NCBI RefSeq assembly: GCF_001423265.1
Contig: NZ_LMND01000023.1
Location: 62,001 to 126,000, forward strand
Length of the DNA: 64,000 bases
From: Methylobacterium sp. Leaf108
GTDB lineage: Bacteria; Pseudomonadota; Alphaproteobacteria; Rhizobiales; Beijerinckiaceae
Direction: 5' to 3'
Shown: positions 1-64,000 of the stretch, piece by piece
Position numbering within the stretch: the first letter of the stretch is position 1
How the letters are laid out: the number at the start of each line of letters is the position of its first letter
Position numbers and translations under genes: made by a program
The notes under the pieces: generated by a model
The model's database searches: none
What the model was told of the DNA's origin: nothing
What the model saw: the letters and a program-made list of their open reading frames with translations, nothing else

Positions 1-284
1 GTGCCCGGCTTGTAGTTGGCATTGAACGCGACGAGCTCGCGGGGGATCGGCGCCACCTGCGCCTGGGGTGCCGCCTGGACCGAATAGCCCCGCGATCCGT
101 AGCCCGGCTCGACGCCGCGCGGCGCGGTATAGGGGTCGTAGGCCGGATCCGAGTAGTATTCCTCGCCGGCGTTGGTCTCGAATGGATCGTAGGGCGCTGC
201 CGTGACCGGTGACGCGCCGAGAACACAGATCCCGATGACGCCTGCACCGAGAACGCCCGCGAGGGCCGTAGCCAAGGTCTTCAT
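1..284 (-). CDS. L,D-transpeptidase family protein, N-terminal part (cut by window edge)
   Basis: The minus strand opens with an ATG at 284 preceded by an AAGGG ribosome-binding site about 10 nt upstream. The first 94 codons are visible and the rest lies outside the window. Residues 1-31 form a typical signal peptide (basic start, hydrophobic core, cleavage near VTAAP). A Tyr/Pro/Gly-rich linker follows, then the segment RELVAFNANYKPGT. In Rhizobiales this segment sits directly before the YkuD catalytic domain of periplasmic peptidoglycan cross-linking L,D-transpeptidases. The catalytic domain itself (HxxxxxxxSHGC) is not in view, so the family call is an inference from the N-terminal architecture. 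Confidence 0.65.
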   Translation of the reverse strand, partial: MKTLATALAGVLGAGVIGICVLGASPVTAAPYDPFETNAGEEYYSDPAYDPYTAPRGVEPGYGSRGYSVQAAPQAQVAPIPRELVAFNANYKPG

Positions 285-467
285 GATGGAACCCTTACCT
301 GCGCGATAACCTTTGCCATACAAGCGTGGGCATAGGCGGCGGGTTCCCTGGTCTGTCGTGTTTTCGCGCACCGCGATGGACGAATGGTGAAAGGCGGATG
401 TCTGGCGGCGATCGAAGGCAATGTCGCCGTCGAAACGTCGGGCCGCCGCCGCGATCCGCAGTGCCCG

Positions 468-1085
468 TCAGGCGGTGCGCAGCCCGGCCGCCGCCGCGGC
501 GTTGCGCCGGATCGTGTCGGGGTCCGGGGTGCCGGCCGGAACCACCCAGCTCCCCCCGACGCACAGGACGGACTTGAACGCGAGCCACTCCGGGGCCGAG
601 GCCTCGGTGATGCCGCCGGTGGGGCAGAACCGGACCTGACCGAACGGCCCTGCCAGGGCCTTGAGCGCCTTCAGGCCGCCGGCGGCCTCCGCGGGAAAGA
701 ACTTGAACCGGTCGAGCCCGTGGTCGAGCCCGCGCATGATGTCGGCCGCATTGGCGATGCCCGGCAGATAGGGAATTCCGCTGTCGAGGGCGGCCCTGGT
801 CAGCGGATCGGTGAGGCCGGGGCTGACGACGAAACGCGCGCCGGCCGCGAGCGCGGCGTCGAGGTCCCTGCCGTTCAGGACGGTGCCGGCGCCCACGACC
901 GCGCCCTCCACCGTGGCCATCTCGCGGATGACCTCGAGGGCGGCGGGCGTGCGCAGGGTGACTTCGAGGGCGGTGAGTCCCCCCTCCACCAGTGCTTGCG
1001 CGATGGGGATGGCGTCGCGGGCATTCTCCACCACGAGGACGGGGATCACGGGGACGGAGCGCATCAGGGCGTCGATGGCGGACAT
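468..1085 (-). CDS. eda: 2-dehydro-3-deoxy-phosphogluconate (KDPG) aldolase
   Basis: The 205-residue protein has the usual length for a KDPG/KHG aldolase, a cytoplasmic trimer that cleaves KDPG to pyruvate and glyceraldehyde-3-phosphate, the last step of the Entner-Doudoroff pathway. Visible active-site elements are the EVTLRT segment (Glu41, Arg45), GAGT around residues 65-68, and the Schiff-base lysine in DRFKFFPAE (Lys128), followed by the phosphate-binding CPTGGI loop. It lies 64 nt downstream of edd on the same strand, so the two probably form an operon. Confidence 0.95.
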
Positions 1086-1149
1086 CGGAAGTATCCTCGG
1101 CTGAAGGTGTCGGTGCCCTCCCCTGTCGCGGGGAGGGCGGAGGCGCGAC

Positions 1150-2973
1150 TTACAGGCCGGCCGCCGCCAGCATCGCGGAGGCGCCCTGCTCGGCCCCGTC
1201 CGCCCCCTGGCGCATGAAGGCGAAGAGCTCGCGCCCGGTGCCGAAGGCCGGAGGGGGCGCCACCGCGTCCTTGCGGGCGGCCCATTCCGCCGGATCGACC
1301 AGGGCGACCAGGCTCCCCTCCTCCGCGCTGAGGCGCACGCGATCGCCGTCGCGCAGCTTGGCCAGAGGGCCGCCGCCCAGGGCCTCGGGGCTCAGGTGGA
1401 TCGCCGCGGGCACCTTGCCCGACGCCCCCGACATCCGCCCGTCGGTGACCAGCGCCACCCGGAAGCCCCGGTCCTGGAGCACGCCGAGCTGGGGCGTGAG
1501 CTTGTGCAGTTCGGGCATGCCGTTGGCCTTGGGGCCCTGGAAGCGCACGACCACCACCACGTCGCGTTCGAGTTCCCCGGCCTTGAACGCGGCGAGCACG
1601 TCGTCCTGGTCGTCGAAGACACGGGCCGGGGCCTCCACCGTCCAGCGCTCGGGATCGACCGCGCTGGTCTTGAAGGTGGCCCGGCCGAGGTTGCCCTGGA
1701 CCAGCCGCATGCCGCCGTCGGCCTTGAAGGCGTTGGCCGGCGCGCGCAGGATCGACTCGTCGTGCGAGCGGTCGGGGGCGTCCTCGAAGACGAGGTCGTC
1801 CTCGATCAGCTTGGGGTCGCGGGCGTGGTCGCGCAGGCGCGTGCCGGCCACCGTGAGGATGTCGTCGTGCAACAGCCCGGCGTCGATCAGGCTGGCGATG
1901 ACGTAGCTCATGCCGCCGGCGGCATGGAAGTGGTTCACGTCGCCCGAGCCGTTGGGATAGACCTTGGCCACCTGCGGCACCACCGCCGAGAGCCGGTCGA
2001 AATCCTCCCAGTCGAGGACGATGCCGGCGGCGCGGGCGATCGCCGGCAGGTGGATGGCGTGGTTGGTGGAGCCCCCCGTGGCGAGCAGGCCGACCACGGC
2101 GTTCACGATCGCCTTCTCGTCGACGCAGCGCCCCAGCGGCCGGTATGCGTTGCCCTGCGCGCCGATGGCCGCGAGGCGATGGACGGCCGCCCGCGTCACC
2201 GCCTGGCGCAGCTTGGTGCCCGGGTTGATGAAGGAGGCGCCGGGCATGTGCAGGCCCATCACGTCCATCATCATCTGGTTGGAATTGGCGGTGCCGTAGA
2301 AGGTGCAGGTGCCGGCCCCGTGGTAAGAGGCCGACTCGCTCTCCAGGAGTTCGTCGCGCCCGACCTTGCCCTCGGCATAGAGCTGGCGGATGCGCTGCTT
2401 CTCCTTGTTGGCGAGCCCGGAGGGCATCGGCCCGGCCGGGATCAGGATCATCGGCAGGTGGCCGAAGCGCAGGGCTCCGATCAGGAGGCCCGGCACGATC
2501 TTGTCGCAGATGCCGAGCAGCGCCGCGCCGTCGAACATGCCGTGGCTGAGGGCGACGGCGGTGGAGAGCGCGATGGTGTCGCGCGAGAACAGCGACAGCT
2601 CCATGCCGCGCTGGCCTTGGGTGACGCCGTCGCACATCGCCGGCACGCCGCCGGCCACCTGCGCCGTCGCCCCGACCTCGCGGGCGAACAGCTTGATCTG
2701 CTCCGGGTACCGTCCGTAGGGCTGATGCGCCGAGAGCATGTCGTTGTAGGCGGTGACGATGCCGATGTTCATCGACCGGCCCGCCTTGATCGCCGGCTTG
2801 TCCTCGCCCGAGGCGGCAAAGCCGTGGGCGAGGTTGCCGCAGTTGAGCATCGGCCGATGGACGCCCGAATCGCGCTCGCGGGCGATCAGGTCGAGGTAGG
2901 CCGTTCGCGAACGCTGGGAGCGCGAGACGACCCGCTCGGTGACGGCGGCGATCTCGGGGTGAAGCTCGGTCAT
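1150..2973 (-). CDS. edd: Phosphogluconate dehydratase (6-phosphogluconate to KDPG)
   Basis: The 607-residue enzyme matches the length of Edd and belongs to the IlvD/Edd iron-sulfur dehydratases. Cysteines expected to bind the cluster appear in [15 protein letters not shown] and [11 protein letters not shown], and the C-terminal [11 protein letters not shown] segment is diagnostic of the family. The reading frame stays open for 57 codons upstream of the chosen ATG at 2973. That extension is Gly/His-rich, lies over a short tandem repeat and does not resemble Edd, whereas MTELHPE begins like known Edd proteins. It is followed by eda and gives the Entner-Doudoroff route for sugar acids. Confidence 0.95.
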
Positions 2974-2975
2974 GC

Positions 2976-3020
2976 CGTGTCCTGCCCTGCCATGTCCTAC
3001 CTTGCCATGTCCTACCTTGC
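2976..3020. repeat. 15-nt tandem repeat, three units, just upstream of edd
   Basis: The unit CATGTCCTACCTTGC occurs twice, perfectly and back to back (2991-3005 and 3006-3020), preceded by a 12/15 match at 2976-2990. On the edd strand it would read as five-residue repeats ending in GHG directly before the edd start codon. Confidence 0.85.
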
Positions 3021-3243
3021 GGGCTCCGCCCCTGCAGGCCCCCGCCCCGGGGGCGAGCCTGCCTTGCGCGCGTGAAAAAGCCCGTTCACGATCTTCGCCG
3101 CGACGGGCGATCTCCTGGGATAGATCGGTCGATCGCCGGTCCAATCAACGGCGGCCGCCGTCGATGACCGCCGGGGTCGAGCAGGTTTCACGCCAATCCC
3201 GCCCGATCCGGCCTCCGTCGCGCCGCCCCGGGCGGTCTGTCCC

Positions 3244-3303
3244 GATCGACCCCTGCCCGATCGACCCCTGCCCGACGATCCATGGCCCAACGACCCTCGG
3301 CCC
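3244..3303. repeat. 15-nt tandem repeat, four units, upstream of the TerB-like gene
   Basis: GATCGACCCCTGCCC is present twice perfectly (3244-3258, 3259-3273). Two diverged 15-nt units in the same phase follow (3274-3288, 3289-3303), each ending in GCCC. The sequence differs from the block at 2976 but the period is the same. Confidence 0.8.
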
Positions 3304-3417
3304 GATCCACTCTCGCGTCCGCGAGCGGCGCGAGACCTATCCATCGCTGCCCCATTCCGACAGAAGGACCCTCAGGCCGATCCAGCCGTCGCCGACCCAT
3401 CCGTCCAGGAGTTCACG

Positions 3418-3882
3418 ATGAGCCTTTTCCACGATCTCGTCGATCGGTTCACCCAGAGCGTCACAGCCTACGTCGGCGACAAGGCGCTGATGCTGGCCGC
3501 CGTCTCCGCGGCCTCGAACGTCATCGTCGCCGACAGCGAGGTCGACGACGAGGAGGTGGAGACCGCCCTGGCGGGCATGCGCGCCAACCCGATCCTGCAG
3601 AAGGGCTACGACACGCTGATGCTGGAGACCGAGCTGTTCGACGGCATCGCCCGGGCCCGCACCCGCGCCGGGCGCGCCGAGAACCTCGGCCGGGTGGCCG
3701 CCATCGTCGACCGGGACATCGAGCAGCGCAACAACGTGTTCCTCATCGCCGCCGACGTCGCCGACCACGAGGGCATCAGCGACGTCGAGCGCAAGGCCCT
3801 GGCGGAGGTCGCCGCCGCCCTCGCCGTCGACATGGAGGCCCTGCTCCGCGCCTCTCCGGTCAAGGTCGTGCCCGCGCCCTGA
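3418..3882 (+). CDS. TerB-like (tellurite-resistance B family) protein
   Basis: This 154-residue soluble, mostly helical protein has the size and layout of stand-alone TerB proteins: an acidic segment near residues 38-48 (ADSEVDDEEVE), matched by another in the second half (ADHEGISDVE). This duplicated acidic-helix pattern is what TerB domains use to bind metal. TerB proteins are linked to tellurite and general stress responses, but their biochemical role is unsettled. No terZ, terC or terD partner is nearby, so a role in tellurite resistance is not implied. The ATG at 3418 starts MSLFHDLVDRF. Confidence 0.75.
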   Translation: MSLFHDLVDRFTQSVTAYVGDKALMLAAVSAASNVIVADSEVDDEEVETALAGMRANPILQKGYDTLMLETELFDGIARARTRAGRAENLGRVAAIVDRDIEQRNNVFLIAADVADHEGISDVERKALAEVAAALAVDMEALLRASPVKVVPAP

Positions 3883-3922
3883 CGCGGCGGCGCGAGCCCG
3901 CAGCGTGGCGGCCTGTCCCTGC

Positions 3923-3953
3923 CGCCGGCCTCGGTGTTCGCCGGTGGCCGGCG
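3923..3953 (+). terminator. Possible terminator hairpin after the TerB-like gene
   Basis: An 8-bp perfect stem (CGCCGGCC at 3923-3930 with GGCCGGCG at 3946-3953) encloses a 15-nt loop, 41 nt after the stop codon. There is no following T-run, so termination is a guess. Confidence 0.35.
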
Positions 3954-4116
3954 ACGGCGTCCACGCCCTGTGCCCGCCGGGCCGCGCGGCCTGTCCGGTC
4001 CGCCGGACACCAACGTCCCGGCACCCGAGGTCGGTCGACAAAGGTCCCTCATGCCGAGGGAAAAGGGCGTGGCCGCCACGATTTCTTCATCGATCTGTCC
4101 TTTCCTGCAAGCTATT

Positions 4117-4179
4117 GCCCCGAAGTCTCTTGCTCCGAAGCAACCTTGCCCCACAGCACCCTTGCCCCGAAGCACCCTT
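4117..4179. repeat. 15-16-nt tandem repeat, four units, upstream of the HdeD-fusion gene
   Basis: Units related to GCCCCGAAGCACCCTT run head to tail: 4117-4131, 4132-4147, 4148-4163 and 4164-4179. The last two differ at 2 of 16 positions. The block ends 38 nt before the start codon of the next gene, so it lies in its leader or promoter. Confidence 0.8.
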
Positions 4180-4216
4180 GCCGGCCGCCGATGCCGCGCT
4201 CGGGGAGAGGTGACGC

Positions 4217-5749
4217 GTGACCCTGTCGTTCCAGCCATCCCAGCCGCCCGGTGCCGCCCCGGCAGGGGACGCCGCACCCCGAGACGGAGCGCCGCCCGCG
4301 GTGCCGCTCAGCCCGAAAGAACAGGGGCTGTCGGGTCTCGCGTCGGCCAAGCGCGGGAGCGATTCGGTCGAGGGCATGTTCGCGGATTCGTCCGGCGCCT
4401 CGCCGAGCCCGGGGGCACTGCCCCTCTGGCTGCTGCTGGTCGGACGCGAGGCGGTCCATCGGCGCTGGGGGCTCGTCACGGGCGCGGGCCTGGCCTGGGC
4501 GGCGCTGGGCGGCGCCCTGGTGATCGACGCCCTCGACGGCGCCACGCATGTGCCGGACCGCTGGTTCGGCCTCCTTCTCGTGATCGAGGCGGTGAGCTCG
4601 CTGGTGCGCGGCCTCGTCGCCACCGGCGCCGCCCGGCGCCTGCGCCTTCTCAAGGCCGGGCTGCTCCTCGTGGTCGCGGTGCTGACGATCCTGGCGTCCT
4701 CTTCGAGCACGTTCCTGTTGGCGATGCTGTTCGGTACGGCCTTCCTGTTCGACGGCCTGTCGCGGATCGTCCTCTCGCAGGTGCTGCGCTTTCCCGGATG
4801 GCGCGGGTCGGTGGCGCATGGCGCGCTCGGCGTGGTCCTGGGGATCCTGACCCTGCAGCCCTGGCCGACCTGGTACGCCGGCACGGTGGGGTTCAGCATC
4901 GGCGCCTTCCTGGTTCTGGCCGGGATCAAGGTCGCGCTGCTCGGCCTGCGCCTGCGGCGCGAGCCCGAACAGATGCCGGCTTCGACCCCGGCGAGCGGAT
5001 CGGACGCCCTCACCGTCTACGTCTGGACGCCCACCGGCACGGCCACGATCCCGGCCCGGCGGCGGCTGGTGCATCGCTACGTCGTCTCGGTGAACGGCGG
5101 CGGCCACATCTCCACCGGCCACGCGGCGCTGGAGCTGGCGGGGCGGCCCGGCGGCGACGGGCCCTTGTACGTGAGCCACTACCCCGCCGTGGAGATCGAC
5201 CGGTCGCCGGGCAACCTGCGCGCGACCCTGCGTGCGGGCCCCGAGAACAACGTCTCGGGTCGTTTCCTGCCGAGCTACCGCGAGGAGGCCGACGACTGGT
5301 GCGAGGCCACGGTCACGGTCACGCTCACGGGCGTCGACGGCGCCCGCCTGCGCACCTTCTGGGAGGCGTACCGCCGGGACGCGACCTACAACCTCGTGGG
5401 GCGCAACTGCTCGACGGGGGTCGCCAACGCCCTCGACGCCGCGGTGGAGGGCAGCTTCAGCCGCGACGGCACGCCGTGGCGCAGGCTGGCCCAGGCGGCC
5501 CTGAGCCCGGAATTCTGGGCGGCCGCGCTCATGCGCAACGGCGCGGGCGCGATGACCTGGACGCCCGGCCTCGTGCTCGATTATGCGCGGGCGCTGAGCG
5601 CGCTCGTCGATCCCGTCGCGCCGGTCCCGGCCGTCCGCTGGCAGGGCGTCAGGCGGCGGCTGTTGCGCAACTGGCGGGCCGAGACCGTCGCGCGCAAGCG
5701 CGGCGTGCTGGCGGCGGCCGAGGCCTCAGCGGCGCCGAAGGTCGCGTGA
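4217..5749 (+). CDS. HdeD/DUF308-like membrane protein fused to a permuted papain-fold (PPPDE/LRAT-like) domain
   Basis: The protein has 510 residues in three parts. Residues 1-65 are a Pro/Ala/Gly-rich cytoplasmic-type tail. Residues 66-246 contain about six hydrophobic segments arranged as in HdeD-type (DUF308) inner-membrane proteins. Residues 262-510 are soluble. The soluble part holds VNGGGHISTGHAALEL (His297/His302) and, about 95 residues later, TYNLVGRNCSTGVANALD (Cys398). A strand-borne His followed by a Y-N-L-x-x-x-N-C motif at a helix start is the catalytic arrangement of circularly permuted papain folds such as PPPDE, LRAT and Lnb-like enzymes, so a cysteine hydrolase or acyltransferase is plausible. 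Its 3' end overlaps the convergent serine-hydrolase gene by 24 bp. Confidence 0.7.
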   Translation: MTLSFQPSQPPGAAPAGDAAPRDGAPPAVPLSPKEQGLSGLASAKRGSDSVEGMFADSSGASPSPGALPLWLLLVGREAVHRRWGLVTGAGLAWAALGGALVIDALDGATHVPDRWFGLLLVIEAVSSLVRGLVATGAARRLRLLKAGLLLVVAVLTILASSSSTFLLAMLFGTAFLFDGLSRIVLSQVLRFPGWRGSVAHGALGVVLGILTLQPWPTWYAGTVGFSIGAFLVLAGIKVALLGLRLRREPEQMPASTPASGSDALTVYVWTPTGTATIPARRRLVHRYVVSVNGGGHISTGHAALELAGRPGGDGPLYVSHYPAVEIDRSPGNLRATLRAGPENNVSGRFLPSYREEADDWCEATVTVTLTGVDGARLRTFWEAYRRDATYNLVGRNCSTGVANALDAAVEGSFSRDGTPWRRLAQAALSPEFWAAALMRNGAGAMTWTPGLVLDYARALSALVDPVAPVPAVRWQGVRRRLLRNWRAETVARKRGVLAAAEASAAPKVA

Positions 5750-6892
5750 GATCGCCAGCATCACCGCGAGCGTGTCGGCCTCGTCCTGCTCGGCCCCGTG
5801 GTCGCTGAGCTTGACGATGACCGTCCCGGTATCGCGATTGACGTAGACGTATTGGCCGTAGACGCCGATGGCCGAGATATCGTCGTCGCCCTCCGGCACG
5901 TGCCACCATTGCGCCGAGTAGGGCCAGCCGTCGACCTCCCGACGCGCCGGCGTCTCGATCCGCTCGATCCAGCGCCGCGGGACGACGCTGGCCGAGCCGA
6001 CCGCGCCGTGGTCGGCCACCATCAGCCCCAGGCGGGCGAAGTCGCGGGCGACCGCGTTGAGGCAACAGAACGCCTTCTCCGTCCCGCCCGGCCGGTCGAG
6101 GTTCCAGCTCGCGTCCGCCTGTGCCCCCATGGGCTTCCAGATCCGCTCCGACAGGAGGTCGGACAGCGGCCTGCCGTGGACCTCGGCGAGGATCAGGCCC
6201 AGGACCTGGGTGTCGATGCTGCGGTACTGCCCGGTGCTGCCGGGGCTCGACGACAGCACGGCGTGCTCCCTCACGAAGGCTCGCAGGTCGCGCGTCAGGT
6301 ACATCCCCGCGGTGCCGACGAGCGGGTGCCAGGGGTCGTAGTTCTCCGGCACCGCGAGGCCGCTGGTCATGTCGAGGAGGTCGCCGACGGTGATGCGGCC
6401 GAAGACCGGAGCCGTGCGCAGGTCGGGCAGGAGGTCGGAGACGTGGTCCGTCTCCTTCAGCCGGCCATCGGCGATCGCCCGTCCGACCAGCAGCGAGACC
6501 ACCGATTTCGCCACCGACCAGGACGGGAACGATGTCTCGGCGTCGAAGCCGGGACGGTACCATTCGTGGACGAGGACGCCGTCCTGGGTCACCAGGAGGG
6601 CATTGGTGTGCGTTGCCGCCAGCATGGCGCCGAGGGGGACGAGCGTGTCCTTCCAGGGGACACGATCGAGGATCGGGCGGGGTGCGAGGGTGAGGATCCG
6701 CGGCGTGCGCGACGCCGCCACCGGTCGGCTCGCGAACCAGGCTCCGGCGGCGGAGGGTTCGACGACCGCCAGGGCCGCCAGGGTGACCGGATTCGGCACC
6801 CCGAGGACGGCCGTGGCCGCCCATGCGAGGCCCCCCAGGCCGAGCAACGGCAGGCCGAGCCGCGAAATGAGCCGCTTGGGGGACGGATGCAC
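5726..6892 (-). CDS. Membrane-anchored serine hydrolase, class C beta-lactamase / 6-aminohexanoate-dimer hydrolase family
   Basis: The protein carries the SxxK motif as SVAK within PSWSVAKSVVS and a later catalytic Tyr in GQYRSIDT, so the second motif reads Y-x-S rather than Y-x-N. That variation is known in NylB-type hydrolases and other penicillin-binding-like esterases. The N-terminus (RLGLPLLGLGGLAWAATAVLG) is a signal anchor, placing the domain in the periplasm. I chose the GTG at 6892 (388 residues), which puts the anchor close to the N-terminus and has AAGGG upstream. A GTG at 6958 would add 22 low-quality residues. The substrate cannot be predicted. It probably follows the SMR gene in one transcript. 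Confidence 0.8.
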   Translation of the reverse strand: MHPSPKRLISRLGLPLLGLGGLAWAATAVLGVPNPVTLAALAVVEPSAAGAWFASRPVAASRTPRILTLAPRPILDRVPWKDTLVPLGAMLAATHTNALLVTQDGVLVHEWYRPGFDAETSFPSWSVAKSVVSLLVGRAIADGRLKETDHVSDLLPDLRTAPVFGRITVGDLLDMTSGLAVPENYDPWHPLVGTAGMYLTRDLRAFVREHAVLSSSPGSTGQYRSIDTQVLGLILAEVHGRPLSDLLSERIWKPMGAQADASWNLDRPGGTEKAFCCLNAVARDFARLGLMVADHGAVGSASVVPRRWIERIETPARREVDGWPYSAQWWHVPEGDDDISAIGVYGQYVYVNRDTGTVIVKLSDHGAEQDEADTLAVMLAISRDLRRR

Positions 6893-6988
6893 CTGACGGC
6901 AACCCTTCTCGCGGGACGACGACGTGGGGCCGTGCGTGCGGCGACGCCCGGCGGTCACGATGGCGGCGGTGGTACGCGCGTCGCCGGT

Positions 6989-7318
6989 TCAGTGATGCGC
7001 GGTCTGGCCCGATGCCAGGATCGCCACGCCCAGGGCGATGACGGCGATGCCGGCCATCATGGTGACGGAGATCGGCTCGTCGAACAGGAGTGCGCCGCCG
7101 AGAGCCGCACCGACCATGCCGACCCCGGCCCAGATGGCGTAGACCACCCCGATCGGCAGCATGTTCATGCTGTTGGACATCAGCCAGAACGCCGTGCCGT
7201 ACCCCACCGCCACGATGATCGTGGGGATCGGCTTGGTCAGCCCGTCGGCGGCCTTGAGGGCGAGGGTGGCCGTGACCTCGGCGCTGATGGCGAAGGCGAG
7301 GAGCAGGTAGGGGTTCAT
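6989..7318 (-). CDS. Small multidrug resistance (SMR) family transporter, EmrE/SugE type
   Basis: The 109-residue product has four hydrophobic helices and the essential membrane glutamate of SMR proteins at position 14 (AISAEVTATLALK), plus the family signature around YAIWAGVGMVGAALGG. Such proteins work as antiparallel dimers in the inner membrane, exchanging protons for cationic drugs, quaternary ammonium compounds or guanidinium. The ATG at 7318 fits the family start (MNPYLLLAFAISAE); the open frame upstream is spurious. The gene is divergent from an AraC-type regulator, and a perfect inverted repeat lies between them. Confidence 0.92.
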   Translation of the reverse strand: MNPYLLLAFAISAEVTATLALKAADGLTKPIPTIIVAVGYGTAFWLMSNSMNMLPIGVVYAIWAGVGMVGAALGGALLFDEPISVTMMAGIAVIALGVAILASGQTAHH

Positions 7319-7652
7319 GGGCAGGGCGTCCGTGGAAGCGGCGGGCCGACGGAGCGCCGGATGATGTTTGCCTCCGACCATTGCAACCGGACCCGTTAAA
7401 GTCCGGTTCGAGAGGGCGCGACGGCGACCGGTTTTGCCCGACCCCCTACCGGCTCGCACGCATCGGGAGCGGTGGCCCTCGGCTTGCCTCCCGAAGGCGG
7501 CGGCCGTCGCAGGAGGCGTGCAAACATCCCGATGGGATCGCACCGGTTCCGTGTGGTACCGGGGTGACCTGGAACGACACCCCGTCGCACCGGTATCTGC
7601 AGGACCACGTCCGACCGGGACCATCCGTCCGCCGCCCCCCGGAGTTTGCCAC
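7319..7652. other. Divergent promoter region between the SMR transporter and the AraC-type regulator
   Basis: This 334-bp gap has no supported gene. Its clearest element is the inverted repeat at 7385-7408. Smaller palindromic stretches occur around 7525-7605, close to the regulator start. Confidence 0.6.
7385..7408. promoter_or_regulatory. Inverted repeat, candidate operator
   Basis: AACCGGAC and GTCCGGTT form perfect 8-bp arms around an 8-nt spacer. It lies 67 bp upstream of the SMR start codon and about 245 bp upstream of the regulator start. Symmetric arms suggest a dimeric repressor (TetR-like spacing) rather than an AraC protein, which usually binds direct repeats. A transcript hairpin is the alternative. 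Confidence 0.5.
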
Positions 7653-8609
7653 GTGTCGCGATTGGCGATCGTTCCCAGCGTCATCGAAACGACGGATCGG
7701 GTCGAGGCCCGGTGGGCGTTCGAGTTCTGGCGCTCCACGGCCCTCGCCCCCTTCGGCGACGTGGCGCGCGTGCGTCCGGACGGCCCGTTCCGCGCCAGGC
7801 GCCTCGCCGTCGCACAGGCGGACTGGGTGATGACGCGGACGGTCAGCAGCCCGGTGGGGCTGACGTTCGGGCGCCGCCACGTCGACCGGAACGCCCCGGA
7901 GACGGTGGTGGTCGGCCTGGGGCTCGACGGGCTCGGGTATCACGAGCAACGCGGCCGCGGCGGACGGATCGCGGCCGGAACCGTCAGCTTCCTGTCGCGC
8001 AACCGGCCCTTCGTGGCGGGCACGCACTGCGACTACGAGGAACTGCGGCTCGCCGTGCCGCGCCGGACCTTCGAGGCCTGGGTCGGCGAGGCCGATGCCT
8101 TCGCAGGCCGCCTGATCGCGGATGAAGCCGCGAGCGGCGCGTTCCAGACCTGTTTTCGCGCGTTCGCCGCGTCGGTCGCCTGGCTCTCCGAGGACGAGGC
8201 GCGGATCGCCGTGGAAGGCGTGCTGCACATGCTGCGTAACCTCGCCCGGGATCCGCACGCTCCATCCGGCGTGCAGGTCTCGCGCGAGGCGGTGCTCGCC
8301 CTCGCCCGCGCCCATATCGCGCGGCGGATGCACGACCCCGGCCTCGACCCCGACGAGATCCACACGGTGCTCGGGCTCTCCCGCGCCCATCTCTACCGGG
8401 CGTTTTCGGACACCGACGGCGTGGCGGCGGCCATCCGCGAGGCGCGCCTCCTGCGCGCGCACCGGCGCCTGACGTCGCCGACCGGCGACCGGCCGAAGAT
8501 CGCCACCATCGCCTATGCCTGCGGTTTCACCGACGTGCCGACCTTCAACCGCGCCTTCCGCAAGCGGTTCGGCCACGCGCCCGGCGAGCTTCGCGCCGAT
8601 CGCCCCTGA
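7653..8609 (+). CDS. AraC family transcriptional regulator
   Basis: The chosen GTG start at 7653 has GGAG eight nt upstream and gives 318 residues, typical of regulators with an AraC-binding-like N-terminal domain. The last 100 residues hold the two helix-turn-helix units: helix pairs around DEIHTVLGLSRAHLYRAFSD and KIATIAYACGFTDVPTFNRA, followed by the conserved F-R-K-R-F-G-x-x-P-G-E-L ending. The N-terminal half is expected to bind an effector or to dimerise. Its target is unknown; the adjacent divergent SMR exporter is the obvious candidate. An ATG at 7368 would add 95 residues of low-complexity sequence and is rejected. Confidence 0.9.
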   Translation: MSRLAIVPSVIETTDRVEARWAFEFWRSTALAPFGDVARVRPDGPFRARRLAVAQADWVMTRTVSSPVGLTFGRRHVDRNAPETVVVGLGLDGLGYHEQRGRGGRIAAGTVSFLSRNRPFVAGTHCDYEELRLAVPRRTFEAWVGEADAFAGRLIADEAASGAFQTCFRAFAASVAWLSEDEARIAVEGVLHMLRNLARDPHAPSGVQVSREAVLALARAHIARRMHDPGLDPDEIHTVLGLSRAHLYRAFSDTDGVAAAIREARLLRAHRRLTSPTGDRPKIATIAYACGFTDVPTFNRAFRKRFGHAPGELRADRP

Positions 8610-8647
8610 ACCGGCGGCGGCCTCCGCCAACCGGGCTCGGCGGGGGC

Positions 8648-9700
8648 TCATCTCAGGTGGTAGGACACCCCCGCGATCAGGGCCTTTTCCTCGGTGTTGA
8701 CGGTCCGGCGCGGGTCGGCGCCGAACTTGTTGTGCCAGTACTGGAACCCGGCGAACACCTCGAGCTGGTTGGGCCTGCCGCCGGCGAGCTGCCCGACATC
8801 GAGCACCAGGTTGGTCTGGGACACGAACTCGACCCGGGTCCGGTTCTCGTTGGTGACGCCGTAGCGGCCCTTGGGCAGGATGACGGTGTTGAAGCCGGCC
8901 AGCGACAGGGGCAGTCCGGTGAACGTCAGCGGGAGTGAGTAGGTGACCTCGAACTCGGGCGTCATCAGGTATTCGACGCTGCGGAATTTGCCGGCGGCAA
9001 AGCCGTTGTGGGAGAATTCCTTGTAGCCCTGGACCTTCAGGTTCAGGTAGCCGGCCGGCACGTCGAAGGCGAAGTTCAGGCCAAAGGTGCCGGCCCGCTT
9101 CCGGCTGTCGAAGGTGGTGTCCTTGGTGTTGACGTCCGCCCCGAACGACAGCCCGATATCCTTGACGAGGCCGGGGATGCCGAAGACGTCGGTGTCGAAG
9201 ATCTGGTTTGCGCTCAAGGTCCCGCGGTAAATCAGATAGACCTCCGTCGCACCGACGCCCTGGAAGCTCCCGAACCTGTCGCCGGCCGGGTCCTGCGAGC
9301 CGGAGCGCAGGATGTCGAGGGACAGGAGGTTGGTGCCGTAGGTCCATGCGTTGGTGTGGAAGACATTCACGACGTTCTTTGGCACCTCGCGGGGCTCCAG
9401 CCGGCCATTCGGGGTGCCGTCCGGACGCCGTACGCCGAGACCTGGCTCCGCCGACGGGCCCTGGAAGCGGTAGCTGACGATGGTGTCGGAGAAGCTGAAG
9501 AACGAGGGTGGGGCCGCCGCCTTTACAGGCGTGGCCGCGACGGGACCCTCGATCGCCTCTGCACGGGCGTCCCCGACCGGGAGGCCCAGCCCCAGGCCCC
9601 CGGCGAGGAGGGCCGCCGAAACCCTGAGGCCCCTTGGGCCGGACCGGCCTCCACGAGGCGTGAGAGCGAGCGTTGGCATCATTCCCGAACGTGTCCCCAT
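8648..9700 (-). CDS. Tsx-like nucleoside-specific channel-type outer-membrane protein
   Basis: From the ATG at 9700 the protein has 350 residues. The start MGTRSGMMPTLALTP leads into a signal peptide (VSAALLAGGLGLGL, cleavage near ARAEA). The mature part alternates hydrophobic and polar residues as in a beta-barrel, contains VVNVFHTNAWTYGTNLLSLD and the conserved FAGFQYWHNKFG near the end, and finishes with an aromatic-rich strand (LIAGVSYHLR). These fit the nucleoside-specific channel (Tsx) superfamily often annotated as outer envelope protein. The ATGs at 9682 and 9679 are alternative starts. The gene is convergent with the AraC-type regulator; a short GC-rich gap separates their ends. Confidence 0.75.
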   Translation of the reverse strand: MGTRSGMMPTLALTPRGGRSGPRGLRVSAALLAGGLGLGLPVGDARAEAIEGPVAATPVKAAAPPSFFSFSDTIVSYRFQGPSAEPGLGVRRPDGTPNGRLEPREVPKNVVNVFHTNAWTYGTNLLSLDILRSGSQDPAGDRFGSFQGVGATEVYLIYRGTLSANQIFDTDVFGIPGLVKDIGLSFGADVNTKDTTFDSRKRAGTFGLNFAFDVPAGYLNLKVQGYKEFSHNGFAAGKFRSVEYLMTPEFEVTYSLPLTFTGLPLSLAGFNTVILPKGRYGVTNENRTRVEFVSQTNLVLDVGQLAGGRPNQLEVFAGFQYWHNKFGADPRRTVNTEEKALIAGVSYHLR

Positions 9701-9831
9701 GCCCTGTGTCGCGGTCCGGTTGGGTCCAGGCCGCCGTTGCGTTTCTTTGGCCGGTGGCGGCTTCGAGAAGGCGTCGCCGATGCCGTCTCGGCCCGATCCG
9801 ATCGCCGCCGGCGCTCGGCTCATTCCATTTT

Positions 9832-9926
9832 CGGTTGATCACTCCGTGATGCGGACATGGGCTTCGCTCAGGCGCCGCGCGGGCTCGGTGATACGGTTCC
9901 CGCTTGATCCAAGCGGAAACCGTATC
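9832..9926 (+). repeat. 95-bp dispersed repeat element, copy A
   Basis: This segment matches the reverse complement of 36446-36540 at 91 of 95 positions. Its right part (9889-9927) is a near-perfect hairpin: TGATACGGTT and CCGCTT pair with AAGCGG and AACCGTATCA around a short loop. The copy lies between the Tsx-like gene and the 3' end of the molybdenum-hydroxylase operon. Confidence 0.92.
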
Positions 9927-10881
9927 AGAGCACCTTCCAGAAGATCAGGATCATGACGACGTAGGCCGCGACCAGCAGGCCCGCGCCCCGGATGTCGAGG
10001 ATGGCCCGCCTGTCGGGCGGCGGCGACAGCCACCAGCCGAGGCGGTTGGCCGTCCAGGGCACCAGTTTCGCGGTCAGCAGCACGCTGAAGACGTTGCCGA
10101 TGAAGAGCGCCACCGGAAAATCGAGGTTCAACGTCCGCGAGAGGAACGGCGTACCGACGAAGAGGCCCCACAGGAAGACGGTGGGATAGAGCGTCAGCAG
10201 GACGATCATGTTCATCTTCCACGCGGCCGGCGCGGGCGCGCCCTCGGGCGTGGCATCGCGGAACCACTGCTCGAAGCCGCTCTGCACCCGGCGGGTGTGG
10301 AACTCCGCCGTCAGCGGAGCCGCTTCCTCGATCAAGGCCCGGCGTTCGGGCGAATCCAGCCAGGCCTGGAGGTTGGCGTCGCTGTCGAAGCGCAGGATGG
10401 CGACGTAGTCCTCCTGCACGCCCGGCACCGCGGGCTCGAACCGGTAGCCCTGCAGGCCCGCCGCCTTCGATTGGGCGGCGGCGACCTTCTGCTCCCAGAT
10501 GCGATACTGCGCCTCCATCCCCGGTTTCACGCGGGTGCTGATGACGGCGGAGGCCGGTGCGGTGCGGGCCGCACTGGCGTCGTCGCTGACGATGTGGACG
10601 TCGTCGCGCCCCACCAGCATCGGGGCGGCGCCCTCGATGCGCGATTGCCGCTCGGGCGAGGCCAGCCAGCCCTTGGCGTGCTCCACGCTGACGAAGCGCT
10701 GCAGGATCACCCAATCGACCTGGAGCGGCGGGTGGGGCGGCATCAGCCGCTGCTCGATGAAGCCCGGAAACGTCGAGATCACCGCGCTGGTGCCGCCCTG
10801 CCACTGGGCGAAGGCTTCCGTCCTCTCGGGCCGGACGGAGGTCTGCGTCACGATGCTGACGCTGCGGGACTGCGCGCTCAT
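9925..10881 (-). CDS. Membrane protein with two antibiotic-biosynthesis-monooxygenase-like (ABM) domains
   Basis: The 318-residue protein has two similar ABM-type (dimeric alpha-beta barrel) domains, roughly residues 6-100 and 108-200. Each has the pattern of a strand, F-PGF or LQGYRF, and an LASPERQ or LDSPERR helix. Then come an amphipathic linker and three membrane segments (about 222-245, 254-275 and 295-316). Its ATG overlaps the stop of the upstream Mo-subunit gene by 4 nt (ATGA), so translation is probably coupled. Stand-alone ABM proteins are quinone- or heme-related monooxygenases or structural proteins; catalytic activity here is not shown. The membrane part may anchor it, or the hydroxylase, at the cytoplasmic face. 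Confidence 0.75.
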   Translation of the reverse strand: MSAQSRSVSIVTQTSVRPERTEAFAQWQGGTSAVISTFPGFIEQRLMPPHPPLQVDWVILQRFVSVEHAKGWLASPERQSRIEGAAPMLVGRDDVHIVSDDASAARTAPASAVISTRVKPGMEAQYRIWEQKVAAAQSKAAGLQGYRFEPAVPGVQEDYVAILRFDSDANLQAWLDSPERRALIEEAAPLTAEFHTRRVQSGFEQWFRDATPEGAPAPAAWKMNMIVLLTLYPTVFLWGLFVGTPFLSRTLNLDFPVALFIGNVFSVLLTAKLVPWTANRLGWWLSPPPDRRAILDIRGAGLLVAAYVVMILIFWKVL

Positions 10882-13580
10882 CGGCCGGCGAGCTGCGTGA
10901 AGAGGCGGTCGGGCGTGAACGGAAGGTGGGCGAAGCGCACCCCCGTGGCATCGGCGAGCGCATTCGAGACCGCGGGCGCCACCGGGTTGATGCCGCATTC
11001 GCCCTGGGACTTCGCGCCGAGCGGCCCGATGCTGTCGGTCGTCTCCGCGAAGAAGATGTCGGTGTGGGGCGTGTCGGCCAGGGTCGGGATGCGGCAGTTG
11101 CGCAGCTGCGGGTTGACCATCCGCCCCTCGTCGTCGTGCACCATGTTCTCGACGAGCGCCCAGCCGTAGCCCATCGACACGGCGCCATCGAGCTGGCCGC
11201 GGCACTGCATCGGGTTGATCGGCAAGCCGATGTCGGCGGCGTGGACGCTGTGCAAGACCCGGATCTCGCCGGTGACGCGGTGCACCGCGAGGCGGACGCC
11301 CTGCACGTTGAAGGCGATGGTCCGCGGCGAGAGATAGGCCCGGCGGCCGACCGTGAAGCGATGGTCGACCTTGGCGCCCTCGGCGTGGAGATCGACGAGC
11401 GAGATGCGGCGGTTGCCGCAGATGACGCCGTCGTTGTCGAGGCGGCACTGGTCCATCGGCACGCCGGTGTGTCGGCTGGCGAAGTCGAGGATGTCCTGGG
11501 CCATGGCCTCGGCCGTCAGATGGACCGCCTTGCCGGCGACGACGACGCCGGTGCTGGCGAAGGTGCCGGTGTCGTAGGGGGTGCGGTCGGTGTCGGCGTT
11601 GATGATGCCGACGTCGTCGGCGCGCGTCCCCAGGATGGAGGCGGCGATCTGCTTGTGGGCCGTGGTGATGCCGTTGCCCATCTCGGTGGAGCCGCAGGCG
11701 AGGAAGTAGCTGCCGTCGGCCTTGAGGTGCATCTCGGCGCCCGAGCGATGCTCGGTGGGCGGGCCGCATTCGAGCATGGCCAGCGCCACGCCCCGGCCCT
11801 CGGCCCAATCCGCCCCCTCGGGCTTGGCGACGCCGTTGCCTTTGGCGAGCTCGCGCTCGACGATGTCGAGGCACTCGCCGATGCCGTGGCTGCCGAAGCT
11901 GGCGTCGGACGCCTCCTTCCAGATCGATTCGATGTTGTCGCCCGGCTGCACCACGTTTAGGCGCCGCATCGCGAAGGGATCGATGCCGAGCCGGCGGGCG
12001 AGTTCGTCGATGGCGCATTCGATCGCGAAGGTGGTCTGCGAGGCGCCGTAGCCGCGAAAGCCGCCGCCCGGCGTCATGTTGGTGTAGACGGCGTGGCCGA
12101 TGCCCTTCTTGTTGGCGCAGCGGTAGGCCGCGATCGGGCTCGCCATGGCGGCCGCCAGGGTCTCGCTGCCGTGGCCGCCGTAGGCGCCGGTGTTGGAGAA
12201 CACCTCGACGTCGAGGGCCGTCAGCGTGCCGTCCTTGCGGGCGCCGATCTTCACGCGGGTGGTCATCTGGTGGCGCGTGGTGGCGCCGATGAACTCCTCC
12301 TCGCGGGTCCATTCCCATTTCACGGGGCGGCCGAGCTTCATCGTGGCGAACAGTACGAGGTCTTCCGAGACCATCTCCTGCTTGCCGCCGAAGCCCCCGC
12401 CGACGCGCTCCGTGAACACGTGGAGGTCCCGGGGCGAGAGCCCCATGACGTAGGCGAGCTTCTGGCGCACCGCGAACGGCCCCTGCGAACTCGTGCGCAC
12501 GTGCCAGCGGCCGTCCTCGCCCTTCCAGGCGATGGAGCCGTGCGTCTCGAGGTGCACGTGCTGGACGCGGGAGGTCGAGTAGGTCTGCTCGTGGACGACG
12601 TCGGCTTGCGCGAAGCCCTTGGCCACGTCGCCGATCTCGCCCTGCAGCGTGCAGAAGATGTTGTTGCTCCCCGCGACGTAGTCCTTGTCGTGCAGGATCG
12701 GCGCGTCGGGCCGCATGGCCAGGACCGGATCGAACACCGCCGGCAGGATCTCGTAGTCGACGTGGAGCGCGCGGCACCCCGCCTCGGCGGCCGCTTCCGT
12801 CTCGGCCACCACGGCCGCCACCCGCTGGCCGGAAAACCGCGCCACGTTGTCGAGGAGCAGGATGTCGTCGGGATCGACGAGGTGGTCCTCGTGCAGGGCC
12901 GAGCTGAACCGGCGCCCGGGCACGTCCTCCCAGGTGTAGACCGCGACCACGCCGGGCACGGCCAGGGCCGCCTGCCTGTCGATGCCGACGATGCGTGCGT
13001 GGGCGTGGGGCGAGCGCAGGACCTTCAGGTGCAGCAGGTCGGCCACCGCGATGTCCATCGTGTAGCGCGCGGTGCCGGTGAGAATGGTGTCGGTGAACGG
13101 ATTGGGCAGGCTCGCCCCCAGCGCCTTGCCGGCCAGATCGGCCTCGATGTTGCACACGCCGTTGAGCGCGTCCTTGATCGAGCGGTAGCCGGTGCAGCGG
13201 CACAGGTTGCCCTTGAGGGCATGCGGCAGGTCGCTCTTCTGGGCCTCCGTCAGGGTGACGGCGGTCATGATCATGCCGGCGGTGCAGAAGCCGCACTGGA
13301 AACCTTGCGCGTCATGGAACGCCTGCTGGAGCGCATGCTTGTGCCCGCAGGGCGACAGGCCCTCGATGGTGGTGACCTCGCGCCCCTCGGCCCGGAAGGC
13401 CGGAACGAGGCAGGAGTGGAACGGCTTGCCGTCGATGTGCACCGTGCAGGCGCCGCAATCGCCGGAATCGCAACCCTTCTTGACGCCGAACACCTCGAGG
13501 TCGCGCAGGAGGGTCCGCAGGCACTGGCCCGGCGCCGGCTCGGCGGCGTAGGCGCGGCCGTTGATGGAATACTCAGTCAT
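10878..13580 (-). CDS. Molybdenum hydroxylase, fused 2Fe-2S and molybdopterin-binding subunit (xanthine dehydrogenase family)
   Basis: The 900-residue fusion starts with a ferredoxin-type module: first cluster ligands in KKGCDSGDCGACTVHIDG and HSC, second cluster in QCGFCTAGM and NLCRCTGYRS (residues 1-160). The molybdopterin domains follow from about residue 180 to the end, with GGGFGGKQ, PGGGFRGYGASQ and the active-site glutamate region AKSQGECGINP. In many relatives the two modules are separate genes. With the FAD subunit upstream it should form a cytoplasmic enzyme that hydroxylates purines, N-heterocycles or aldehydes. The substrate cannot be assigned. The ATG at 13580 overlaps the FAD-subunit stop by 4 nt. 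Confidence 0.9.
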   Translation of the reverse strand: MTEYSINGRAYAAEPAPGQCLRTLLRDLEVFGVKKGCDSGDCGACTVHIDGKPFHSCLVPAFRAEGREVTTIEGLSPCGHKHALQQAFHDAQGFQCGFCTAGMIMTAVTLTEAQKSDLPHALKGNLCRCTGYRSIKDALNGVCNIEADLAGKALGASLPNPFTDTILTGTARYTMDIAVADLLHLKVLRSPHAHARIVGIDRQAALAVPGVVAVYTWEDVPGRRFSSALHEDHLVDPDDILLLDNVARFSGQRVAAVVAETEAAAEAGCRALHVDYEILPAVFDPVLAMRPDAPILHDKDYVAGSNNIFCTLQGEIGDVAKGFAQADVVHEQTYSTSRVQHVHLETHGSIAWKGEDGRWHVRTSSQGPFAVRQKLAYVMGLSPRDLHVFTERVGGGFGGKQEMVSEDLVLFATMKLGRPVKWEWTREEEFIGATTRHQMTTRVKIGARKDGTLTALDVEVFSNTGAYGGHGSETLAAAMASPIAAYRCANKKGIGHAVYTNMTPGGGFRGYGASQTTFAIECAIDELARRLGIDPFAMRRLNVVQPGDNIESIWKEASDASFGSHGIGECLDIVERELAKGNGVAKPEGADWAEGRGVALAMLECGPPTEHRSGAEMHLKADGSYFLACGSTEMGNGITTAHKQIAASILGTRADDVGIINADTDRTPYDTGTFASTGVVVAGKAVHLTAEAMAQDILDFASRHTGVPMDQCRLDNDGVICGNRRISLVDLHAEGAKVDHRFTVGRRAYLSPRTIAFNVQGVRLAVHRVTGEIRVLHSVHAADIGLPINPMQCRGQLDGAVSMGYGWALVENMVHDDEGRMVNPQLRNCRIPTLADTPHTDIFFAETTDSIGPLGAKSQGECGINPVAPAVSNALADATGVRFAHLPFTPDRLFTQLAGR

Positions 13581-14392
13581 GCGAGCTCCGTACGGATCTG
13601 TTCGGCCAGGTACTGCGTGACGTGGCGCTTGTAGGGAGCCGTCCCGTGCACGTCGTGGAAGTAGGCGTCCGCCGGCAGGCGCTCGTCGATGGCGCGGCGC
13701 AGCGCGTCCGCCGACGGGAGCGTGGCGAAGCGCAGCTGCACCGGCTTCGGGGTCGCCGCGGTGATCGTCAGGAGGAAATCCGCGCCGCCGTCGCCGGCGG
13801 TGCCGATGATCAGGGCGGCCGAGCGACCGTAGCGGGTCAGCGAGACCTGCCGCATGGCCGTGCGCTTCGTCAGCGCCGCGGCGGGCAGGTGGATGCTGCG
13901 CAGCAATTCGCCCTTGCCCAGGACGTTGGCGTGGTTGCCGGTGACGAAATCGACCACCGTGACGGTGCGCGCCTGTCCCTCGCGCGGCCACAGCGTGCAC
14001 ACGCCCTCCAGCGCCGCGGTCAGCGAGATCATCGCGCCGGCCGGTAGCGACATGCAGACGTTGCCGCCGATGGTGGCGGCGTTCCAGACCTTGAACGACA
14101 TCAGGAACGAGTCGATGCACTGCCGGAACAGGGGCACCGCGCGCCAGGCCGCCGGACCCTCGAACCCGTGCAGATCGACGACGCGACAGGTCGCGGCGAT
14201 CTCGAGGCCGGCGTCGGTCGCCGTCAGCGGCGCCCAGCCCAGTCTCTCGAGATCGATCAGCGTATCGACCGCCACCTGCGGTTCCGCGAACAGCCAGGTG
14301 CCGCCCGCGAGCCACGAGTAGCCGTCGTGCCAGCCCTGGATCTCGTCCAGCGATGTCGGTCGCTTGACGTCGACAACGGTCGAAAGGTTCAT
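13577..14392 (-). CDS. Molybdenum hydroxylase, FAD-binding subunit
   Basis: This 271-residue protein has the layout of the medium (FAD) subunit of the xanthine dehydrogenase/CO dehydrogenase family: an N-terminal FAD pyrophosphate loop (WLAGGTWLFAEP), then ATIGGNVCMSLPAGAM for flavin binding around residues 105-120, and a C-terminal CODH-type domain. It passes electrons from the Fe-S clusters to its acceptor. It is the first gene of a three-gene operon and overlaps the next gene by ATGA. Upstream lies a 709-bp gene-free region that should carry the operon promoter. Confidence 0.9.
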   Translation of the reverse strand: MNLSTVVDVKRPTSLDEIQGWHDGYSWLAGGTWLFAEPQVAVDTLIDLERLGWAPLTATDAGLEIAATCRVVDLHGFEGPAAWRAVPLFRQCIDSFLMSFKVWNAATIGGNVCMSLPAGAMISLTAALEGVCTLWPREGQARTVTVVDFVTGNHANVLGKGELLRSIHLPAAALTKRTAMRQVSLTRYGRSAALIIGTAGDGGADFLLTITAATPKPVQLRFATLPSADALRRAIDERLPADAYFHDVHGTAPYKRHVTQYLAEQIRTELA

Positions 14393-15101
14393 CGTTGGCC
14401 CTCAAGGTTCGCAGGCTGCGGCGTCGGGTTCGTGAATGCCGTCGTCTGTCGTGATGCGGCGAATGACGCTCGCATTGCGATGAATAGGGTGTCGTTTGAA
14501 AAAGCCGGGCCGGTTGCCCTCACGAACCCAATAGGCTTTGTCCGAACCATCGGGGATACCGCCGCTTCCATCGGACGACACGCGGTGGCGGAGGTTTCTG
14601 CCGCGCCTCGATTGTCGTCTCGCCATGATGTACGGCCGAGCCTGTGAAACGCGGGTAAATGAAATCTGCGCATGCGCGTTTCGCAGGAGCGCGGCGATGA
14701 AAATTGTAACGACGCGTGTTCGAAGAACATCGTATTGTTCGCAGACGTCGAGAGACGCCTAAACTGGTCTTCCGAAAAATTCGGATCCCGTCGGTGGCGT
14801 TCGACGCGTAGCCCGGAAGGTCGGGCGTCGATACGGGTGAGACGGATCGGCAACGAAAAAGCGACCGGCGCGGCGCAACCCGTTCATGCGACGCGGGAGG
14901 CCGATCGTGACGAAGATTCCCCGGATGGCGTCGCAATGCGGATTTCGACGCCGCTCCGGCACCGAGCCCACCGGCTTTGGCGATCCCTTGTGGATGAAAC
15001 GCCGCCCTGTCCCGGACGCCCGGAGCGCCGGCGGAGGGTGATCCGGGATCCAGGGAGACGAGGGCCGCGGAGCGGCGCGCTATCGCCACCGTCGATCCCG
15101 G
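14393..15101. other. 709-bp gene-free region upstream of the molybdenum-hydroxylase operon
   Basis: Both flanking genes run leftward, so the region joins the promoter of the hydroxylase operon (left end) to the upstream GT4 gene's 3' side (right end). Composition between about 14450 and 14800 is less GC-rich than the surroundings. An inverted repeat, TGTTC-GAA-GAACA, lies near 14720 and could be an operator. The reading frames here are short, overlapping and without family features; I see no real gene. Confidence 0.5.
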
Positions 15102-16181
15102 TTACGATAGAGGCGCGCCGGGCGTCCCGTCTTGCATGGCGGCGGCGTAGAGCCGTTCGCATCCGTCCAGCCAGACATCGTGCGTGAAATGACGCCGGAC
15201 GCGGTCGTGGGCGGTGCGTCGCGGGATCGCGAAGGCGCGGCCGATGGCGTCCGCCAGGGCGGCCTCGTCGTCGGGCGGAGCGAAGGCACCGGCCTCGCCG
15301 ATGACCTCGCGGGCGGCCCCCCGGTCGAAACTCGCCACCGGCAGGCCGCAGGCCATCGCCTCGATGGCGACCAGACCGAACGGTTCGTCCCAGCACGGCG
15401 TGAACAGGAAAACGGAGGCCCTGCCGACCTCCGCCGCCAGGGACGGGCCGTCGAGATGGCCGCCGTAGCGGATCGCGCCGCCGAGCCGGGGCCGGACCTC
15501 GCTCTCCCAATACGCGCCATCCTCCGTCGAGCCGAACAGCGTCAGGGCGATGCCGGCCCGGCGCGCGGCCTGGATCGCCAGATGGGTTCCCTTGTAGGGG
15601 GTGATCCGCCCGCACCAGACCGCGCTGCCGTCGCCTCGGTCGCGGTAGGGCCAGTCCGCCAGGTCGATGCCGTTGTGGAGCACGCTGGCCTGCGGCGGCG
15701 CCCCGTCCGGGAACCACGCCCGCAACTGGCCGTGCGAGGTCACCGTGAGGCGGTGGCCGGGGACCACGCTGTCGTGCACGAACCAGCGCAGGGCGTCGTA
15801 GGGCGGAACGTGCAGGGAGGTGACGGTGGGGACCCGGCGGGTGCGCTCGCGGGCGAGCGGCAGGCGGCTGAGGCTGTTGTTGTGGACGACGTCGAACCCG
15901 CCCGCCGCGATCCGGTCGCAGGCGGCGGCGTAACCGGCGTCGAGATGCGCGACGAGGGCCGGGTCGCCGGTGTGTTCCTGGCCGGGGAACGTCGCCTCCT
16001 GATGCCGGGGGATCACGGCGTCGAGGGTGAAGCGCGGGTCGCTGTCGCCCGAGGCGAACAGCACCACGTCGTGGCCGCGGGCGCGCAGGCCCTCGGCGAG
16101 GTGCCAGCTGTGGGCCTCCATGCCGCCCCGGAACGGCGGCGCGATCGGCTGGCGGACGTGGGCGAGGACGGCGATCCTCAT
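15102..16181 (-). CDS. Glycosyltransferase family 4 (GT-B fold)
   Basis: The 359-residue protein shows GT4 hallmarks: a glycine-rich N-terminal acceptor loop (PPFRGGMEAHSWHLAEGLRA), a central nucleotide-binding region (WCGRITPYKGTHLAIQAA), and the C-terminal E-x7-E motif as DEPFGLVAIEAMACGLPV. It has no signal or membrane segment and so acts in the cytoplasm. It is the last gene of a five-gene minus-strand operon. Its ATG overlaps the stop of the preceding GT2 gene by 4 nt. The ATG at 16181 is preferred because the longer frame upstream only repeats that neighbour's sequence in another frame. Donor and acceptor are unknown. Confidence 0.9.
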   Translation of the reverse strand: MRIAVLAHVRQPIAPPFRGGMEAHSWHLAEGLRARGHDVVLFASGDSDPRFTLDAVIPRHQEATFPGQEHTGDPALVAHLDAGYAAACDRIAAGGFDVVHNNSLSRLPLARERTRRVPTVTSLHVPPYDALRWFVHDSVVPGHRLTVTSHGQLRAWFPDGAPPQASVLHNGIDLADWPYRDRGDGSAVWCGRITPYKGTHLAIQAARRAGIALTLFGSTEDGAYWESEVRPRLGGAIRYGGHLDGPSLAAEVGRASVFLFTPCWDEPFGLVAIEAMACGLPVASFDRGAAREVIGEAGAFAPPDDEAALADAIGRAFAIPRRTAHDRVRRHFTHDVWLDGCERLYAAAMQDGTPGAPLS

Positions 16182-17119
16182 GCGGGCACGCGCGCGGTCT
16201 CGGCCGGGGATGCGGCGGCGGCGATCCGCGCGTCGAGGAGGCGGATCACCGTCGCGGTGTTGGCGTAGGGCTGGTGGCTCTGCTGGCCCGTCAGCGCGAG
16301 GTCGTCGGCATCGGGCCGGCGCAGGATGCGGATCGGCCGGCCCGGGGCATCGTCGATCAGCCCCATGAGGCGGAAGGCGTAGAGCCAGTGGCCCATGGTG
16401 CGGTAGCCCCACTTCGCCTCGAACAGCTCGGCGTTGCGCACGACGCTGTCGAGGTGGTGGATCGGCGGCATGTGGTGGGGGTGATACTGGTGGTGCGCGA
16501 GCCCGCCCCTGATCCAGGCGATGGGGATGCCGTACCGGTCGAGGGTCTTGCCGAAGTCCGTGTCCTCGCCGCCATAGCCGGTATAGCGCTCGTCGAAGCC
16601 GCCGGCGGCGATGAAGGTCGCCCGCCGCATGGCGAAGTTGAGCGACCAGAAGCACCGGTAGTCGGTGCAGATCTCGATGCCCTCGGCCGGCGGGCCGCGC
16701 CGGTCGGAGTGGCGCTGCGCGAGGGGGCCGAAGTCTTCGCTCCGCCAGGCGCCGCCCGTGGCGCCGCCGGGCAGGTAGAGGACTTCGCCCATCAGCAGGC
16801 CGTCGAGTTCGTCGAGCCGGCGCGCGTAGTCGGCCACCAGGTCCGGCGCGGGGATGCAGTCGACGTCGAGGAAGACCACCTGCTCGCCGGCCGCCGCCGC
16901 CACGGCGCGGTTGCGGGCGGCGGCCAGGGGCAGCCGGTCGCCGCCGACCACGATCTGGCGGATCGGGAACGGCGCGTCGGGCAGGTCGTAGGGCCGGTCC
17001 TGCATCACCGCCACGATGAGTTCGACGGGGATCTGCGTCTGGCGGGTCAGGCCGAGCACCAGGTTGTGCAGATGGGTCGGGCGCCCCTGAGCCAGGGTCA
17101 CGACGGTCACGCTCGGCAT
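16178..17119 (-). CDS. Glycosyltransferase family 2, galactosyltransferase-like C-terminal
   Basis: The 313-residue protein begins MPSVTVVTLAQGRPTHLHNL, a GT-A nucleotide-sugar fold. It carries PLAAARNRAVAAAAGE, the metal-binding DVDCIPAP segment, a galactosyltransferase-type region GYGGEDTDFGKTLDRYG near residue 205, and a His-rich stretch (HHQYHPHHMPP). It is clearly paralogous to the gene at 18274-19149, which has the same motifs in the same order. No membrane helix is seen. It is fourth in the operon. An ATG at 17224 would overlap the upstream gene and adds a Pro/Ser-rich tail, so it was not used. Confidence 0.88.
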   Translation of the reverse strand: MPSVTVVTLAQGRPTHLHNLVLGLTRQTQIPVELIVAVMQDRPYDLPDAPFPIRQIVVGGDRLPLAAARNRAVAAAAGEQVVFLDVDCIPAPDLVADYARRLDELDGLLMGEVLYLPGGATGGAWRSEDFGPLAQRHSDRRGPPAEGIEICTDYRCFWSLNFAMRRATFIAAGGFDERYTGYGGEDTDFGKTLDRYGIPIAWIRGGLAHHQYHPHHMPPIHHLDSVVRNAELFEAKWGYRTMGHWLYAFRLMGLIDDAPGRPIRILRRPDADDLALTGQQSHQPYANTATVIRLLDARIAAAASPAETARVPA

Positions 17120-17150
17120 GCTGGACGGTTCCGGATCGAGGAGTCGAGGA

Positions 17151-18260
17151 TCAGGCGGCGGGCGCGCCGGCCCAGAGGTCGTCGGTGAGGCCTTCGAGCC
17201 AGCCCGCGGCGCGGGCGGCGGCATCGGGGGCGTGGAGCGGGCGCAGGATCTCGCCGTCGAGGGCGCGGGCCCGGTCGAGGAGGTCGCGCCAGCCCTGGAG
17301 GTCGCCGGGCCAGCGCGGCGCCTGCACGGCGGCGCCGAGGCGCACGAGGGCCTCGGCCTTGCGGGTCTGTTCGCCGAAATAGCGCCATTCGGGCATCACC
17401 ACGAGGCGTCCGCCGACTCGGGCGACCTCGTGAATGGTGTTGTCGCCCGCCGACGCGATGACGATGTCGGCCGCCGCGAGATGGTCGGTGACGGAGGCGA
17501 CCCAGCCGAGTTCGCGCAGGTTGGCGAAATCCGTCTCGTGGCCCTCGCGGTGGGTCGGCCCGAGGGTCAGCCATAGGGCGTCGGGGACGGCACGCGCGGC
17601 GACGGTGAGCGGCGCGTAGGGCGTACCGCTGCCCCCGCCCCCGGTCACGGCGACGACGATCTCCCGGGCCGGGTCGAGGCCGAGGCGGGCGCGGGCCTCG
17701 GCCCGGGTCGGCACCGGATCGACGCTCGTGCACAGGCCGCCGCTGTAGAAGGTCCTGGCCCGCAGGTAATCCGGATAGTCGTCCTGCTCGAGACGCGGGT
17801 CGAAGGGGGCGAGCATGCCCACACAGGCCTCGTAGGCGCCGATATGGCCGATGTCGGAGCGGTCGCCGTGCATGCGGATCTGCACGGCCGGGACGCTGGC
17901 GGCGCGGGCGAGCAGGGCGATCTCGGCCGAGACGTCGACGACGAAGAGGCCGACGCCCCGGTCGTCGAGGTGGTCGAGGATGGCCCGCATGGTCCGGCGG
18001 GTCTCCGTCACGCCGAGGGGCACGCAATGCATCACGCTCGGCGTCGGCTCGGCGAACAGGCGCGGCGTCGGCACCCTGGCGCCGATCATGTCGGGCAGGC
18101 CGACGATCTCGATGTCGCGGGCAAATCCGTCGAACAGGCCCAGGTCGGCGGTGAGGACCGAGACCGGCCGGTGGCGCGAGAATTCGGCGACCACGGCGCG
18201 GGTGCGGTTGGCGTGTCCGCGCCCCTGGTGGTGGACGAAGAAGGCGATGGGTTTTGTCAT
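17151..18260 (-). CDS. GT-B glycosyltransferase, family 28/MurG-like
   Basis: The protein has 369 residues. The N-terminal FVHHQGRGHANRTRAVV is the G-x-GH loop of MurG/GT28 and UGT-type enzymes. The C-terminal half has VAVTGGGGSGTPYAP and ASAGDNTIHEVARVGGRLVV, matching the nucleotide-sugar binding site of the second Rossmann domain. No signal peptide or membrane helix is present. It lies between two paralogous GT2 genes, with 13 nt to the upstream one and 31 nt to the next, consistent with one transcript. Confidence 0.85.
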   Translation of the reverse strand: MTKPIAFFVHHQGRGHANRTRAVVAEFSRHRPVSVLTADLGLFDGFARDIEIVGLPDMIGARVPTPRLFAEPTPSVMHCVPLGVTETRRTMRAILDHLDDRGVGLFVVDVSAEIALLARAASVPAVQIRMHGDRSDIGHIGAYEACVGMLAPFDPRLEQDDYPDYLRARTFYSGGLCTSVDPVPTRAEARARLGLDPAREIVVAVTGGGGSGTPYAPLTVAARAVPDALWLTLGPTHREGHETDFANLRELGWVASVTDHLAAADIVIASAGDNTIHEVARVGGRLVVMPEWRYFGEQTRKAEALVRLGAAVQAPRWPGDLQGWRDLLDRARALDGEILRPLHAPDAAARAAGWLEGLTDDLWAGAPAA

Positions 18261-18273
18261 GGAACTCGAAAAC

Positions 18274-19149
18274 TCAGGAGAACAGGCGCGTGCCGGGCTG
18301 CAGGGCGGCGGCGATCTCGGCCGGCTCCGGCGCGCGCAGCCGCTGGATCTCGGGCGCGTCCGGCTCCCATGCGATGAGGCCGGCGTCGCGGAACTGGCCG
18401 AGCCAGTAGTCCATGCACCAGGTGCCGTGCCGGGCGTGGAAGCGGGCGGCGTTGCGCAGGATGTGGTCGAACTGGTGGAGCGGCGGCACGTGCACCGGAT
18501 GGTGCTGGTGGTAGGCGCGTGCGCCCGCGACCCAGTGGGTCGGCAGGCCGGCGGCGGCCAGACGCACGGCGAAATCGGTCTCCTCGGCGCCGTACCCGGA
18601 AAACCCCTCGTCCATGCCGCCCAGGCCCGCGTAGGCTGCGGCCGGCAGGGCGAAGGACAGGCCCCACAGTTCCTTCGCGTCGGGCTCCGGGCGCAGGCCG
18701 GTGGCGGGGATCGCGGGCTTGGCCGGATGGACCCGGCCGAGGCGGTCGAGGCGCGCGTCATCGAGGTCGGGCCCGACCGCGCCCTCGGGCAGGTAGAGCA
18801 CTTCGCCGAGCAGCAGTCCGTCGGTCGCCGTCCCCGCATAGGCCGCGACCAGTCCCGGCCCGGGGATGCAGTCGACGTCGAGGAAGATCAGGCGCTCGCC
18901 CCGCGCCGCTTCGGCGGCGCGGTTGCGGGCGGCGGCGAGCGGCATCGGCTCGCCGGGAACGAACACGTGGCGCACGCGGCACCCCGGGTCGGGCAGGTCG
19001 GGCGCCGGCTCCGGCTGCATCCAGGCGATCACGAGTTCGCACGGCGCCATCGTCTGGCGGGCGAGCCCGCGCATGAGGTTGCGCAGGTGCGCGTCCCGGC
19101 CCCGGACCAGGGTGAGCACGCTGGCCGGGCTCCCGGCCTCAGGCGACAT
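18274..19149 (-). CDS. Glycosyltransferase family 2, paralogue of the gene at 16178
   Basis: The 291-residue protein has the same architecture as its neighbour: an ASVLTLVRGRDAHLRNLM start, PLAAARNRAAEAARGE, FLDVDCIPGPGLVAAYA, then GYGAEETDFAVRLAAAG and HQHHPVHVPPLHQFDH. The pattern indicates a tandem duplication followed by insertion of, or separation by, the GT28-like gene. It starts at the ATG at 19149, overlapping the upstream sucrose-phosphate-synthase-like gene by 11 nt. A cytoplasmic nucleotide-sugar transferase is expected; specificity is unknown. Confidence 0.88.
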   Translation of the reverse strand: MSPEAGSPASVLTLVRGRDAHLRNLMRGLARQTMAPCELVIAWMQPEPAPDLPDPGCRVRHVFVPGEPMPLAAARNRAAEAARGERLIFLDVDCIPGPGLVAAYAGTATDGLLLGEVLYLPEGAVGPDLDDARLDRLGRVHPAKPAIPATGLRPEPDAKELWGLSFALPAAAYAGLGGMDEGFSGYGAEETDFAVRLAAAGLPTHWVAGARAYHQHHPVHVPPLHQFDHILRNAARFHARHGTWCMDYWLGQFRDAGLIAWEPDAPEIQRLRAPEPAEIAAALQPGTRLFS

Positions 19150-21193
19150 GGGCGAGGGTCTTCCGGAAATGCGCGACGCCTTCGATGACGCCGCGGGCAT
19201 GCGAGGCGCGGGCGACGTAGGAATGGCCGAGCGCCGCGTGACTTGCGAGGTCGTCGGAGAAATTCGCCACGATGATCGCCTGACGGCCCGCCCGCAGCAT
19301 CTCGACGTCGTTGCCGGAATCGCCGGCCACGAACACGTTGCCCTCGCCGAGGCCGTAGAGGGTGCGCACGTGGTCGACGGCCGTGCCCTTCGAGGCTAGG
19401 GGCGGCAGCACGTCGAGGTAGCGGCCGTGGCTGTGGATGAGGGAGGCGGGCAGGCCGGCGGCGTCGAGGCGCGCCCGCACCCGCCGGACGGTATCGGCAT
19501 CCCCGAAATAGCTGAGCTTGTGCGTGCGCTGCTCCAGCGGCCCCTGGGCCACGAGGTCCGGCAGGTCGGACAGGGCGGCTCGCACTGCGGTCCGGTCCCA
19601 CCCGCGCGAGACCGCCTCGCGCCAGGGCCGGTCGACGGAGTAACTGACGCCGTTGGGGTCGAGGTGATAAATCTCGGAGCCCACCGAGGTGATCATCACC
19701 TGCGGGCGCGGGCTCGCCTGCTGCTCCAGGATCGCCATCGCGCTGTGGAACGAGCGCCCGGTGGCGACTCCGAAGGCGAGGCCCTCCTGCTCGCTGCGCC
19801 AGTGTCGGAACGCGCTGAGCCCGGCGTCGCAGCCCACCAGGGTGTTGTCGATATCGCAGATGAGGAGCTGGCGCGGATCGCGCAGGGGCGGTTCGGCCGA
19901 ACCCAGCGCCCGCAGGAGGGCGTGGTAGCGCGCCGCGTGGCGGTCCCAGTCGTAGGCCGCCGCCGCCCGGGCGCCGCCAGCCACGAAGCGGTCTCGCAGG
20001 CCCGGCTCGTCGAGGATGCGCAGGCACGCCCGCGCGATCGCGCCGGGATCGCGCGGATCGACCAGAAGGCCGTTGCCGCAGGTCTCGACGATGTCGTTGG
20101 GGCCGCCGCTGTCGGTGGCGACCAGCGGCAGGCCGGCGGCGGAGGCCTCCAGCAGGGTCAGGCCGAACGGCTCGTTCAGGGCCGGGTTGACGAACACGCC
20201 GCCGCGCACCCGGGCATAGGCGTAGAGCGCCGGCACGTCCTCGGGGCGATGGGTTTTGGGGTAGGCGACCCGGCCGTAGAGGTCGTAGCGATCGATGAGG
20301 GCGAGGAGTTCGCGCATGGTCCCGGCCATGCCGCCGTCGAGGTCGTCGAGGTCGCCGCGGGTTCCGGCGACGAGGACGAGGTTGGCCCGCGCCTGGAGGT
20401 CGGGGCTCTCGCCGTAGGCCGTCACCAGGGCGGCGAGGTTCTTGCGCGCCACCGGCCGGGCGAGCGCCAGCAGGGCCGGTCTGAGGGGGTCGCGCAAAAA
20501 CCGGTCGATGGTCGCATCGACGCGCGGGCAGGGTTGCGCCCCCTGGAAGCGCGCGAGGTCGCTGCCCGGCGGAACCACCCGGATGCGGCCGGGATCGTAG
20601 GCGGCATAGGCCGCGTATTGCACCTCGGCCTCGTCGCGGGACGAGGCGACGACGAGGGCGGCGCGGGCGAGCGCGGTCTCCTCGGCGGCGATCCGATGCG
20701 CGAGCCGCGGGTCGGCGTCCGCGCGATGCCCCATCGCCGCGGCCTTGACCCGCCCGAGCGAATGGGCGGTGAACACGAAGGGGATGCCGAGGCGGTCCTC
20801 GACCCGCGCGGCGACGGCGGCGGCATCGGCGTAATGGGCGTGGATCACGTCCGGTGCCGTCGGTTGCGCGGCGATCCAGGAGACGAGTCCGTCGGCGAAG
20901 CTCGCGACCTCCGCGTGGAGGTCTTCCTTCGGCAGGTAGCCCGGCGACGCGCTGGCGAGTCGCACGATGGTCACCTTGCCCGATACCGCCTCCTCGGGCA
21001 CGGCGTAGGCGTCCCCCAGCGTGCTGTCGAACAGGCGGGTCGCGACGACGATCCTGTCCACGGTCGCATCCTGTGCGCAGGATCGAACGAGGTCGAGGAG
21101 GTAGCGGATGTGCCCACCCGTATCCGCAGTGAGACCGTAGGCGACGCCGTCACCACGAAGACATCCTTGAAGTGCGACGTGAAGAACGAACAT
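19139..21193 (-). CDS. Sucrose-phosphate-synthase-like GT4 fused to a HAD-IIB phosphatase domain
   Basis: The 684-residue protein has two catalytic modules. Residues 1-430 are GT-B with the SPS-type donor/acceptor loop TADTGGHIRYLLDL, LARPVARKNLAALV and NPALNEPFGLTLLEASAAGLP. Residues 440-684 are a HAD-IIB domain starting LLICDIDNTLVG (Asp447, Asp449), with SKGTAVDHV and VAGDSGNDVEML later, as in sucrose-phosphate phosphatase. Known bacterial SPS-SPP fusions make sucrose from UDP-glucose and fructose-6-phosphate. The organisation fits, but the exact sugar could differ. It is first in a five-gene operon and divergent from another GT4 gene 72 bp away. Confidence 0.85.
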   Translation of the reverse strand: MFVLHVALQGCLRGDGVAYGLTADTGGHIRYLLDLVRSCAQDATVDRIVVATRLFDSTLGDAYAVPEEAVSGKVTIVRLASASPGYLPKEDLHAEVASFADGLVSWIAAQPTAPDVIHAHYADAAAVAARVEDRLGIPFVFTAHSLGRVKAAAMGHRADADPRLAHRIAAEETALARAALVVASSRDEAEVQYAAYAAYDPGRIRVVPPGSDLARFQGAQPCPRVDATIDRFLRDPLRPALLALARPVARKNLAALVTAYGESPDLQARANLVLVAGTRGDLDDLDGGMAGTMRELLALIDRYDLYGRVAYPKTHRPEDVPALYAYARVRGGVFVNPALNEPFGLTLLEASAAGLPLVATDSGGPNDIVETCGNGLLVDPRDPGAIARACLRILDEPGLRDRFVAGGARAAAAYDWDRHAARYHALLRALGSAEPPLRDPRQLLICDIDNTLVGCDAGLSAFRHWRSEQEGLAFGVATGRSFHSAMAILEQQASPRPQVMITSVGSEIYHLDPNGVSYSVDRPWREAVSRGWDRTAVRAALSDLPDLVAQGPLEQRTHKLSYFGDADTVRRVRARLDAAGLPASLIHSHGRYLDVLPPLASKGTAVDHVRTLYGLGEGNVFVAGDSGNDVEMLRAGRQAIIVANFSDDLASHAALGHSYVARASHARGVIEGVAHFRKTLAHVA

Positions 21194-21265
21194 CGTCAGC
21201 GCGATAGCGTCAAAACGAGCGCCAGTGCATCACCAAATGTTAATTCCAACGCTAAAGTACAGCCG
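21194..21265. promoter_or_regulatory. 72-bp divergent intergenic region between two glycosyltransferase operons
   Basis: Both flanking genes start outward from here, so both promoters should overlap in this short region. It is AT-richer than its flanks (CAAATGTTAATTCC, CTAAAG). No operator could be identified by eye. Confidence 0.55.
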
Positions 21266-22306
21266 ATGATCAGGGTCGCACAGGTCGCACCCAATATTTT
21301 CCCTACCCCGCCCCTCCATCATGGAGGCACGGAGCGCGTCGTTCACGATCTGGGCGTGGCGCTGCGGGGTCTTGGCGTCGAGGTAACCCTGTTCGCCCCC
21401 TCCGACAGTGTGACAGATCTCCCTCGCGTCGGGGATTATCCCAGCCTCGCCGCCCTCGAGGCCCGCGAGGGCAAGGTCGCGCCGGGGGTGCCCGCAGCCC
21501 TGGAAGCGCTGCAGATGGAGGCGCTTGCCCGCCGCCTCGACGCGTTCGACATCGTCCATTGCCACGGCGAATTCGCCCATGCCGCGATCCTGGGTGTGCG
21601 GCGATGCCGCAGCCTGACGACGGTGCACTGGCGCGTGGACGAGCGTGACCGCGCGCTGTTCTTTTCCGGCTTTCCCGACCTGCCGGTGGCGGCGATCTCG
21701 GCGGCGCAGGAGGCCGGCATTCCGGCACCGAACCGCGCCGGCATCGTCCACCACGGCATCGCCCGCGACCGCTACGCCCTGCGCACCGACCCCGAGGGCG
21801 GCCTCGCCTTCGTCGGGCGGATGACCGACCAGAAGCGGCCCGATACGGCGATCCGCGTCGCGCGGGCGGCCGGCCTTCCCATCCGCCTCGCCGGGACCGT
21901 GGATGTCGGAAACCCGGGCTATTTCGACCGGGCGGTCCGCCCGCTCCTGGGAGAGGATGCGGTCTACGTCGGCCCGGTGGACGACCGCGCCAAGGGGCTG
22001 CTTCTCGGCGACGCCCGCGCCCTCCTGTTTCCGATCGACTGGCCCGAGCCGTTCGGCCTCGTGATGATCGAGGCCATGGCCTGCGGCACCCCGGTGATCG
22101 CCTGGAACCGCGGCTCGGTGCCCGAGATCGTCGAGGACGGGATCACGGGCTTCGTCGTTTCCTCCGAGGCCGAGGCGGTCGCGGCGGTGGCGCGGGTGGG
22201 AGAGCTCGACCGCACGCAGGTCCGCCGCCGCTTCGAGGCGCGCTTCACCGCCGCGCGCATGGCCGCGGACTATCTCGCGATCTACCGCCGGCTGCTCGCG
22301 GCGTGA
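21266..22306 (+). CDS. Glycosyltransferase family 4
   Basis: The 346-residue protein begins MIRVAQVAPNIFPTPP and has the GT4 acceptor loop LHHGGTERVVHDLGVAL, a donor-site region LAFVGRMTDQKRPDTAI, and the retaining E-x7-E motif WPEPFGLVMIEAMACGTPV. No membrane segments are seen. The ATG at 21266 is the first plausible start after the divergent promoter; the much longer open frame upstream lies antisense to the SPS-like gene. It is followed, with a GTGA overlap, by another GT4, so both are probably made together. Confidence 0.9.
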   Translation: MIRVAQVAPNIFPTPPLHHGGTERVVHDLGVALRGLGVEVTLFAPSDSVTDLPRVGDYPSLAALEAREGKVAPGVPAALEALQMEALARRLDAFDIVHCHGEFAHAAILGVRRCRSLTTVHWRVDERDRALFFSGFPDLPVAAISAAQEAGIPAPNRAGIVHHGIARDRYALRTDPEGGLAFVGRMTDQKRPDTAIRVARAAGLPIRLAGTVDVGNPGYFDRAVRPLLGEDAVYVGPVDDRAKGLLLGDARALLFPIDWPEPFGLVMIEAMACGTPVIAWNRGSVPEIVEDGITGFVVSSEAEAVAAVARVGELDRTQVRRRFEARFTAARMAADYLAIYRRLLAA

Positions 22307-23505
22307 GCGCCCGCCTGCGCACGGCGCTGCTCGCCTGGGATTATCCGCCGGCCACGAGCGGCCTCTCCACCGCCGCCCGCGAGATCGCGGAAATCCTCGG
22401 CGGGCGCGATGTCCATGTCACCGTGTTCACCCTCGACCGGATCGGCGCGGGCGAGGCCGGCGGGGTGGCCATCGAGGGCATCGGCCTCCCGCCCGGCTCG
22501 CCCCTCGCGCGGCTGCGGCTGTGGGGATCGGCCGGGCATCTCGCGGCACCGCTGGCGTTTCGCCGGGCGGTGCTGCGCGCCCATGCCCGCCGACCGTTCG
22601 ACTGCATCGAGGCGACCAACTGGTACGCGCCGGCCGCCCTCCTCGTGGGCGGGGCCGGGCCGCCCCTGGTGACCCGCAACTCGACGCCCGCCGCCTTCAC
22701 GCGCGAGCCACCGACGTCCCTGCGCGACCGCCTCGACGGTCTGGCCGCCGACCGGCTCGAACGCCGGCAGGCCAGGCGGAGCGCCGGACTGATCTCGAAC
22801 ACCGCCGATCATGCCGCACGGATGACGGCGCTCTACGGCCTTCGTCCGGAGCAGCCTCACGCGGTGGCGGGCCTGAGCCTTCCCCCGGAAATGCGGGAGC
22901 GTGGCCGATCCGCCCCCTACCCGGGGGTCGAGGGCGGTCCGGTGCGCCTGCTGTTCGTCGGTCGGGCCGAGGCGCGCAAGGGCTTCGATCTCCTGCTCTC
23001 GGCCGCCGCGATCCTCGACGCCGATTGCGAGGCGGGGAGGCTGCCCCCCTTCGAGATCGCCCTCGTCGGCGTGGCGGCGGCCGACCTGCCGGTGGCCTGC
23101 CCGGCATCGGCCCGGCGGCGATTGCGGCCGCTGGGCCGGATCGACGCCGCCGCCCTCGACAGGGCCTACGCCACGGCCCATGCGGTCCTCGCCCCCTCGC
23201 GCTACGAGAGCTTCGGCCTCGTCTACCAGGAGGCCCTGGCCTACGGCCGTCCGGTGGTGGCCTGCGCCGAGGATGCCAGCGCCCGCGCCTTCGTCGGCGG
23301 CCCGGGCGCGGGGCTCCTGGCGCGCGAGGCGACGGGTGCCGCCCTCGCCGACGCCGTGCGACCGCTGCTCCTCGATTCCACCCTGCGCCTGGCGCTGCGG
23401 GACAGGGCGCTCGCGGCCGCCGGCGCCTTCGACCGGGCGCGGCTCGGGGACGAGACGCTGGCCCTCTACGAACGGGCCATCGCGGTAGCGCGTCAGGGCC
23501 GGTAG
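22303..23505 (+). CDS. Glycosyltransferase family 4
   Basis: The protein has 400 residues and starts at a GTG that overlaps the previous stop (GTGA). The acceptor loop is LLAWDYPPATSGLSTAAREI. Nucleotide binding is at LLFVGRAEARKGFDLLL. The C-terminal catalytic motif is RYESFGLVYQEALAYGRPVV. It is cytoplasmic, with unknown substrates. Its last 13 nt overlap the convergent zinc-ribbon GT2 gene. Confidence 0.88.
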   Translation: MSARLRTALLAWDYPPATSGLSTAAREIAEILGGRDVHVTVFTLDRIGAGEAGGVAIEGIGLPPGSPLARLRLWGSAGHLAAPLAFRRAVLRAHARRPFDCIEATNWYAPAALLVGGAGPPLVTRNSTPAAFTREPPTSLRDRLDGLAADRLERRQARRSAGLISNTADHAARMTALYGLRPEQPHAVAGLSLPPEMRERGRSAPYPGVEGGPVRLLFVGRAEARKGFDLLLSAAAILDADCEAGRLPPFEIALVGVAAADLPVACPASARRRLRPLGRIDAAALDRAYATAHAVLAPSRYESFGLVYQEALAYGRPVVACAEDASARAFVGGPGAGLLAREATGAALADAVRPLLLDSTLRLALRDRALAAAGAFDRARLGDETLALYERAIAVARQGR

Positions 23506-24476
23506 GGGCGCAGCAGCGCCTCCTCCTCCTCCGGCCGCCCCCGGCCGGGGTCCATCGCCTCGTAGCGCCGGGAGCGCGCCGCGACATGGGCCCGGGACAG
23601 GCGGTGTTCGATGGCGCCGTGGAGCGCGATGAAGCTGCGGCGCCAGTCGCCACCGAGGTCAGGCCGCTCGTGGACCCGCCCCCGGTAGCGCAGGCCGGCA
23701 CGCGCGAGGCGATACTGGACGTCCGGATGCACATCCGACAGCACCCCGTCGACGCGATTGTGCCGGGGCAGCCCGATCGACAGGATCTCTCCGTCCTCGG
23801 CGAGGTCGACGAGGGCCGGCAGCAGGTCTCCCACGGCGGGCGGGAGATCCTCGTCGGCGTCGAGCTGGAGCATCCACGGGCTGCGTGCCAGGTCCTGCAG
23901 CGCATTGCGCTGGGCCGCGAAATCGCCGCCGAGCGGTCGGGCTGCGATCCGCACGGCCCCGGCCGGAAAGCCCGCGATGGTGGCGGGAGCCGGCGATCGC
24001 TCGGGGGCATCGACGAGGATCGCCACGTCCGAGGTCCAGGCCGCGTGACCGGCGATGCCACCCAGCACGGTATCGAGATCGCCGGGGCGGCACAGGAGGC
24101 CGAGGGAGACCTTTCCCGGCTGCGCCGAAGCGAGATCATAGACCTCGCCACGGCCGGCCCGGTCGGAATGCGGCCGGAGCAGTGCCGCGCGATCGGCCTC
24201 GCAGAGGGTGCGGATTCCCCGCCCGAGCGCGGTGGCGGCCGTGCGAAGGGTGTAGACGTCGAGGCCGTAGGGGGCCTCCGGCGCCAGGCGGAATGTCGGA
24301 CCGGCCAGGGCCCGGACGAGATGCGTGCGGCAGGCTTCGTGGTCCGCCCCCTCCTCGAACACGACGCCGCAGGAGGCGCAGACGATCGGGAAAACTCGCT
24401 GGCGTCCATCGGCATAGACGATGTGCCGTCGCGTCGGCGCCAGGGTATCGGCCAGGCAGACGAAGCAACGTCGCAT
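23493..24476 (-). CDS. Zinc-ribbon-containing glycosyltransferase family 2-like protein
   Basis: The 327-residue protein begins with a compact zinc ribbon: Cys4-x2-Cys7 (MRRCFVCLAD) and Cys33-x2-Cys36 (IVCASCGVVF). A GT2-like region of about residues 110-300 follows, with GDFAAQRNALQDLARSPWML and the metal-binding LDADEDLPP, then IEHRLSRAHVAARSRRYE near the end, as in SunS- and WaaE-type GT2 enzymes. N-terminal zinc ribbons are uncommon on such enzymes. The ATG at 24476 begins exactly at the ribbon; the longer frame upstream is unsupported. It is divergent from the GT29-like gene. Confidence 0.8.
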   Translation of the reverse strand: MRRCFVCLADTLAPTRRHIVYADGRQRVFPIVCASCGVVFEEGADHEACRTHLVRALAGPTFRLAPEAPYGLDVYTLRTAATALGRGIRTLCEADRAALLRPHSDRAGRGEVYDLASAQPGKVSLGLLCRPGDLDTVLGGIAGHAAWTSDVAILVDAPERSPAPATIAGFPAGAVRIAARPLGGDFAAQRNALQDLARSPWMLQLDADEDLPPAVGDLLPALVDLAEDGEILSIGLPRHNRVDGVLSDVHPDVQYRLARAGLRYRGRVHERPDLGGDWRRSFIALHGAIEHRLSRAHVAARSRRYEAMDPGRGRPEEEEALLRPYRP

Positions 24477-24603
24477 GGTGCGTCCTCTCTGCCGTCCGCG
24501 CTCGCGCGGCGCGACCTTGCGTACACCGTCGAGGCTCGGCGCGCATGACAGGGTGGCGCGTTTCGTCTCAAAGGTCGCAGACCGCCTCGAGGAATCCGTC
24601 CCC

Positions 24604-25212
24604 ATGCCGCCGTTCCCCGCCTTCGACGGATCGCGCGTCGCCATCGTCGGCAATGCACGCGAGATCGGCGACCGGGGCCGGGCGATCGACGCGGCCGATT
24701 GCGTGGTGCGCTTCAACAATGCTTGTGGGTTCGGCGGCGCGGCGGGCTCGCGGGTGACGGTCCTCGCCCTCGTCAATCGCGGCGGGCAGGCGCGCGCCTG
24801 GGTCGAGGACGGTGGCTTCCTCGATCGCCCGGTCGTCAGGCAGTCCGGCGGCTTCCTGCTGCCGTTTCCCGAACTCGCACCGGACGAGGAAGGGGCGCAC
24901 GAGCGGGTGTGCTGGACGGCGCCGTTGCAGGGTCGCCTCGTCGACCGGCCGGTCCGGCTCCTGCCGTCGACGCTGCATGACCGCGCCCGGCACCTGCTGG
25001 TCGCGCGCGGCTGCGCCTCCCCGAACCCGAGCACCGGCTTTCTCGTCGCGCTCGCCGTCCTGGAGGACCGGGCCGCTTGCCTGCCCCCCATCGACGTCTA
25101 CGGGTTCGGGTTCGCAGGCTGGGCCGGCCATCCGTGGGAGGCCGAGCGGGCGTGGTTCGAGGCGGGCCACGCCGCCGGACGGCTGCGGCTGCATCCCCTC
25201 GCCGCGACCTGA
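24604..25212 (+). CDS. GT29 (sialyltransferase-like) glycosyltransferase
   Basis: The 202-residue protein shows counterparts of the two large sialylmotifs. The first 45 residues hold VAIVGNAREIGDRGRAID followed by DCVVRFNNA (motif L: GN-x-G...ID-x-x-D-x-V-x-R-x-N). Residues near 140-170 hold NPSTGFLVALAVLE and IDVYGFGFAG (motif S: PS-x-G-x-L...V-x-x-Y-GF). GT29 enzymes in eukaryotes transfer sialic acid from CMP-sialic acid. Bacterial members exist but few are characterised, so the donor is open. I used the ATG at 24604, where homology-like sequence begins. Upstream in-frame codons reach 24421 but overlap the divergent gene. Confidence 0.75.
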   Translation: MPPFPAFDGSRVAIVGNAREIGDRGRAIDAADCVVRFNNACGFGGAAGSRVTVLALVNRGGQARAWVEDGGFLDRPVVRQSGGFLLPFPELAPDEEGAHERVCWTAPLQGRLVDRPVRLLPSTLHDRARHLLVARGCASPNPSTGFLVALAVLEDRAACLPPIDVYGFGFAGWAGHPWEAERAWFEAGHAAGRLRLHPLAAT

Positions 25213-25272
25213 TCGGACTGCCGGTCGCCACTGTCACGAACCCTGCCCGGGGCCGCTGCGCAGCCGAGGTCG

Positions 25273-25287
25273 GTAACCAACGGTTAA
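25273..25287 (+). promoter_or_regulatory. Candidate CtrA-binding box upstream of a small gene
   Basis: GTAA-N7-TTAA differs from the CtrA consensus TTAA-N7-TTAA at one of eight fixed positions, and the downstream half continues as TTAACCAT. It lies 37 bp before the start codon of the 68-residue protein. CtrA regulates cell-cycle genes in alphaproteobacteria. Confidence 0.4.
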
Positions 25288-25324
25288 CCATGTTGCGGAC
25301 AGTCTCCCTCCACGAGGAGTGATC

Positions 25325-25531
25325 ATGCCCGGACGCAATTTCGATCGCCTGAGCGAGGCTCAGCTCATCGCCGGCCGGACGGATACGCGCCGGGTCCATG
25401 TCGCACCGCTGGTGCGGACGACGGAGCCCAAGAGGGTATCCGAGCTCTTGGACGCCATCGACCAGATCGCCGAGGCGGCGATCGGCGAACGCAGCTTCCT
25501 CCACGTGAAGCCCACGAGGATCGGACGCTGA
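25325..25531 (+). CDS. Small conserved-looking hypothetical protein (68 residues)
   Basis: A GAGGAG ribosome-binding site at 25314-25319 sits 5 nt before the ATG at 25325. The product is soluble and polar (MPGRNFDRLSEAQLIAGRTD...), with a helical middle (SELLDAIDQIAEAAIGER) and no signal peptide, membrane segment or recognised motif. A candidate CtrA box lies just upstream. The strong ribosome-binding site and balanced composition support a real gene. I do not recognise a family. Confidence 0.55.
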   Translation: MPGRNFDRLSEAQLIAGRTDTRRVHVAPLVRTTEPKRVSELLDAIDQIAEAAIGERSFLHVKPTRIGR

Positions 25532-25568
25532 GCGTGCCCGGCTCGATGTCTTCCCGTCCTGCGCCGCC

Positions 25569-25802
25569 TCAGCAGGAATAGGGAACGAGCCGGGAGAAGC
25601 GCCCGACATCGGGCCTGTGGCAGACGCGAGGCTTGCGACCGACGATCTCTGCGTCCGCCGCACCGCGTCCGACCTTCGCGCCCATAGGCCGATGGTGCCA
25701 CTGCGCCCCATGAGGGTCGGCGCCCCCGCGGGGCTGCGCCGTCGAAGGTCCGGATTGCACCAGCAGGAGCATGGCCGCGGTCGCCAGGAGGGTGATGCGC
25801 AT
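25569..25802 (-). CDS. Small secreted protein of unknown function (77 residues)
   Basis: The start codon at 25802 begins MRITLLATAAMLLLVQSGPS, a clear signal peptide with cleavage near STAQP. The mature part is about 55 residues, His/Arg/Gly-rich in the middle, with two cysteines (positions 61 and 77, the last residue) that could form a disulfide in the periplasm. No family is recognised. The longer open frame to 26450 on this strand runs antisense through the next gene and is not supported. Confidence 0.55.
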   Translation of the reverse strand: MRITLLATAAMLLLVQSGPSTAQPRGGADPHGAQWHHRPMGAKVGRGAADAEIVGRKPRVCHRPDVGRFSRLVPYSC

Positions 25803-26052
25803 GCTCGGCTCTCGGTCGCTGTTTCCGGTCCCCCTGCAAATGGTGAGGCCGTCCGCCGGGAACCACCGGCCGCGACCGTGAGGCGCGACGCCATTCCCCC
25901 CAACCCTCGTCCCGGCTTGTGGCCCTTCGGCTCGGCGACCCATCGCGCATCTTAGGAGCGCCGCCGCGGGCAAAGCTTGTGACGCCACGCTGGAGGAACA
26001 GGCCGAACCTTCCCTTGGTTGACGGTCACGAACACTCATCCAAGGACCACAG

Positions 26053-26352
26053 ATGACCCTTCTTCGCACGCTGGTTGCCGCCACCGCCCTTTCGACGCTC
26101 ACGGCCGCCACGGCCCTGGCGGCCCCTTGTGCCGTCGGAACGACCACCAACAGCCAGGGCAGCCAGGCATCCGCCGACAAGAGCTCGAAGGTCGACGGCG
26201 CTTCCGATGCCAAGGTGACGCCCGGCGCGAAGGCGGAATCGCCCGGTACGGTCGGCGCGATGAACAACGTCGGCGCGAACACGCAGCCCGCCCCCGGCGA
26301 AAAGAAGCCTGCCGAGGGCCAGGTCGTGAAGCCCGGCAGCAACGACTGCTGA
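26053..26352 (+). CDS. Small exported protein of unknown function (99 residues)
   Basis: A textbook signal peptide (MTLLRTLVAATALSTLTAAT, cleavage after ALAAP) is followed by a low-complexity, Ser/Ala/Gly/Lys-rich mature region with two cysteines (position 26 and the C-terminal residue). The composition suggests a disordered periplasmic or cell-surface protein. A strong hairpin follows the stop codon. No family is recognised; short secreted proteins of this style are common in Methylobacterium, but a function is not known. Confidence 0.7.
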   Translation: MTLLRTLVAATALSTLTAATALAAPCAVGTTTNSQGSQASADKSSKVDGASDAKVTPGAKAESPGTVGAMNNVGANTQPAPGEKKPAEGQVVKPGSNDC

Positions 26353-26369
26353 ACCGCCACGTGACCGAA

Positions 26370-26400
26370 CTCGCCGCCGGGTTCGATTTCCGGCGGCGAG
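26370..26400 (+). terminator. Strong hairpin after the small exported-protein gene
   Basis: A perfect 11-bp stem (CTCGCCGCCGG at 26370-26380 with CCGGCGGCGAG at 26390-26400) has a 9-nt loop and starts 18 nt after the stop codon. A weak T-containing stretch follows. It is probably the transcription terminator or an mRNA-stabilising structure. Confidence 0.7.
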
Positions 26401-26505
26401 GTCTGGGCTTTCCCGTGCTTGTATGGGGGGTAGTCGGAGAGCTTGTACAACCGATTGCAGTCGCTCTCGTGTTCTTCCTGAGTTTGAGGTTTTCAGCTGC
26501 CGGCC

Positions 26506-26698
26506 TCATAACCAGCCGCCGACGGTTACGGCGAAGCAGACGGCGGCGAGATCGTTGGTCTCCACGCGGTCGTGGCGTGTTGCGATGCGGCAGAAGTCCT
26601 CGAGGCGACCGATCATCCGCACGCTTGATGCCCCGCGTGTGGGTGGGCGAATGCGCCGCGACCTTCGCAAGTTGCACGTCCGTCAGCCAAAACTGGTC
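26506..26698 (-). pseudogene. Remnant of an IS5-family transposase (internally deleted)
   Basis: On the minus strand the right part (to 26698) reads DQFWLTDVQLAKVAAHSP then THTRGIKRADDR, the typical N-terminus of one IS5-type transposase group. The left part, in a different frame and ending in TGA at 26506-26508, reads MIGRLEDFCRIATRHDR then AVCFAVTVGGWL, the typical C-terminus. The catalytic middle (well over 100 codons) is missing, and the two ends are joined out of frame near 26620. No intact inverted repeats could be defined by eye. Confidence 0.75.
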
Positions 26699-26767
26699 TA
26701 CCGGCTTCTCTCAAAGACGCCCCGAATCACACCCGCGGCGTTCGCGCCATCGTGTTAGGCCCGGACG

Positions 26768-28741
26768 CTAGGCCGCCTGGAAGCACCGGTGGATCAGGCC
26801 GCGCAGGGCCACCCGCAGGTTCGCGGTGCGGGCGATCGGGTCGATCTCGGTCGTGAACAGCCGCAGGATCAGGCTGTGGCGCTGGCGCCGGTCGGGCTCC
26901 AGTCCGACGGCAAGCGTCCCGTCGGCGGAGGCGGTGAGCCGCGCGGCGATCCAGCCCGCCGGTGCGACGTGCACCCGCAGGGCATCGCCGGGGACGAGGA
27001 TGTCGGGGTCGCCCCGCAGGCGCAGGTGCGCCGTGGTCATCCCGAGGCTCGTCAGCGTCCCGTCGTAGGTGGCACCCCCGATCTGGATCTCGGCCGGTTC
27101 GTCGACGGCGAATTCCTCGGCGCCCCGCGGCCGCTCGAAGCAGACGAGGAAGGCGACGAAGGTGAACGCCATCGCGACGCCGGCCCAGATCAGGTTGAGG
27201 TAGTCGAGGGGCGAGATCTCGGTGGCTCCGACGGGCGAGACGAACGACCACACGATCGAGGCCGCCGAGAGCAGTGCGATCCCGCCGAAGCCCGCCGCCA
27301 TGCGTCCGCGCACCGTCGAGACCGAGCGGTCGCCGCCCTTGTCGGTCACCTTGAAGGGCCGCCCGAACGGACGGATCGCCGCCGAGACGAGCGTGACGGT
27401 GATGGCCAGCGCGGTCATGATGTGGGTCACCTCCATGAACAGCGGCAGCGTGCGCCGCCCGGAGACCCAGCCGCTGTAGACCCACAAAGCCAGAAGCGCC
27501 GGCAGGCCGTAGCGCAGGAACGACAGGTAGTCGGCATAGAAGGCCGGCATGTCGAAGAACCAGTAGATCGACGGGGCCACCAGCATCAGCACGATGAACG
27601 GCTTGCACAGCCAGTTCAGCACCCCGTGCAGGTAGTGCAGCCGCTCCCGCATCGCATAGCCGGGCCCGCGGAACGGGCCCTGCTTCAGGAGCGCCACCTG
27701 GATCGTGCCGAGGCACCAGCGCGTGCGCTGGGTGATGTACTCCGGCAGGCCCTCCGCCGAGAGGCCGGCGCTGAGGCGCTCGTTCAGCCAATGGGTCCGG
27801 TAGCCGTGGCGCATCAGCGAATAGGTGAGATTGATGTCCTCGCAGATCGCGTCGTGGGGGAAGCCGCCCATCTCGTTGACGCGGTCCCGGCGCACCAGGA
27901 ACGAGGTGCCGACGCAGAAGGCGCAGCCCCAGGCGTCCTTGGCCGGCTGGAACACGTCGAAGAAGATGCGCTGGTCGTCGACCCAGGCGTCGGCGGCCAT
28001 CAGGTTGTGCTGGATCGGGTCGGCGTTGAAGAAGAACTGCGGGGTCTGCACCACGGCGCAGCGCGGGTCGTGGAACAGCCCCACAGCCCGCTTGAGGATG
28101 TTGGGCGCCACCGCGAAGTCGGCATCGAGCACGAGGATGATCGGCGCGTTGCTGCGTGTTTCGGTCAGGCGCAGGGCGTTGTTGAGGTTGCCCGCCTTCG
28201 CGCCCTCGTTGTCGGCCCGGGTGAGATAATTGGCCCCGACCTCCTCGCAGAAATCCTTGAGCCAGCCGCGGCGGGTGTCGTCGCAGACCCAGACGGTGAC
28301 GTTGGGATAGTCCACCGCCAGGGCCGGGATGATCGACTTCTCGACCACGTCGAGGGGCTCGTTGTAGGTGCAGATGAAGATGTCCACCGCCGGCCACTCG
28401 CCGCTGGCGGCGAGCCTGGCGCCCTCGCGGTCGGCCTCGGCCGAGCGATCCTTGAACCGGACCAGGATGACGATCGACATCAGCGTGTAGAGGATCGCCA
28501 CCATCTCGAAGCCGAAGAACAGGTACGGCCACAGCTTGTCGAGGCCGGGCTCGATCCGCGGCAGCGTGTCGTGCCAGCGCCAGAGCGCGTAGCAGAGGAT
28601 GAAGGTGGCGGTGACCGCGCCGAACAGGACGCGGGAGGCCGCGCTCGCCCTGTCGAGCAGGCCCGCCATCACCAGGAGGCCGAGCAGGATGCCGAGATCC
28701 AGGGTGAGGACCGCGGCGACGTCGGTGGGGGCTTCGAACAT
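26768..28741 (-). CDS. BcsA-like family 2 beta-glucan synthase, membrane-embedded
   Basis: The 657-residue protein has N-terminal membrane helices, a cytoplasmic GT2 domain and further helices. Catalytic motifs are all visible: CDDTRRG (Asp154/155), LDADF (Asp206/208), CEDIN (Glu301/Asp302) and QRTRW (338-342), as in cellulose, curdlan and mixed-linkage glucan synthases. A beta-barrel-like C-terminal region (about 540-640) lies where BcsA has PilZ. The RxxxR motif and the D/NxSxxG motif for c-di-GMP are not recognisable there (FERPRGAEEF; GTLTSLGMTT). It ends an operon with a membrane fusion protein and a glycosidase-like protein. The polymer could be cellulose or another beta-glucan. Confidence 0.85.
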   Translation of the reverse strand: MFEAPTDVAAVLTLDLGILLGLLVMAGLLDRASAASRVLFGAVTATFILCYALWRWHDTLPRIEPGLDKLWPYLFFGFEMVAILYTLMSIVILVRFKDRSAEADREGARLAASGEWPAVDIFICTYNEPLDVVEKSIIPALAVDYPNVTVWVCDDTRRGWLKDFCEEVGANYLTRADNEGAKAGNLNNALRLTETRSNAPIILVLDADFAVAPNILKRAVGLFHDPRCAVVQTPQFFFNADPIQHNLMAADAWVDDQRIFFDVFQPAKDAWGCAFCVGTSFLVRRDRVNEMGGFPHDAICEDINLTYSLMRHGYRTHWLNERLSAGLSAEGLPEYITQRTRWCLGTIQVALLKQGPFRGPGYAMRERLHYLHGVLNWLCKPFIVLMLVAPSIYWFFDMPAFYADYLSFLRYGLPALLALWVYSGWVSGRRTLPLFMEVTHIMTALAITVTLVSAAIRPFGRPFKVTDKGGDRSVSTVRGRMAAGFGGIALLSAASIVWSFVSPVGATEISPLDYLNLIWAGVAMAFTFVAFLVCFERPRGAEEFAVDEPAEIQIGGATYDGTLTSLGMTTAHLRLRGDPDILVPGDALRVHVAPAGWIAARLTASADGTLAVGLEPDRRQRHSLILRLFTTEIDPIARTANLRVALRGLIHRCFQAA

Positions 28742-28747
28742 CGTCGT

Positions 28748-29977
28748 CTACTCCGCGGTCCGGCCGGTGAAGGGGTTCCAGCCGGTGGCGGCGAGCGCGG
28801 CCCAGGCGGTCGCGCCGAGGTGCGGCCGGCGGAAGTAGAAGAAGTCCGGTTCCTTGCTCGCCGGGCCGATGGCGATACCGGTGGTGAGGCGGGCCACGTT
28901 CGCGGCGTAGAGGTATCCGGATGGCGAGACCTGCCCTGACAGCCCGTCGAGGAGCCGCATGGCCTCCGGCACCCTGCCGAGCGCCCGCAGGGTCAGTGCC
29001 GCCTGCGCCGTCCCCTCGATCCAGAGTCCGTCGCGATCCTCGTTGAAGTCGAAGCCGCCGGGCACCCCCATGTAGGCCTCGGCATAGGCGTAGGCGGCCC
29101 GCCAGGACGCGGGCGCCCCGAGAACGCCGATCAGCGGCCAGAGCTGGGTGTCGAGCGCGGTGTGCGCGATGGGCTGCAGGGCGCCGTCCGGCACGGTGCC
29201 GAGGCGGAACAGGCCGGGATCGGCCACGAAGGCCGCATCGAGGAAGCCGCGGGCGGTCTTCGCCATGGCGGCGTCCTCCGGCCGGCCGTCGAGGCGGTGG
29301 AGCCAGGCGGCGACGGCGTGGACGTCGAGGTTGTGCTCGGTGGATTTCCAGGCGAGCGGCGTCTGCACCGGGTCGAACCCGTCGACCCCGCCCGAAAACC
29401 CTTCCGGGGGGCGGCGGTCGCGGGTGTGCTCGCCGATCCAGCCGAGCATCCGGCGCGCACCGGCCCGGTAGCTGCCGTCGGGGGCGGCCTGGTCGAGGGT
29501 CAGCAGCGCCAGGGCGGCCCAGGCGACGTTGCCGGTGGCGGTGCCGTCCTGGTAGGCGTCTTCGGCCCAGAGGTTCTTCTTGGCGTCCCACCAGCCCGGC
29601 ATCGGCGGCGGTCCGTCGCCGACGGGGCCGGCGCGGTAGGCGTTGCGCACTCGCCCGTCCGAGAAGGTGCGGTCGTGGGACATCCCATGCAGGAGGGCGT
29701 CGCCGATCCGCCGGGCGCGGGGGACGTCGCCGCAGGCCACCAGGGCGATGGCCGCCAGCGCGTTGTCGTAGGTGAAGGCCGATTGGCGCAGGGGAAGCGG
29801 CAACTCCGCCTCGCCCTCCCCCGGCCGGTAGCTGGCGACGAACACCGGGCCGGAGCCGGCCGCATCGACGCCCGCGCCGAGCGCCGCGCAGAGCGGCGTG
29901 GCGGTCGGGTGGCGCGGGCCGGCCGCCGCGGGCATGGCGGCCAGCATCAGGGCGACGGCGGCGATCCGCACGATCAC
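28748..29977 (-). CDS. Secreted six-hairpin (alpha/alpha)6 glycosidase-like protein
   Basis: The GTG start at 29977 overlaps the previous stop (GTGA) and is followed by a signal peptide (VIVRIAAVALMLAAMPAAAG), giving 409 residues. The mature part repeats helical hairpins with Asn/Trp-rich turns (AFTYDNALAAIALVACGD, TATGNVAWAALALLTLD, STEHNLDVHAVAAWLHRLD, FNEDRDGLWIEGTAQAALTL), typical of (alpha/alpha)6-barrel glycosidases, epimerases and lyases. It probably trims or shapes the polymer in the periplasm, in the position occupied by BcsZ (GH8) in cellulose operons. Assignment to one GH family is not possible by eye. It is 6 nt upstream of the synthase gene. Confidence 0.7.
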   Translation of the reverse strand: MIVRIAAVALMLAAMPAAAGPRHPTATPLCAALGAGVDAAGSGPVFVASYRPGEGEAELPLPLRQSAFTYDNALAAIALVACGDVPRARRIGDALLHGMSHDRTFSDGRVRNAYRAGPVGDGPPPMPGWWDAKKNLWAEDAYQDGTATGNVAWAALALLTLDQAAPDGSYRAGARRMLGWIGEHTRDRRPPEGFSGGVDGFDPVQTPLAWKSTEHNLDVHAVAAWLHRLDGRPEDAAMAKTARGFLDAAFVADPGLFRLGTVPDGALQPIAHTALDTQLWPLIGVLGAPASWRAAYAYAEAYMGVPGGFDFNEDRDGLWIEGTAQAALTLRALGRVPEAMRLLDGLSGQVSPSGYLYAANVARLTTGIAIGPASKEPDFFYFRRPHLGATAWAALAATGWNPFTGRTAE

Positions 29978-31470
29978 CGCAGAGTCTCGGCCCGGCGACC
30001 GTCGTGGCCTTCGTCGCGGGCCGCATCCGCATCGCTCACCGGCGAGATCCAGGCGGCGACCCTGCGGATGCCGTGGGACATGGTGACGGCGACCTCGCGG
30101 ACGTTCGTGCTGACGGCCGTCCAGCCGGCCTGCGCCTCCGGGCCGGTGAAGCCCGACGCCACCGCTTTCCACGCCACCGAGGCCGAGGGGATCCAGCCGT
30201 TCTCGCGGGTGATCGTCACCCACTGGCCGACGGAGCAGGGACTGGTGCGGGCCTGCGGCCGCGGGCGATCGGTGGATGCATCACCCTCGGCACGGTCGAG
30301 GCTGACGAGCACGTACATCTCGCGCCGCTCGGTCTGGGGGAACGGCACCGCGTATTGCTGGTCGGTCTTGTCGCTGGTCTTTGGCAGGATCTCGCTCACC
30401 CGGCCCGGCTGCGGCTCGCTCGAACCGGCGGACGAGATCGTCACCGGAGTGCCGACGGCGAGATCCTGCGCCTGACGATACGAGAAGATGCCCACCGCGA
30501 AGGCCTGCTCGCAATCGACCAGCGTGGCGACGGAATCGCCGGGATTGACGTGGCGCCCCTGCGCTGCGCCGAGGCTGAGGACGACGCCGCCGTTCGTCGC
30601 GCGCAACTGCGCGTCGGTGAGGCTGTCGAGGCGCTTGCGCTCCGCGTCGAGCAGGGCCGTCTGGGTCTTCAGGCTGGAGGTGAGCTGGGTCTCCTCGATC
30701 GCCAGGCGCTGGGCGTCGAAGGCGAGGTCGCGCCGCTTCTGCGTGAGGACGGCGAGGCTGTTGGACTGGTTGCCGACGAAGACGTTCTTACGCACCGCGG
30801 CGAGTTCGGCGGACTTCTGAGCGAGCTTGGCGCTCTCGGCATCCTTGTCGAACCGGGCCGCCTCGAGCTTGTACTGGGTGGGGCGCACCAGATCGATGCT
30901 GGCGGCGTTGCGGTCGACCATCGACTGCTGGCGGTCGACCACCGCCTTGGTCGATTGACCCTCGGCGTTGGCCACCCCGACACGGGCCCTGGCCTCCGTC
31001 ACCTCGCCTTCGAGCTTGGCCACGGTCTGCTCGACCTGCCGCTTGATCTCGGCATCCAGCGCCGCGACGTAGGCCTCGTCGGATTCCCGCTTCTGCCGGG
31101 CAGCGAGAAGGGAGCCGCGCAGTTCGGAGACCTTGCCGTCCAGGGTGATCAGGGTGGTTCGGTCGATACGGGCGTTGTGGATGCGCGCCACGGTTTCGCC
31201 GGGCGCCAGCCGTTGCCCGATGCCGGGGGCGATCTCGGTCATCTCGCCGGCGATGGGCGCGGTGAGGAGGCTGATCGGCGCGTTGATCACCGCCCGGTCG
31301 GACTGGTCGGCCAACAGCGGCGGCAAGGTCGCCGTCGTCATCAGCAACGCCAGCACCGTCGCGACGGAATAGGCGGAGATGCGGACCATCCGCGTATGAT
31401 TTCGGTTGTGCCCGTTGTGCGGCGCAACAAGAGGCCCCGCCGAAGCGGAGGTGGAGGATTTCGGGGTCAT
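29974..31470 (-). CDS. HlyD-type membrane fusion (periplasmic adaptor) protein of the glucan operon
   Basis: The 498-residue protein has one N-terminal membrane helix (SAYSVATVLALLMTTATLPP, residues 35-55), a barrel segment with INAPISLLTAPIAGEM and LAPGETVARIHNARIDRTTL (lipoyl-type half), a long coiled coil (about residues 110-290), the second half motif RATNGGVVLSLGAAQG and HVNPGDSVATLVDC, and a C-terminal beta domain. This is the layout of HlyD and of adaptor proteins of polysaccharide synthases such as BgsB and Alg44. Its stop overlaps the next start (GTGA). I used the ATG at 31470; the ATG at 31533 adds 21 residues with no support. Confidence 0.82.
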   Translation of the reverse strand: MTPKSSTSASAGPLVAPHNGHNRNHTRMVRISAYSVATVLALLMTTATLPPLLADQSDRAVINAPISLLTAPIAGEMTEIAPGIGQRLAPGETVARIHNARIDRTTLITLDGKVSELRGSLLAARQKRESDEAYVAALDAEIKRQVEQTVAKLEGEVTEARARVGVANAEGQSTKAVVDRQQSMVDRNAASIDLVRPTQYKLEAARFDKDAESAKLAQKSAELAAVRKNVFVGNQSNSLAVLTQKRRDLAFDAQRLAIEETQLTSSLKTQTALLDAERKRLDSLTDAQLRATNGGVVLSLGAAQGRHVNPGDSVATLVDCEQAFAVGIFSYRQAQDLAVGTPVTISSAGSSEPQPGRVSEILPKTSDKTDQQYAVPFPQTERREMYVLVSLDRAEGDASTDRPRPQARTSPCSVGQWVTITRENGWIPSASVAWKAVASGFTGPEAQAGWTAVSTNVREVAVTMSHGIRRVAAWISPVSDADAARDEGHDGRRAETLR

Positions 31471-31780
31471 GGGGAGGGCCCTTGCAAGAAGAAACGGAAG
31501 TCCGGCGGGGTTGCGACAGTCCCGATGCTTCAAGGGTTGAAGTCGTTCGGGGCCACGCGCGTCGGTAGTGTTTCCTCGCGCTCTGCCGATGATATGGCGA
31601 TTTCGAATCGCTCGACGTCGTGCAGATCGTTAACGGTAATACAAGTGTTCGATAAAATCAAACCGGTTATATTTATACGAAGTGAGCATAATTGATCGAT
31701 ATTGACTTATATTGCCAGAGGCGATCCCGGTCTGAAAATCGCATCGACCTCATAATATTCGGCGTTCATGTTGTAAGGCT

Positions 31781-31798
31781 GCGCTTTTACCAAAGCGC
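31781..31798. promoter_or_regulatory. Hairpin/palindrome in the AT-rich leader region
   Basis: GCGCTTT and AAAGCGC pair perfectly around TACC. It lies about 310 bp upstream of the membrane-fusion-protein gene. It may be a DNA-binding palindrome or an RNA hairpin; nothing further can be said. Confidence 0.4.
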
Positions 31799-32197
31799 GC
31801 GATGCCATCCCGATCTCGACGACATCGCATTACCCAGGACCGGAAGCCACGGACGACATCGTTTCGTGCCGGCGCCGTGCCGACACCCGCTCACAACGGC
31901 GGTGCAGCAAAAACCGTTCCGTTAATAAAACGTTGCAATTTTACACTCAATTCTGGGGTGAAACCCTTCGTCGGTGCAGTCCAACGCCCTTTGCGTGGCG
32001 GCCCGTCTCGGTTCGACCGCGCGCATGCCCCTTGCTCGGTCGTACTTTGCTGGGCACGGCGAGGCCGTGAGCGCTGTGCCGGCCGGCTCCGTCGAGGATG
32101 ACACGGCGTGGGCGGCGGGATCGACGCTGCGGCCGATCTCGGCGCGGTGCGCGTTGATCGCCGAGGCGTCGCAGCGGGGTATGACGAGACCGGCCCC

Positions 32198-32240
32198 CTG
32201 CCCTTCTCCGGGCAGATCGCCGCGACGACTTAGGCGTCGC
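32198..32240 (-). terminator. Possible terminator hairpins after the hybrid histidine kinase
   Basis: Two adjacent hairpins lie just beyond the stop codon: GCGACG/CGTCGC with a 7-nt loop (32222-32240) and CTGCCC/GGGCAG with a 6-nt loop (32198-32215). There is no T-run, so the role is tentative. Confidence 0.35.
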
Positions 32241-32256
32241 CCGTCGCCGGTGGTGG

Positions 32257-35200
32257 TCAGGACGCCTGTCGCACCGGTTGCGCCGCGACGGGGGTGCCGA
32301 GGTCGCGGTGCAGGCCGGCCATCGCGGCCAGCGCCAGGCGGCTCGCCTCTGCCGCCTCCTCGATGTCGCCCTGTGTCAGGGTGCCGGCCCGGCTGGCGCG
32401 CTCGAAGGCCCGGCAGGTCTCCGACAGGGGCGTGAACCCCAGCATGCCCGCCGAGGAGATGAGCCTGTGCGCGATCCCCGCCAGGTCGCGCTCCGGGTCG
32501 GCGAAGGTTTGGTGCGTGGTCGGTTCGAGCAGGAAGCCGGTCCTGAGGACGCCGTCGAGATCGCACAGCATCCGGGCGAGCTTCTCGCCCCCGAGCAGGT
32601 CCCTGAGTTCGTCGAAGGTCGCACGGTCGACCGCGGCGGGGCCGGCCGCCGTGCCCTGTTCGGACGCGGTCCACCGGGCCACGGCCGCGAGCAGTTCCGC
32701 CCTTCGGAACGGCTTGCCGACGTGGTCGACCATGCCCGCCGCCTTGAACGCCGCCACCTGATCGGGCAGCACGTTGGCGGTCAGCGCCAGGATCGGGATG
32801 GTCGCTCGGCGCCCACCCATCGCGCGGATGCGGGCGGTGGCCTCCAAGCCGTCCATGACCGGCATCTGCACGTCCATCAGGATGACGTCGTAGAGGGTGC
32901 GCTGGGCCGCATGGACCGCCTCGGCGCCGTCGCAGGCGACGTCGACCTCGTGCCCGGCACCGGCCAGGACCGCCATGGCGATCTCCTGGTTCGTCATCAC
33001 GTCCTCCACCAGCAGGATCCTGGCGGGGCGGTGCGCTGCGGCCGGATGGGGCGCGACATCGGCCGCCGCCGGTACCGAAGCGCCGATCGCGAGGTCCACC
33101 GTGAACCAGAAGGTCGAGCCCCCCCCGGGCCGGCTCTCCATCCCGATCCGCCCGCCCATCAGTTCGACGAGGCTCCTGCTGATGGCGAGCCCGAGTCCGG
33201 TTCCTCCGAAGCGGCGCGAGATCGAGCCGTCGACCTGGCTGAAGCGCAGGAACAGCCGGTCGCGCCTGTCCTGCGGAACCCCGATGCCGGTGTCGCCGAC
33301 CTCGCAGCGCAGGTGCAGCGTGCCCGCCTTGCGTCTCTCCCCGCGCAGGGTGAGCGCCACCTCGCCGGCGTGAGTGAACTTCACCGCGTTGTTGAGGAGG
33401 TTCAACAGCACCTGGCGCAGGCGGTTCTGGTCTCCCACCAGTGTCCGTGGCAGGTCCGGGTCGATGTCGGTCCGCAACGTGAGGGGTTTGTCGGCCACGA
33501 GGCCGCTGATCATCGCCATGGTGTCGGCCACGAGCGCGGACAGCGAGAACGCCTCCGGTTCGAGCTCGACGCGGCCGGCCTCGATCTTCGAGAAATCGAG
33601 GACGTCGTTGACGATGGTGAGCAGCGCGCGGCCCGAACCGAGGATGCGGCCGAGCTTGATCCGGTCCGGCGCGCCCTGCCCGGGCTCGTCCAGCAGCATC
33701 TCGGTGTAGCCGATGATGCTGTTGAGCGGGGTCCGGATCTCGTGGCTCATGGCCGCCAGGAAATCGGACTTCGCGGCATTCGCCGCCTCCGCCTCGATGC
33801 GGGCCGCTTCGGCGGCATGGCCGGCCTCGATCAGCACCGCCTCGGCGTGCTTGCGCCGGTCGACGTCGAAGTTCAGGCCGACCATGCGCAGGGGATGGCC
33901 CTGCGCATCGACATACGCGCTCCCGATCCCGTGGAGCCAACGGATGCCGCCATCGGGCAGCAGCACGCGGAATTCGGCCGAGTAGCTCTCGCCGGTCTCC
34001 ACGGCGCGCCTCACCGCGGCCCACACGAGGTCGGCATCGTGGGGGTGGACGAGCCCACTCCAGGTGTCGGCGGTCATCGTCGCCGGCCCGTCGCCCTCGA
34101 GCCCGTGCATGGCCGCGCTCTCGTGGGACAGGATGACCGCGGCGATAGCGCCGTCGGCGAACACCACGTCCCAGGTGCCCGCGCCGGCCGCCGTCTGCGC
34201 AATCCGCAACAGGTCGGCCGATTGGCGCAGGGCGTCGCGGTCGGTCACCGCGTCGTGGATGTCGAGGGCGGTCCCCAGCCAGTTCACAACCTCGCCGTCG
34301 CGCATGATCGGAACGATCACCAGCCGGTGCCAGCGATGAGCGCCGTCCTCCCCGGCCAGGCGCACGTCGGCCTCCCATCGACCGTCCGAGGCGATCGTCC
34401 CGTCGTTCCAGGCCCGCTCGATCGGCGCGCGGTCGTCGGGATGGTAGCAGGCCAGCCGATCTACGAAGGTGGTCCCGATCCGACCGTGGTAGGTCTCGAA
34501 GCGGCGGTTGGCATAGACTGTGTCGCGGCTGTCGCGGTCCATGATCCAGACCATCTGCGGCAGGGTGTCGGCCAGGATGCGGTAGCGGGCCTCGCTTTCG
34601 CGCAGGGCCTCCTCGGCCCGGCGACGCTGCGAGGTGTCGCGGACCGCAGTGATGAAGCCGTCCGGCCTGCCCCGGGCGTCCCGCTGGATCTGCAGCGAGG
34701 CCTCGACCCAGATCCAGCGCCCGTCCCGGTGGCGCAGCCGGCTCACGGCCACCGCCCGGTCACGCTCGCCGGAGACGAGGCCCGCGATCATCCGATCGAA
34801 CGCCGGCACGTCGTCGGGATGGATGCCGTCGCGCGGGCTCAGGCCGATCAGTTCTTCCGGGGCGTAGTCGATGAGGGCTCGGGAGGCGGGCGAGACGTAG
34901 GTGCGTCGGCCCTCGCGATCGAGCCGCACGATCATGTCGCTGGCGCTGTCGGCCATCTGGCGATAGCGCGCCTCGCTGATCCGCAGCGCCTCGGCCCTCT
35001 GTCTCCGGCTCGTGACGTCGCGACTGAGACAGACGAACCCGACGAGGCGGCCCGCGCCGTCGCGCAGCGGTTCGAGGAGGTCGCTCGCCCAGAAGCGCGT
35101 GCCGTCCTTGTGCTGGCGCCAGCCTTCGACTTCCGCCCGGCCCCTCGCCCGTGCCGCGGCGACGATGGCCTTCGCCGAGGCGTCGGCCCGGTCGTCGTCG

Positions 35201-36306
35201 GGACGCAGGTGCGACAGATGACGGCCGACGATCTCTTCCGGCTTGTAGCCGAAGATGCGCTCGCCGCCGGCGTGCCAGTCGATCACGATTCCATTGGGGT
35301 CGAGCAGGGAGATCGCACAGACGGTCAGGCCTTCGACGATGAGCCGGGCCTGGCTTTCGCGTACCGCGCGTCTCGCCTCGCAGTCGGGCGGGTCGGTCAC
35401 GTCCTCGGTGACGATGACGAAGGCGTCGGGCCGGTCGACGGCCGTTTCGCAGGTGGCACCGACCACGACGGATCGGATGTCTCCGGAGGGCCCGACGATC
35501 CGCGCCTCGTAATGGAAGCCCCTTCTCGCGGCACTCGCCGCGGCGACGATGGCGCGCGCCCGCTCGCGGTCGTCGGGATGATGGCGCAGGAGCATCTGGT
35601 CGAGTCCCGGCGCGGCCTCGTCCGGACCGAACCCGTAGATCCGGCGCGCCTCGGCCGACCAGGCCCGGTCGCCGGTCGGCCATTCGAGACGGATGTGCCC
35701 GACTTCCCCGAACCGTCGCGCCACCGGAAGGACATCGTCGGCCTTGGCGTCGGATGTCCGGTCATGCGGTTCTCCGGCATCCCGCGGCTTTGCGTTCCGA
35801 TCGGGATGCGGACCCAGGGAATGGATTTGCAGGTGCGCCGAGACGACCGCGGCCAGATCCCGGAGGCGGCGGCGTCGATCGGCGCGGAACGTGCGTGCCG
35901 TCACGTCCAGGACGCAGAGCGTTCCGACCCGCAGCCCGGACTCCAGGGTCAGCGCGGCGCCGGCGTAGAAGCGAATGCCCGGTGGCCCGGCGACGAGCTT
36001 CAGCCGCGAGAAGCGCGGATCGCGGCTCGCATCCTCGACCACGAAGACGTCGTCCGACGCGATGGCATGACGGGAAAACGGGTCGTCCTTGCCAGCCCCG
36101 TCGAGGGACGGGCCGCAGACCGTCCCGAACCGGACCCGGTCGGCCGCGACCAGCGAGACCGCGGCGACGGGGAGGTCGAACAGGGATCTCGCGACCTGGC
36201 AGACGGCCTCGAACAGCGGGTCGTGTTCCGTGCCGACGATCCTCGGATCGCGGGAGAATCGCAGGCGCGGCAGCGCGATGGCAGCAATGGGGAGCTTATC
36301 GGACAC
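32257..36306 (-). CDS. Hybrid sensor histidine kinase: GAF-PAS(x5)-HisKA-HATPase-REC-HPt
   Basis: The 1349-residue protein has no membrane segment, so it senses in the cytoplasm. A GAF domain (about 25-165) is followed by five PAS units (about 200-305, 315-435, 445-560, 570-690, 700-820). The kinase core has the phosphorylated His855 in AAMSHEIRTPLNSIIG, the N-box NLLNNAVKFT, and DTGIGVP and GGTGLGLAIS ATP motifs. A receiver domain (1095-1215) has the acceptor Asp1145 in ILMDVQMPVMDG. A C-terminal HPt domain has His1280 in IAHRLISSAGMLGF. All relay modules are therefore on one chain, and a separate output regulator is needed but is not adjacent. Ligands are unknown. Confidence 0.95.
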   Translation of the reverse strand: MSDKLPIAAIALPRLRFSRDPRIVGTEHDPLFEAVCQVARSLFDLPVAAVSLVAADRVRFGTVCGPSLDGAGKDDPFSRHAIASDDVFVVEDASRDPRFSRLKLVAGPPGIRFYAGAALTLESGLRVGTLCVLDVTARTFRADRRRRLRDLAAVVSAHLQIHSLGPHPDRNAKPRDAGEPHDRTSDAKADDVLPVARRFGEVGHIRLEWPTGDRAWSAEARRIYGFGPDEAAPGLDQMLLRHHPDDRERARAIVAAASAARRGFHYEARIVGPSGDIRSVVVGATCETAVDRPDAFVIVTEDVTDPPDCEARRAVRESQARLIVEGLTVCAISLLDPNGIVIDWHAGGERIFGYKPEEIVGRHLSHLRPDDDRADASAKAIVAAARARGRAEVEGWRQHKDGTRFWASDLLEPLRDGAGRLVGFVCLSRDVTSRRQRAEALRISEARYRQMADSASDMIVRLDREGRRTYVSPASRALIDYAPEELIGLSPRDGIHPDDVPAFDRMIAGLVSGERDRAVAVSRLRHRDGRWIWVEASLQIQRDARGRPDGFITAVRDTSQRRRAEEALRESEARYRILADTLPQMVWIMDRDSRDTVYANRRFETYHGRIGTTFVDRLACYHPDDRAPIERAWNDGTIASDGRWEADVRLAGEDGAHRWHRLVIVPIMRDGEVVNWLGTALDIHDAVTDRDALRQSADLLRIAQTAAGAGTWDVVFADGAIAAVILSHESAAMHGLEGDGPATMTADTWSGLVHPHDADLVWAAVRRAVETGESYSAEFRVLLPDGGIRWLHGIGSAYVDAQGHPLRMVGLNFDVDRRKHAEAVLIEAGHAAEAARIEAEAANAAKSDFLAAMSHEIRTPLNSIIGYTEMLLDEPGQGAPDRIKLGRILGSGRALLTIVNDVLDFSKIEAGRVELEPEAFSLSALVADTMAMISGLVADKPLTLRTDIDPDLPRTLVGDQNRLRQVLLNLLNNAVKFTHAGEVALTLRGERRKAGTLHLRCEVGDTGIGVPQDRRDRLFLRFSQVDGSISRRFGGTGLGLAISRSLVELMGGRIGMESRPGGGSTFWFTVDLAIGASVPAAADVAPHPAAAHRPARILLVEDVMTNQEIAMAVLAGAGHEVDVACDGAEAVHAAQRTLYDVILMDVQMPVMDGLEATARIRAMGGRRATIPILALTANVLPDQVAAFKAAGMVDHVGKPFRRAELLAAVARWTASEQGTAAGPAAVDRATFDELRDLLGGEKLARMLCDLDGVLRTGFLLEPTTHQTFADPERDLAGIAHRLISSAGMLGFTPLSETCRAFERASRAGTLTQGDIEEAAEASRLALAAMAGLHRDLGTPVAAQPVRQAS

Positions 36307-36606
36307 TCCGACTGCGGTCCTTATCGACGGTTGGTCGGCCTCCGGCCGATGTCATCGAGCCGTCCGGGTCGAGCCCTATCATCGCCATCGCCGACTGAAC
36401 ACCGCGTCGTGATCGACCGGGCCGAGGGGGTGACGATCTCCCGGCGATACGGTTTCCGCTTGGATCGAGCGGGAACGGTATCACCGAGCCCGCGCGGCGC
36501 CTGAGCGAAGCCCATGTCCGCATCACGACGTGATCAACCGGAACGTCCATCGCCCGCTGGCGGCGAAAGCCGGTCTTCCGCCGCATTACGGGGGCAGGTG
36601 CAGGCG
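36307..36606. other. Divergent intergenic region containing repeat copy B
   Basis: This 300-bp region separates the histidine kinase start (leftward) from the beta-helix gene start (rightward), and must contain both promoters. About a third of it is the 95-bp dispersed repeat. No other gene or motif is seen. Confidence 0.6.
36446..36540 (-). repeat. 95-bp dispersed repeat element, copy B
   Basis: The reverse complement matches copy A (9832-9926) at 91 of 95 positions. The hairpin part (about 36445-36483) keeps most of its pairing despite substitutions. This copy lies between two divergent promoters, 66 bp upstream of the start codon of the beta-helix protein. Confidence 0.92.
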
Positions 36607-37602
36607 ATGATCGCAGTCCCGTTCCTGGCCGCCCTGGTCGTGTCCGTTTCGCTCACCGCACCGGCGACGGCCTCGCCTCCCTGCGGCGCCGAGGCCAGGG
36701 CCCGGCTCCTGGCGCCGCCGGGTCCGGACGACGACACGGTTTCCCTCACCTGCTCGATCCGCCTGCGTCCCGGGGACCGGATCGCGCGCAAGATCCTCCT
36801 CGAAGGGAGTGCGGCCTCGGGCGTGACCCTCGATTGCGCCGGGGCGACCCTCGGCCGGACCGATCCCCCGCCGGCGTTCAGCGATTTCGCCGTGGAGATC
36901 CGCTCGCGCCAGCCGACCCCCGGCTCGCCGCACTGGGAGCGGCCGGTGGACGTGACCCTGCGCGACTGTACGATCCTCGGCAACGTCCGGATCTGGGGCA
37001 TGGGGCTCAACGGCCAGGGCGAGGCTGTGCGGCAATCCTCTCGCCGGCCCGGGCATACCGAACGGGCGCAGGGAGCGGCGCCGAGCCGGATCCGCATCCT
37101 CGATTCCCGCCTCACCGCGCTCGGGGCGATTCCGCTCTATCTGGCGCCCGGCGTCACCGGCGTGACCCTGTCGGGCTCGACGCTGGACGGCACCTCCTCG
37201 GCGGTGGCGCTCTATCTCGACGCCGAGAGCGGCGGCAACACCATCACGAACAACACCTTCGCGGTCTCGGCGGGCCGTGAAATGGTGGCGGTCGACGGTT
37301 CGGCCCGCAACACCATCACCGGCAACCGCTTCGTGCTCGGGGCTCGCGGCGGCATCCACCTCTACCGCAACTGCGGCGAGGGCGGCACGGTCCGCCACCA
37401 GACGCCGTCGGACAACCTCATCACCGGCAACAGCTTCCGCCAGACCGGCCTGTGGCGCTCCGAGCCCGTCAAGGTCGGCTCGCGCGGCGGCTGGGGCTGG
37501 ACCATGAACTGCGACGCCGATGCCGGATATCCGTTCGGCAGCAGCCTCGACGACGACGACCATGCCACCGGCAACGTCGTCGAGGGCAATCGCGTGGAGT
37601 AG
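36607..37602 (+). CDS. Secreted right-handed parallel beta-helix protein
   Basis: The ATG at 36607 begins MIAVPFLAALVVSVSLTAPA, a signal peptide, giving 331 residues. The mature part carries repeated beta-helix rungs with G-x-T-L, N-T-I-T-x-N and N-x-I-x-G-N patterns (SGGNTITNNTF, ARNTITGNRF, SDNLITGNSF, DHATGNVVEGNRVE), as in NosD/pectate-lyase-like proteins. Such proteins bind or cleave polysaccharides outside the cytoplasm. No catalytic set was recognised. An in-frame ATG at 36514 overlaps the dispersed repeat and adds 31 residues before the signal peptide, so it was not chosen. Confidence 0.75.
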   Translation: MIAVPFLAALVVSVSLTAPATASPPCGAEARARLLAPPGPDDDTVSLTCSIRLRPGDRIARKILLEGSAASGVTLDCAGATLGRTDPPPAFSDFAVEIRSRQPTPGSPHWERPVDVTLRDCTILGNVRIWGMGLNGQGEAVRQSSRRPGHTERAQGAAPSRIRILDSRLTALGAIPLYLAPGVTGVTLSGSTLDGTSSAVALYLDAESGGNTITNNTFAVSAGREMVAVDGSARNTITGNRFVLGARGGIHLYRNCGEGGTVRHQTPSDNLITGNSFRQTGLWRSEPVKVGSRGGWGWTMNCDADAGYPFGSSLDDDDHATGNVVEGNRVE

Positions 37603-37606
37603 CGAC

Positions 37607-37735
37607 CTACTTCTTGGCCGCCTTCACCGCCGAGCTGACCATGTCCTTGGTGGAGGGCGCTGCGGCGTTCGTCTTGGTCACGACCTTCTTGGGCTTCTTG
37701 GCCTCGCGGCTGCCGCGCTTGTTTTCCTGCGCCAT
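37607..37735 (-). CDS. 42-residue Lys-rich basic small protein
   Basis: A short minus-strand gene has GGAGG about 9 nt before the ATG at 37735. It encodes MAQENKRGSREAKKPKKVVT followed by about 22 further residues and ends in AVKAAKK. Roughly one residue in three is Lys or Arg. There is no signal peptide or membrane helix, so it is likely cytoplasmic and may bind nucleic acid or ribosomes. It is 103 nt downstream of pccB on the same strand, with a hairpin between them. The strong ribosome-binding site and the biased but non-repetitive sequence support translation. No family name is claimed. Confidence 0.65.
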   Translation of the reverse strand: MAQENKRGSREAKKPKKVVTKTNAAAPSTKDMVSSAVKAAKK

Positions 37736-37772
37736 GACGGTGTCCTCCGGTGGTTCGAGGGCGCGATCATGA

Positions 37773-37797
37773 CATGCCGCGGCGATTCCTCGGCATG
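37773..37797 (-). terminator. Hairpin between pccB and the small basic-protein gene
   Basis: CATGCCG and CGGCATG pair around an 11-nt loop, 42 nt past the pccB stop. With no T-run it may attenuate or stabilise rather than terminate. Confidence 0.35.
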
Positions 37798-37838
37798 GAA
37801 AAGCGATGCCGCGAAACGCCGGCGCAGCGGCTCTGGCA

Positions 37839-39371
37839 TCAGAGCGGGATGTTGTCGTGCTTCTTCCAGGGCTGCTCCATCGCCTTGGTGCGCAGCATGC
37901 CCAGCGCCCGGGCGATGCGCTTGCGGGTCGAATGGGGCATGATCACCTCGTCGATGTAGCCGCGCTCGGCCGCCACGAACGGCGACAGGAAACGATCCTC
38001 GTATTCGGAGGTGCGCGCCGCGATCTTGTCGCTGTCGCCGATTTCGCTGCGGAAGATGATCTCGACGGCGCCCTTGGCGCCCATCACCGCGATCTGCGCG
38101 GTCGGCCAGGCGTAGTTGAGGTCGGCGCCGACGTGCTTGGAGGCCATCACGTCGTAGGCGCCACCGAAGGCCTTGCGGGTGATGATGGTGACGAGCGGCA
38201 CGGTGGCCTGGCTGTAGGCGAACAACAGCTTGGCGCCGTGCTTGATCAGGCCGCCGTATTCCTGGGCGGTGCCCGGCAGGAAGCCCGGCACGTCCACGAA
38301 AGTCACGATCGGGATCGAGAAGGCGTCGCAGAAGCGCACGAAGCGGGCGGCTTTTCGCGATGCGTCCGAGTCGAGCACGCCGGCCAGCACCATCGGCTGG
38401 TTGGCCACGAAGCCGACGGTGCGGCCCTCGATGCGGCCGAAGCCGGTGATGATGTTGCGGGCGTAGGTCGCCTGGATCTCGAAGAAGTCGCCCTCGTCGG
38501 CGACGCGCCGGATCAACTCGCCCATGTCGTAGGGGGTGTTGGGGTTGTCGGGGATCAGGGTGTCGAGGCCCTTGTCGAGGCGCAAGGGGTCGTCGAAGCT
38601 CTCGATCTCCGGCACGCCGTCGACGTTGTTGGCGGGCAGGAAGTCGAGGAGGCGGCGGATCTGCAGGATCGCCTCGACGTCGTTCTCGAACGAACCGTCG
38701 GCGATGGACGACTTCGTCGTATGGACCTTGGCGCCGCCGAGCTCCTCCGCCGTGACGACCTCGTTGGTGACGGTCTTCACCACGTCGGGGCCGGTCACGA
38801 ACATGTAGCTGGTGTCGCGCACCATGAAGATGAAGTCGGTCATGGCCGGCGAATAGACGTCGCCGCCCGCGCACGGGCCCATGATCACCGAGATCTGCGG
38901 GATCACGCCCGAGGCCGCGACGTTGCGCTTGAACACCTCGCCGTAGCCGCCCAGCGCCGCCACACCTTCCTGGATGCGCGCGCCGCCGGCATCGAAGATG
39001 CCGATGATCGGGGCGCGCATCTTCAGCGCCATGTCCTGGACCTTGATGATCTTGGCCGCGTGCGTCTCGGATAGGGAGCCGCCGAACACCGTGAAGTCCT
39101 TCGAGAACAGGAAGACGGTGCGGCCGTTGACGGTGCCCCAGCCGGTGACGACGCCGTCGCCGGGGATCTTCTGCTTCTCCATCCCGAAATCGGTGGAGCG
39201 GTGCTGCACGAACATGTCGAATTCCTCGAACGACCTGTGGTCGAGCAGGAGTTCGATGCGCTCGCGCGCCGTCAGCTTGCCGCGCTTGTGCTGGGCCGCG
39301 ACGCGGTTTTCGCCGCCGCCGAGGCGTGCCTCGGCGCGCCGCTCCTCGAGCCGGTCGAGAATGTCCTTCAT
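37839..39371 (-). CDS. pccB: Propionyl-CoA carboxylase beta chain (carboxyltransferase)
   Basis: The 510-residue protein has the length and two-domain crotonase fold of acyl-CoA carboxylase beta subunits. Visible are [40 protein letters not shown] (first acyl-CoA site), [20 protein letters not shown] and, in the second half, [19 protein letters not shown] and [17 protein letters not shown]. In methylotrophs propionyl-CoA carboxylase works in the ethylmalonyl-CoA pathway, carboxylating propionyl-CoA to methylmalonyl-CoA. Its biotin-carrying alpha subunit is not adjacent. Two copies of a 15-nt repeat precede it. The start [20 protein letters not shown] fits the family. Confidence 0.93.
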
Positions 39372-39415
39372 GGTGGTCTGGCCTCGAGCACTGGAACGGT
39401 CACGACCTCACTCGC

Positions 39416-39445
39416 GCCGGTACAGGCTTTGCCGGTACAGGCTTG
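39416..39445. repeat. 15-nt tandem repeat, two units, upstream of pccB
   Basis: GCCGGTACAGGCTTT (39416-39430) is followed directly by GCCGGTACAGGCTTG (39431-39445), 14 of 15 identical. The pair lies 45 bp upstream of the pccB start codon. It is too short to say more. Confidence 0.75.
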
Positions 39446-39509
39446 GCGGTAAGGTCCTGGGTCGGCCTTAGCACGGGTCGCTCCGGTGGAAAACGGGCTG
39501 CGGGCTCCC

Positions 39510-40304
39510 TCAGCCGGCGTATTGCGCGGTCAGGGCGGCCGCCTCGAACTCCGCCTTGCGCATCGTCATCCGAGCCTGCGCCTCCTCATCCGGCCCCCAG
39601 ACCGCCGCCTGGTAGGTCTCGTCCACATGGGCGGCCTCCCACGCCTCCTCCGGGCTCAGGCGGCCGCGCAGGACGGCGAGCGCGATCAGGAGCGAACCGG
39701 TGAGGGTCGTCATGGTGTGGAGGGCGGCGAGTCGGAACGGTCCTTCGGTCGCCGCGATCGCCTCCTCCAGAATGCGGATCGACCGCTCGGGCTGGTCGAC
39801 GTGGCGCACGCCCTCGCTCAGGATGAAGCGGGCGCCGAGCGCCTCGTATGCCCAGTCGAGCACCGGGTCCCAGGCGGCGGCCTGCATCGCCACGAGGCGC
39901 TCGGGCTCGCCGGCCCGGTAGGCGACGAGGTCGGTCACGGCATAAGACGCCAGATCCGCCACCACCGCCTCGCGGCGGGGGGCGACCCCGTCGATAGCGG
40001 TGTTGGCGAGACGGGTAAGGGGCATCCGTGCGGGGTCGATCACCGCGACCTGCGTCTGCCATTCCGCCGCCACCGCTTCGGCCAGGGCGCGTGTCGGCAA
40101 CGTCAGCGGGTTCTTGGCGGGCGTGTTGGCGGAGCGCCCATCGAGGGTGAGGCGAAAGCCGCCCCCGGCATCGGCGAATCCGGCCTGTTCGTAGAAGCGC
40201 TTGGGCAGGGCCGGACGCCCCCCTTCGCGCACCGCCTTCAGCGGATCGCGGGCGGCGGACGGGTCGGGCTCGCCGAGCCAGTCGGACAGGGTGTCGTCGT
40301 TCAT
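39510..40304 (-). CDS. ATP12-family F1-ATPase assembly chaperone
   Basis: From the ATG at 40304 (MNDDTLSDWLGEPDPS) the protein has 264 residues, normal for alphaproteobacterial ATP12 homologues. An N-terminal beta-rich region has ALPKRFYEQAGFADAGGGFRLTLDGR and TPAKNPLTLPTRALAEAVAAEW. The C-terminal helical domain has AYRAGEPERLVAMQAAAWDPVLDWA, characteristic of ATP12, which binds the F1 alpha subunit during assembly. In Rhizobiales it commonly sits beside an HAD phosphatase and an RluA enzyme, exactly as here. Confidence 0.92.
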   Translation of the reverse strand: MNDDTLSDWLGEPDPSAARDPLKAVREGGRPALPKRFYEQAGFADAGGGFRLTLDGRSANTPAKNPLTLPTRALAEAVAAEWQTQVAVIDPARMPLTRLANTAIDGVAPRREAVVADLASYAVTDLVAYRAGEPERLVAMQAAAWDPVLDWAYEALGARFILSEGVRHVDQPERSIRILEEAIAATEGPFRLAALHTMTTLTGSLLIALAVLRGRLSPEEAWEAAHVDETYQAAVWGPDEEAQARMTMRKAEFEAAALTAQYAG

Positions 40305-40353
40305 GAAGGACCAGATCTGGGGGAACCGGATTTTCGACGGAGCACGAGGTGCC

Positions 40354-41016
40354 TCAGGCGGGCGGCAGGGGGCCGCCGAACAGGTCGGCGAGGGCTCCGG
40401 CATGGTCCACCACCGTCACCGCGCCCGCCCCGAACAACGCGCCGGGGCTGTGATAGCCCCAGGCGACGCCGATCGCGGCGGCGCCGGCGCTCACCGCCAT
40501 CGCCATGTCGTAGGTGGTGTCGCCGATCATCATCGTGGTCGAAGGCACCGCCCCGGCCTCGTCCATCGCCTGGCGCAGCATGGCCGGGTCGGGTTTGGAG
40601 GGCGCGTCGTCGGCGGTCTGGATGGTGGCGAACCAGCCCTCCCAGCCGTTGGCGGCGATGAGATGCTCGACGCCGCGGCGCGACTTGCCGGTGGCGATGC
40701 CCAGGCGCACGTCGTTGCGCGCATGCAGCTTGGCGAGAAGGTCGCCCATGCCGGGAAACAGCGGCTCCTCGTAGTCCGGGTCGAGCCGCAGCGCGTTGAA
40801 GGCGCGCTTGTAGCTCTCCGACAACCCCTCGATCGGCCCATCCTCGCCCACGAGACGGCGGAACGCCTGCGGCAGCGACAGGCCGACCACCGAGAGCGCC
40901 TCGCGCCGCTCGGGGCACGCCAGCCCGTGCTCGGCGAAGGCCACGCCTTGAGCAGCAACGATGAGATGCTGGCTGTCGACGAGGGTTCCATCGACATCGA
41001 AGACCACGAGCCTCAC
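40354..41016 (-). CDS. HAD-superfamily phosphatase, phosphoglycolate-phosphatase-like
   Basis: The 220-residue protein has the four HAD motifs: FDVDGTLVDS (nucleophile Asp and acid/base Asp at residues 6 and 8), GIATGKSRRGVE, KPDPAML and IGDTTYDMAMA. The helical cap between motifs I and II is of the Gph/PGMB type, so small phosphorylated metabolites are likely substrates. It lies 49 nt upstream of the ATP12 gene in the same direction, probably co-transcribed. The exact substrate is not deducible. Confidence 0.88.
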   Translation of the reverse strand: MRLVVFDVDGTLVDSQHLIVAAQGVAFAEHGLACPERREALSVVGLSLPQAFRRLVGEDGPIEGLSESYKRAFNALRLDPDYEEPLFPGMGDLLAKLHARNDVRLGIATGKSRRGVEHLIAANGWEGWFATIQTADDAPSKPDPAMLRQAMDEAGAVPSTTMMIGDTTYDMAMAVSAGAAAIGVAWGYHSPGALFGAGAVTVVDHAGALADLFGGPLPPA

Positions 41017-41047
41017 GGTGCGTCGGGCCGATCGACCGCGACGCGCA

Positions 41048-41431
41048 TCACGGCTGCCGGGCCGGTGCGGCCGGCGAGGCGGGATTGGCCCTCGGCCGCT
41101 CGTAGCCGAGCTTGCACCGCACCAGGAAGCGCCGCCGGGCGCCGCCGCGCAGGCCGCGGTTGTGCGATTGCCGGTTGCAGCTGGCGTAGGAGTTGCGCCG
41201 CCGCTTTTCCGGCCGCGCGCCGGGGAGGGGCCGCTGGACGGGCGCCGTCGCGGCCGCCGGCGGCGCGGCTTGGGCCGGTCGCTGCACGGTCGCGGGCGGC
41301 GTCACGGCGGGAGGCTGGGCGGGCGGGGTCTGCGCCGAGGCCTGCCCGAACATCAGCGCACCGACCAGCATGCCGCCGGCAAGGGCCGCACCCGTGAGGC
41401 GCACGCGGGGGGGGATCGTCGGTCGATGCAT
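41048..41431 (-). CDS. Secreted proline/alanine-rich small protein
   Basis: The start codon at 41431 opens a 127-residue product with a signal peptide (LTGAALAGGMLVGALMFGQA, cleavage after ASAQ), then a Pro/Ala/Gln/Val-rich spacer and a basic tail with two cysteines (SYASCNRQSHNRG and LVRCKLGYERPR). It may be a periplasmic or surface protein with one disulfide. It lies 31 nt upstream of the HAD gene on the same strand. The much longer frame continuing to 42754 is an out-of-frame shadow of the RluA gene. No family is recognised. Confidence 0.6.
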   Translation of the reverse strand: MHRPTIPPRVRLTGAALAGGMLVGALMFGQASAQTPPAQPPAVTPPATVQRPAQAAPPAAATAPVQRPLPGARPEKRRRNSYASCNRQSHNRGLRGGARRRFLVRCKLGYERPRANPASPAAPARQP

Positions 41432-41553
41432 CGGTACTCCGCCACAGGGCCGCCGAAGCGGGACCACGTCTGCGACCCGCCGGCCGCGAGGATACGGTAT
41501 GCACGGCGATTGCCAAGCATGTTCCCGGCACCCTGCGGCATCGGGCCCGCCGG

Positions 41554-42993
41554 TCAGGCTTCGGGTGCCTCGACGATGGGGTCGTAGCGCGACGCATCGA
41601 ACCCGAGCAGGTTCCAGCTCTGCGCCATGTGCGGCGGCAGGGGCGCGGTCACGTCCACCGGCTTTCCCGTGCGCGGATGCGGGATCACGATGCGGCGGGC
41701 GAGCAGGTGCAGCCGGTTCTGGATGCCGCCGGGCAATTCCCAGTTCTCGATGCTGAAGTACTTCGGGTCGCCGACGATGGGGTGGCCGATGTGCGCCGCA
41801 TGCGCGCGCAACTGGTGTGTCCGGCCGGTCACCGGCTTCAGGGACAGCCAGGAGAGCTTCTGGGCGGCGTTGTCGACCATGGCGTAATAGGTCAGTGCAT
41901 GGGCCGCCCCTTCGTCGCCGTGGCTGGCGACCCGCATGCGCGCGTCGGCGTCGGTCGGCTCCTCCTTGGCCAGATAGGTCGAGATCCGGCCCTGGTGGAC
42001 GCGCGGCACGCCGGCGGTGAGCGCCCAATAGACCTTGCGGGCCGAGCGGGAGCGGAAGCTCTTGGCCAGCGTCGCCGCGGCCAGCCGCGTCTTGGCGACG
42101 ATGAGGCAGCCGGCGGTATCCTTGTCGAGGCGGTGGACGAGGCGCGGCTTCTGGCCGTCCTTGCCGGTCAGGGCCTCGAGCAGGCCGTCGACGTGGCGCA
42201 CGGTGCCCGAACCGCCCTGGACCGCGAGGCCGAAGGGCTTGTTCAGGATCATCATCTCCGCATCCTCGTAGAGGATCAGCGAGCGGATGAAGTCGGCGTC
42301 GTTCGCGTCCCGCGCGAGGCTGCGCGGGCGGTCCGCCACCGGATCGAGCTTGAGCGGCGGGACGCGCACGCTCATGCCCGGCGCGAGGCGGTCGTTGGGC
42401 TTGGCGCGCTTGCCGTCGACCCGCAGTTCGCCCTTGCGCACGATGCTCTGGACGCGGGTGAAGGGCAGCTGCGGGAACCGCGTGGTGAGGAAGCGGTCGA
42501 TCCGCATCTCGGCCTCGTCCTCCTCCACCACGAGGGTCTGCACCCCCGAGGCGAGGGTGGCGGAGGCGGCGGCGCGCTGCTCGCGCCGGGTCGGCCCCTC
42601 GGGGGCGGGCTCCTGCGCCGTGGCAGCGGCACGGCGCGGCCGCGGAGCATCGGCGATCTCGGCCGCCTCGGCGCGAGGCGCACGGGTGCGGGGCGCCCGG
42701 ACGGGGCGCGCCTCCGCCTCGGGGCCGGGATCGGGCGCATCGCCCGGGCGCCAAGGCGCACGCTTGGCCGATTCGTCGCCCCGGACCTGGGCGGCGCGCT
42801 GTGCAGCATCGAGGGCGCTGGTGCGCGGGCCGGTGCGCTCGCGGTCGGGACGTCGGAACGCCTCGGAACGCCCGGGCTTGCCCGGGCGGAACGGCTTGGC
42901 GGCACGGCCGGGGCCCGCGCCCCTACCGCTGGCATCCTTGCCGCCGGCACCTTTGCGCCCGGCGCCGCCGCGTGAGGGTGGTCGAGTGGTCAT
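41554..42993 (-). CDS. RluA-family 23S rRNA pseudouridine synthase
   Basis: The protein has 479 residues, against about 320 for typical RluC/RluD. The extra length is an N-terminal tail of about 150 residues rich in Arg, Pro, Gly and Ala, likely disordered and RNA-binding. An S4-type RNA-binding domain follows (about 160-215: RIDRFLTTRFPQLPFTRVQ, GELRVDGKRAKPNDRLAPG). The catalytic domain has the family motif RLVHRLDKDTAGCLIVAKT with the nucleophilic Asp, and PVTGRTHQLRAHAAHIGHPI. It uses uridine in ribosomal RNA as substrate; the exact sites are not assigned. Confidence 0.92.
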   Translation of the reverse strand: MTTRPPSRGGAGRKGAGGKDASGRGAGPGRAAKPFRPGKPGRSEAFRRPDRERTGPRTSALDAAQRAAQVRGDESAKRAPWRPGDAPDPGPEAEARPVRAPRTRAPRAEAAEIADAPRPRRAAATAQEPAPEGPTRREQRAAASATLASGVQTLVVEEDEAEMRIDRFLTTRFPQLPFTRVQSIVRKGELRVDGKRAKPNDRLAPGMSVRVPPLKLDPVADRPRSLARDANDADFIRSLILYEDAEMMILNKPFGLAVQGGSGTVRHVDGLLEALTGKDGQKPRLVHRLDKDTAGCLIVAKTRLAAATLAKSFRSRSARKVYWALTAGVPRVHQGRISTYLAKEEPTDADARMRVASHGDEGAAHALTYYAMVDNAAQKLSWLSLKPVTGRTHQLRAHAAHIGHPIVGDPKYFSIENWELPGGIQNRLHLLARRIVIPHPRTGKPVDVTAPLPPHMAQSWNLLGFDASRYDPIVEAPEA

Positions 42994-43141
42994 CGCCCGC
43001 TGCTAGCATCCGCCCGGCGCCGCGACAAATCAAACCCGCCGCGCGACCCAAGCAATCGCCGTCGTCCGGTCGACCGGTGTCGGTCGCACCGGGAGGGGCC
43101 TCCCACGGTGCCCGGCCATCCTCGATCGGCCGACCCGAACC

Positions 43142-44029
43142 CTATGGCGACACGCCATCGCCCATCGGCGCGGGCGGGCGTCTGGCGAGTTCGGTCCGCA
43201 GGCGCAGGATTTCACTGTCCCTCTCGGCGATGCCGCCGAGCAGAGCGGAGACGGGATTCGTCAAGACGTCGACGCTCAGGGTCGACGGCGGGATGCCAGC
43301 CGCCTCAGCGGATTTCGCCGCGACTGCGATGTGATAGGTCGGCGGACGCCCGGCCTGCTTGCGGACGCGCGACAGAGAGGGGTTGGAGAGAAACGAGACG
43401 GCCTCGGAGGAGGCGCCGTCTTCCAAACTCCAGATCGCGGACCCGTAGATGATCTCCTGGCCGAAGAACGCGATCGTCGGAAAATGCTTCGCCAGCATCG
43501 CTCGAAACTGATCGAGGTTCATTTCCTCGATATGAAACGGGTTGGGTACACCGCCTCTGGCGTAGGAATACACGTCCCGGTTCGGCGTGGAGCAAATGAA
43601 GATCCCGTCCCGCGCCAGGACCCGATCGACCTCGCTGACGAAAAGCCGCTGGTCGCGGAGATGCTCGATCGTCTCGAACGAGACGACCACGTCGACACTG
43701 CCGTCGCCGACCGGCAGGTTCAGCGCATCGCCCACCGAGAACGTCGCCCATTGACCGTGGGTCCGGACGGCATGGTCGACGACCTGGGGAGAGACATCGA
43801 CCCCGAACATCTCGGAGGCGCCGGATTGGGCCAGCAGGGCGGTGCCGTAGCCCTCGCCGCACGCCACGTCGAGAACCCGCTTTCCCCGCACCAGATCGCT
43901 GCAGGCGAGGTAGCGGTGCAGATGTTCCAACGCCGTGTCGTCGACGCTACCTCGCGGCACGAACCGCTCGCCGCCGCCGCCCAGGTCCTCCGCGATGGGG
44001 CCCGAGAGCCGGAACTCCTTGGTCCCCAT
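43142..44029 (-). CDS. Class I SAM-dependent methyltransferase
   Basis: The ATG at 44029 overlaps the previous stop by 1 nt (TGATG) and begins MGTKEFRLSGPIAEDLG, giving 295 residues. The SAM-binding motif I is VLDVACGEGYGTALL. The GDGSVDVVVSFETIEHL and FVSEVDRVLARDGIFICSTP segments follow. This is the UbiE/type-11 methyltransferase pattern often found in surface-glycan clusters, here last of a five-gene set. A start at 44104 is possible but would overlap the upstream gene by 76 nt. The target is unknown; an O-methylated sugar is a reasonable guess. Confidence 0.82.
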   Translation of the reverse strand: MGTKEFRLSGPIAEDLGGGGERFVPRGSVDDTALEHLHRYLACSDLVRGKRVLDVACGEGYGTALLAQSGASEMFGVDVSPQVVDHAVRTHGQWATFSVGDALNLPVGDGSVDVVVSFETIEHLRDQRLFVSEVDRVLARDGIFICSTPNRDVYSYARGGVPNPFHIEEMNLDQFRAMLAKHFPTIAFFGQEIIYGSAIWSLEDGASSEAVSFLSNPSLSRVRKQAGRPPTYHIAVAAKSAEAAGIPPSTLSVDVLTNPVSALLGGIAERDSEILRLRTELARRPPAPMGDGVSP

Positions 44030-45153
44030 CACCTCGTCCCATCCGACACGCCGCGGCGGCGCAGCCAGATCGAGCCGCCGGAGTTCTTCAGGAAGCTCGG
44101 GCAATCCGCCTTGATGACGTCGACGCGAAGCTGAAGAAACATATCGTTGAAGAAGACAACTTCGAATTCTTTGTTGAAGGCCAGAAACGCGCGCAGACCA
44201 TAGATCTCATTCCACGACCGATTCTCGGCAACCGCCCAGCTGTGACTGTATTCGAACGGGTAGAAGATGTCGTGAAAATGGATGAAGACGCCCGGCTTGA
44301 TCAGAGGAAGCACCTCTGCCAATTCGAACGCGACATCGGAACCTGTCTTCAAGACGTGCGTGCTGTCGATGAAGAGAAAATCACCCTCTTCGAGAGTCTC
44401 GAAACAGCTGAGCGGGACTGACTGGATCCCCTGTTCGAGAATGGTCACGCGCTGGATATCGTCCTCGCGGATCAACGATTTGAGAAGGGTCGGATGCGGC
44501 TCGATGAACGTGATCTCGCACGGAAACCCACCCGGTCCCGAGGAGGCGTCGAGCAAGCACGCCGACGAATAGCCGGATCCGACCTCGATGACCCGTTTCG
44601 GCTTGAAGCGCCGAAGGAGCGCGTAGAGAACCGTCCCATCGCCGTAGGAGAACGCCGGGTTCTTGTAGTGATAGCGATGGTGACCGTCCGGTTCGTCGGC
44701 GAACGGAATGTCTTTGGCATACGGCAGAAGGTCGTCCCGCCAGAATTGTGTCATCTTGGCGATGTCGAGATCGAGCCCGACGAGCGTTTCAGGCTCGCGA
44801 CGCTGGCGTGACGGGGTGATCGTCGACGTCAACGTCGTCGGGTCGACGACCGGCGAATAGAAGTGCCCGGCCGGAGCGAAGATGGGCACGGTACTTTTCT
44901 GCTGCGCGGCGGGCGACTTGCGATTCTTGAACTCGTCGGTGTTCGCGAAACGCTCGAGGACGGCGGGGAGAGAATCGAGATCGACGATCAGCCGTGTGAT
45001 CGCAGTCATCTCGTTCGGGCCGGGGGCACGCCCCATGAAAATCGAAAACAGCGACGTCACGATCTTCTCTTGAACGGTGCCGGCGTGAGCGTCGTTTTCC
45101 ACGGTTGCATTCCCCACGGTTTGGGATTTCGGATCGGCGGAACCTGCTGTCAC
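44029..45153 (-). CDS. DUF4214-like domain plus class I methyltransferase (glycan/CmcI type)
   Basis: I used the GTG at 45153, preceded by GAGGAG; the frame continues to 45213 but would overlap the upstream gene. That gives 374 residues. The N-terminus has a helical segment resembling DUF4214 (IVTSLFSIFMGRAPGPNE, residues 30-80), a phycobilisome-linker-like fold seen in glycosyl/methyltransferase fusions. The methyltransferase part has VIEVGSGYSSACLLDAS as the SAM motif and FLFIDSTHV later. The sequence composition is clearly lower in GC than the genome average. The enzyme probably methylates a sugar or peptide. Confidence 0.75.
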   Translation of the reverse strand: MTAGSADPKSQTVGNATVENDAHAGTVQEKIVTSLFSIFMGRAPGPNEMTAITRLIVDLDSLPAVLERFANTDEFKNRKSPAAQQKSTVPIFAPAGHFYSPVVDPTTLTSTITPSRQRREPETLVGLDLDIAKMTQFWRDDLLPYAKDIPFADEPDGHHRYHYKNPAFSYGDGTVLYALLRRFKPKRVIEVGSGYSSACLLDASSGPGGFPCEITFIEPHPTLLKSLIREDDIQRVTILEQGIQSVPLSCFETLEEGDFLFIDSTHVLKTGSDVAFELAEVLPLIKPGVFIHFHDIFYPFEYSHSWAVAENRSWNEIYGLRAFLAFNKEFEVVFFNDMFLQLRVDVIKADCPSFLKNSGGSIWLRRRGVSDGTR

Positions 45154-45187
45154 GATGCGACACTCCTCGCCGATCGACACGGATGGA

Positions 45188-46597
45188 TCAACCGATCGCC
45201 GCCTCGGTTCCACTCAACAAGTCGGCCAGGTCCTTGTTCGCGAACGTGGCCGTGCCGGACCCGGCCTCGACCGTCATCGTCCTCAATTTCCAGACCAACT
45301 GACGGCGGTCGGCACCCGTGCCCTTCATGAACGGAGACAACGTCGGCAGGGTCGTGATGTCGACGGCGAACCGTTCTGACGGAGGCTCGGGTACCGTCAT
45401 CGTGATCGTGATCATCGTTTGAGCTTCGTTGATCGTGAGGTCGTGCGGAATCGTCTCACCGCCTGGGAACGAGGTCGAGACCTGATTGAAACTCGAGATC
45501 TCCCCTTTGGGAATGTCGGCCACGATCTCGATCCGGGTGATGCCTTTGCCTTCAAACGGAATACTGACCTTCGACTTCATCCACATGCCAGGCATTGCCC
45601 CGACTGGAAAAAAGACTTTGACACCGCTTTTTTCGGCACAGGGCAGCTTGGCCCAATCCAAATCGAGATGAAGCCCACTCTGGATCAAGGTCAGAGGCGG
45701 CATTTTGCGAGAGGTCAGCGCATTGCGGTCGATCTCGAGGAACTTTTCATACTTTTCGGCAGAAAGCTGATCGAGTTCGACGGCATCGTTTTTATAGTCG
45801 AATATTTCGGTCTTATCGAAGCCGATCGAGTTATAGAGATCGGGTGTATAGTGCTCACCCTCTTCTCCGATATATTTCGCGTTGACGGTTGCCGTCGAAA
45901 TTCGAACCCGACCGAGCTCGTTCGTAGCGACATTCTTGAAAAGATCTTGATTCGACGGCAGTGGTCCGTAACCGCGCGAAAGCCACAATTTGTAGATCGG
46001 AAGATACGGGCGGTCCGAGTAATCGACGAGACTGATGGCATCAATGTAGGGACGCACGAGTTCGTTTCGCTCCCTCCAATGCCGTCGCGTCAGGCCAAAC
46101 CCCCAGTTGTGGTGCATTCTGCCCAGGGCGGTTTTCGACCGCTCCTGCGCCTCCACCGTCACGACGACATTGGATCCGTAGGCGGAGACCATGCCGATGC
46201 GCTCGTCGCCGAGCGCCTGCTCGATGAGGCGATCGAGGATCTCGATGTATCTTGGGCTTGGAACGAGGTCGTCCTCGAAGAAGATCGCCGCCTCGTTGTC
46301 GTGCTCCACGAAGGCGCATTGCTCCGCGGCATCGATGTTCAGCGCGATACCGAGATTGCTCGACGAACGACGCATCTTTCCCTGCGGAAAGATGCGGTGA
46401 AAGATTTCCACGCACTCGTCGATCAACTTGGGGTCGGTCTTAACGACATCGTAGTAGCTGCTGTAGGCCGCATCCTGAAACAACCACACATCCCGTCCCG
46501 GATCGGACGAAAGGTCGACGGACGCCCGCAAACCCTCGAGCGTCTGCCTCAGATATTGAGGTCTGTTGTAGGAAACGATGAAAATCGGACTACCCAT
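45188..46597 (-). CDS. Glycosyltransferase (GT-A) with a C-terminal beta-domain, acquired-type locus
   Basis: The 469-residue protein begins MGSPIFIVSYNRPQYLRQTL, as in GT2/GT13-like nucleotide-sugar transferases, with the metal-binding FFEDDLVPSPRYIEILD around residue 116. After about residue 290 a beta-rich domain without GT motifs follows (RIEIVADIPKGEIS and beyond), perhaps for acceptor or protein binding. The middle of this gene is among the most AT-rich coding DNA in the window (about 40% G+C over 45781-45840). Neighbours are methyltransferases, suggesting a decorated glycan. The ATG at 46597 gives a clean start. Confidence 0.75.
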   Translation of the reverse strand: MGSPIFIVSYNRPQYLRQTLEGLRASVDLSSDPGRDVWLFQDAAYSSYYDVVKTDPKLIDECVEIFHRIFPQGKMRRSSSNLGIALNIDAAEQCAFVEHDNEAAIFFEDDLVPSPRYIEILDRLIEQALGDERIGMVSAYGSNVVVTVEAQERSKTALGRMHHNWGFGLTRRHWRERNELVRPYIDAISLVDYSDRPYLPIYKLWLSRGYGPLPSNQDLFKNVATNELGRVRISTATVNAKYIGEEGEHYTPDLYNSIGFDKTEIFDYKNDAVELDQLSAEKYEKFLEIDRNALTSRKMPPLTLIQSGLHLDLDWAKLPCAEKSGVKVFFPVGAMPGMWMKSKVSIPFEGKGITRIEIVADIPKGEISSFNQVSTSFPGGETIPHDLTINEAQTMITITMTVPEPPSERFAVDITTLPTLSPFMKGTGADRRQLVWKLRTMTVEAGSGTATFANKDLADLLSGTEAAIG

Positions 46598-46666
46598 TGA
46601 CCACCCCCATGCCGAACATCTCAACGTTTCTATCGAGGAAAGGACGAAGCCGGAAACATGCGCCGG

Positions 46667-47506
46667 TCAATTGACGCAGTACAAAACAAAAATTCCGGTG
46701 TTGTCCGATAGATAGGCGTATTGCTCGGAGGCCATGAAGCGGAAATACGCGTCCTTGAAGCCGGCTTTCTTGGCGCGCTCCAAAATATCCCACCCGGGCA
46801 GTTCGAAGACGAGCGAGCCGCCGGAATTGAACGGGTCGCCGTGATACTCCGGCTTGGTGATGTACTCGATCTCGCCGTCGGCCAGCAGCTTCGCCTTGCG
46901 TTCACCCTCCTCCCGCATGAAGAGGAACGGGTGGGTGCCGATGTGCATGCCCCCGGGGACGAGCACGCGCGCCATTTCGCCGAGCGCCTCATCCAGGCTG
47001 GGGACGTGTTCCAGCACTTCGTTGGTCATGACGAAGTCGAACGTCGCCGACGGGAACGACAGGCCGGTGAGGTCTTCCTGCGGTATCGGAAACATCGTCT
47101 TGCGGGTCTGCTCGTTCGTCGTGAACTCCGACCCGTAGAACATCGGATAGCGCCCTCTGAGACGCAGCGCGAGTTTCGTCACGGCTTCCGGTGAGTAGAT
47201 CTTCACCATGATCGAGCGCGTGCGAAGCTGCTCGTCGAGGCAATACATCACCGCGCGTTGTCTCGAGTTGACCCCGTCGAAGACAAGGTTTTCCCTCAAG
47301 TTTTCGATGCTGCCCTCGATTTCGTGTGACAGCACCTTCCTGTCGGTCAACGGCTCGACGAAGCCGTTCGCCAAGACCCGCTGGCCGATCGCTCTGGCGT
47401 GCGAGGCATCACCGGCGAACTTGTTTTCAGCGAGCCAGGTCTGCCATTCACCGAACGACCGAAACGTGACATCGAGCGTATACGGATTTGAAATCGGTGT
47501 TTGCAT
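46667..47506 (-). CDS. Class I SAM-dependent methyltransferase
   Basis: The 279-residue protein has an N-terminal extension with helices, then a methyltransferase core with LSFPSATFDFVMTNEVLEHV and EMARVLVPGGMHIGTHPFLF, motifs of the type-11 family. The first glycine-rich SAM motif is weak (YGSEFTTNEQTRK). An N-terminal methyltransferase-like region (residues 70-150) might be a DUF. It is 35 nt downstream of the secreted glycosidase-like gene and upstream of the glycosyltransferase in the same direction. Moderately low GC; substrate unknown. Confidence 0.7.
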   Translation of the reverse strand: MQTPISNPYTLDVTFRSFGEWQTWLAENKFAGDASHARAIGQRVLANGFVEPLTDRKVLSHEIEGSIENLRENLVFDGVNSRQRAVMYCLDEQLRTRSIMVKIYSPEAVTKLALRLRGRYPMFYGSEFTTNEQTRKTMFPIPQEDLTGLSFPSATFDFVMTNEVLEHVPSLDEALGEMARVLVPGGMHIGTHPFLFMREEGERKAKLLADGEIEYITKPEYHGDPFNSGGSLVFELPGWDILERAKKAGFKDAYFRFMASEQYAYLSDNTGIFVLYCVN

Positions 47507-47541
47507 TTCGTGCCTGCTCCATGCCGGTCTTGTCTTGACGA

Positions 47542-48606
47542 TCAGTGCGGCTGGTCTTGCTTCCCCATCGCGTCCTTCAGAGCATACGGAGGCGCCACGT
47601 CGACTTGACAGATCGAGGCACCACCGCGGAGCGGCCAGAAGACCAGACTGGACGGTGCCACGCCCGCCTTCGAGAATTCAGCCACCATCATGTCGGTGAA
47701 CTGCCGGCTTCCGAAGCTCAATTCGCCCACGACGAGTTGGGCGCGACGTTGCTTCACTTCCGCTGCGATGCTGTCGAGCGTCGCCGCGTCGAACGGTTTG
47801 CCGCGATCGTAGATGTGGACATCGTAGAATGCCGGCTTCTTGCCGCCTGCGGAAAAGACGCTGTCGATGCTTTTCACACTCTTCGTGAAACGATTGACGG
47901 GGCAAGACACGGTCGAGGGTATGTCGGGACGAGCCTGCTTGACGAGGCTGGCGGTGAAATTCGCGTACACGTCTTTGAGTTCAGGCGAGAAATCGGCCGG
48001 CGTGCAGCCCTCGTTGAAGAGGTCGAAATTGACCTTGAACGTGTCGTCGACTTTGATCTGGCGTTGCGAGTCCTCGACGAACTTCACGACGGTCGGCAAC
48101 AGGGACTGGTCGTAACAATCCCCCCACGCCGTTCGACGACAGGCGGGATGGATCGTACCCTGCGGACCGAGTGCAATCGTCAGGCTCTTGAAGCCGGCGC
48201 GCTTCACATCCGTGGCGTAATTCGCGATCGCGGCCCCGGCGGCGGCGCCGTTGACGACATCGAACCAGTTCTTTTGGACCTTCGCTTGTGGTCCGAAGAA
48301 AACGATCGTTCTCACCGTCGAAAACCCGGATTTGCGCATCGTTTCGAGCTGAGCTTGAACTTGCGTGCGGATTTCAGGCTGGTCGTACTTCGGCAGAAAC
48401 GCGGCGTCCTTGATGGTCGCATTTTTGCTGGTCGAGCAGAGAGCGACGTTTTCAGCCACGACGTTCAAGAAACTGAAGTTGATTCCATAATCCGTGGCTT
48501 CCGCCCGCGATGCGGATACGATGGCTAGACAGCCGAACCATGCCGCCAAGAAGGTTCGATGCGACGTCGATAGTGACAGTCCCATTGTGGCTCGCCCGTA
48601 GGTCAT
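47542..48606 (-). CDS. Secreted TIM-barrel glycoside-hydrolase-like protein
   Basis: From the first ATG the protein has 354 residues; an ATG at 48585 (MGLSLSTSHRTFLAAWFGCL) leads directly into the signal peptide (cleavage near SRAEA) and is equally plausible. The barrel carries FDLFNEGCT (Glu199, acid/base position), DVHIYDRG (His264) and QLVVGELSFGS (Glu295, nucleophile position). This is the NE...E spacing of clan GH-A glycosidases such as GH5 and GH39. It has several Cys residues. It is first in the low-GC five-gene set. Which sugar it cuts is not evident. Confidence 0.65.
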   Translation of the reverse strand: MTYGRATMGLSLSTSHRTFLAAWFGCLAIVSASRAEATDYGINFSFLNVVAENVALCSTSKNATIKDAAFLPKYDQPEIRTQVQAQLETMRKSGFSTVRTIVFFGPQAKVQKNWFDVVNGAAAGAAIANYATDVKRAGFKSLTIALGPQGTIHPACRRTAWGDCYDQSLLPTVVKFVEDSQRQIKVDDTFKVNFDLFNEGCTPADFSPELKDVYANFTASLVKQARPDIPSTVSCPVNRFTKSVKSIDSVFSAGGKKPAFYDVHIYDRGKPFDAATLDSIAAEVKQRRAQLVVGELSFGSRQFTDMMVAEFSKAGVAPSSLVFWPLRGGASICQVDVAPPYALKDAMGKQDQPH

Positions 48607-48615
48607 GATTATGAA

Positions 48616-48681
48616 CGCCTGCGTTTACACAGAGTGAGCCACAGGCGCAAACGCAGGCGGTCTCGTCGAATGTCCGCCTGC
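48616..48681. promoter_or_regulatory. Overlapping, mutually exclusive inverted repeats upstream of the glycan gene set
   Basis: CGCCTGCGTTT (48616-48626) pairs perfectly with AAACGCAGGCG (48649-48659), an 11-bp stem. Alternatively GCAGGCGG (48653-48660) pairs with CCGCCTGC (48674-48681). The two stems share sequence. The region separates the SLT gene end (48821) from the glycosidase-like gene start (48606), both leftward. It may terminate the SLT transcript or control the downstream operon. Confidence 0.5.
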
Positions 48682-48820
48682 GGCACGCCGGATCCCGGGC
48701 GACGTCCGCCTCGCGCCGGGAGCGCGGGCTTGACCCGAGCGGCTGGGCGAAAGGAGCGCCATGGTTTCGAGCGGGAGTCTCGATGGCGTGGCGAGAGGTC
48801 CATACGTTTTCTCGGACCGG

Positions 48821-49753
48821 TCACGTCCGCAGGACGAGGCAGGCGCCGCCCACGCCTCTGATCCGGGTGCACAGGGCATCGGCCGCGGCCCGGCTCTCGG
48901 CGGGGATGCGGATGCGGTAGAAGGCGCGGGTGCCGCGGTTGCGCAGGCGGGTGCCGATGATCATCGGGCGGACCTCGCCGATCACCCCGGCGTAGCGGGA
49001 CCGCGCCCGCGAGAAACTCGCCAGGGCCAGGGATTTGGAAAAATTGCCGGCGAGCTGGATGCCCCAGGGGGCGGCCGGGCCTTCGGTGCCGCCCAGGGCG
49101 AAGCGGTCGCCGCGCCGGGCGATGCGCAGGTCGGCGGTGACCTGCAGGCAGGTCTTGTCCGGTGTCACGGTCTTGTCCGGTGTCACGGTGCCGGCATTCG
49201 GAGCGGTCGCGTCCTTCGCCTCGGAGGGGTCTGCCGGCGTCGACGCGGCCGCGCCGCGCCAATCCTCGGCGGGGGCGCCGGTGATCGCCAGCACGTAACC
49301 GCGGGTCTCGGCCGGCAGGCCGCCGGTGCCGGCGAGCCAGGCCGAGACCCGCCCCGGCCCGCCGTTGTAGGCCGCCGCCGCCAGGCCGAGGTTGCCGAAC
49401 TGCCGGTTCAGGTCGGCCAGGAGATGGGCCGCGTGCGGGATCGCCTGTTCCGGGTCGAACGGATCGGTCAGGCCGCGCTCGCGCGCCGTGCCCGGCATGA
49501 ACTGCGCCACCCCCTGCGCGCCGACGGGGCTGACCGCGGTGACGCGAAAGCTGCTCTCCCGCCAGATCAGCCGGGTGAGGAACGGGACCGGCAGGGCATG
49601 GCTCCGGGCCGCACCCTCGATCAGCCGGCACAGCGCCTGTTCCACGGTCTCGCCGCCGGCCTCGGCACGGGCGCCCTGGCTCGACCCGATCCCCAGGACG
49701 AGGGCGGCCAACACCGCGGCGGGTGCGCTGGGGAGGGCGAAGGGTCTGATCAC
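48821..49753 (-). CDS. Lytic transglycosylase (SLT) with C-terminal SPOR domain
   Basis: The GTG at 49753 starts VIRPFALPSAPAAVLAALVL, a signal peptide, giving 310 residues. The SLT domain (about 40-150) has the catalytic Glu in RLIWRESSFRV, VGAQGVAQFMPGTARERG and AAYNGGPGRVSAWL. A SPOR-type domain (about 230-305) follows, with WGIQLAGNFSKSLALASFSR and AFYRIRIPAE, binding denuded peptidoglycan at division sites. A spacer holds two copies of an 18-nt direct repeat (49152-49187), coding for TVTPDK twice. A GTG at 49798 is an alternative start. Confidence 0.85.
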   Translation of the reverse strand: MIRPFALPSAPAAVLAALVLGIGSSQGARAEAGGETVEQALCRLIEGAARSHALPVPFLTRLIWRESSFRVTAVSPVGAQGVAQFMPGTARERGLTDPFDPEQAIPHAAHLLADLNRQFGNLGLAAAAYNGGPGRVSAWLAGTGGLPAETRGYVLAITGAPAEDWRGAAASTPADPSEAKDATAPNAGTVTPDKTVTPDKTCLQVTADLRIARRGDRFALGGTEGPAAPWGIQLAGNFSKSLALASFSRARSRYAGVIGEVRPMIIGTRLRNRGTRAFYRIRIPAESRAAADALCTRIRGVGGACLVLRT

Positions 49754-49865
49754 GCCGCGTTGTAGCGCGATCGGGGTGGCGATCAATCGCGAGGGCACGC
49801 ATCGCGGAGCGAGCGCGGGCGCGCTATAAGCCCTCGCCTTCCCGTTCCCTCCACCGCCGGTGCCG

Positions 49866-51494
<1,629 letters not shown>

Positions 51495-51509
51495 CAGGAC
51501 GAGACCGTC

Positions 51510-52727
51510 ATGGCCCGCGCCTTCCTCATCGTCCTCGATTCCGTCGGCATCGGCGGCGCACCCGATGCCGCCGCCTACGGCGACGCCGGTTCCGACACGC
51601 TGGGCCATATCGCCGAGGCCTGCGCGGGCGGACGGGGCGACCGGCCGGGCCTGCGCACGGGCCCTTTGCGCCTGCCGCACCTGGCCTCGCTCGGCCTCGG
51701 CCTCGCCGCTCAGGGCGCCACCGGGGCGATCCCGCCGGGGCTGGCGCCGGAAGGCCCCATTACCGGCGCCTACGGCCATGCCGTCGAGATCGCGGCCGGC
51801 AAGGACACCCCCTCGGGCCATTGGGAGATCGCCGGCCTGCCGATGCAGAAGCCCTGGGGCTACTTCCCGGACGCGAGACCGGCCTTCCCGCCCGAGTTGA
51901 CCCGCGCCCTCGTCGCCGCCGGCCGGCTGCCGGGCATCCTCGGCGACTGCCATGCCTCGGGGATCGCGGCCATCGACAGCTTCGGGGCCGAGCACGTCCG
52001 CACCGGCCGGCCGATCTGCTACACCTCCGCCGACAGCGTCTTCCAGATCGCCGCCCACGAGGAGAGTTTCGGACTGGAGCGGCTGCACGGTCTCTGCCGC
52101 CTGGCCCGCGACCTCTGCGACCCCTACCGGATCGGGCGGGTCATCGCCCGGCCCTTCACCGGCACGCCGGAGGCCGGCTTCCGCCGCACGGCCAACCGCA
52201 AGGACTACGCGACGCCGCCCCCCGAGGAGACTCTCCTCGACCGTCTCACCGCGGCCGGGCGCGGCGTGGTCAGCATCGGCAAGATCGGCGACATCTTCGC
52301 CCATCGCGGCACCGGCCGCGAGGTCAAGGCCGCCGGCAACGAGGCCGGGCTCGACGCGGCACTGGCCGCCTTCGACGCCCTGACCGAGGGCGGCCTCGTC
52401 TTCCTCAACCTCGTCGATTTCGACACCGACTACGGCCACCGGCGCGACGTGCCGGGCTATGCCGCGGCACTAGAGGCCTTCGATGCGCGGGTCCCCGAGA
52501 TCCTGGACGTGCTGGGCGCCGGCGACCTGTGCATCGTCACCGCCGATCACGGCAACGACCCGACCTGGGCGGGCACAGAGCACACCCGCGAGCAGGTCCC
52601 GATCCTGGCCTTCGGCCCGGACGTGCCCCCCGGCCCGATCGGGCGACGCGAGACCCTGGCCGATATCGGCGCCACCGTCGCCCGCCACCTCGGCCTGCCG
52701 CCGCTGCCGGCCGGGTACGCCTGGTAG
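51510..52727 (+). CDS. deoB: Phosphopentomutase
   Basis: The 405-residue protein starts [20 protein letters not shown], the metal-binding N-terminus of phosphopentomutases in the alkaline-phosphatase superfamily, and has [24 protein letters not shown] and [19 protein letters not shown] as further metal ligands and active-site segments. It interconverts ribose/deoxyribose 1- and 5-phosphate in nucleoside salvage. It follows the ABC-ATPase gene by 15 nt. A parS site begins 5 nt after its stop codon. Confidence 0.95.
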
Positions 52728-52731
52728 GAAT

Positions 52732-52747
52732 TGTTTCACGTGAAACC
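52732..52747. other. parS centromere-like site (ParB-binding)
   Basis: The perfect 14-bp palindrome GTTTCACGTGAAAC occupies 52733-52746. With flanking bases it matches the bacterial consensus TGTTTCACGTGAAACA at 15 of 16 positions (last base C instead of A). It starts 5 nt after the deoB stop codon, in an 88-bp gap before the convergent chpT gene. ParB dimers load at such sites near the replication origin. Because this is palindromic, GC-poor sequence in a GC-rich context, chance occurrence is very unlikely. Confidence 0.85.
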
Positions 52748-52815
52748 GCCGGGATGACGGTGGCGCCGTCACCGGGACGAGATCTCGCCCGCCTCTGACG
52801 GACCCCGCGATGGGC

Positions 52816-53526
52816 TCAGGCCAGGGCGGTGTCCGGCGGTCCGAGTTCGAGGGGGACGCCGATGATGGGAGCCTCCTCCGCGGCCGCCGCGCTCGGCTCG
52901 GAGCGGATGGTGACGGTGTCGCCGTCGATGGAGAAGCGCACGTCCATCGCCGCCGCCCTGGCCACCAGGCCGGCGTAATAGGCGAGGATGCCGTGGGCAT
53001 CGACGCCGTGCTCGGGGGCGCCGGCGATCAGCGATTCCACATGCGGCGGGATACGGGCGTGCGAGCCCTTGGCGCGCAGCACCAGGGTCGGCGCCTCGCC
53101 GTCGCCCGTCACCTGCACGTCGATCACCCCGCCGCGCGGAATTGCGCTGGTGGCGATGACCACGAGGTTGAGGAGCAGCTTGACCTTGTTCTTCGGGTAG
53201 AGGGCCTGCGGCGCGCTCCAGGTGAGCTGGGTCTTCTCGTCGCCGAACATGCCGCGCGACACCTTCTCGGCGTCGGCCAGGTCGATCGAGGCCCCGGCCG
53301 AGCCGGCCGCCCCGAAGGCGATGCGGGTGAACTGCAGCCGGGCCGAGGCCTGGCGCGCGCTCTTGCGGATCAGGTCGAGGGCGAACTCGCGCATGGAGGC
53401 GTCGCTCTCGTCCTCCAGCACCTCGAGGCCGTTCACGATCGCACCGACCGGGCTGATGACGTCGTGGCAGATGCGCGAGCACAGCAGTGCCGAGAGGTCG
53501 AGGGCATCGAGGGTGACGGCGGTCAT
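52816..53526 (-). CDS. chpT: Histidine phosphotransferase ChpT
   Basis: The 236-residue protein begins MTAVTLDALDLSALLCSRIC and has the phosphorylated His21 in RICHDVISPVGAIVNGLE, the dimerisation helical hairpin (residues 10-75) and a degenerate ATPase-like domain (about 90-220), as in ChpT. ChpT carries phosphate from CckA to CtrA and CpdR, controlling the alphaproteobacterial cell cycle. The ATG at 53526 matches the family start; the frame upstream to 53730 is unsupported. A candidate CtrA box lies about 60-75 bp upstream of the start. Confidence 0.9.
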   Translation of the reverse strand: MTAVTLDALDLSALLCSRICHDVISPVGAIVNGLEVLEDESDASMREFALDLIRKSARQASARLQFTRIAFGAAGSAGASIDLADAEKVSRGMFGDEKTQLTWSAPQALYPKNKVKLLLNLVVIATSAIPRGGVIDVQVTGDGEAPTLVLRAKGSHARIPPHVESLIAGAPEHGVDAHGILAYYAGLVARAAAMDVRFSIDGDTVTIRSEPSAAAAEEAPIIGVPLELGPPDTALA

Positions 53527-53584
53527 GGCGCTCTCCGCGCAGAGGTCGGGCTGCGATAGGACGATGGATGTGTGCGGGACTGTC

Positions 53585-53599
53585 TTAACGCACCGATAA
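53585..53599 (-). promoter_or_regulatory. Candidate CtrA-binding box between chpT and cysQ
   Basis: TTAA-N7-ATAA on the plus strand matches the consensus TTAA-N7-TTAA at seven of eight fixed positions. It lies between divergent chpT and cysQ, 58 bp upstream of the chpT start. Autocontrol of the CtrA pathway would make sense, but a single near-match is weak evidence. Confidence 0.4.
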
Positions 53600-53683
53600 C
53601 CGCGCTCCGATGCTTTGAAAAGCGGCAGGACGGCCGACCCGGCCCGGCTCGACAAGAGGGCCGTCGCATACCATGTCTGAAGG

Positions 53684-54538
53684 ATGACCCTTCTGGCGCA
53701 GGATCGCGCGCGCATCGCGACCACCCTCACCGAGATCGCCTGCGAAGCCGGCGAAATCCTGCGCGCCTACCACGGTGGCGACTGCCCGCACGTGATCAAG
53801 CCGGACGGGTCGCCCGCGAGTTCGGCCGACATCGAGTCCGAGGCGCTGATCGTCGCCGCCCTCGCCCGTCATTGGCCGGGCATCCCGGTGGTCGCCGAAG
53901 AGAGCAGCCACGACCGCCCCCCCGCCGACCTGTTCTTCCTCGTCGATCCCCTGGACGGCACCAGCGATTTCCTCGCCGGCAACCGCGAGTACACGGTCAA
54001 CATCGGCCTCGTCCAAGGCGACCGGCCGGTGGCCGCGGCCCTGGCCGCTCCCGGGCTCGGCCGGGTCTGGGGCGCCGGGGTCGAGGCCTTCGAGGCGCCG
54101 ATCGTCTGCGGCCGCCCCGGCGCACCCTCTGCGGTCGGGGTCAGGCGGCAACCCGACGACGGGCTCGTCGCCCTCGTCAGCCGCCGCCACGGCGATATCG
54201 AGACGGAGGCGTGTCTGGCGAGGCTGCCGGTCGGCCGGCGGCTCCAGGCCGCTTCCGCCCTGAAATTCTGTCTGATCGCGTCGGGCGAGGCCGACATCTA
54301 CGTGCGCTGCGGCCCGACCATGGAATGGGACACCGCCGCCGGGGACCATGTCCTGACGAGCGCCGGCGGCCGCGTGCTGGTCTCGTCGGGCGAGGCCATC
54401 ACCTACGGCCACTACGACCTCTACTACCGCAACGGCCCCTTCGTGGCGGTGGCGCAGGCGTCCTATGCGGACCGCTTGAGCCTGCCGCACCGGGCCCGGC
54501 CCGTGAGACCCGGAGCGGCGGTGTCGCCCAAGGCCTGA
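53684..54538 (+). CDS. cysQ: 3'(2'),5'-bisphosphate nucleotidase (CysQ)
   Basis: The 284-residue protein is of the inositol-monophosphatase fold. It has VVAEES, the metal-binding DPLDGTSDFLAGNREYTVNI and, near the end, MEWDTAAGDHVLTSAGG. These fit CysQ, which removes 3'-phosphoadenosine 5'-phosphate formed in sulfate assimilation. The protein is cytoplasmic and magnesium-dependent. It is divergent from chpT and convergent with gltA, with a strong hairpin after its stop. Confidence 0.9.
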   Translation: MTLLAQDRARIATTLTEIACEAGEILRAYHGGDCPHVIKPDGSPASSADIESEALIVAALARHWPGIPVVAEESSHDRPPADLFFLVDPLDGTSDFLAGNREYTVNIGLVQGDRPVAAALAAPGLGRVWGAGVEAFEAPIVCGRPGAPSAVGVRRQPDDGLVALVSRRHGDIETEACLARLPVGRRLQAASALKFCLIASGEADIYVRCGPTMEWDTAAGDHVLTSAGGRVLVSSGEAITYGHYDLYYRNGPFVAVAQASYADRLSLPHRARPVRPGAAVSPKA

Positions 54539-54539
54539 T

Positions 54540-54566
54540 CGGCGCCGGTTCGCGGGTCCGGCGCCG
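54540..54566. terminator. Bidirectional terminator hairpin between cysQ and gltA
   Basis: CGGCGCCGG (54540-54548) and CCGGCGCCG (54558-54566) form a perfect 9-bp stem with a 9-nt loop in the 49-bp gap between convergent stops. The symmetry would serve both genes. T-runs are absent, as is usual in this genome. Confidence 0.6.
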
Positions 54567-54587
54567 GCGGGACGTGGCAGCCCCGCT

Positions 54588-55877
54588 TCAGCCGCGCTGG
54601 TCGATGGGGACGTATTCGCGCTTGTCCGGGCCGATGTAGAGCTGGCGCGGCCGGCCGATCTTCTGGGAGGGGTCCTCGATCATCTCGGCCCATTGCGCGA
54701 TCCAGCCCACGGTCCGGGCGAGTGCGAACAGCACCGTGAACATCGAGGTCGGGAAGCCCATCGCCTTCAGGGTGATGCCCGAGTAGAAATCGATGTTCGG
54801 GTAGAGCTTCTTCTCGATGAAGTACTCGTCCTTGAGGGCGATCTGTTCGAGTTGCACCGCGACTTCGAGGAGCGGGTCGTCCTTGATGCCGAGCTGGCCG
54901 AGCACCTCGTGGGTGGTCTTCTGCATGATGCGCGCGCGCGGATCGTAGTTCTTGTAGACGCGGTGGCCGAAGCCCATCAGGCGGAAGGGGTCGTTCTTGT
55001 CCTTGGCCTTGGCGACGTATTTGGCGACGTTGTCGGGCGTGCCGATCTCCTCGAGCATCTTCAGCGCGGCCTCGTTGGCGCCGCCGTGTGCGGGCCCCCA
55101 CAGGCAGGCGATGCCGGCAGCGATACAGGCGAACGGATTGGCACCCGAGGAACCGGCGAGCCGCACCGTCGAGGTCGAGGCGTTCTGCTCATGGTCGGCG
55201 TGCAGCACGAAGATCCGGTCGAGGGCGCGCGCGAAGATCGGGTTGACGACGAAATCCTCGCACGGAACCGCAAAGCACATCCGCAGGAAGTTCGACGTAT
55301 AGTCGAGATCGTTCTTCGGGTACACGAACGGCTGGCCGATGGAGTACTTATAGGCCATCGCCGCGAGCGTCGGCATCTTGGCGATCATGCGCAGGGACGC
55401 GATCATGCGCTGCTTGTCGTCTGAGATGTCGGTGGAGTCGTGATAGAACGCCGAGAGCGCGCCGACCGAGGCGACCATGATCGCCATCGGGTGGGCATCG
55501 CGGCGGAAGCCCTGGAAGAAGCGGTTCATCTGGTCGTGCACCATGGTGTGGCGCGTGACCCGGTAGTCGAAATCGGCCTTCTGGGCCGGGGTCGGCAATT
55601 CGCCGAACAGCATCAGGTAGCAGGTCTCGAGGAAGTCGCCCTGCTCGGCGATCTGCTCGATGGGATAGCCGCGGTAGAGCAGGATGCCCGCGTCGCCGTC
55701 GATGTAGGTGATCTTGGATTCGCACGACGCCGTCGACGTGAAGCCGGGATCGAAGGTGAAGACGCCGGTCTTGGCGTGGAGCTTGCCGATGTCGATGACG
55801 TCGGGACCGATGGTCCCGGTCTTGATCGGAAGCTCGATCTGGTTGTCGCCCACGGTAATCGTGCTGGATGCGCTCAT
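54588..55877 (-). CDS. gltA: Citrate synthase (type II)
   Basis: The ATG at 55877 begins [20 protein letters not shown] and gives 429 residues, the normal length of hexameric Gram-negative citrate synthase. Active-site segments are visible: [20 protein letters not shown] (His), [16 protein letters not shown] (His) and [16 protein letters not shown] (His, and Arg/Asp region). It catalyses oxaloacetate plus acetyl-CoA to citrate in the TCA cycle. An upstream extension to 55982 has no similarity to the family. It is monocistronic by context. Confidence 0.96.
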
Positions 55878-56100
55878 GGAGACGTGGACCCTTTCCTGGC
55901 AGCGGGCGGACCGAGGCTTGATGGTGTGAAGCCGGCCCGCCTGACGACGAAGCGACCACCGGCATCCAGGTTCCGCCTGCACCCTTATGCTGCAGTTGCG
56001 AACACCGGAACCGGGTTAGCGGATCGGCCCCCGGCCTTCAACTCGCGACCGTCGATCCCCCCGTCGCATCAAGCGAAATCCGGGCCGCAACCGTGACGGG

Positions 56101-57528
56101 TCAGGCGGCCTCGATCCGGTCGCGCAGGCGGCCGAGGCTGTCCTCGCGCCCGAGCACGGCCATGACGTCGAACAGCGGCGGCGAGGTCGTTCGGCCGGTG
56201 AGCGCCGCCCGCAACGGCTGTGCGACCTGCCCGAGCTTGAGCCCGTTCGCCTCGGCGAACTGGCGCACCGCCGCCTCGGTCGCGGCGGCGGTCCACTCCG
56301 CGACGGCCTCTAGGACCGGGAGGACCGCGGCCAGACGCGCCTTGGCCTCCGGGGTGAGGAGGGCGGCGGCCTTGTCGTCGAGCGCCAGCGGGCGGGCGGC
56401 CGTGAGGTAGTAGGCGCTGTCGAGAAGCTCGACGAGGGTCTTGGCGCGCTCCTTGAGGCCGGGCATCGCCGCCGTGAGCGCGGCCTTCAGCGGCGCCGGC
56501 ATCGGCGAGGCGATGCCCCGCGACGGCCCGAGGGCGGGCAGGATGCGGTCGATCGCCTCCACCAGCGCCGAATCCTCGGCGCCGCGGATGTAGATGCCGT
56601 TGAGGTTTTCGAGCTTGGCGAAGTCGAACCGGGCCGGCGAGCGGCCGATCGCGCCGAGATCGAACGCCTCCGTCATCTCCTGCGTCGAGAAGATCTCCTG
56701 GTCGCCGTGGCTCCATCCGAGACGCACGAGGTAGTTGCGCAGGGCCGAGGGCAGGTAGCCGAGGTCGCGGTAGGCATCGACACCGAGCGCGCCGTGGCGC
56801 TTCGAGAGCTTGGCGCCGTCGGCCCCGTGGATGAGCGGGATATGCGCCATCGCCGGCACCGGCCAACCGAACGCCTGATAGATCTGGCTCTGCCGGGCGG
56901 CATTGGTCAGGTGGTCGTCGCCGCGGATCACCTGGGTAACGCCCATGTCGTGGTCGTCCACCACCACCGCCAGCATGTAGGTGGGATTGCCGTCTGAGCG
57001 CAGCAGGACGAGGTCGTCGAGGTCGCGGTTCTGCCAGACGACGCGGCCCTGCACGCCGTCCTCCACCACGGTCTCGCCCTCCGAAGGGGCGCGCAGGCGG
57101 ATCACCGGCTTGACGCCGGCCGGCGCCTCGGAGGGATCGCGGTCGCGCCAGCGCCCGTCGTAGCGCATCGGCCGCCCCTCCGCCCGGGCCGCCTCGCGCA
57201 TGGCGGTGAGTTCCTCGGGCGTGGCGTAGCAGCGATAGGCGTGGCCCGAGGCGAGCAGGCTCTCGGCCATCTCGCGGTGCCGGTCGGCGCGGGCGTATTG
57301 GTAGACGACGTCGCCGTCCCAATCGAGGCCGAGCCAATGCAGGCCGTCGAGGATGGCCTCGATCGCCCCTTGCGTCGAGCGTTCGCGATCGGTGTCCTCG
57401 ATCCGCAGCAGCATGCGACCGCCGAAGCGGCGCGCGTAGAGCCAGTTGAACAACGCCGTCCGGGCTCCGCCGATGTGCAGGTAGCCGGTGGGCGAAGGCG
57501 CGAAACGGGTGACGACGGCTGACGACAT
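56101..57528 (-). CDS. gltX: Glutamyl-tRNA synthetase
   Basis: The 475-residue class I synthetase starts [20 protein letters not shown] with the HIGH-type motif LHIGGART, and has the KMSKS-type motif [12 protein letters not shown] in the middle. The C-terminal anticodon-binding helical region follows. It charges tRNA(Glu), and possibly tRNA(Gln) in organisms using the indirect route. The start at 57528 is the family start; the frame continues upstream without similarity. It is divergent from comEC with 173 bp between the starts. Confidence 0.95.
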
Positions 57529-57701
57529 CGGGCGGTCTGACTTGTGTGGGGAGAGGAGGATCGAGCGGGTCGACCCGCCGGGCTGCGGCCCTGTAGCATG
57601 GGCGGGCGGGGACGTTAAGGAACGGGCCGGGCCATGGCGTGCCCGCGGACGCCATCCGGGGCGGCGGGGTCCGGCGAAGGCGAGATCGGGAGACCGTCGG
57701 C

Positions 57702-59963
57702 ATGGCGCGGGGCGAGGCTGGGGCGCGGACGGCCGGGCGGATCGCCGCCCTGTCGCCCCGCCGTCTCGCCGCCTGGCTCCCCGCATTGCGGCACTGGTTC
57801 GTCGCAGGGGTGGCGCTGGAGGCCGAACGGCGGCGGCTGTTCCCCTGGCTCGCGGTGGCCTTCGGCGCCGGCATCCTCGTGTATTTCTCCGCCACCGTCG
57901 GCGAGCCCGTGTTGGCGGCGCCCCTGGGATCGGCGGCCCTCCTCGCGGCCCTCGTCCCCGTCTGCGCCGCCCGGCCGGTATTGCGGGCGCTCCTCCTCGG
58001 GCTCGTGGCCGCGCTCCTCGGCTTTGCGGCCGGGGCCTGGCGCGTCGCCACGGTGGCGAGCCCGATCCTGGCCCGCACCACGATCGCGCCGCTCACCGGG
58101 TTCATCGAATCCCTGGACGAGCGCGAGGAGGGTGCGCGCCTGATCATCCGGGTCGAGAGCTTCGGCAGCCTCGCCGCCGAGGCCCGGCCGACCCGGGTGC
58201 GCGCCTCCTACAAGGCATCCCGCCCCCTCAAGCCGGGCGATTTCATCGCCGCCAACGCGCGCCTGCTGCCGCCGCCCGAGGCGGCGCGTCCGGGCGGGTA
58301 CGACTTCGGCCGCGACGCCTTCTTCCGCGGCCTCGGCGCGGTGGGCTCCCTCGTCGGCAAGATCGAGGTCAAGCCGCCCCCCGGGCCGCTGCCGGTCCGG
58401 TTGCGTGCGGCCGCGGCGGTGGACGACGCCCGCAACGCCCTCACCCGGCGGATCACCGATGCCATCGGCGGACAGGCCGGTGCGGTCGCCGCCGCCCTGG
58501 TCACGGGCAAACGCGGCCTCATCGACCAGCAGACCAACGACGTGCTGCGGGACGCGGGGATCTATCACGTGGTCTCGATCTCGGGCCTCCACATGGTGCT
58601 GGCGGCCGGGGTGGTGTTCTGGCTGGTGCGCGCGATCCTGGCGGCGGTGCCTTTCCTCGCCCTGCGAGCACCGATCAAGAAGATCGCCGCCGCCTTCGCG
58701 ATGGTCGGTGTCACCGCCTATTGCGTCTTCTCCGGCTGGGACATCGCGGCCGAGCGGGCCTGGATCATGACCCTGGTGATGCTCGGCGCGATCCTGGTCG
58801 ACCGCCCCGCTTTGAGCATGCGCAACCTGGCGCTGGCGGCCCTGATCGCGCTCGCCCGCGAGCCGGAGGGGCTGCTCGGCCCGAGCTTCCAGATGTCGTT
58901 CGGGGCCGTCGCCGGCCTCATCGCCTGCGCCGGATATCTCGACGGGAGCGGCCTGCGCCGCGAGGCCGACGGCCGCGTCGCCCGCGCGATGGCCACCGTC
59001 GCCGCGGCGGTCGTCGGAACCCTCGCGACGACCCTGGTGGCGCAGATCGCCACCGCACCCTTCTCCACCTACCACTTCCAGGCGGTGCAGCCGTTCGGCC
59101 TCGTCGGCAACGCCCTGACCCTGCCGCTGGTCTCGCTGGCGGTGATGCCCGCGGCGGTGCTCGGGATCCTCGCCTACCCCTTCGCCCTCGACCAGCCGGT
59201 GTGGTGGCTGATGGGGCTCGCCGTGCAGGGCATGCTCGCGATCTCCGCCTGGATCAGCGGCTTCGGCCACGCCAGCGTCATGGTGCCCGCCTTCGGAGCC
59301 GGTGCCCTGGCCTGTCTGGCCGCCGCCCTGATCGTCCTCGCCCTGCCCGTCTCAAGCCTGCGCTGGCTCGGACTGCTGCCGGCCGCCATCGGGGTCGCCC
59401 TGGCGGCGATCCCGATGCGCAACGACATCTACGTCGACCGGGAGGGCGCGGGAGCCGCCGTTCGCGACCGGTCGGGCCGCCTCGCCGCGCTCGGCCGACC
59501 GCCGGCCTTCGTCATGGAGCAATGGCTGAAGGCGGATGGCGATTCGCGCCAGGCCACGGACGTCATCGCCGCATCCCCGGCGCGCTGCGACCGGCTCGGC
59601 TGCACGATGGAGGCGCAGGACGGCCGCCGCATCGCGCTGCTCAAGGACCGCCGCGGCTTTCGCGAGGACTGCGTCCGGGCGGATATCCTGATCTCGCGTC
59701 TCGAAGCGCCCACTGCTTGTGTCGCCGCCGTCATCGTCGACAGACGCTTTTTGCGGGACCACGGCGCCACTGCGATCCGCCTGACGGACGGGGCACCGAC
59801 ACTGACGACCGCGCGTGCGCCCGGCATCACCAAACCCTGGCGACCGTCCACGGTGGCGCCACGCCTGGCACCAACGCCGGACCCGGTGACGGCACCGGAA
59901 GCCACCGACGACGAAACGGTACCCGACACCCCTTCGTCGTCGCCGGCGGAGCGGCTTCAGTAG
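57702..59963 (+). CDS. comEC: ComEC/Rec2-family DNA-uptake channel protein
   Basis: Using the ATG at 57702 the protein has 753 residues. Early membrane helices and a DUF4131-like extracellular domain (to about residue 210) are followed by the competence domain with [20 protein letters not shown] and [12 protein letters not shown], the conserved ComEC core, in a set of roughly eight further helices. The C-terminal soluble part (about 590-753) has a Cys-rich segment ([20 protein letters not shown]) but no HxHxDH metallo-beta-lactamase motif. It ends in a Thr/Pro-rich tail. An in-frame ATG at 57639 is possible. The last 7 nt overlap the lexA stop region. Confidence 0.9.
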
Positions 59964-60727
59964 CGCCGCACGAGACTGACCAGGCGACCCTGGATGCGAA
60001 CGCGGTCGGGGCCGAGCACCCGGGTTTCGTAGGCGGGGTTGGCCGCCTCCAGGGCGATGGACGAACCGCGGCGGCGCAGGCGCTTCAGGGTCGCTTCCTC
60101 GTCGTCGATCAGCGCGACGATGATGTCGCCGGTGTTGGCGGTCTCCTGCTTGCGGATGACCACGAGGTCGCCGTCGAGGATACCGGCCTCCACCATCGAG
60201 TCACCGCGCACTTCGAGGGCGTAATGCTCGCCGCCCGACAGGAAGTCCGGCGACATCGCGATGGTGTGGCTCTGCTCCTGGATCGCCGAGATCGGTGTTC
60301 CCGCAGCGATCCGCCCCATCACCGGCACCATCACCGGCCGCCCCGCCTCGTCGGTGACACGCGCCATCGGCGGCTTGGCCATGGTCGGCCGCGCGACCGG
60401 CGCATGGCTCTGTCCCGACTGGTCCCGACCCTTGCCGCCCTCGACCACGCTCGGCGTGAAACGCCGTGCCTCGACCGGTGCGTCCGACCGGACCGGCATG
60501 GTGCCGCCGAGGCTCTCGGGCATCCGGATCACCTCGATCGCCCGGGCGCGATTGGGCAGGCGCCGCAGGAAGCCCCGCTCTTCGAGGGCGGTGATGAGAC
60601 GGTGGATGCCGGATTTCGACTTGAGGTCGAGCGCGTCCTTCATCTCGTCGAAGGAGGGAGGAACACTGCTCTCCTGCATCCTCTGCTGTATGAACTGCAG
60701 CAGATCCAATTGCTTGCGCGTCAACAT
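59957..60727 (-). CDS. lexA: SOS-response repressor LexA
   Basis: The 256-residue protein begins [20 protein letters not shown], the usual LexA start, with the winged helix ([20 protein letters not shown]) in the first 70 residues. After a longer linker than in E. coli, the self-cleavage site is Ala142-Gly143 in [11 protein letters not shown], with the Ser177 (RGDSMVEAG) and Lys215 (EATLKRLRR) dyad. Cleavage is stimulated by RecA on DNA damage. A GTTC-N7-GTTC SOS box lies upstream, so it should repress itself. It is convergent with comEC, with a 7-nt overlap. The ATG at 60769 would add 14 unlike residues. Confidence 0.96.
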
Positions 60728-61055
60728 CCGACGACCCACACTCTCGCGACACCAACCGCGACACGACATCGCAGAAACAAATCACGAACAGGCTAGTCGT
60801 TCTTTAAGTGTTCTGCAAGGGTTCCGATCCGACCCGTGTCGTGATCGATCCGAAGGAAACGGACGCCGCTCGCCGTCGCGGCGGCGGGCCGGCGGCGCCT
60901 ACGGGATACGGATCGCGGCGCTGTGAATGGTCGGCGACCTCATGCGAGAAGACGGAGATCTCGACCGGGCTCGGGAAAACCGCCGCAACGCCGGACGGTG
61001 CCCGCAGACCCGAACACGGCCGCTCCGGTCGCCGCCGCAGGAAGACTGATCCGTG
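60728..61055. other. Divergent promoter region of lexA and pepN
   Basis: The 328-bp gap has the SOS box and, presumably, the promoters of lexA (leftward) and pepN (rightward). Short reading frames in it are low-complexity, and no gene is supported. Confidence 0.65.
60799..60813 (-). promoter_or_regulatory. lexA: LexA-binding SOS box (GTTC-N7-GTTC)
   Basis: GTTC-TTTAAGT-GTTC on the plus strand (GAAC-N7-GAAC on the lexA strand) is a perfect match to the direct-repeat SOS box of alphaproteobacteria. It lies about 72 bp upstream of the lexA start codon, where LexA binding would shut down its own promoter. The perfect repeats and position make this convincing. Confidence 0.88.
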
Positions 61056-63692
61056 ATGCGCACCGACATGCCGACCCTGATCCGCCTGGAGGACTACCGG
61101 CCGAGCGACCACCTCATCGACCGGGTCGACCTCGACGTCGTGCTGCATCCCACCGCGACCCGGGTGGTCTCCCGCCTCAGCCTGCGTCCCAACCCGGCCG
61201 GCCGCATCGGCTCACCGTTGGTGCTCGACGGCGAGGACCTCGTCCTCGTCCGCATCGCCCTCGACGGCAGGGTGCTCGACGCGGGATCCTTTTCCGTCGA
61301 TGCCACCGGCCTGACCATCGCCGATCCGCCCCGGGCGCCCTTCACCCTGGAGATCGAGACCCGGATCGACCCGTCCGCCAATACCCGGCTCATGGGGCTC
61401 TACCGGTCGAACGGGGTCTATTGCACCCAATGCGAGGCCGACGGCTTCCGCCGGATCACCTACCTCCTCGACAGGCCGGACGTCCTATCGGTGTACACCA
61501 CCCGGATCGAGGCGGACCGCGACGAGGCGCCGGTGCTGCTCGGCAACGGCAACTTGGTGGAGGCCGGCGAGGCGGGCCCCGGTCGCCATCATGCCGTCTG
61601 GCACGATCCCCACCCGAAGCCCGCCTATCTCTTCGCCCTCGTGGGCGGGCGCCTCGACCGGCTCGATCGGGCCTTCACCACGATGGAGGGCCGCGAGGTC
61701 ACGCTCGCGGTCTACGTCGAGCCCGGCAAGGCGGAGCGGGCGGCCTACGCCCTCGACGCGGTCGCGCGATCGATGCGGTGGGACGAGGAGGCGTTCGGCC
61801 GCGCCTACGATCTCGACGTGTTCAACGTCGTAGCGGTCTCCGACTTCAACATGGGCGCCATGGAGAACAAGGGCCTCAACATCTTCAACGACAAATACGT
61901 CCTCGCTAGCCCCGACACCGCCACCGACGCGGACTACGCCAACATCGAAGCGATCATCGCCCACGAATACTTCCACAACTGGTCCGGCAACCGGGTCACC
62001 TGCCGCGACTGGTTCCAGCTCTGCCTCAAGGAAGGGCTGACGGTGTTTCGCGACCAGGAATTCTCGTCCGACATGCGCTCGCGGGCCGTCCACCGCATCG
62101 GCGAGGTCAAGACCTTGCGAGCCCGCCAGTTTCCCGAGGACGCCGGGCCGCTCGCCCATCCGGTCCGGCCGCAGGCTTACGCCGAGATCAACAACTTCTA
62201 CACGGCCACCGTCTACGAGAAGGGAGCCGAGATCGTGCGGATGCTGCGCACCCTCATCGGCGCGAAGGCCTTTCGCGCGGGCATGGACCGCTACTTCTCC
62301 GACAACGACGGCAGGGCGGCCACCGTCGAGGATTTCCTCGATGCCTTCGCGGCCGTGACGGGACGCGAACTGTCGCCTTTCGCGCGCTGGTACGAGCGGC
62401 CGGGCACGCCGCGGGTGACGGTGCAGGAGCACTATGACCCGGCAGCACGTAGCTACCGCCTCGCCTTCACCCAGAGCCTGCCGGGTTCGGAGGGCGAGGC
62501 CCTGGTGATTCCGATCCGCCTCGGCCTCGTCGGCGCCGACGGCCCCCTGGCCGGACCGCGCTGCGACAGTGTCGTCGACGGGGTTTTCGTCCTGGAGGCG
62601 GCGACCGACAGCCTCACCTTCACGGATGTCGCCGAGGCGCCGGTGCCGTCCCTGCTGCGGGGCTTCTCGGCGCCGGTCAAGCTGGTGCCGCCCCTGACCA
62701 CGGCGCAGAACCTGACGCTGCTGCGCCACGACGCCGATCCGTTCAATCGCTGGCAGGCCGCACAGGCGATGGCGCTCCACCTCATGGTTGCCGCCAGCCG
62801 CGGCGATGCGGCCGAAGCCGATGCGGCGGCCTTCGTGGAGGCCATCGGCGGGTTCCTCGACACGGACGCCCTTGGCGATCCCGCCTTCGCCGCCCTCGTC
62901 CTCGGCCTGCCGAGCGAGGGCGACGTCGCCAACGAGATCGGCGCGGTCATCGACCCCGACGCGATCCACGGCGCCCGGCGCGCCCTGCGCGAACGGTTGG
63001 GGCGGCATCTCGCGGGGCGTCTCGTCGCACTGCGCACCACCCTCGCCGACCCGCCCGGCACCGCCTTTAGCGCGGAAGCGGCCGCCGCCGGCCGGCGCGC
63101 GCTTCGCAATGCCGCCCTCGATCTGATCGCGGCGGGAGATCCGGTGCTCGGCGCCGACCTCGCCGGAGAACAGATCCGGCTCGCCACCACGATGACGGAC
63201 CGGTTGGGCGGCCTGTCCACCCTCGCCCTGATCCCGGGTGCGGCGCGCGAGGACGCCCTGGCCGCCTTCGAGGATCGCTACCGGGACGATCCCCTCGTCC
63301 TCGACAAGTGGTTCGCGATCCAGGCGACCATCCCCGAACCGGAGACCCTCGACCGGATCGCGGCGCTGCAGGGCCATCCGGCCTTCGCGACGACCAATCC
63401 CAACCGGGTCCGCGCCCTGATCGGCAGCTTCGGCGTCGCCAACCCGACCCAGTTCAACCGCCCCGACGGCCGCGGCTTCGCCCTCGTCGCGCGCATGGCC
63501 CTGACCGTCGATGCCGCCAATCCGCAACTGGCCGCGCGCCTGCTCACCGCCTTCGGATCGTGGCGGATGCTCGAGCCCGAACGGCGGAGCGTTGCAAAAG
63601 CGACTCTGGCCGATCTCAATTGCATGCAGTCCCTGTCGCGCGACCTCGGCGATATCCTGGCGCGCAGTCTTTCCGGCCATTCAAGTCACTGA
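61056..63692 (+). CDS. pepN: Aminopeptidase N (M1 zinc metallopeptidase)
   Basis: The product has 878 residues. It has an N-terminal beta-domain, the substrate-binding FNMGAMENKGLNIF and the zinc site HEYFHNWSGNRVTCRD followed by LKEGLTVF, i.e. HExxH-x18-E. The C-terminal half is helical (armadillo-like), as in E. coli PepN (870 residues). It removes N-terminal residues from peptides in the cytoplasm. A GTG at 61053 and an ATG at 61068 are near-equivalent starts. It is divergent from lexA. Confidence 0.96.
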   Translation: MRTDMPTLIRLEDYRPSDHLIDRVDLDVVLHPTATRVVSRLSLRPNPAGRIGSPLVLDGEDLVLVRIALDGRVLDAGSFSVDATGLTIADPPRAPFTLEIETRIDPSANTRLMGLYRSNGVYCTQCEADGFRRITYLLDRPDVLSVYTTRIEADRDEAPVLLGNGNLVEAGEAGPGRHHAVWHDPHPKPAYLFALVGGRLDRLDRAFTTMEGREVTLAVYVEPGKAERAAYALDAVARSMRWDEEAFGRAYDLDVFNVVAVSDFNMGAMENKGLNIFNDKYVLASPDTATDADYANIEAIIAHEYFHNWSGNRVTCRDWFQLCLKEGLTVFRDQEFSSDMRSRAVHRIGEVKTLRARQFPEDAGPLAHPVRPQAYAEINNFYTATVYEKGAEIVRMLRTLIGAKAFRAGMDRYFSDNDGRAATVEDFLDAFAAVTGRELSPFARWYERPGTPRVTVQEHYDPAARSYRLAFTQSLPGSEGEALVIPIRLGLVGADGPLAGPRCDSVVDGVFVLEAATDSLTFTDVAEAPVPSLLRGFSAPVKLVPPLTTAQNLTLLRHDADPFNRWQAAQAMALHLMVAASRGDAAEADAAAFVEAIGGFLDTDALGDPAFAALVLGLPSEGDVANEIGAVIDPDAIHGARRALRERLGRHLAGRLVALRTTLADPPGTAFSAEAAAAGRRALRNAALDLIAAGDPVLGADLAGEQIRLATTMTDRLGGLSTLALIPGAAREDALAAFEDRYRDDPLVLDKWFAIQATIPEPETLDRIAALQGHPAFATTNPNRVRALIGSFGVANPTQFNRPDGRGFALVARMALTVDAANPQLAARLLTAFGSWRMLEPERRSVAKATLADLNCMQSLSRDLGDILARSLSGHSSH

Positions 63693-63861
63693 AAACGAAC
63701 GCCAAACGGCGTTGTGACGCATCCGCCGGATATCTGCGATCGAGGAAAACGAACCATTAAAGCCGTGGACAAATCGGCTGTGGAAATGTCTATTTGAAGC
63801 GATTCGAAGCGCGGGCCGACATCGCGCTGGAGACGACCCACCGGGTTTGCGAGGTCTGAGA

Positions 63862-64000
63862 ATGTCGGAGGCGGAAGCCGCTTCCCTCGCCGCTTCTGCG
63901 CGCGCGGACACCATCCTGGGCATCCATCGGCCGGACAAGGCCATCCACGCCCGCTTCGTGCGGATGGAGACCTGGTTGCGCTACGCGGTCCCGGCGGTGC
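63862..64000 (+). CDS. Start of an unidentified membrane-associated protein (cut by window edge)
   Basis: The ATG at 63862 opens a frame of 46 visible codons, beginning MSEAEAASLAASARADTILG and ending RFVRMETWLRYAVPAV, where a hydrophobic segment seems to begin. The pattern of a polar head followed by RLEPWLR-like residues and a first membrane helix occurs in large Rhizobiales sensor histidine kinases, but the domains that would prove it lie outside the window. LptC-type proteins are another possibility. The call rests on N-terminal resemblance only. Confidence 0.4.
   Translation, partial: MSEAEAASLAASARADTILGIHRPDKAIHARFVRMETWLRYAVPAV

Follow-up and report, generated by a model that had tools for sequence, protein, structure and literature searches.

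The window analyzed here is a stretch of 64,000 nucleotides from the 4.47-Mb, 35-contig genome of Methylobacterium sp. Leaf108 (G000:C23:62001-126000). Genes were called with our own codon-usage gene finder, which was trained on the window. A minus-strand operon at positions 9925 to 14392 includes, at 9925 to 10881, a gene for a 318-aa protein with an antibiotic biosynthesis monooxygenase (ABM) domain, and orthologues without the element described below end at the same position. A short dispersed repeat lies beyond the 3' end of this operon. Its second copy lies in opposite orientation on the minus strand at approximately 36445 to 36553, between the divergent genes 32257 to 36306 (minus strand) and 36598 to 37602 (plus strand); the left end of this copy is decayed, and its right repeat now reads TCG. 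Both contexts had been described correctly in the original prediction, which compared 9832 to 9926 with the reverse complement of 36446 to 36540, and these sequences are indeed identical at 91 of 95 bases (95.8%). The proposed 95-bp boundaries proved too narrow. In nearly all of 63 aligned Leaf108 copies (places from several searches of the genome, fetched with their flanks), the repeat continues by 12 to 13 nt to the left (consensus TCATNCCATTTC) and by 1 nt to the right; thus, copy 1 is a 102-bp element at 9823 to 9924, located between TCA repeats. An alignment of 52 copies from 14 genomes was also used. Read in host-gene sense (minus strand), the order is H2-core-H1.

The left part of the repeat is a hairpin absent from the original prediction, H1 (9825 to 9860; outer stem 9825-9833/9852-9860, inner stem 9838-9842/9846-9850), which was verified by a pairing test. 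It is followed at 9860 to 9885 by a conserved 26-nt core, GGCTTCGCTCAGGCGCCGCGCGGGCT (plus strand), as seen in core searches and the 52-copy alignment. The near-perfect hairpin noticed previously is H2 (9889 to 9927, including the terminal TCA repeat). Its arms 9889-9906/9910-9927 are 94% complementary and form a stem of 18 bp counting the repeat, and it is further supported by end location, pair counts, and folding. The left direct repeat, TCA at 9820 to 9822, was found by locating the ends of the copy and is the distal copy of the duplicated target, the duplication itself being seen at a site that is polymorphic between sister genomes. The right direct repeat, TCA at 9925 to 9927, is, when read on the minus strand, the TGA that terminates the gene 9925 to 10881, according to gene calls and orthologues. 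The element termini read T[AC]C...G[TG]A within terminal inverted repeats of about 11 nt, which are identical at both ends in L015; in Leaf108 copies they are imperfect. In one Leaf108 copy (L085, G000:C4:36528-36562 with flanks), H2 is replaced by another palindrome of equal length, which still ends exactly at a TGA stop codon. The family is MITE-like: it is short and non-coding, and has many dispersed copies, a target-site duplication, and terminal inverted repeats.

The expectation of a many-copy family was borne out, and the outcome that would have spoken against it, two copies alone and none in sister species, was clearly not obtained. The 95-mer has at least 40 full- or near-full-length places in the Leaf108 genome with 93 to 100% identity (40 of 131 candidates scored). 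A 35-nt core pattern matched 59 places (26 on the plus and 33 on the minus strand) and a looser core pattern 78, with no match of the reversed control in either case. The 95-mer matches and the 59 core places, compared to zero in the control, exclude chance. In a first-look sample, 15 of 41 genomes matched, all of them Methylobacterium (15 of 25), while none of the 16 genomes outside the genus did. An order-level sample of 297 genomes gave matches in 3 of 6 Methylobacterium genomes and in 0 of 291 others. The predicted relatives in sister species were found in 63 of 111 Methylobacterium genomes, 44 of which matched at least five times, with a maximum of 380 places (looser pattern). Since the reversed control also gave 0 or 1 match per genome over these 111 genomes, single core matches mean little. 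The highest count was found in G357 (380), followed by 367 in G356, compared to 0 in the near relative G355. When 400 kb of G355 around the orthologous gene were compared with the window, only 37839 to 41199 and 41553 to 42995 aligned at E <= 1e-50, and gene order between Leaf108 and G355 seems to be scrambled. Spread by plasmids was rejected, with only 2 of 72,556 plasmid records matching (both Methylobacterium, both partial), as was a phage origin (0 of 50,697 phage records). In another genome (G011:C9:58481-58996), five copies are arranged in tandem with a spacing of about 105 bp, an arrangement that would result from insertion of one copy into the terminal TGA of another or from recombination at this triplet. 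No description of the family was met in the titles and abstract openings of the partly surveyed literature, subscription papers being outside this coverage.

Inspection of the flanks for target-site duplications revealed 3-bp repeats and, at a TTA/TTA locus, an empty sister site; this duplication and the exact stop-codon overlap were absent from the original prediction. Among 116 end-located copies, 78 had equal triplets on both sides (TCA/TCA 74, TGA/TGA 2, TTA/TTA 1, and TCG/TCG 1), and the end triplets of the other 38 were unequal, from decay or end-finder errors. A third TGA/TGA locus was found in additional sequence. Of these three loci, two coincide with the stop codon of an H1-side gene, and the third does not. 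Since TCA/TCA alone could be a fixed part of the element sequence, the duplication rests on the TTA/TTA locus and the three TGA/TGA loci. The TTA site is polymorphic between G356 and G357, which are about 99% identical where syntenic: the empty site in G357 reads CAGC-TTA-TGCGGG, and the filled site in G356 reads CAGC-TTA-[TACCAAATCCG ... CCCGTA]-TTA-TGCGGG. The triplet is a TAA stop codon, and the protein ends with VQRVFAREGLALPA in both genomes. Another site, at a TGA stop codon, has no element in G356 (protein end EHRPAV) and holds in G357 a copy with H1 and core but without H2. As H2 is absent there, the host frame runs on into the core and stops within it (protein end EHRPAASPRGA).

Empty sites were also found among orthologues of the ABM-domain gene, for which 80 of 99 loci were kept and 23 of these inspected. 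In all 19 Methylobacterium loci, no element was present within up to 400 nt 3' of the gene, and the stop codon was at the same residue (18 TGA and 1 TAA). The four orthologues from other genera end with TAG (three) or TAA (one). Similarly, the G355 orthologue of the host gene of the Leaf108 copy L078 is empty and ends in TGA at the same residue. We conclude that the repeat is MITE-like and that, by duplicating a 3-bp target, it restores the stop codon.

The coincidence with stop codons is exact. In Leaf108, 39 of the 63 copies have a convergent gene on the H2 side whose TGA stop codon is precisely the terminal TCA; 16 further copies adjoin a 3' end located elsewhere, 7 a 5' end, and 1 nothing, and no copy has a stop codon exactly at its H1 edge. 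Eight copy sets were compared after 51 of 166 copies had been dropped (50 because their ends were unclear and 1 because of a short flank). Among the remaining 115 copies, some loci of G356 and G357 being counted in both sets, the overlap was exact in 55 on the H2 side and in 2 on the H1 side; 38 copies adjoin a 3' end elsewhere, 21 a 5' end, and 1 nothing. Each of the other offsets within 12 nt was represented by 0 to 4 copies, including four copies at offset -8 that probably reflect a register error of the end finder and were not scored as exact. By set, the overlap was exact in 21 of 40 copies in Leaf108 (a stricter subset), 13 of 20 in other relatives, 5 of 8 in G247, and 6 of 14 in G327. 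For G356 or G357, 6 of 19 copies overlapped a stop codon exactly with their H2 side, and 2 others did so with their H1 side. In G335 the overlap was weaker (4 of 14), and 8 of 14 copies adjoin a 5' end. These data show that the duplicated triplet and a stop codon coincide exactly in roughly half of the copies or more. Some copies have partly or wholly lost H2 (L092, L077, and one in a G357 block at script position 149557). Here, the host frame enters the element, a TGA within the element serves as the new stop codon, and the C terminus is changed.

How far this bias follows from the target motif was assessed with the 74 TCA/TCA copies, the flanks of which prefer a palindrome, GNS-TGA-SNC in gene sense. 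G occupied the first position of the last codon in 36 of 43 copies at stop codons, compared to 259 of 514 genes ending in TGA (p = 2e-5), and C was present at +3 in 46 of 74 copies, compared to 214 of 514 such genes (p = 0.001). At non-disruptive sites, the share of stop codons is 7.5% among TGA triplets and rises to 37% when the full motif is present; therefore, motif preference together with the loss of intragenic insertions explains most, but not all, of the stop bias. The overlap is still more frequent than the 0.37 expected from the motif (39 of 63, p = 6e-5; 57 of 115, p = 0.004), and this expectation depends on our own gene finder, with noncoding sequence probably being overcounted. The integration machinery might recognize stop codons as such, or the target might be set by pairing with an internal triplet of the element, an idea to which we give little credence. 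It is touched on by 104 copies with equal repeats. Of these, 86 have TGA or CGA as the inner triplet of H2, and their repeats are TCA (84), TTA (1), and TCG (1), never TGA; among the 18 with another inner triplet, 4 have TGA repeats (three loci, the G356 and G357 copies being partly the same). As these data are not independent, the correlation is a lead only. If true, recognition of stop codons or of the internal triplet would represent a novel strategy for finding safe harbours, written in non-coding hairpins.

The orientation of the element relative to the target triplet is nearly fixed (74 TCA/TCA versus 2 TGA/TGA, p = 8e-20), which is at odds with a simple, symmetric transpososome. It would suit site-specific recombination at an asymmetric TCA core by an integrase-like enzyme, in which the direct repeats would be the crossover core instead of a duplication. 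By inspection, the junction of such a circle would read CGGAAACCGTA-TCA-TACCATTTCCG, which is nearly palindromic. The TTA/TTA and TGA/TGA loci speak against this mechanism, and inspection by eye of the clusters of 466 neighboring ORFs revealed no recurrent recombinase, so that we regard it as rather improbable.

Both hairpins stay paired through two-sided changes. The stem letters differ among relatives while pairing is kept, as exemplified by CATTTCCG/CGGAAATG in Leaf108, CAAATCCG/CGGATTTG in G005, and CGGTTTCCG/CGGAAACCG in G015. The pairing alignment comprised 52 of 77 eligible copies (14 genomes; 51 distinct copies), in which the Leaf108 rows (14 of 35) were hand-picked and lean to varied copies. 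In the 51 distinct copies, H1 had standard pairs in 96.1% of the cells, compared to 81.8% after shuffling and 22 to 50% when the arms were slid. Two-sided changes were found in 104 H1 cells, compared to 38.5 in shuffles, and at 8 pairs, compared to 5.2; further pair types showed no excess (18 versus 16.9, with 131 of 500 shuffles reaching 18). In H2, Watson-Crick pairing prevailed at most positions of all 77 eligible copies, with several pair types at each. G-U pairs in H2 amounted to 25 distinct species-position events on the host-gene strand and 9 on the other strand, and in H2 and H1 together to 35 and 13, respectively (p = 0.002).

Such data could also point to a host-derived regulatory RNA element, a terminator or a stabilizer of mRNA 3' ends, selected at gene ends and only secondarily mobile. 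The two-sided changes in H1 are in line with this, and the strand bias of the G-U pairs fits a structure within the host mRNA, although strand-biased mutation could equally produce it. In three copies, the host-gene strand folds strongly (z = -2.8, -6.6, and -8.1), but the other strand does so about equally (z = -3.0, -6.2, and -5.5). An intrinsic terminator (a hairpin followed by a T run) was rejected, none being found around copy 1 between 9700 and 10050, and a known RNA family was rejected with no match in the window at the gathering score (Rfam 15). Moreover, the 21 of 115 copies at 5' ends, the lack of matches in G355, and the absence of the element behind the 19 orthologues of one host gene argue against a host-derived RNA, which we consider quite improbable. 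In view of the duplicated target and of the sites found empty, selection for a terminator was set aside as the main cause.

In agreement with the original prediction, no transposase was found linked to the element. By eye, the largest clusters of the 466 neighboring ORFs contained no recurrent transposase, and no long element carrying both ends was present in the scanned genome blocks. Four Leaf108 H2 matches without a strict core were followed up as candidates for an autonomous parent; all of them proved to be complete divergent elements. Part of the genomes was covered in this way, and an autonomous element with shared ends was found neither in the scanned blocks nor among 30 PF13340, 16 PF01609, and five Y1 loci.

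Of the kinships initially suggested (REP, RIME, or MITE), the MITE-like character held, while the affinity to REPs moved by a RAYT did not. A REP/BIME-type element, such as those mobilized in Escherichia and Pseudomonas by this Y1 tyrosine transposase, would account for hairpins paired in inverted arrangement, the intergenic location, and the many copies. Furthermore, a Y1 gene is present in the many-copy carriers G327 and G401 and also in G015. However, the proposed search for a RAYT-type transposase yielded no Y1_Tnp (PF01797) match in the Leaf108 genome and matches in 2 of 31 Methylobacterium genomes. Only 2 of 10 copy-rich genomes have Y1, and it is lacking in the three richest, G356, G357, and G247. 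The core was absent from the fetched flanks (about 1.5 kb) of all five Y1 loci of the genus, and inspection of the 52-copy consensus revealed neither a GTAG nor a CGTC tag at the hairpin base. A 3-bp duplication is also not known as a pattern of IS200/IS605 elements. Mobilization by a RAYT is thus highly improbable, even though GTAG-tagged REPs are reported to supply stop codons to flanking ORFs (PMC3733652).

The duplication directs attention to the IS5 family, whose IS1031-type members use TNA targets with a 3-bp duplication, the rule that the present element follows. A MITE derived from such an element is conceivable. Two IS5-type elements of the genus, L232 and L246, which we take to be of the IS1031 type, show TGA/TGA and TTA/TTA 3-bp repeats, and the Leaf108 genome has 6 IS5-type transposase matches. 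Their ends (GAGtCCGTCCGATAAG), however, are unlike T[AC]C[GC]NNNTCCG and unrelated to the element termini, with the reservation that the ends of many such IS copies were not found, and the present element itself has no transposase. Among the 30 PF13340 loci, one (L245 in Leaf108) has an element-like terminal word, but it is about 300 nt outside the IS end and belongs to a complete element copy; the same place (L245 = L366) was again the only one among the 16 PF01609 loci. In addition, 11 of the 12 genomes searched contain IS5-type matches, among them G355, which has 7 PF13340 matches but no element. We therefore consider an IS5 origin possible but unlikely.

Bacterial MITEs such as MiniMdi3 of M. 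extorquens (PMC2680597) are likewise short and non-coding, with inverted termini, target duplication, many copies, and no transposase of their own. MiniMdi3 is about 400 bp long and related to ISMdi3 (PMC2680597), whereas no parent IS was found for the present element, the terminal sequences of which drift while hairpin pairing is kept, and the target of which is often a stop codon. With GTAG-tagged REPs (PMC3733652) it shares hairpin repeats near gene ends, but it differs from them in having no GTAG tag, no associated RAYT that could be found, a 3-bp duplication, and a stop codon (TGA or TAA) that existed before insertion. CGTC-tagged REPs (PMC3733652), found mostly in Alphaproteobacteria, are similarly palindromic and without associated transposase; they have stems of 8 to 9 bp, a CGTC tag, and a CCA tail, in contrast to the two hairpins (H2 of 18 bp with the repeat) and the 26-nt core described here. 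In the main text of PMC3733652, Methylobacterium does not occur.

In summary, the data make it likely that the repeat represents a Methylobacterium family of non-autonomous MITE-like elements of about 102 bp, which insert at TNA, duplicate it, and regenerate stop codons. A putative transposase acting in trans would insert the element at TNA, mostly TCA in element orientation, and duplicate the triplet. This enzyme would prefer a roughly palindromic target, GNSTNASNC, which may be common at the last codon and opal stop in these GC-rich genomes. Insertions inside genes would be purged, and those at a stop codon would be harmless, since the stop is regenerated. The host mRNA would then have a strong hairpin that starts right at its stop codon and might influence the release of ribosomes or 3' decay. 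For E. coli, it has been reported that translation is lowered by REPs located very near stop codons.

The present activity of the family was estimated by comparing 33 G356 loci and 34 G357 loci, most of which were shared by the two sets; 5 and 5 of them, respectively, differed by more than 40 nt. The differences comprised H1-core units, a minisatellite, a tandem element, a clean insertion, an insertion with deletion, and one large difference. The tandem difference amounts to one whole element (TGA-E-TGA-E-TGA versus TGA-E-TGA). The minisatellite (G356 script position 442251, C1 about 1220550) has a unit of about 71 nt that includes an H1 arm, and about two more units than in G357 (142 nt). With so few differences, among them one clean insertion and one with later deletion, present activity is modest, and low or uncertain.

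The family thus provides a genus-wide mobile element that would be nearly harmless through its choice of target, as it rebuilds the stop codon it hits. The strong hairpins at zero distance behind many stop codons may serve as a natural experiment on termination, ribosome rescue, and mRNA decay, and sister genomes with hundreds of copies should make target choice and activity directly measurable.
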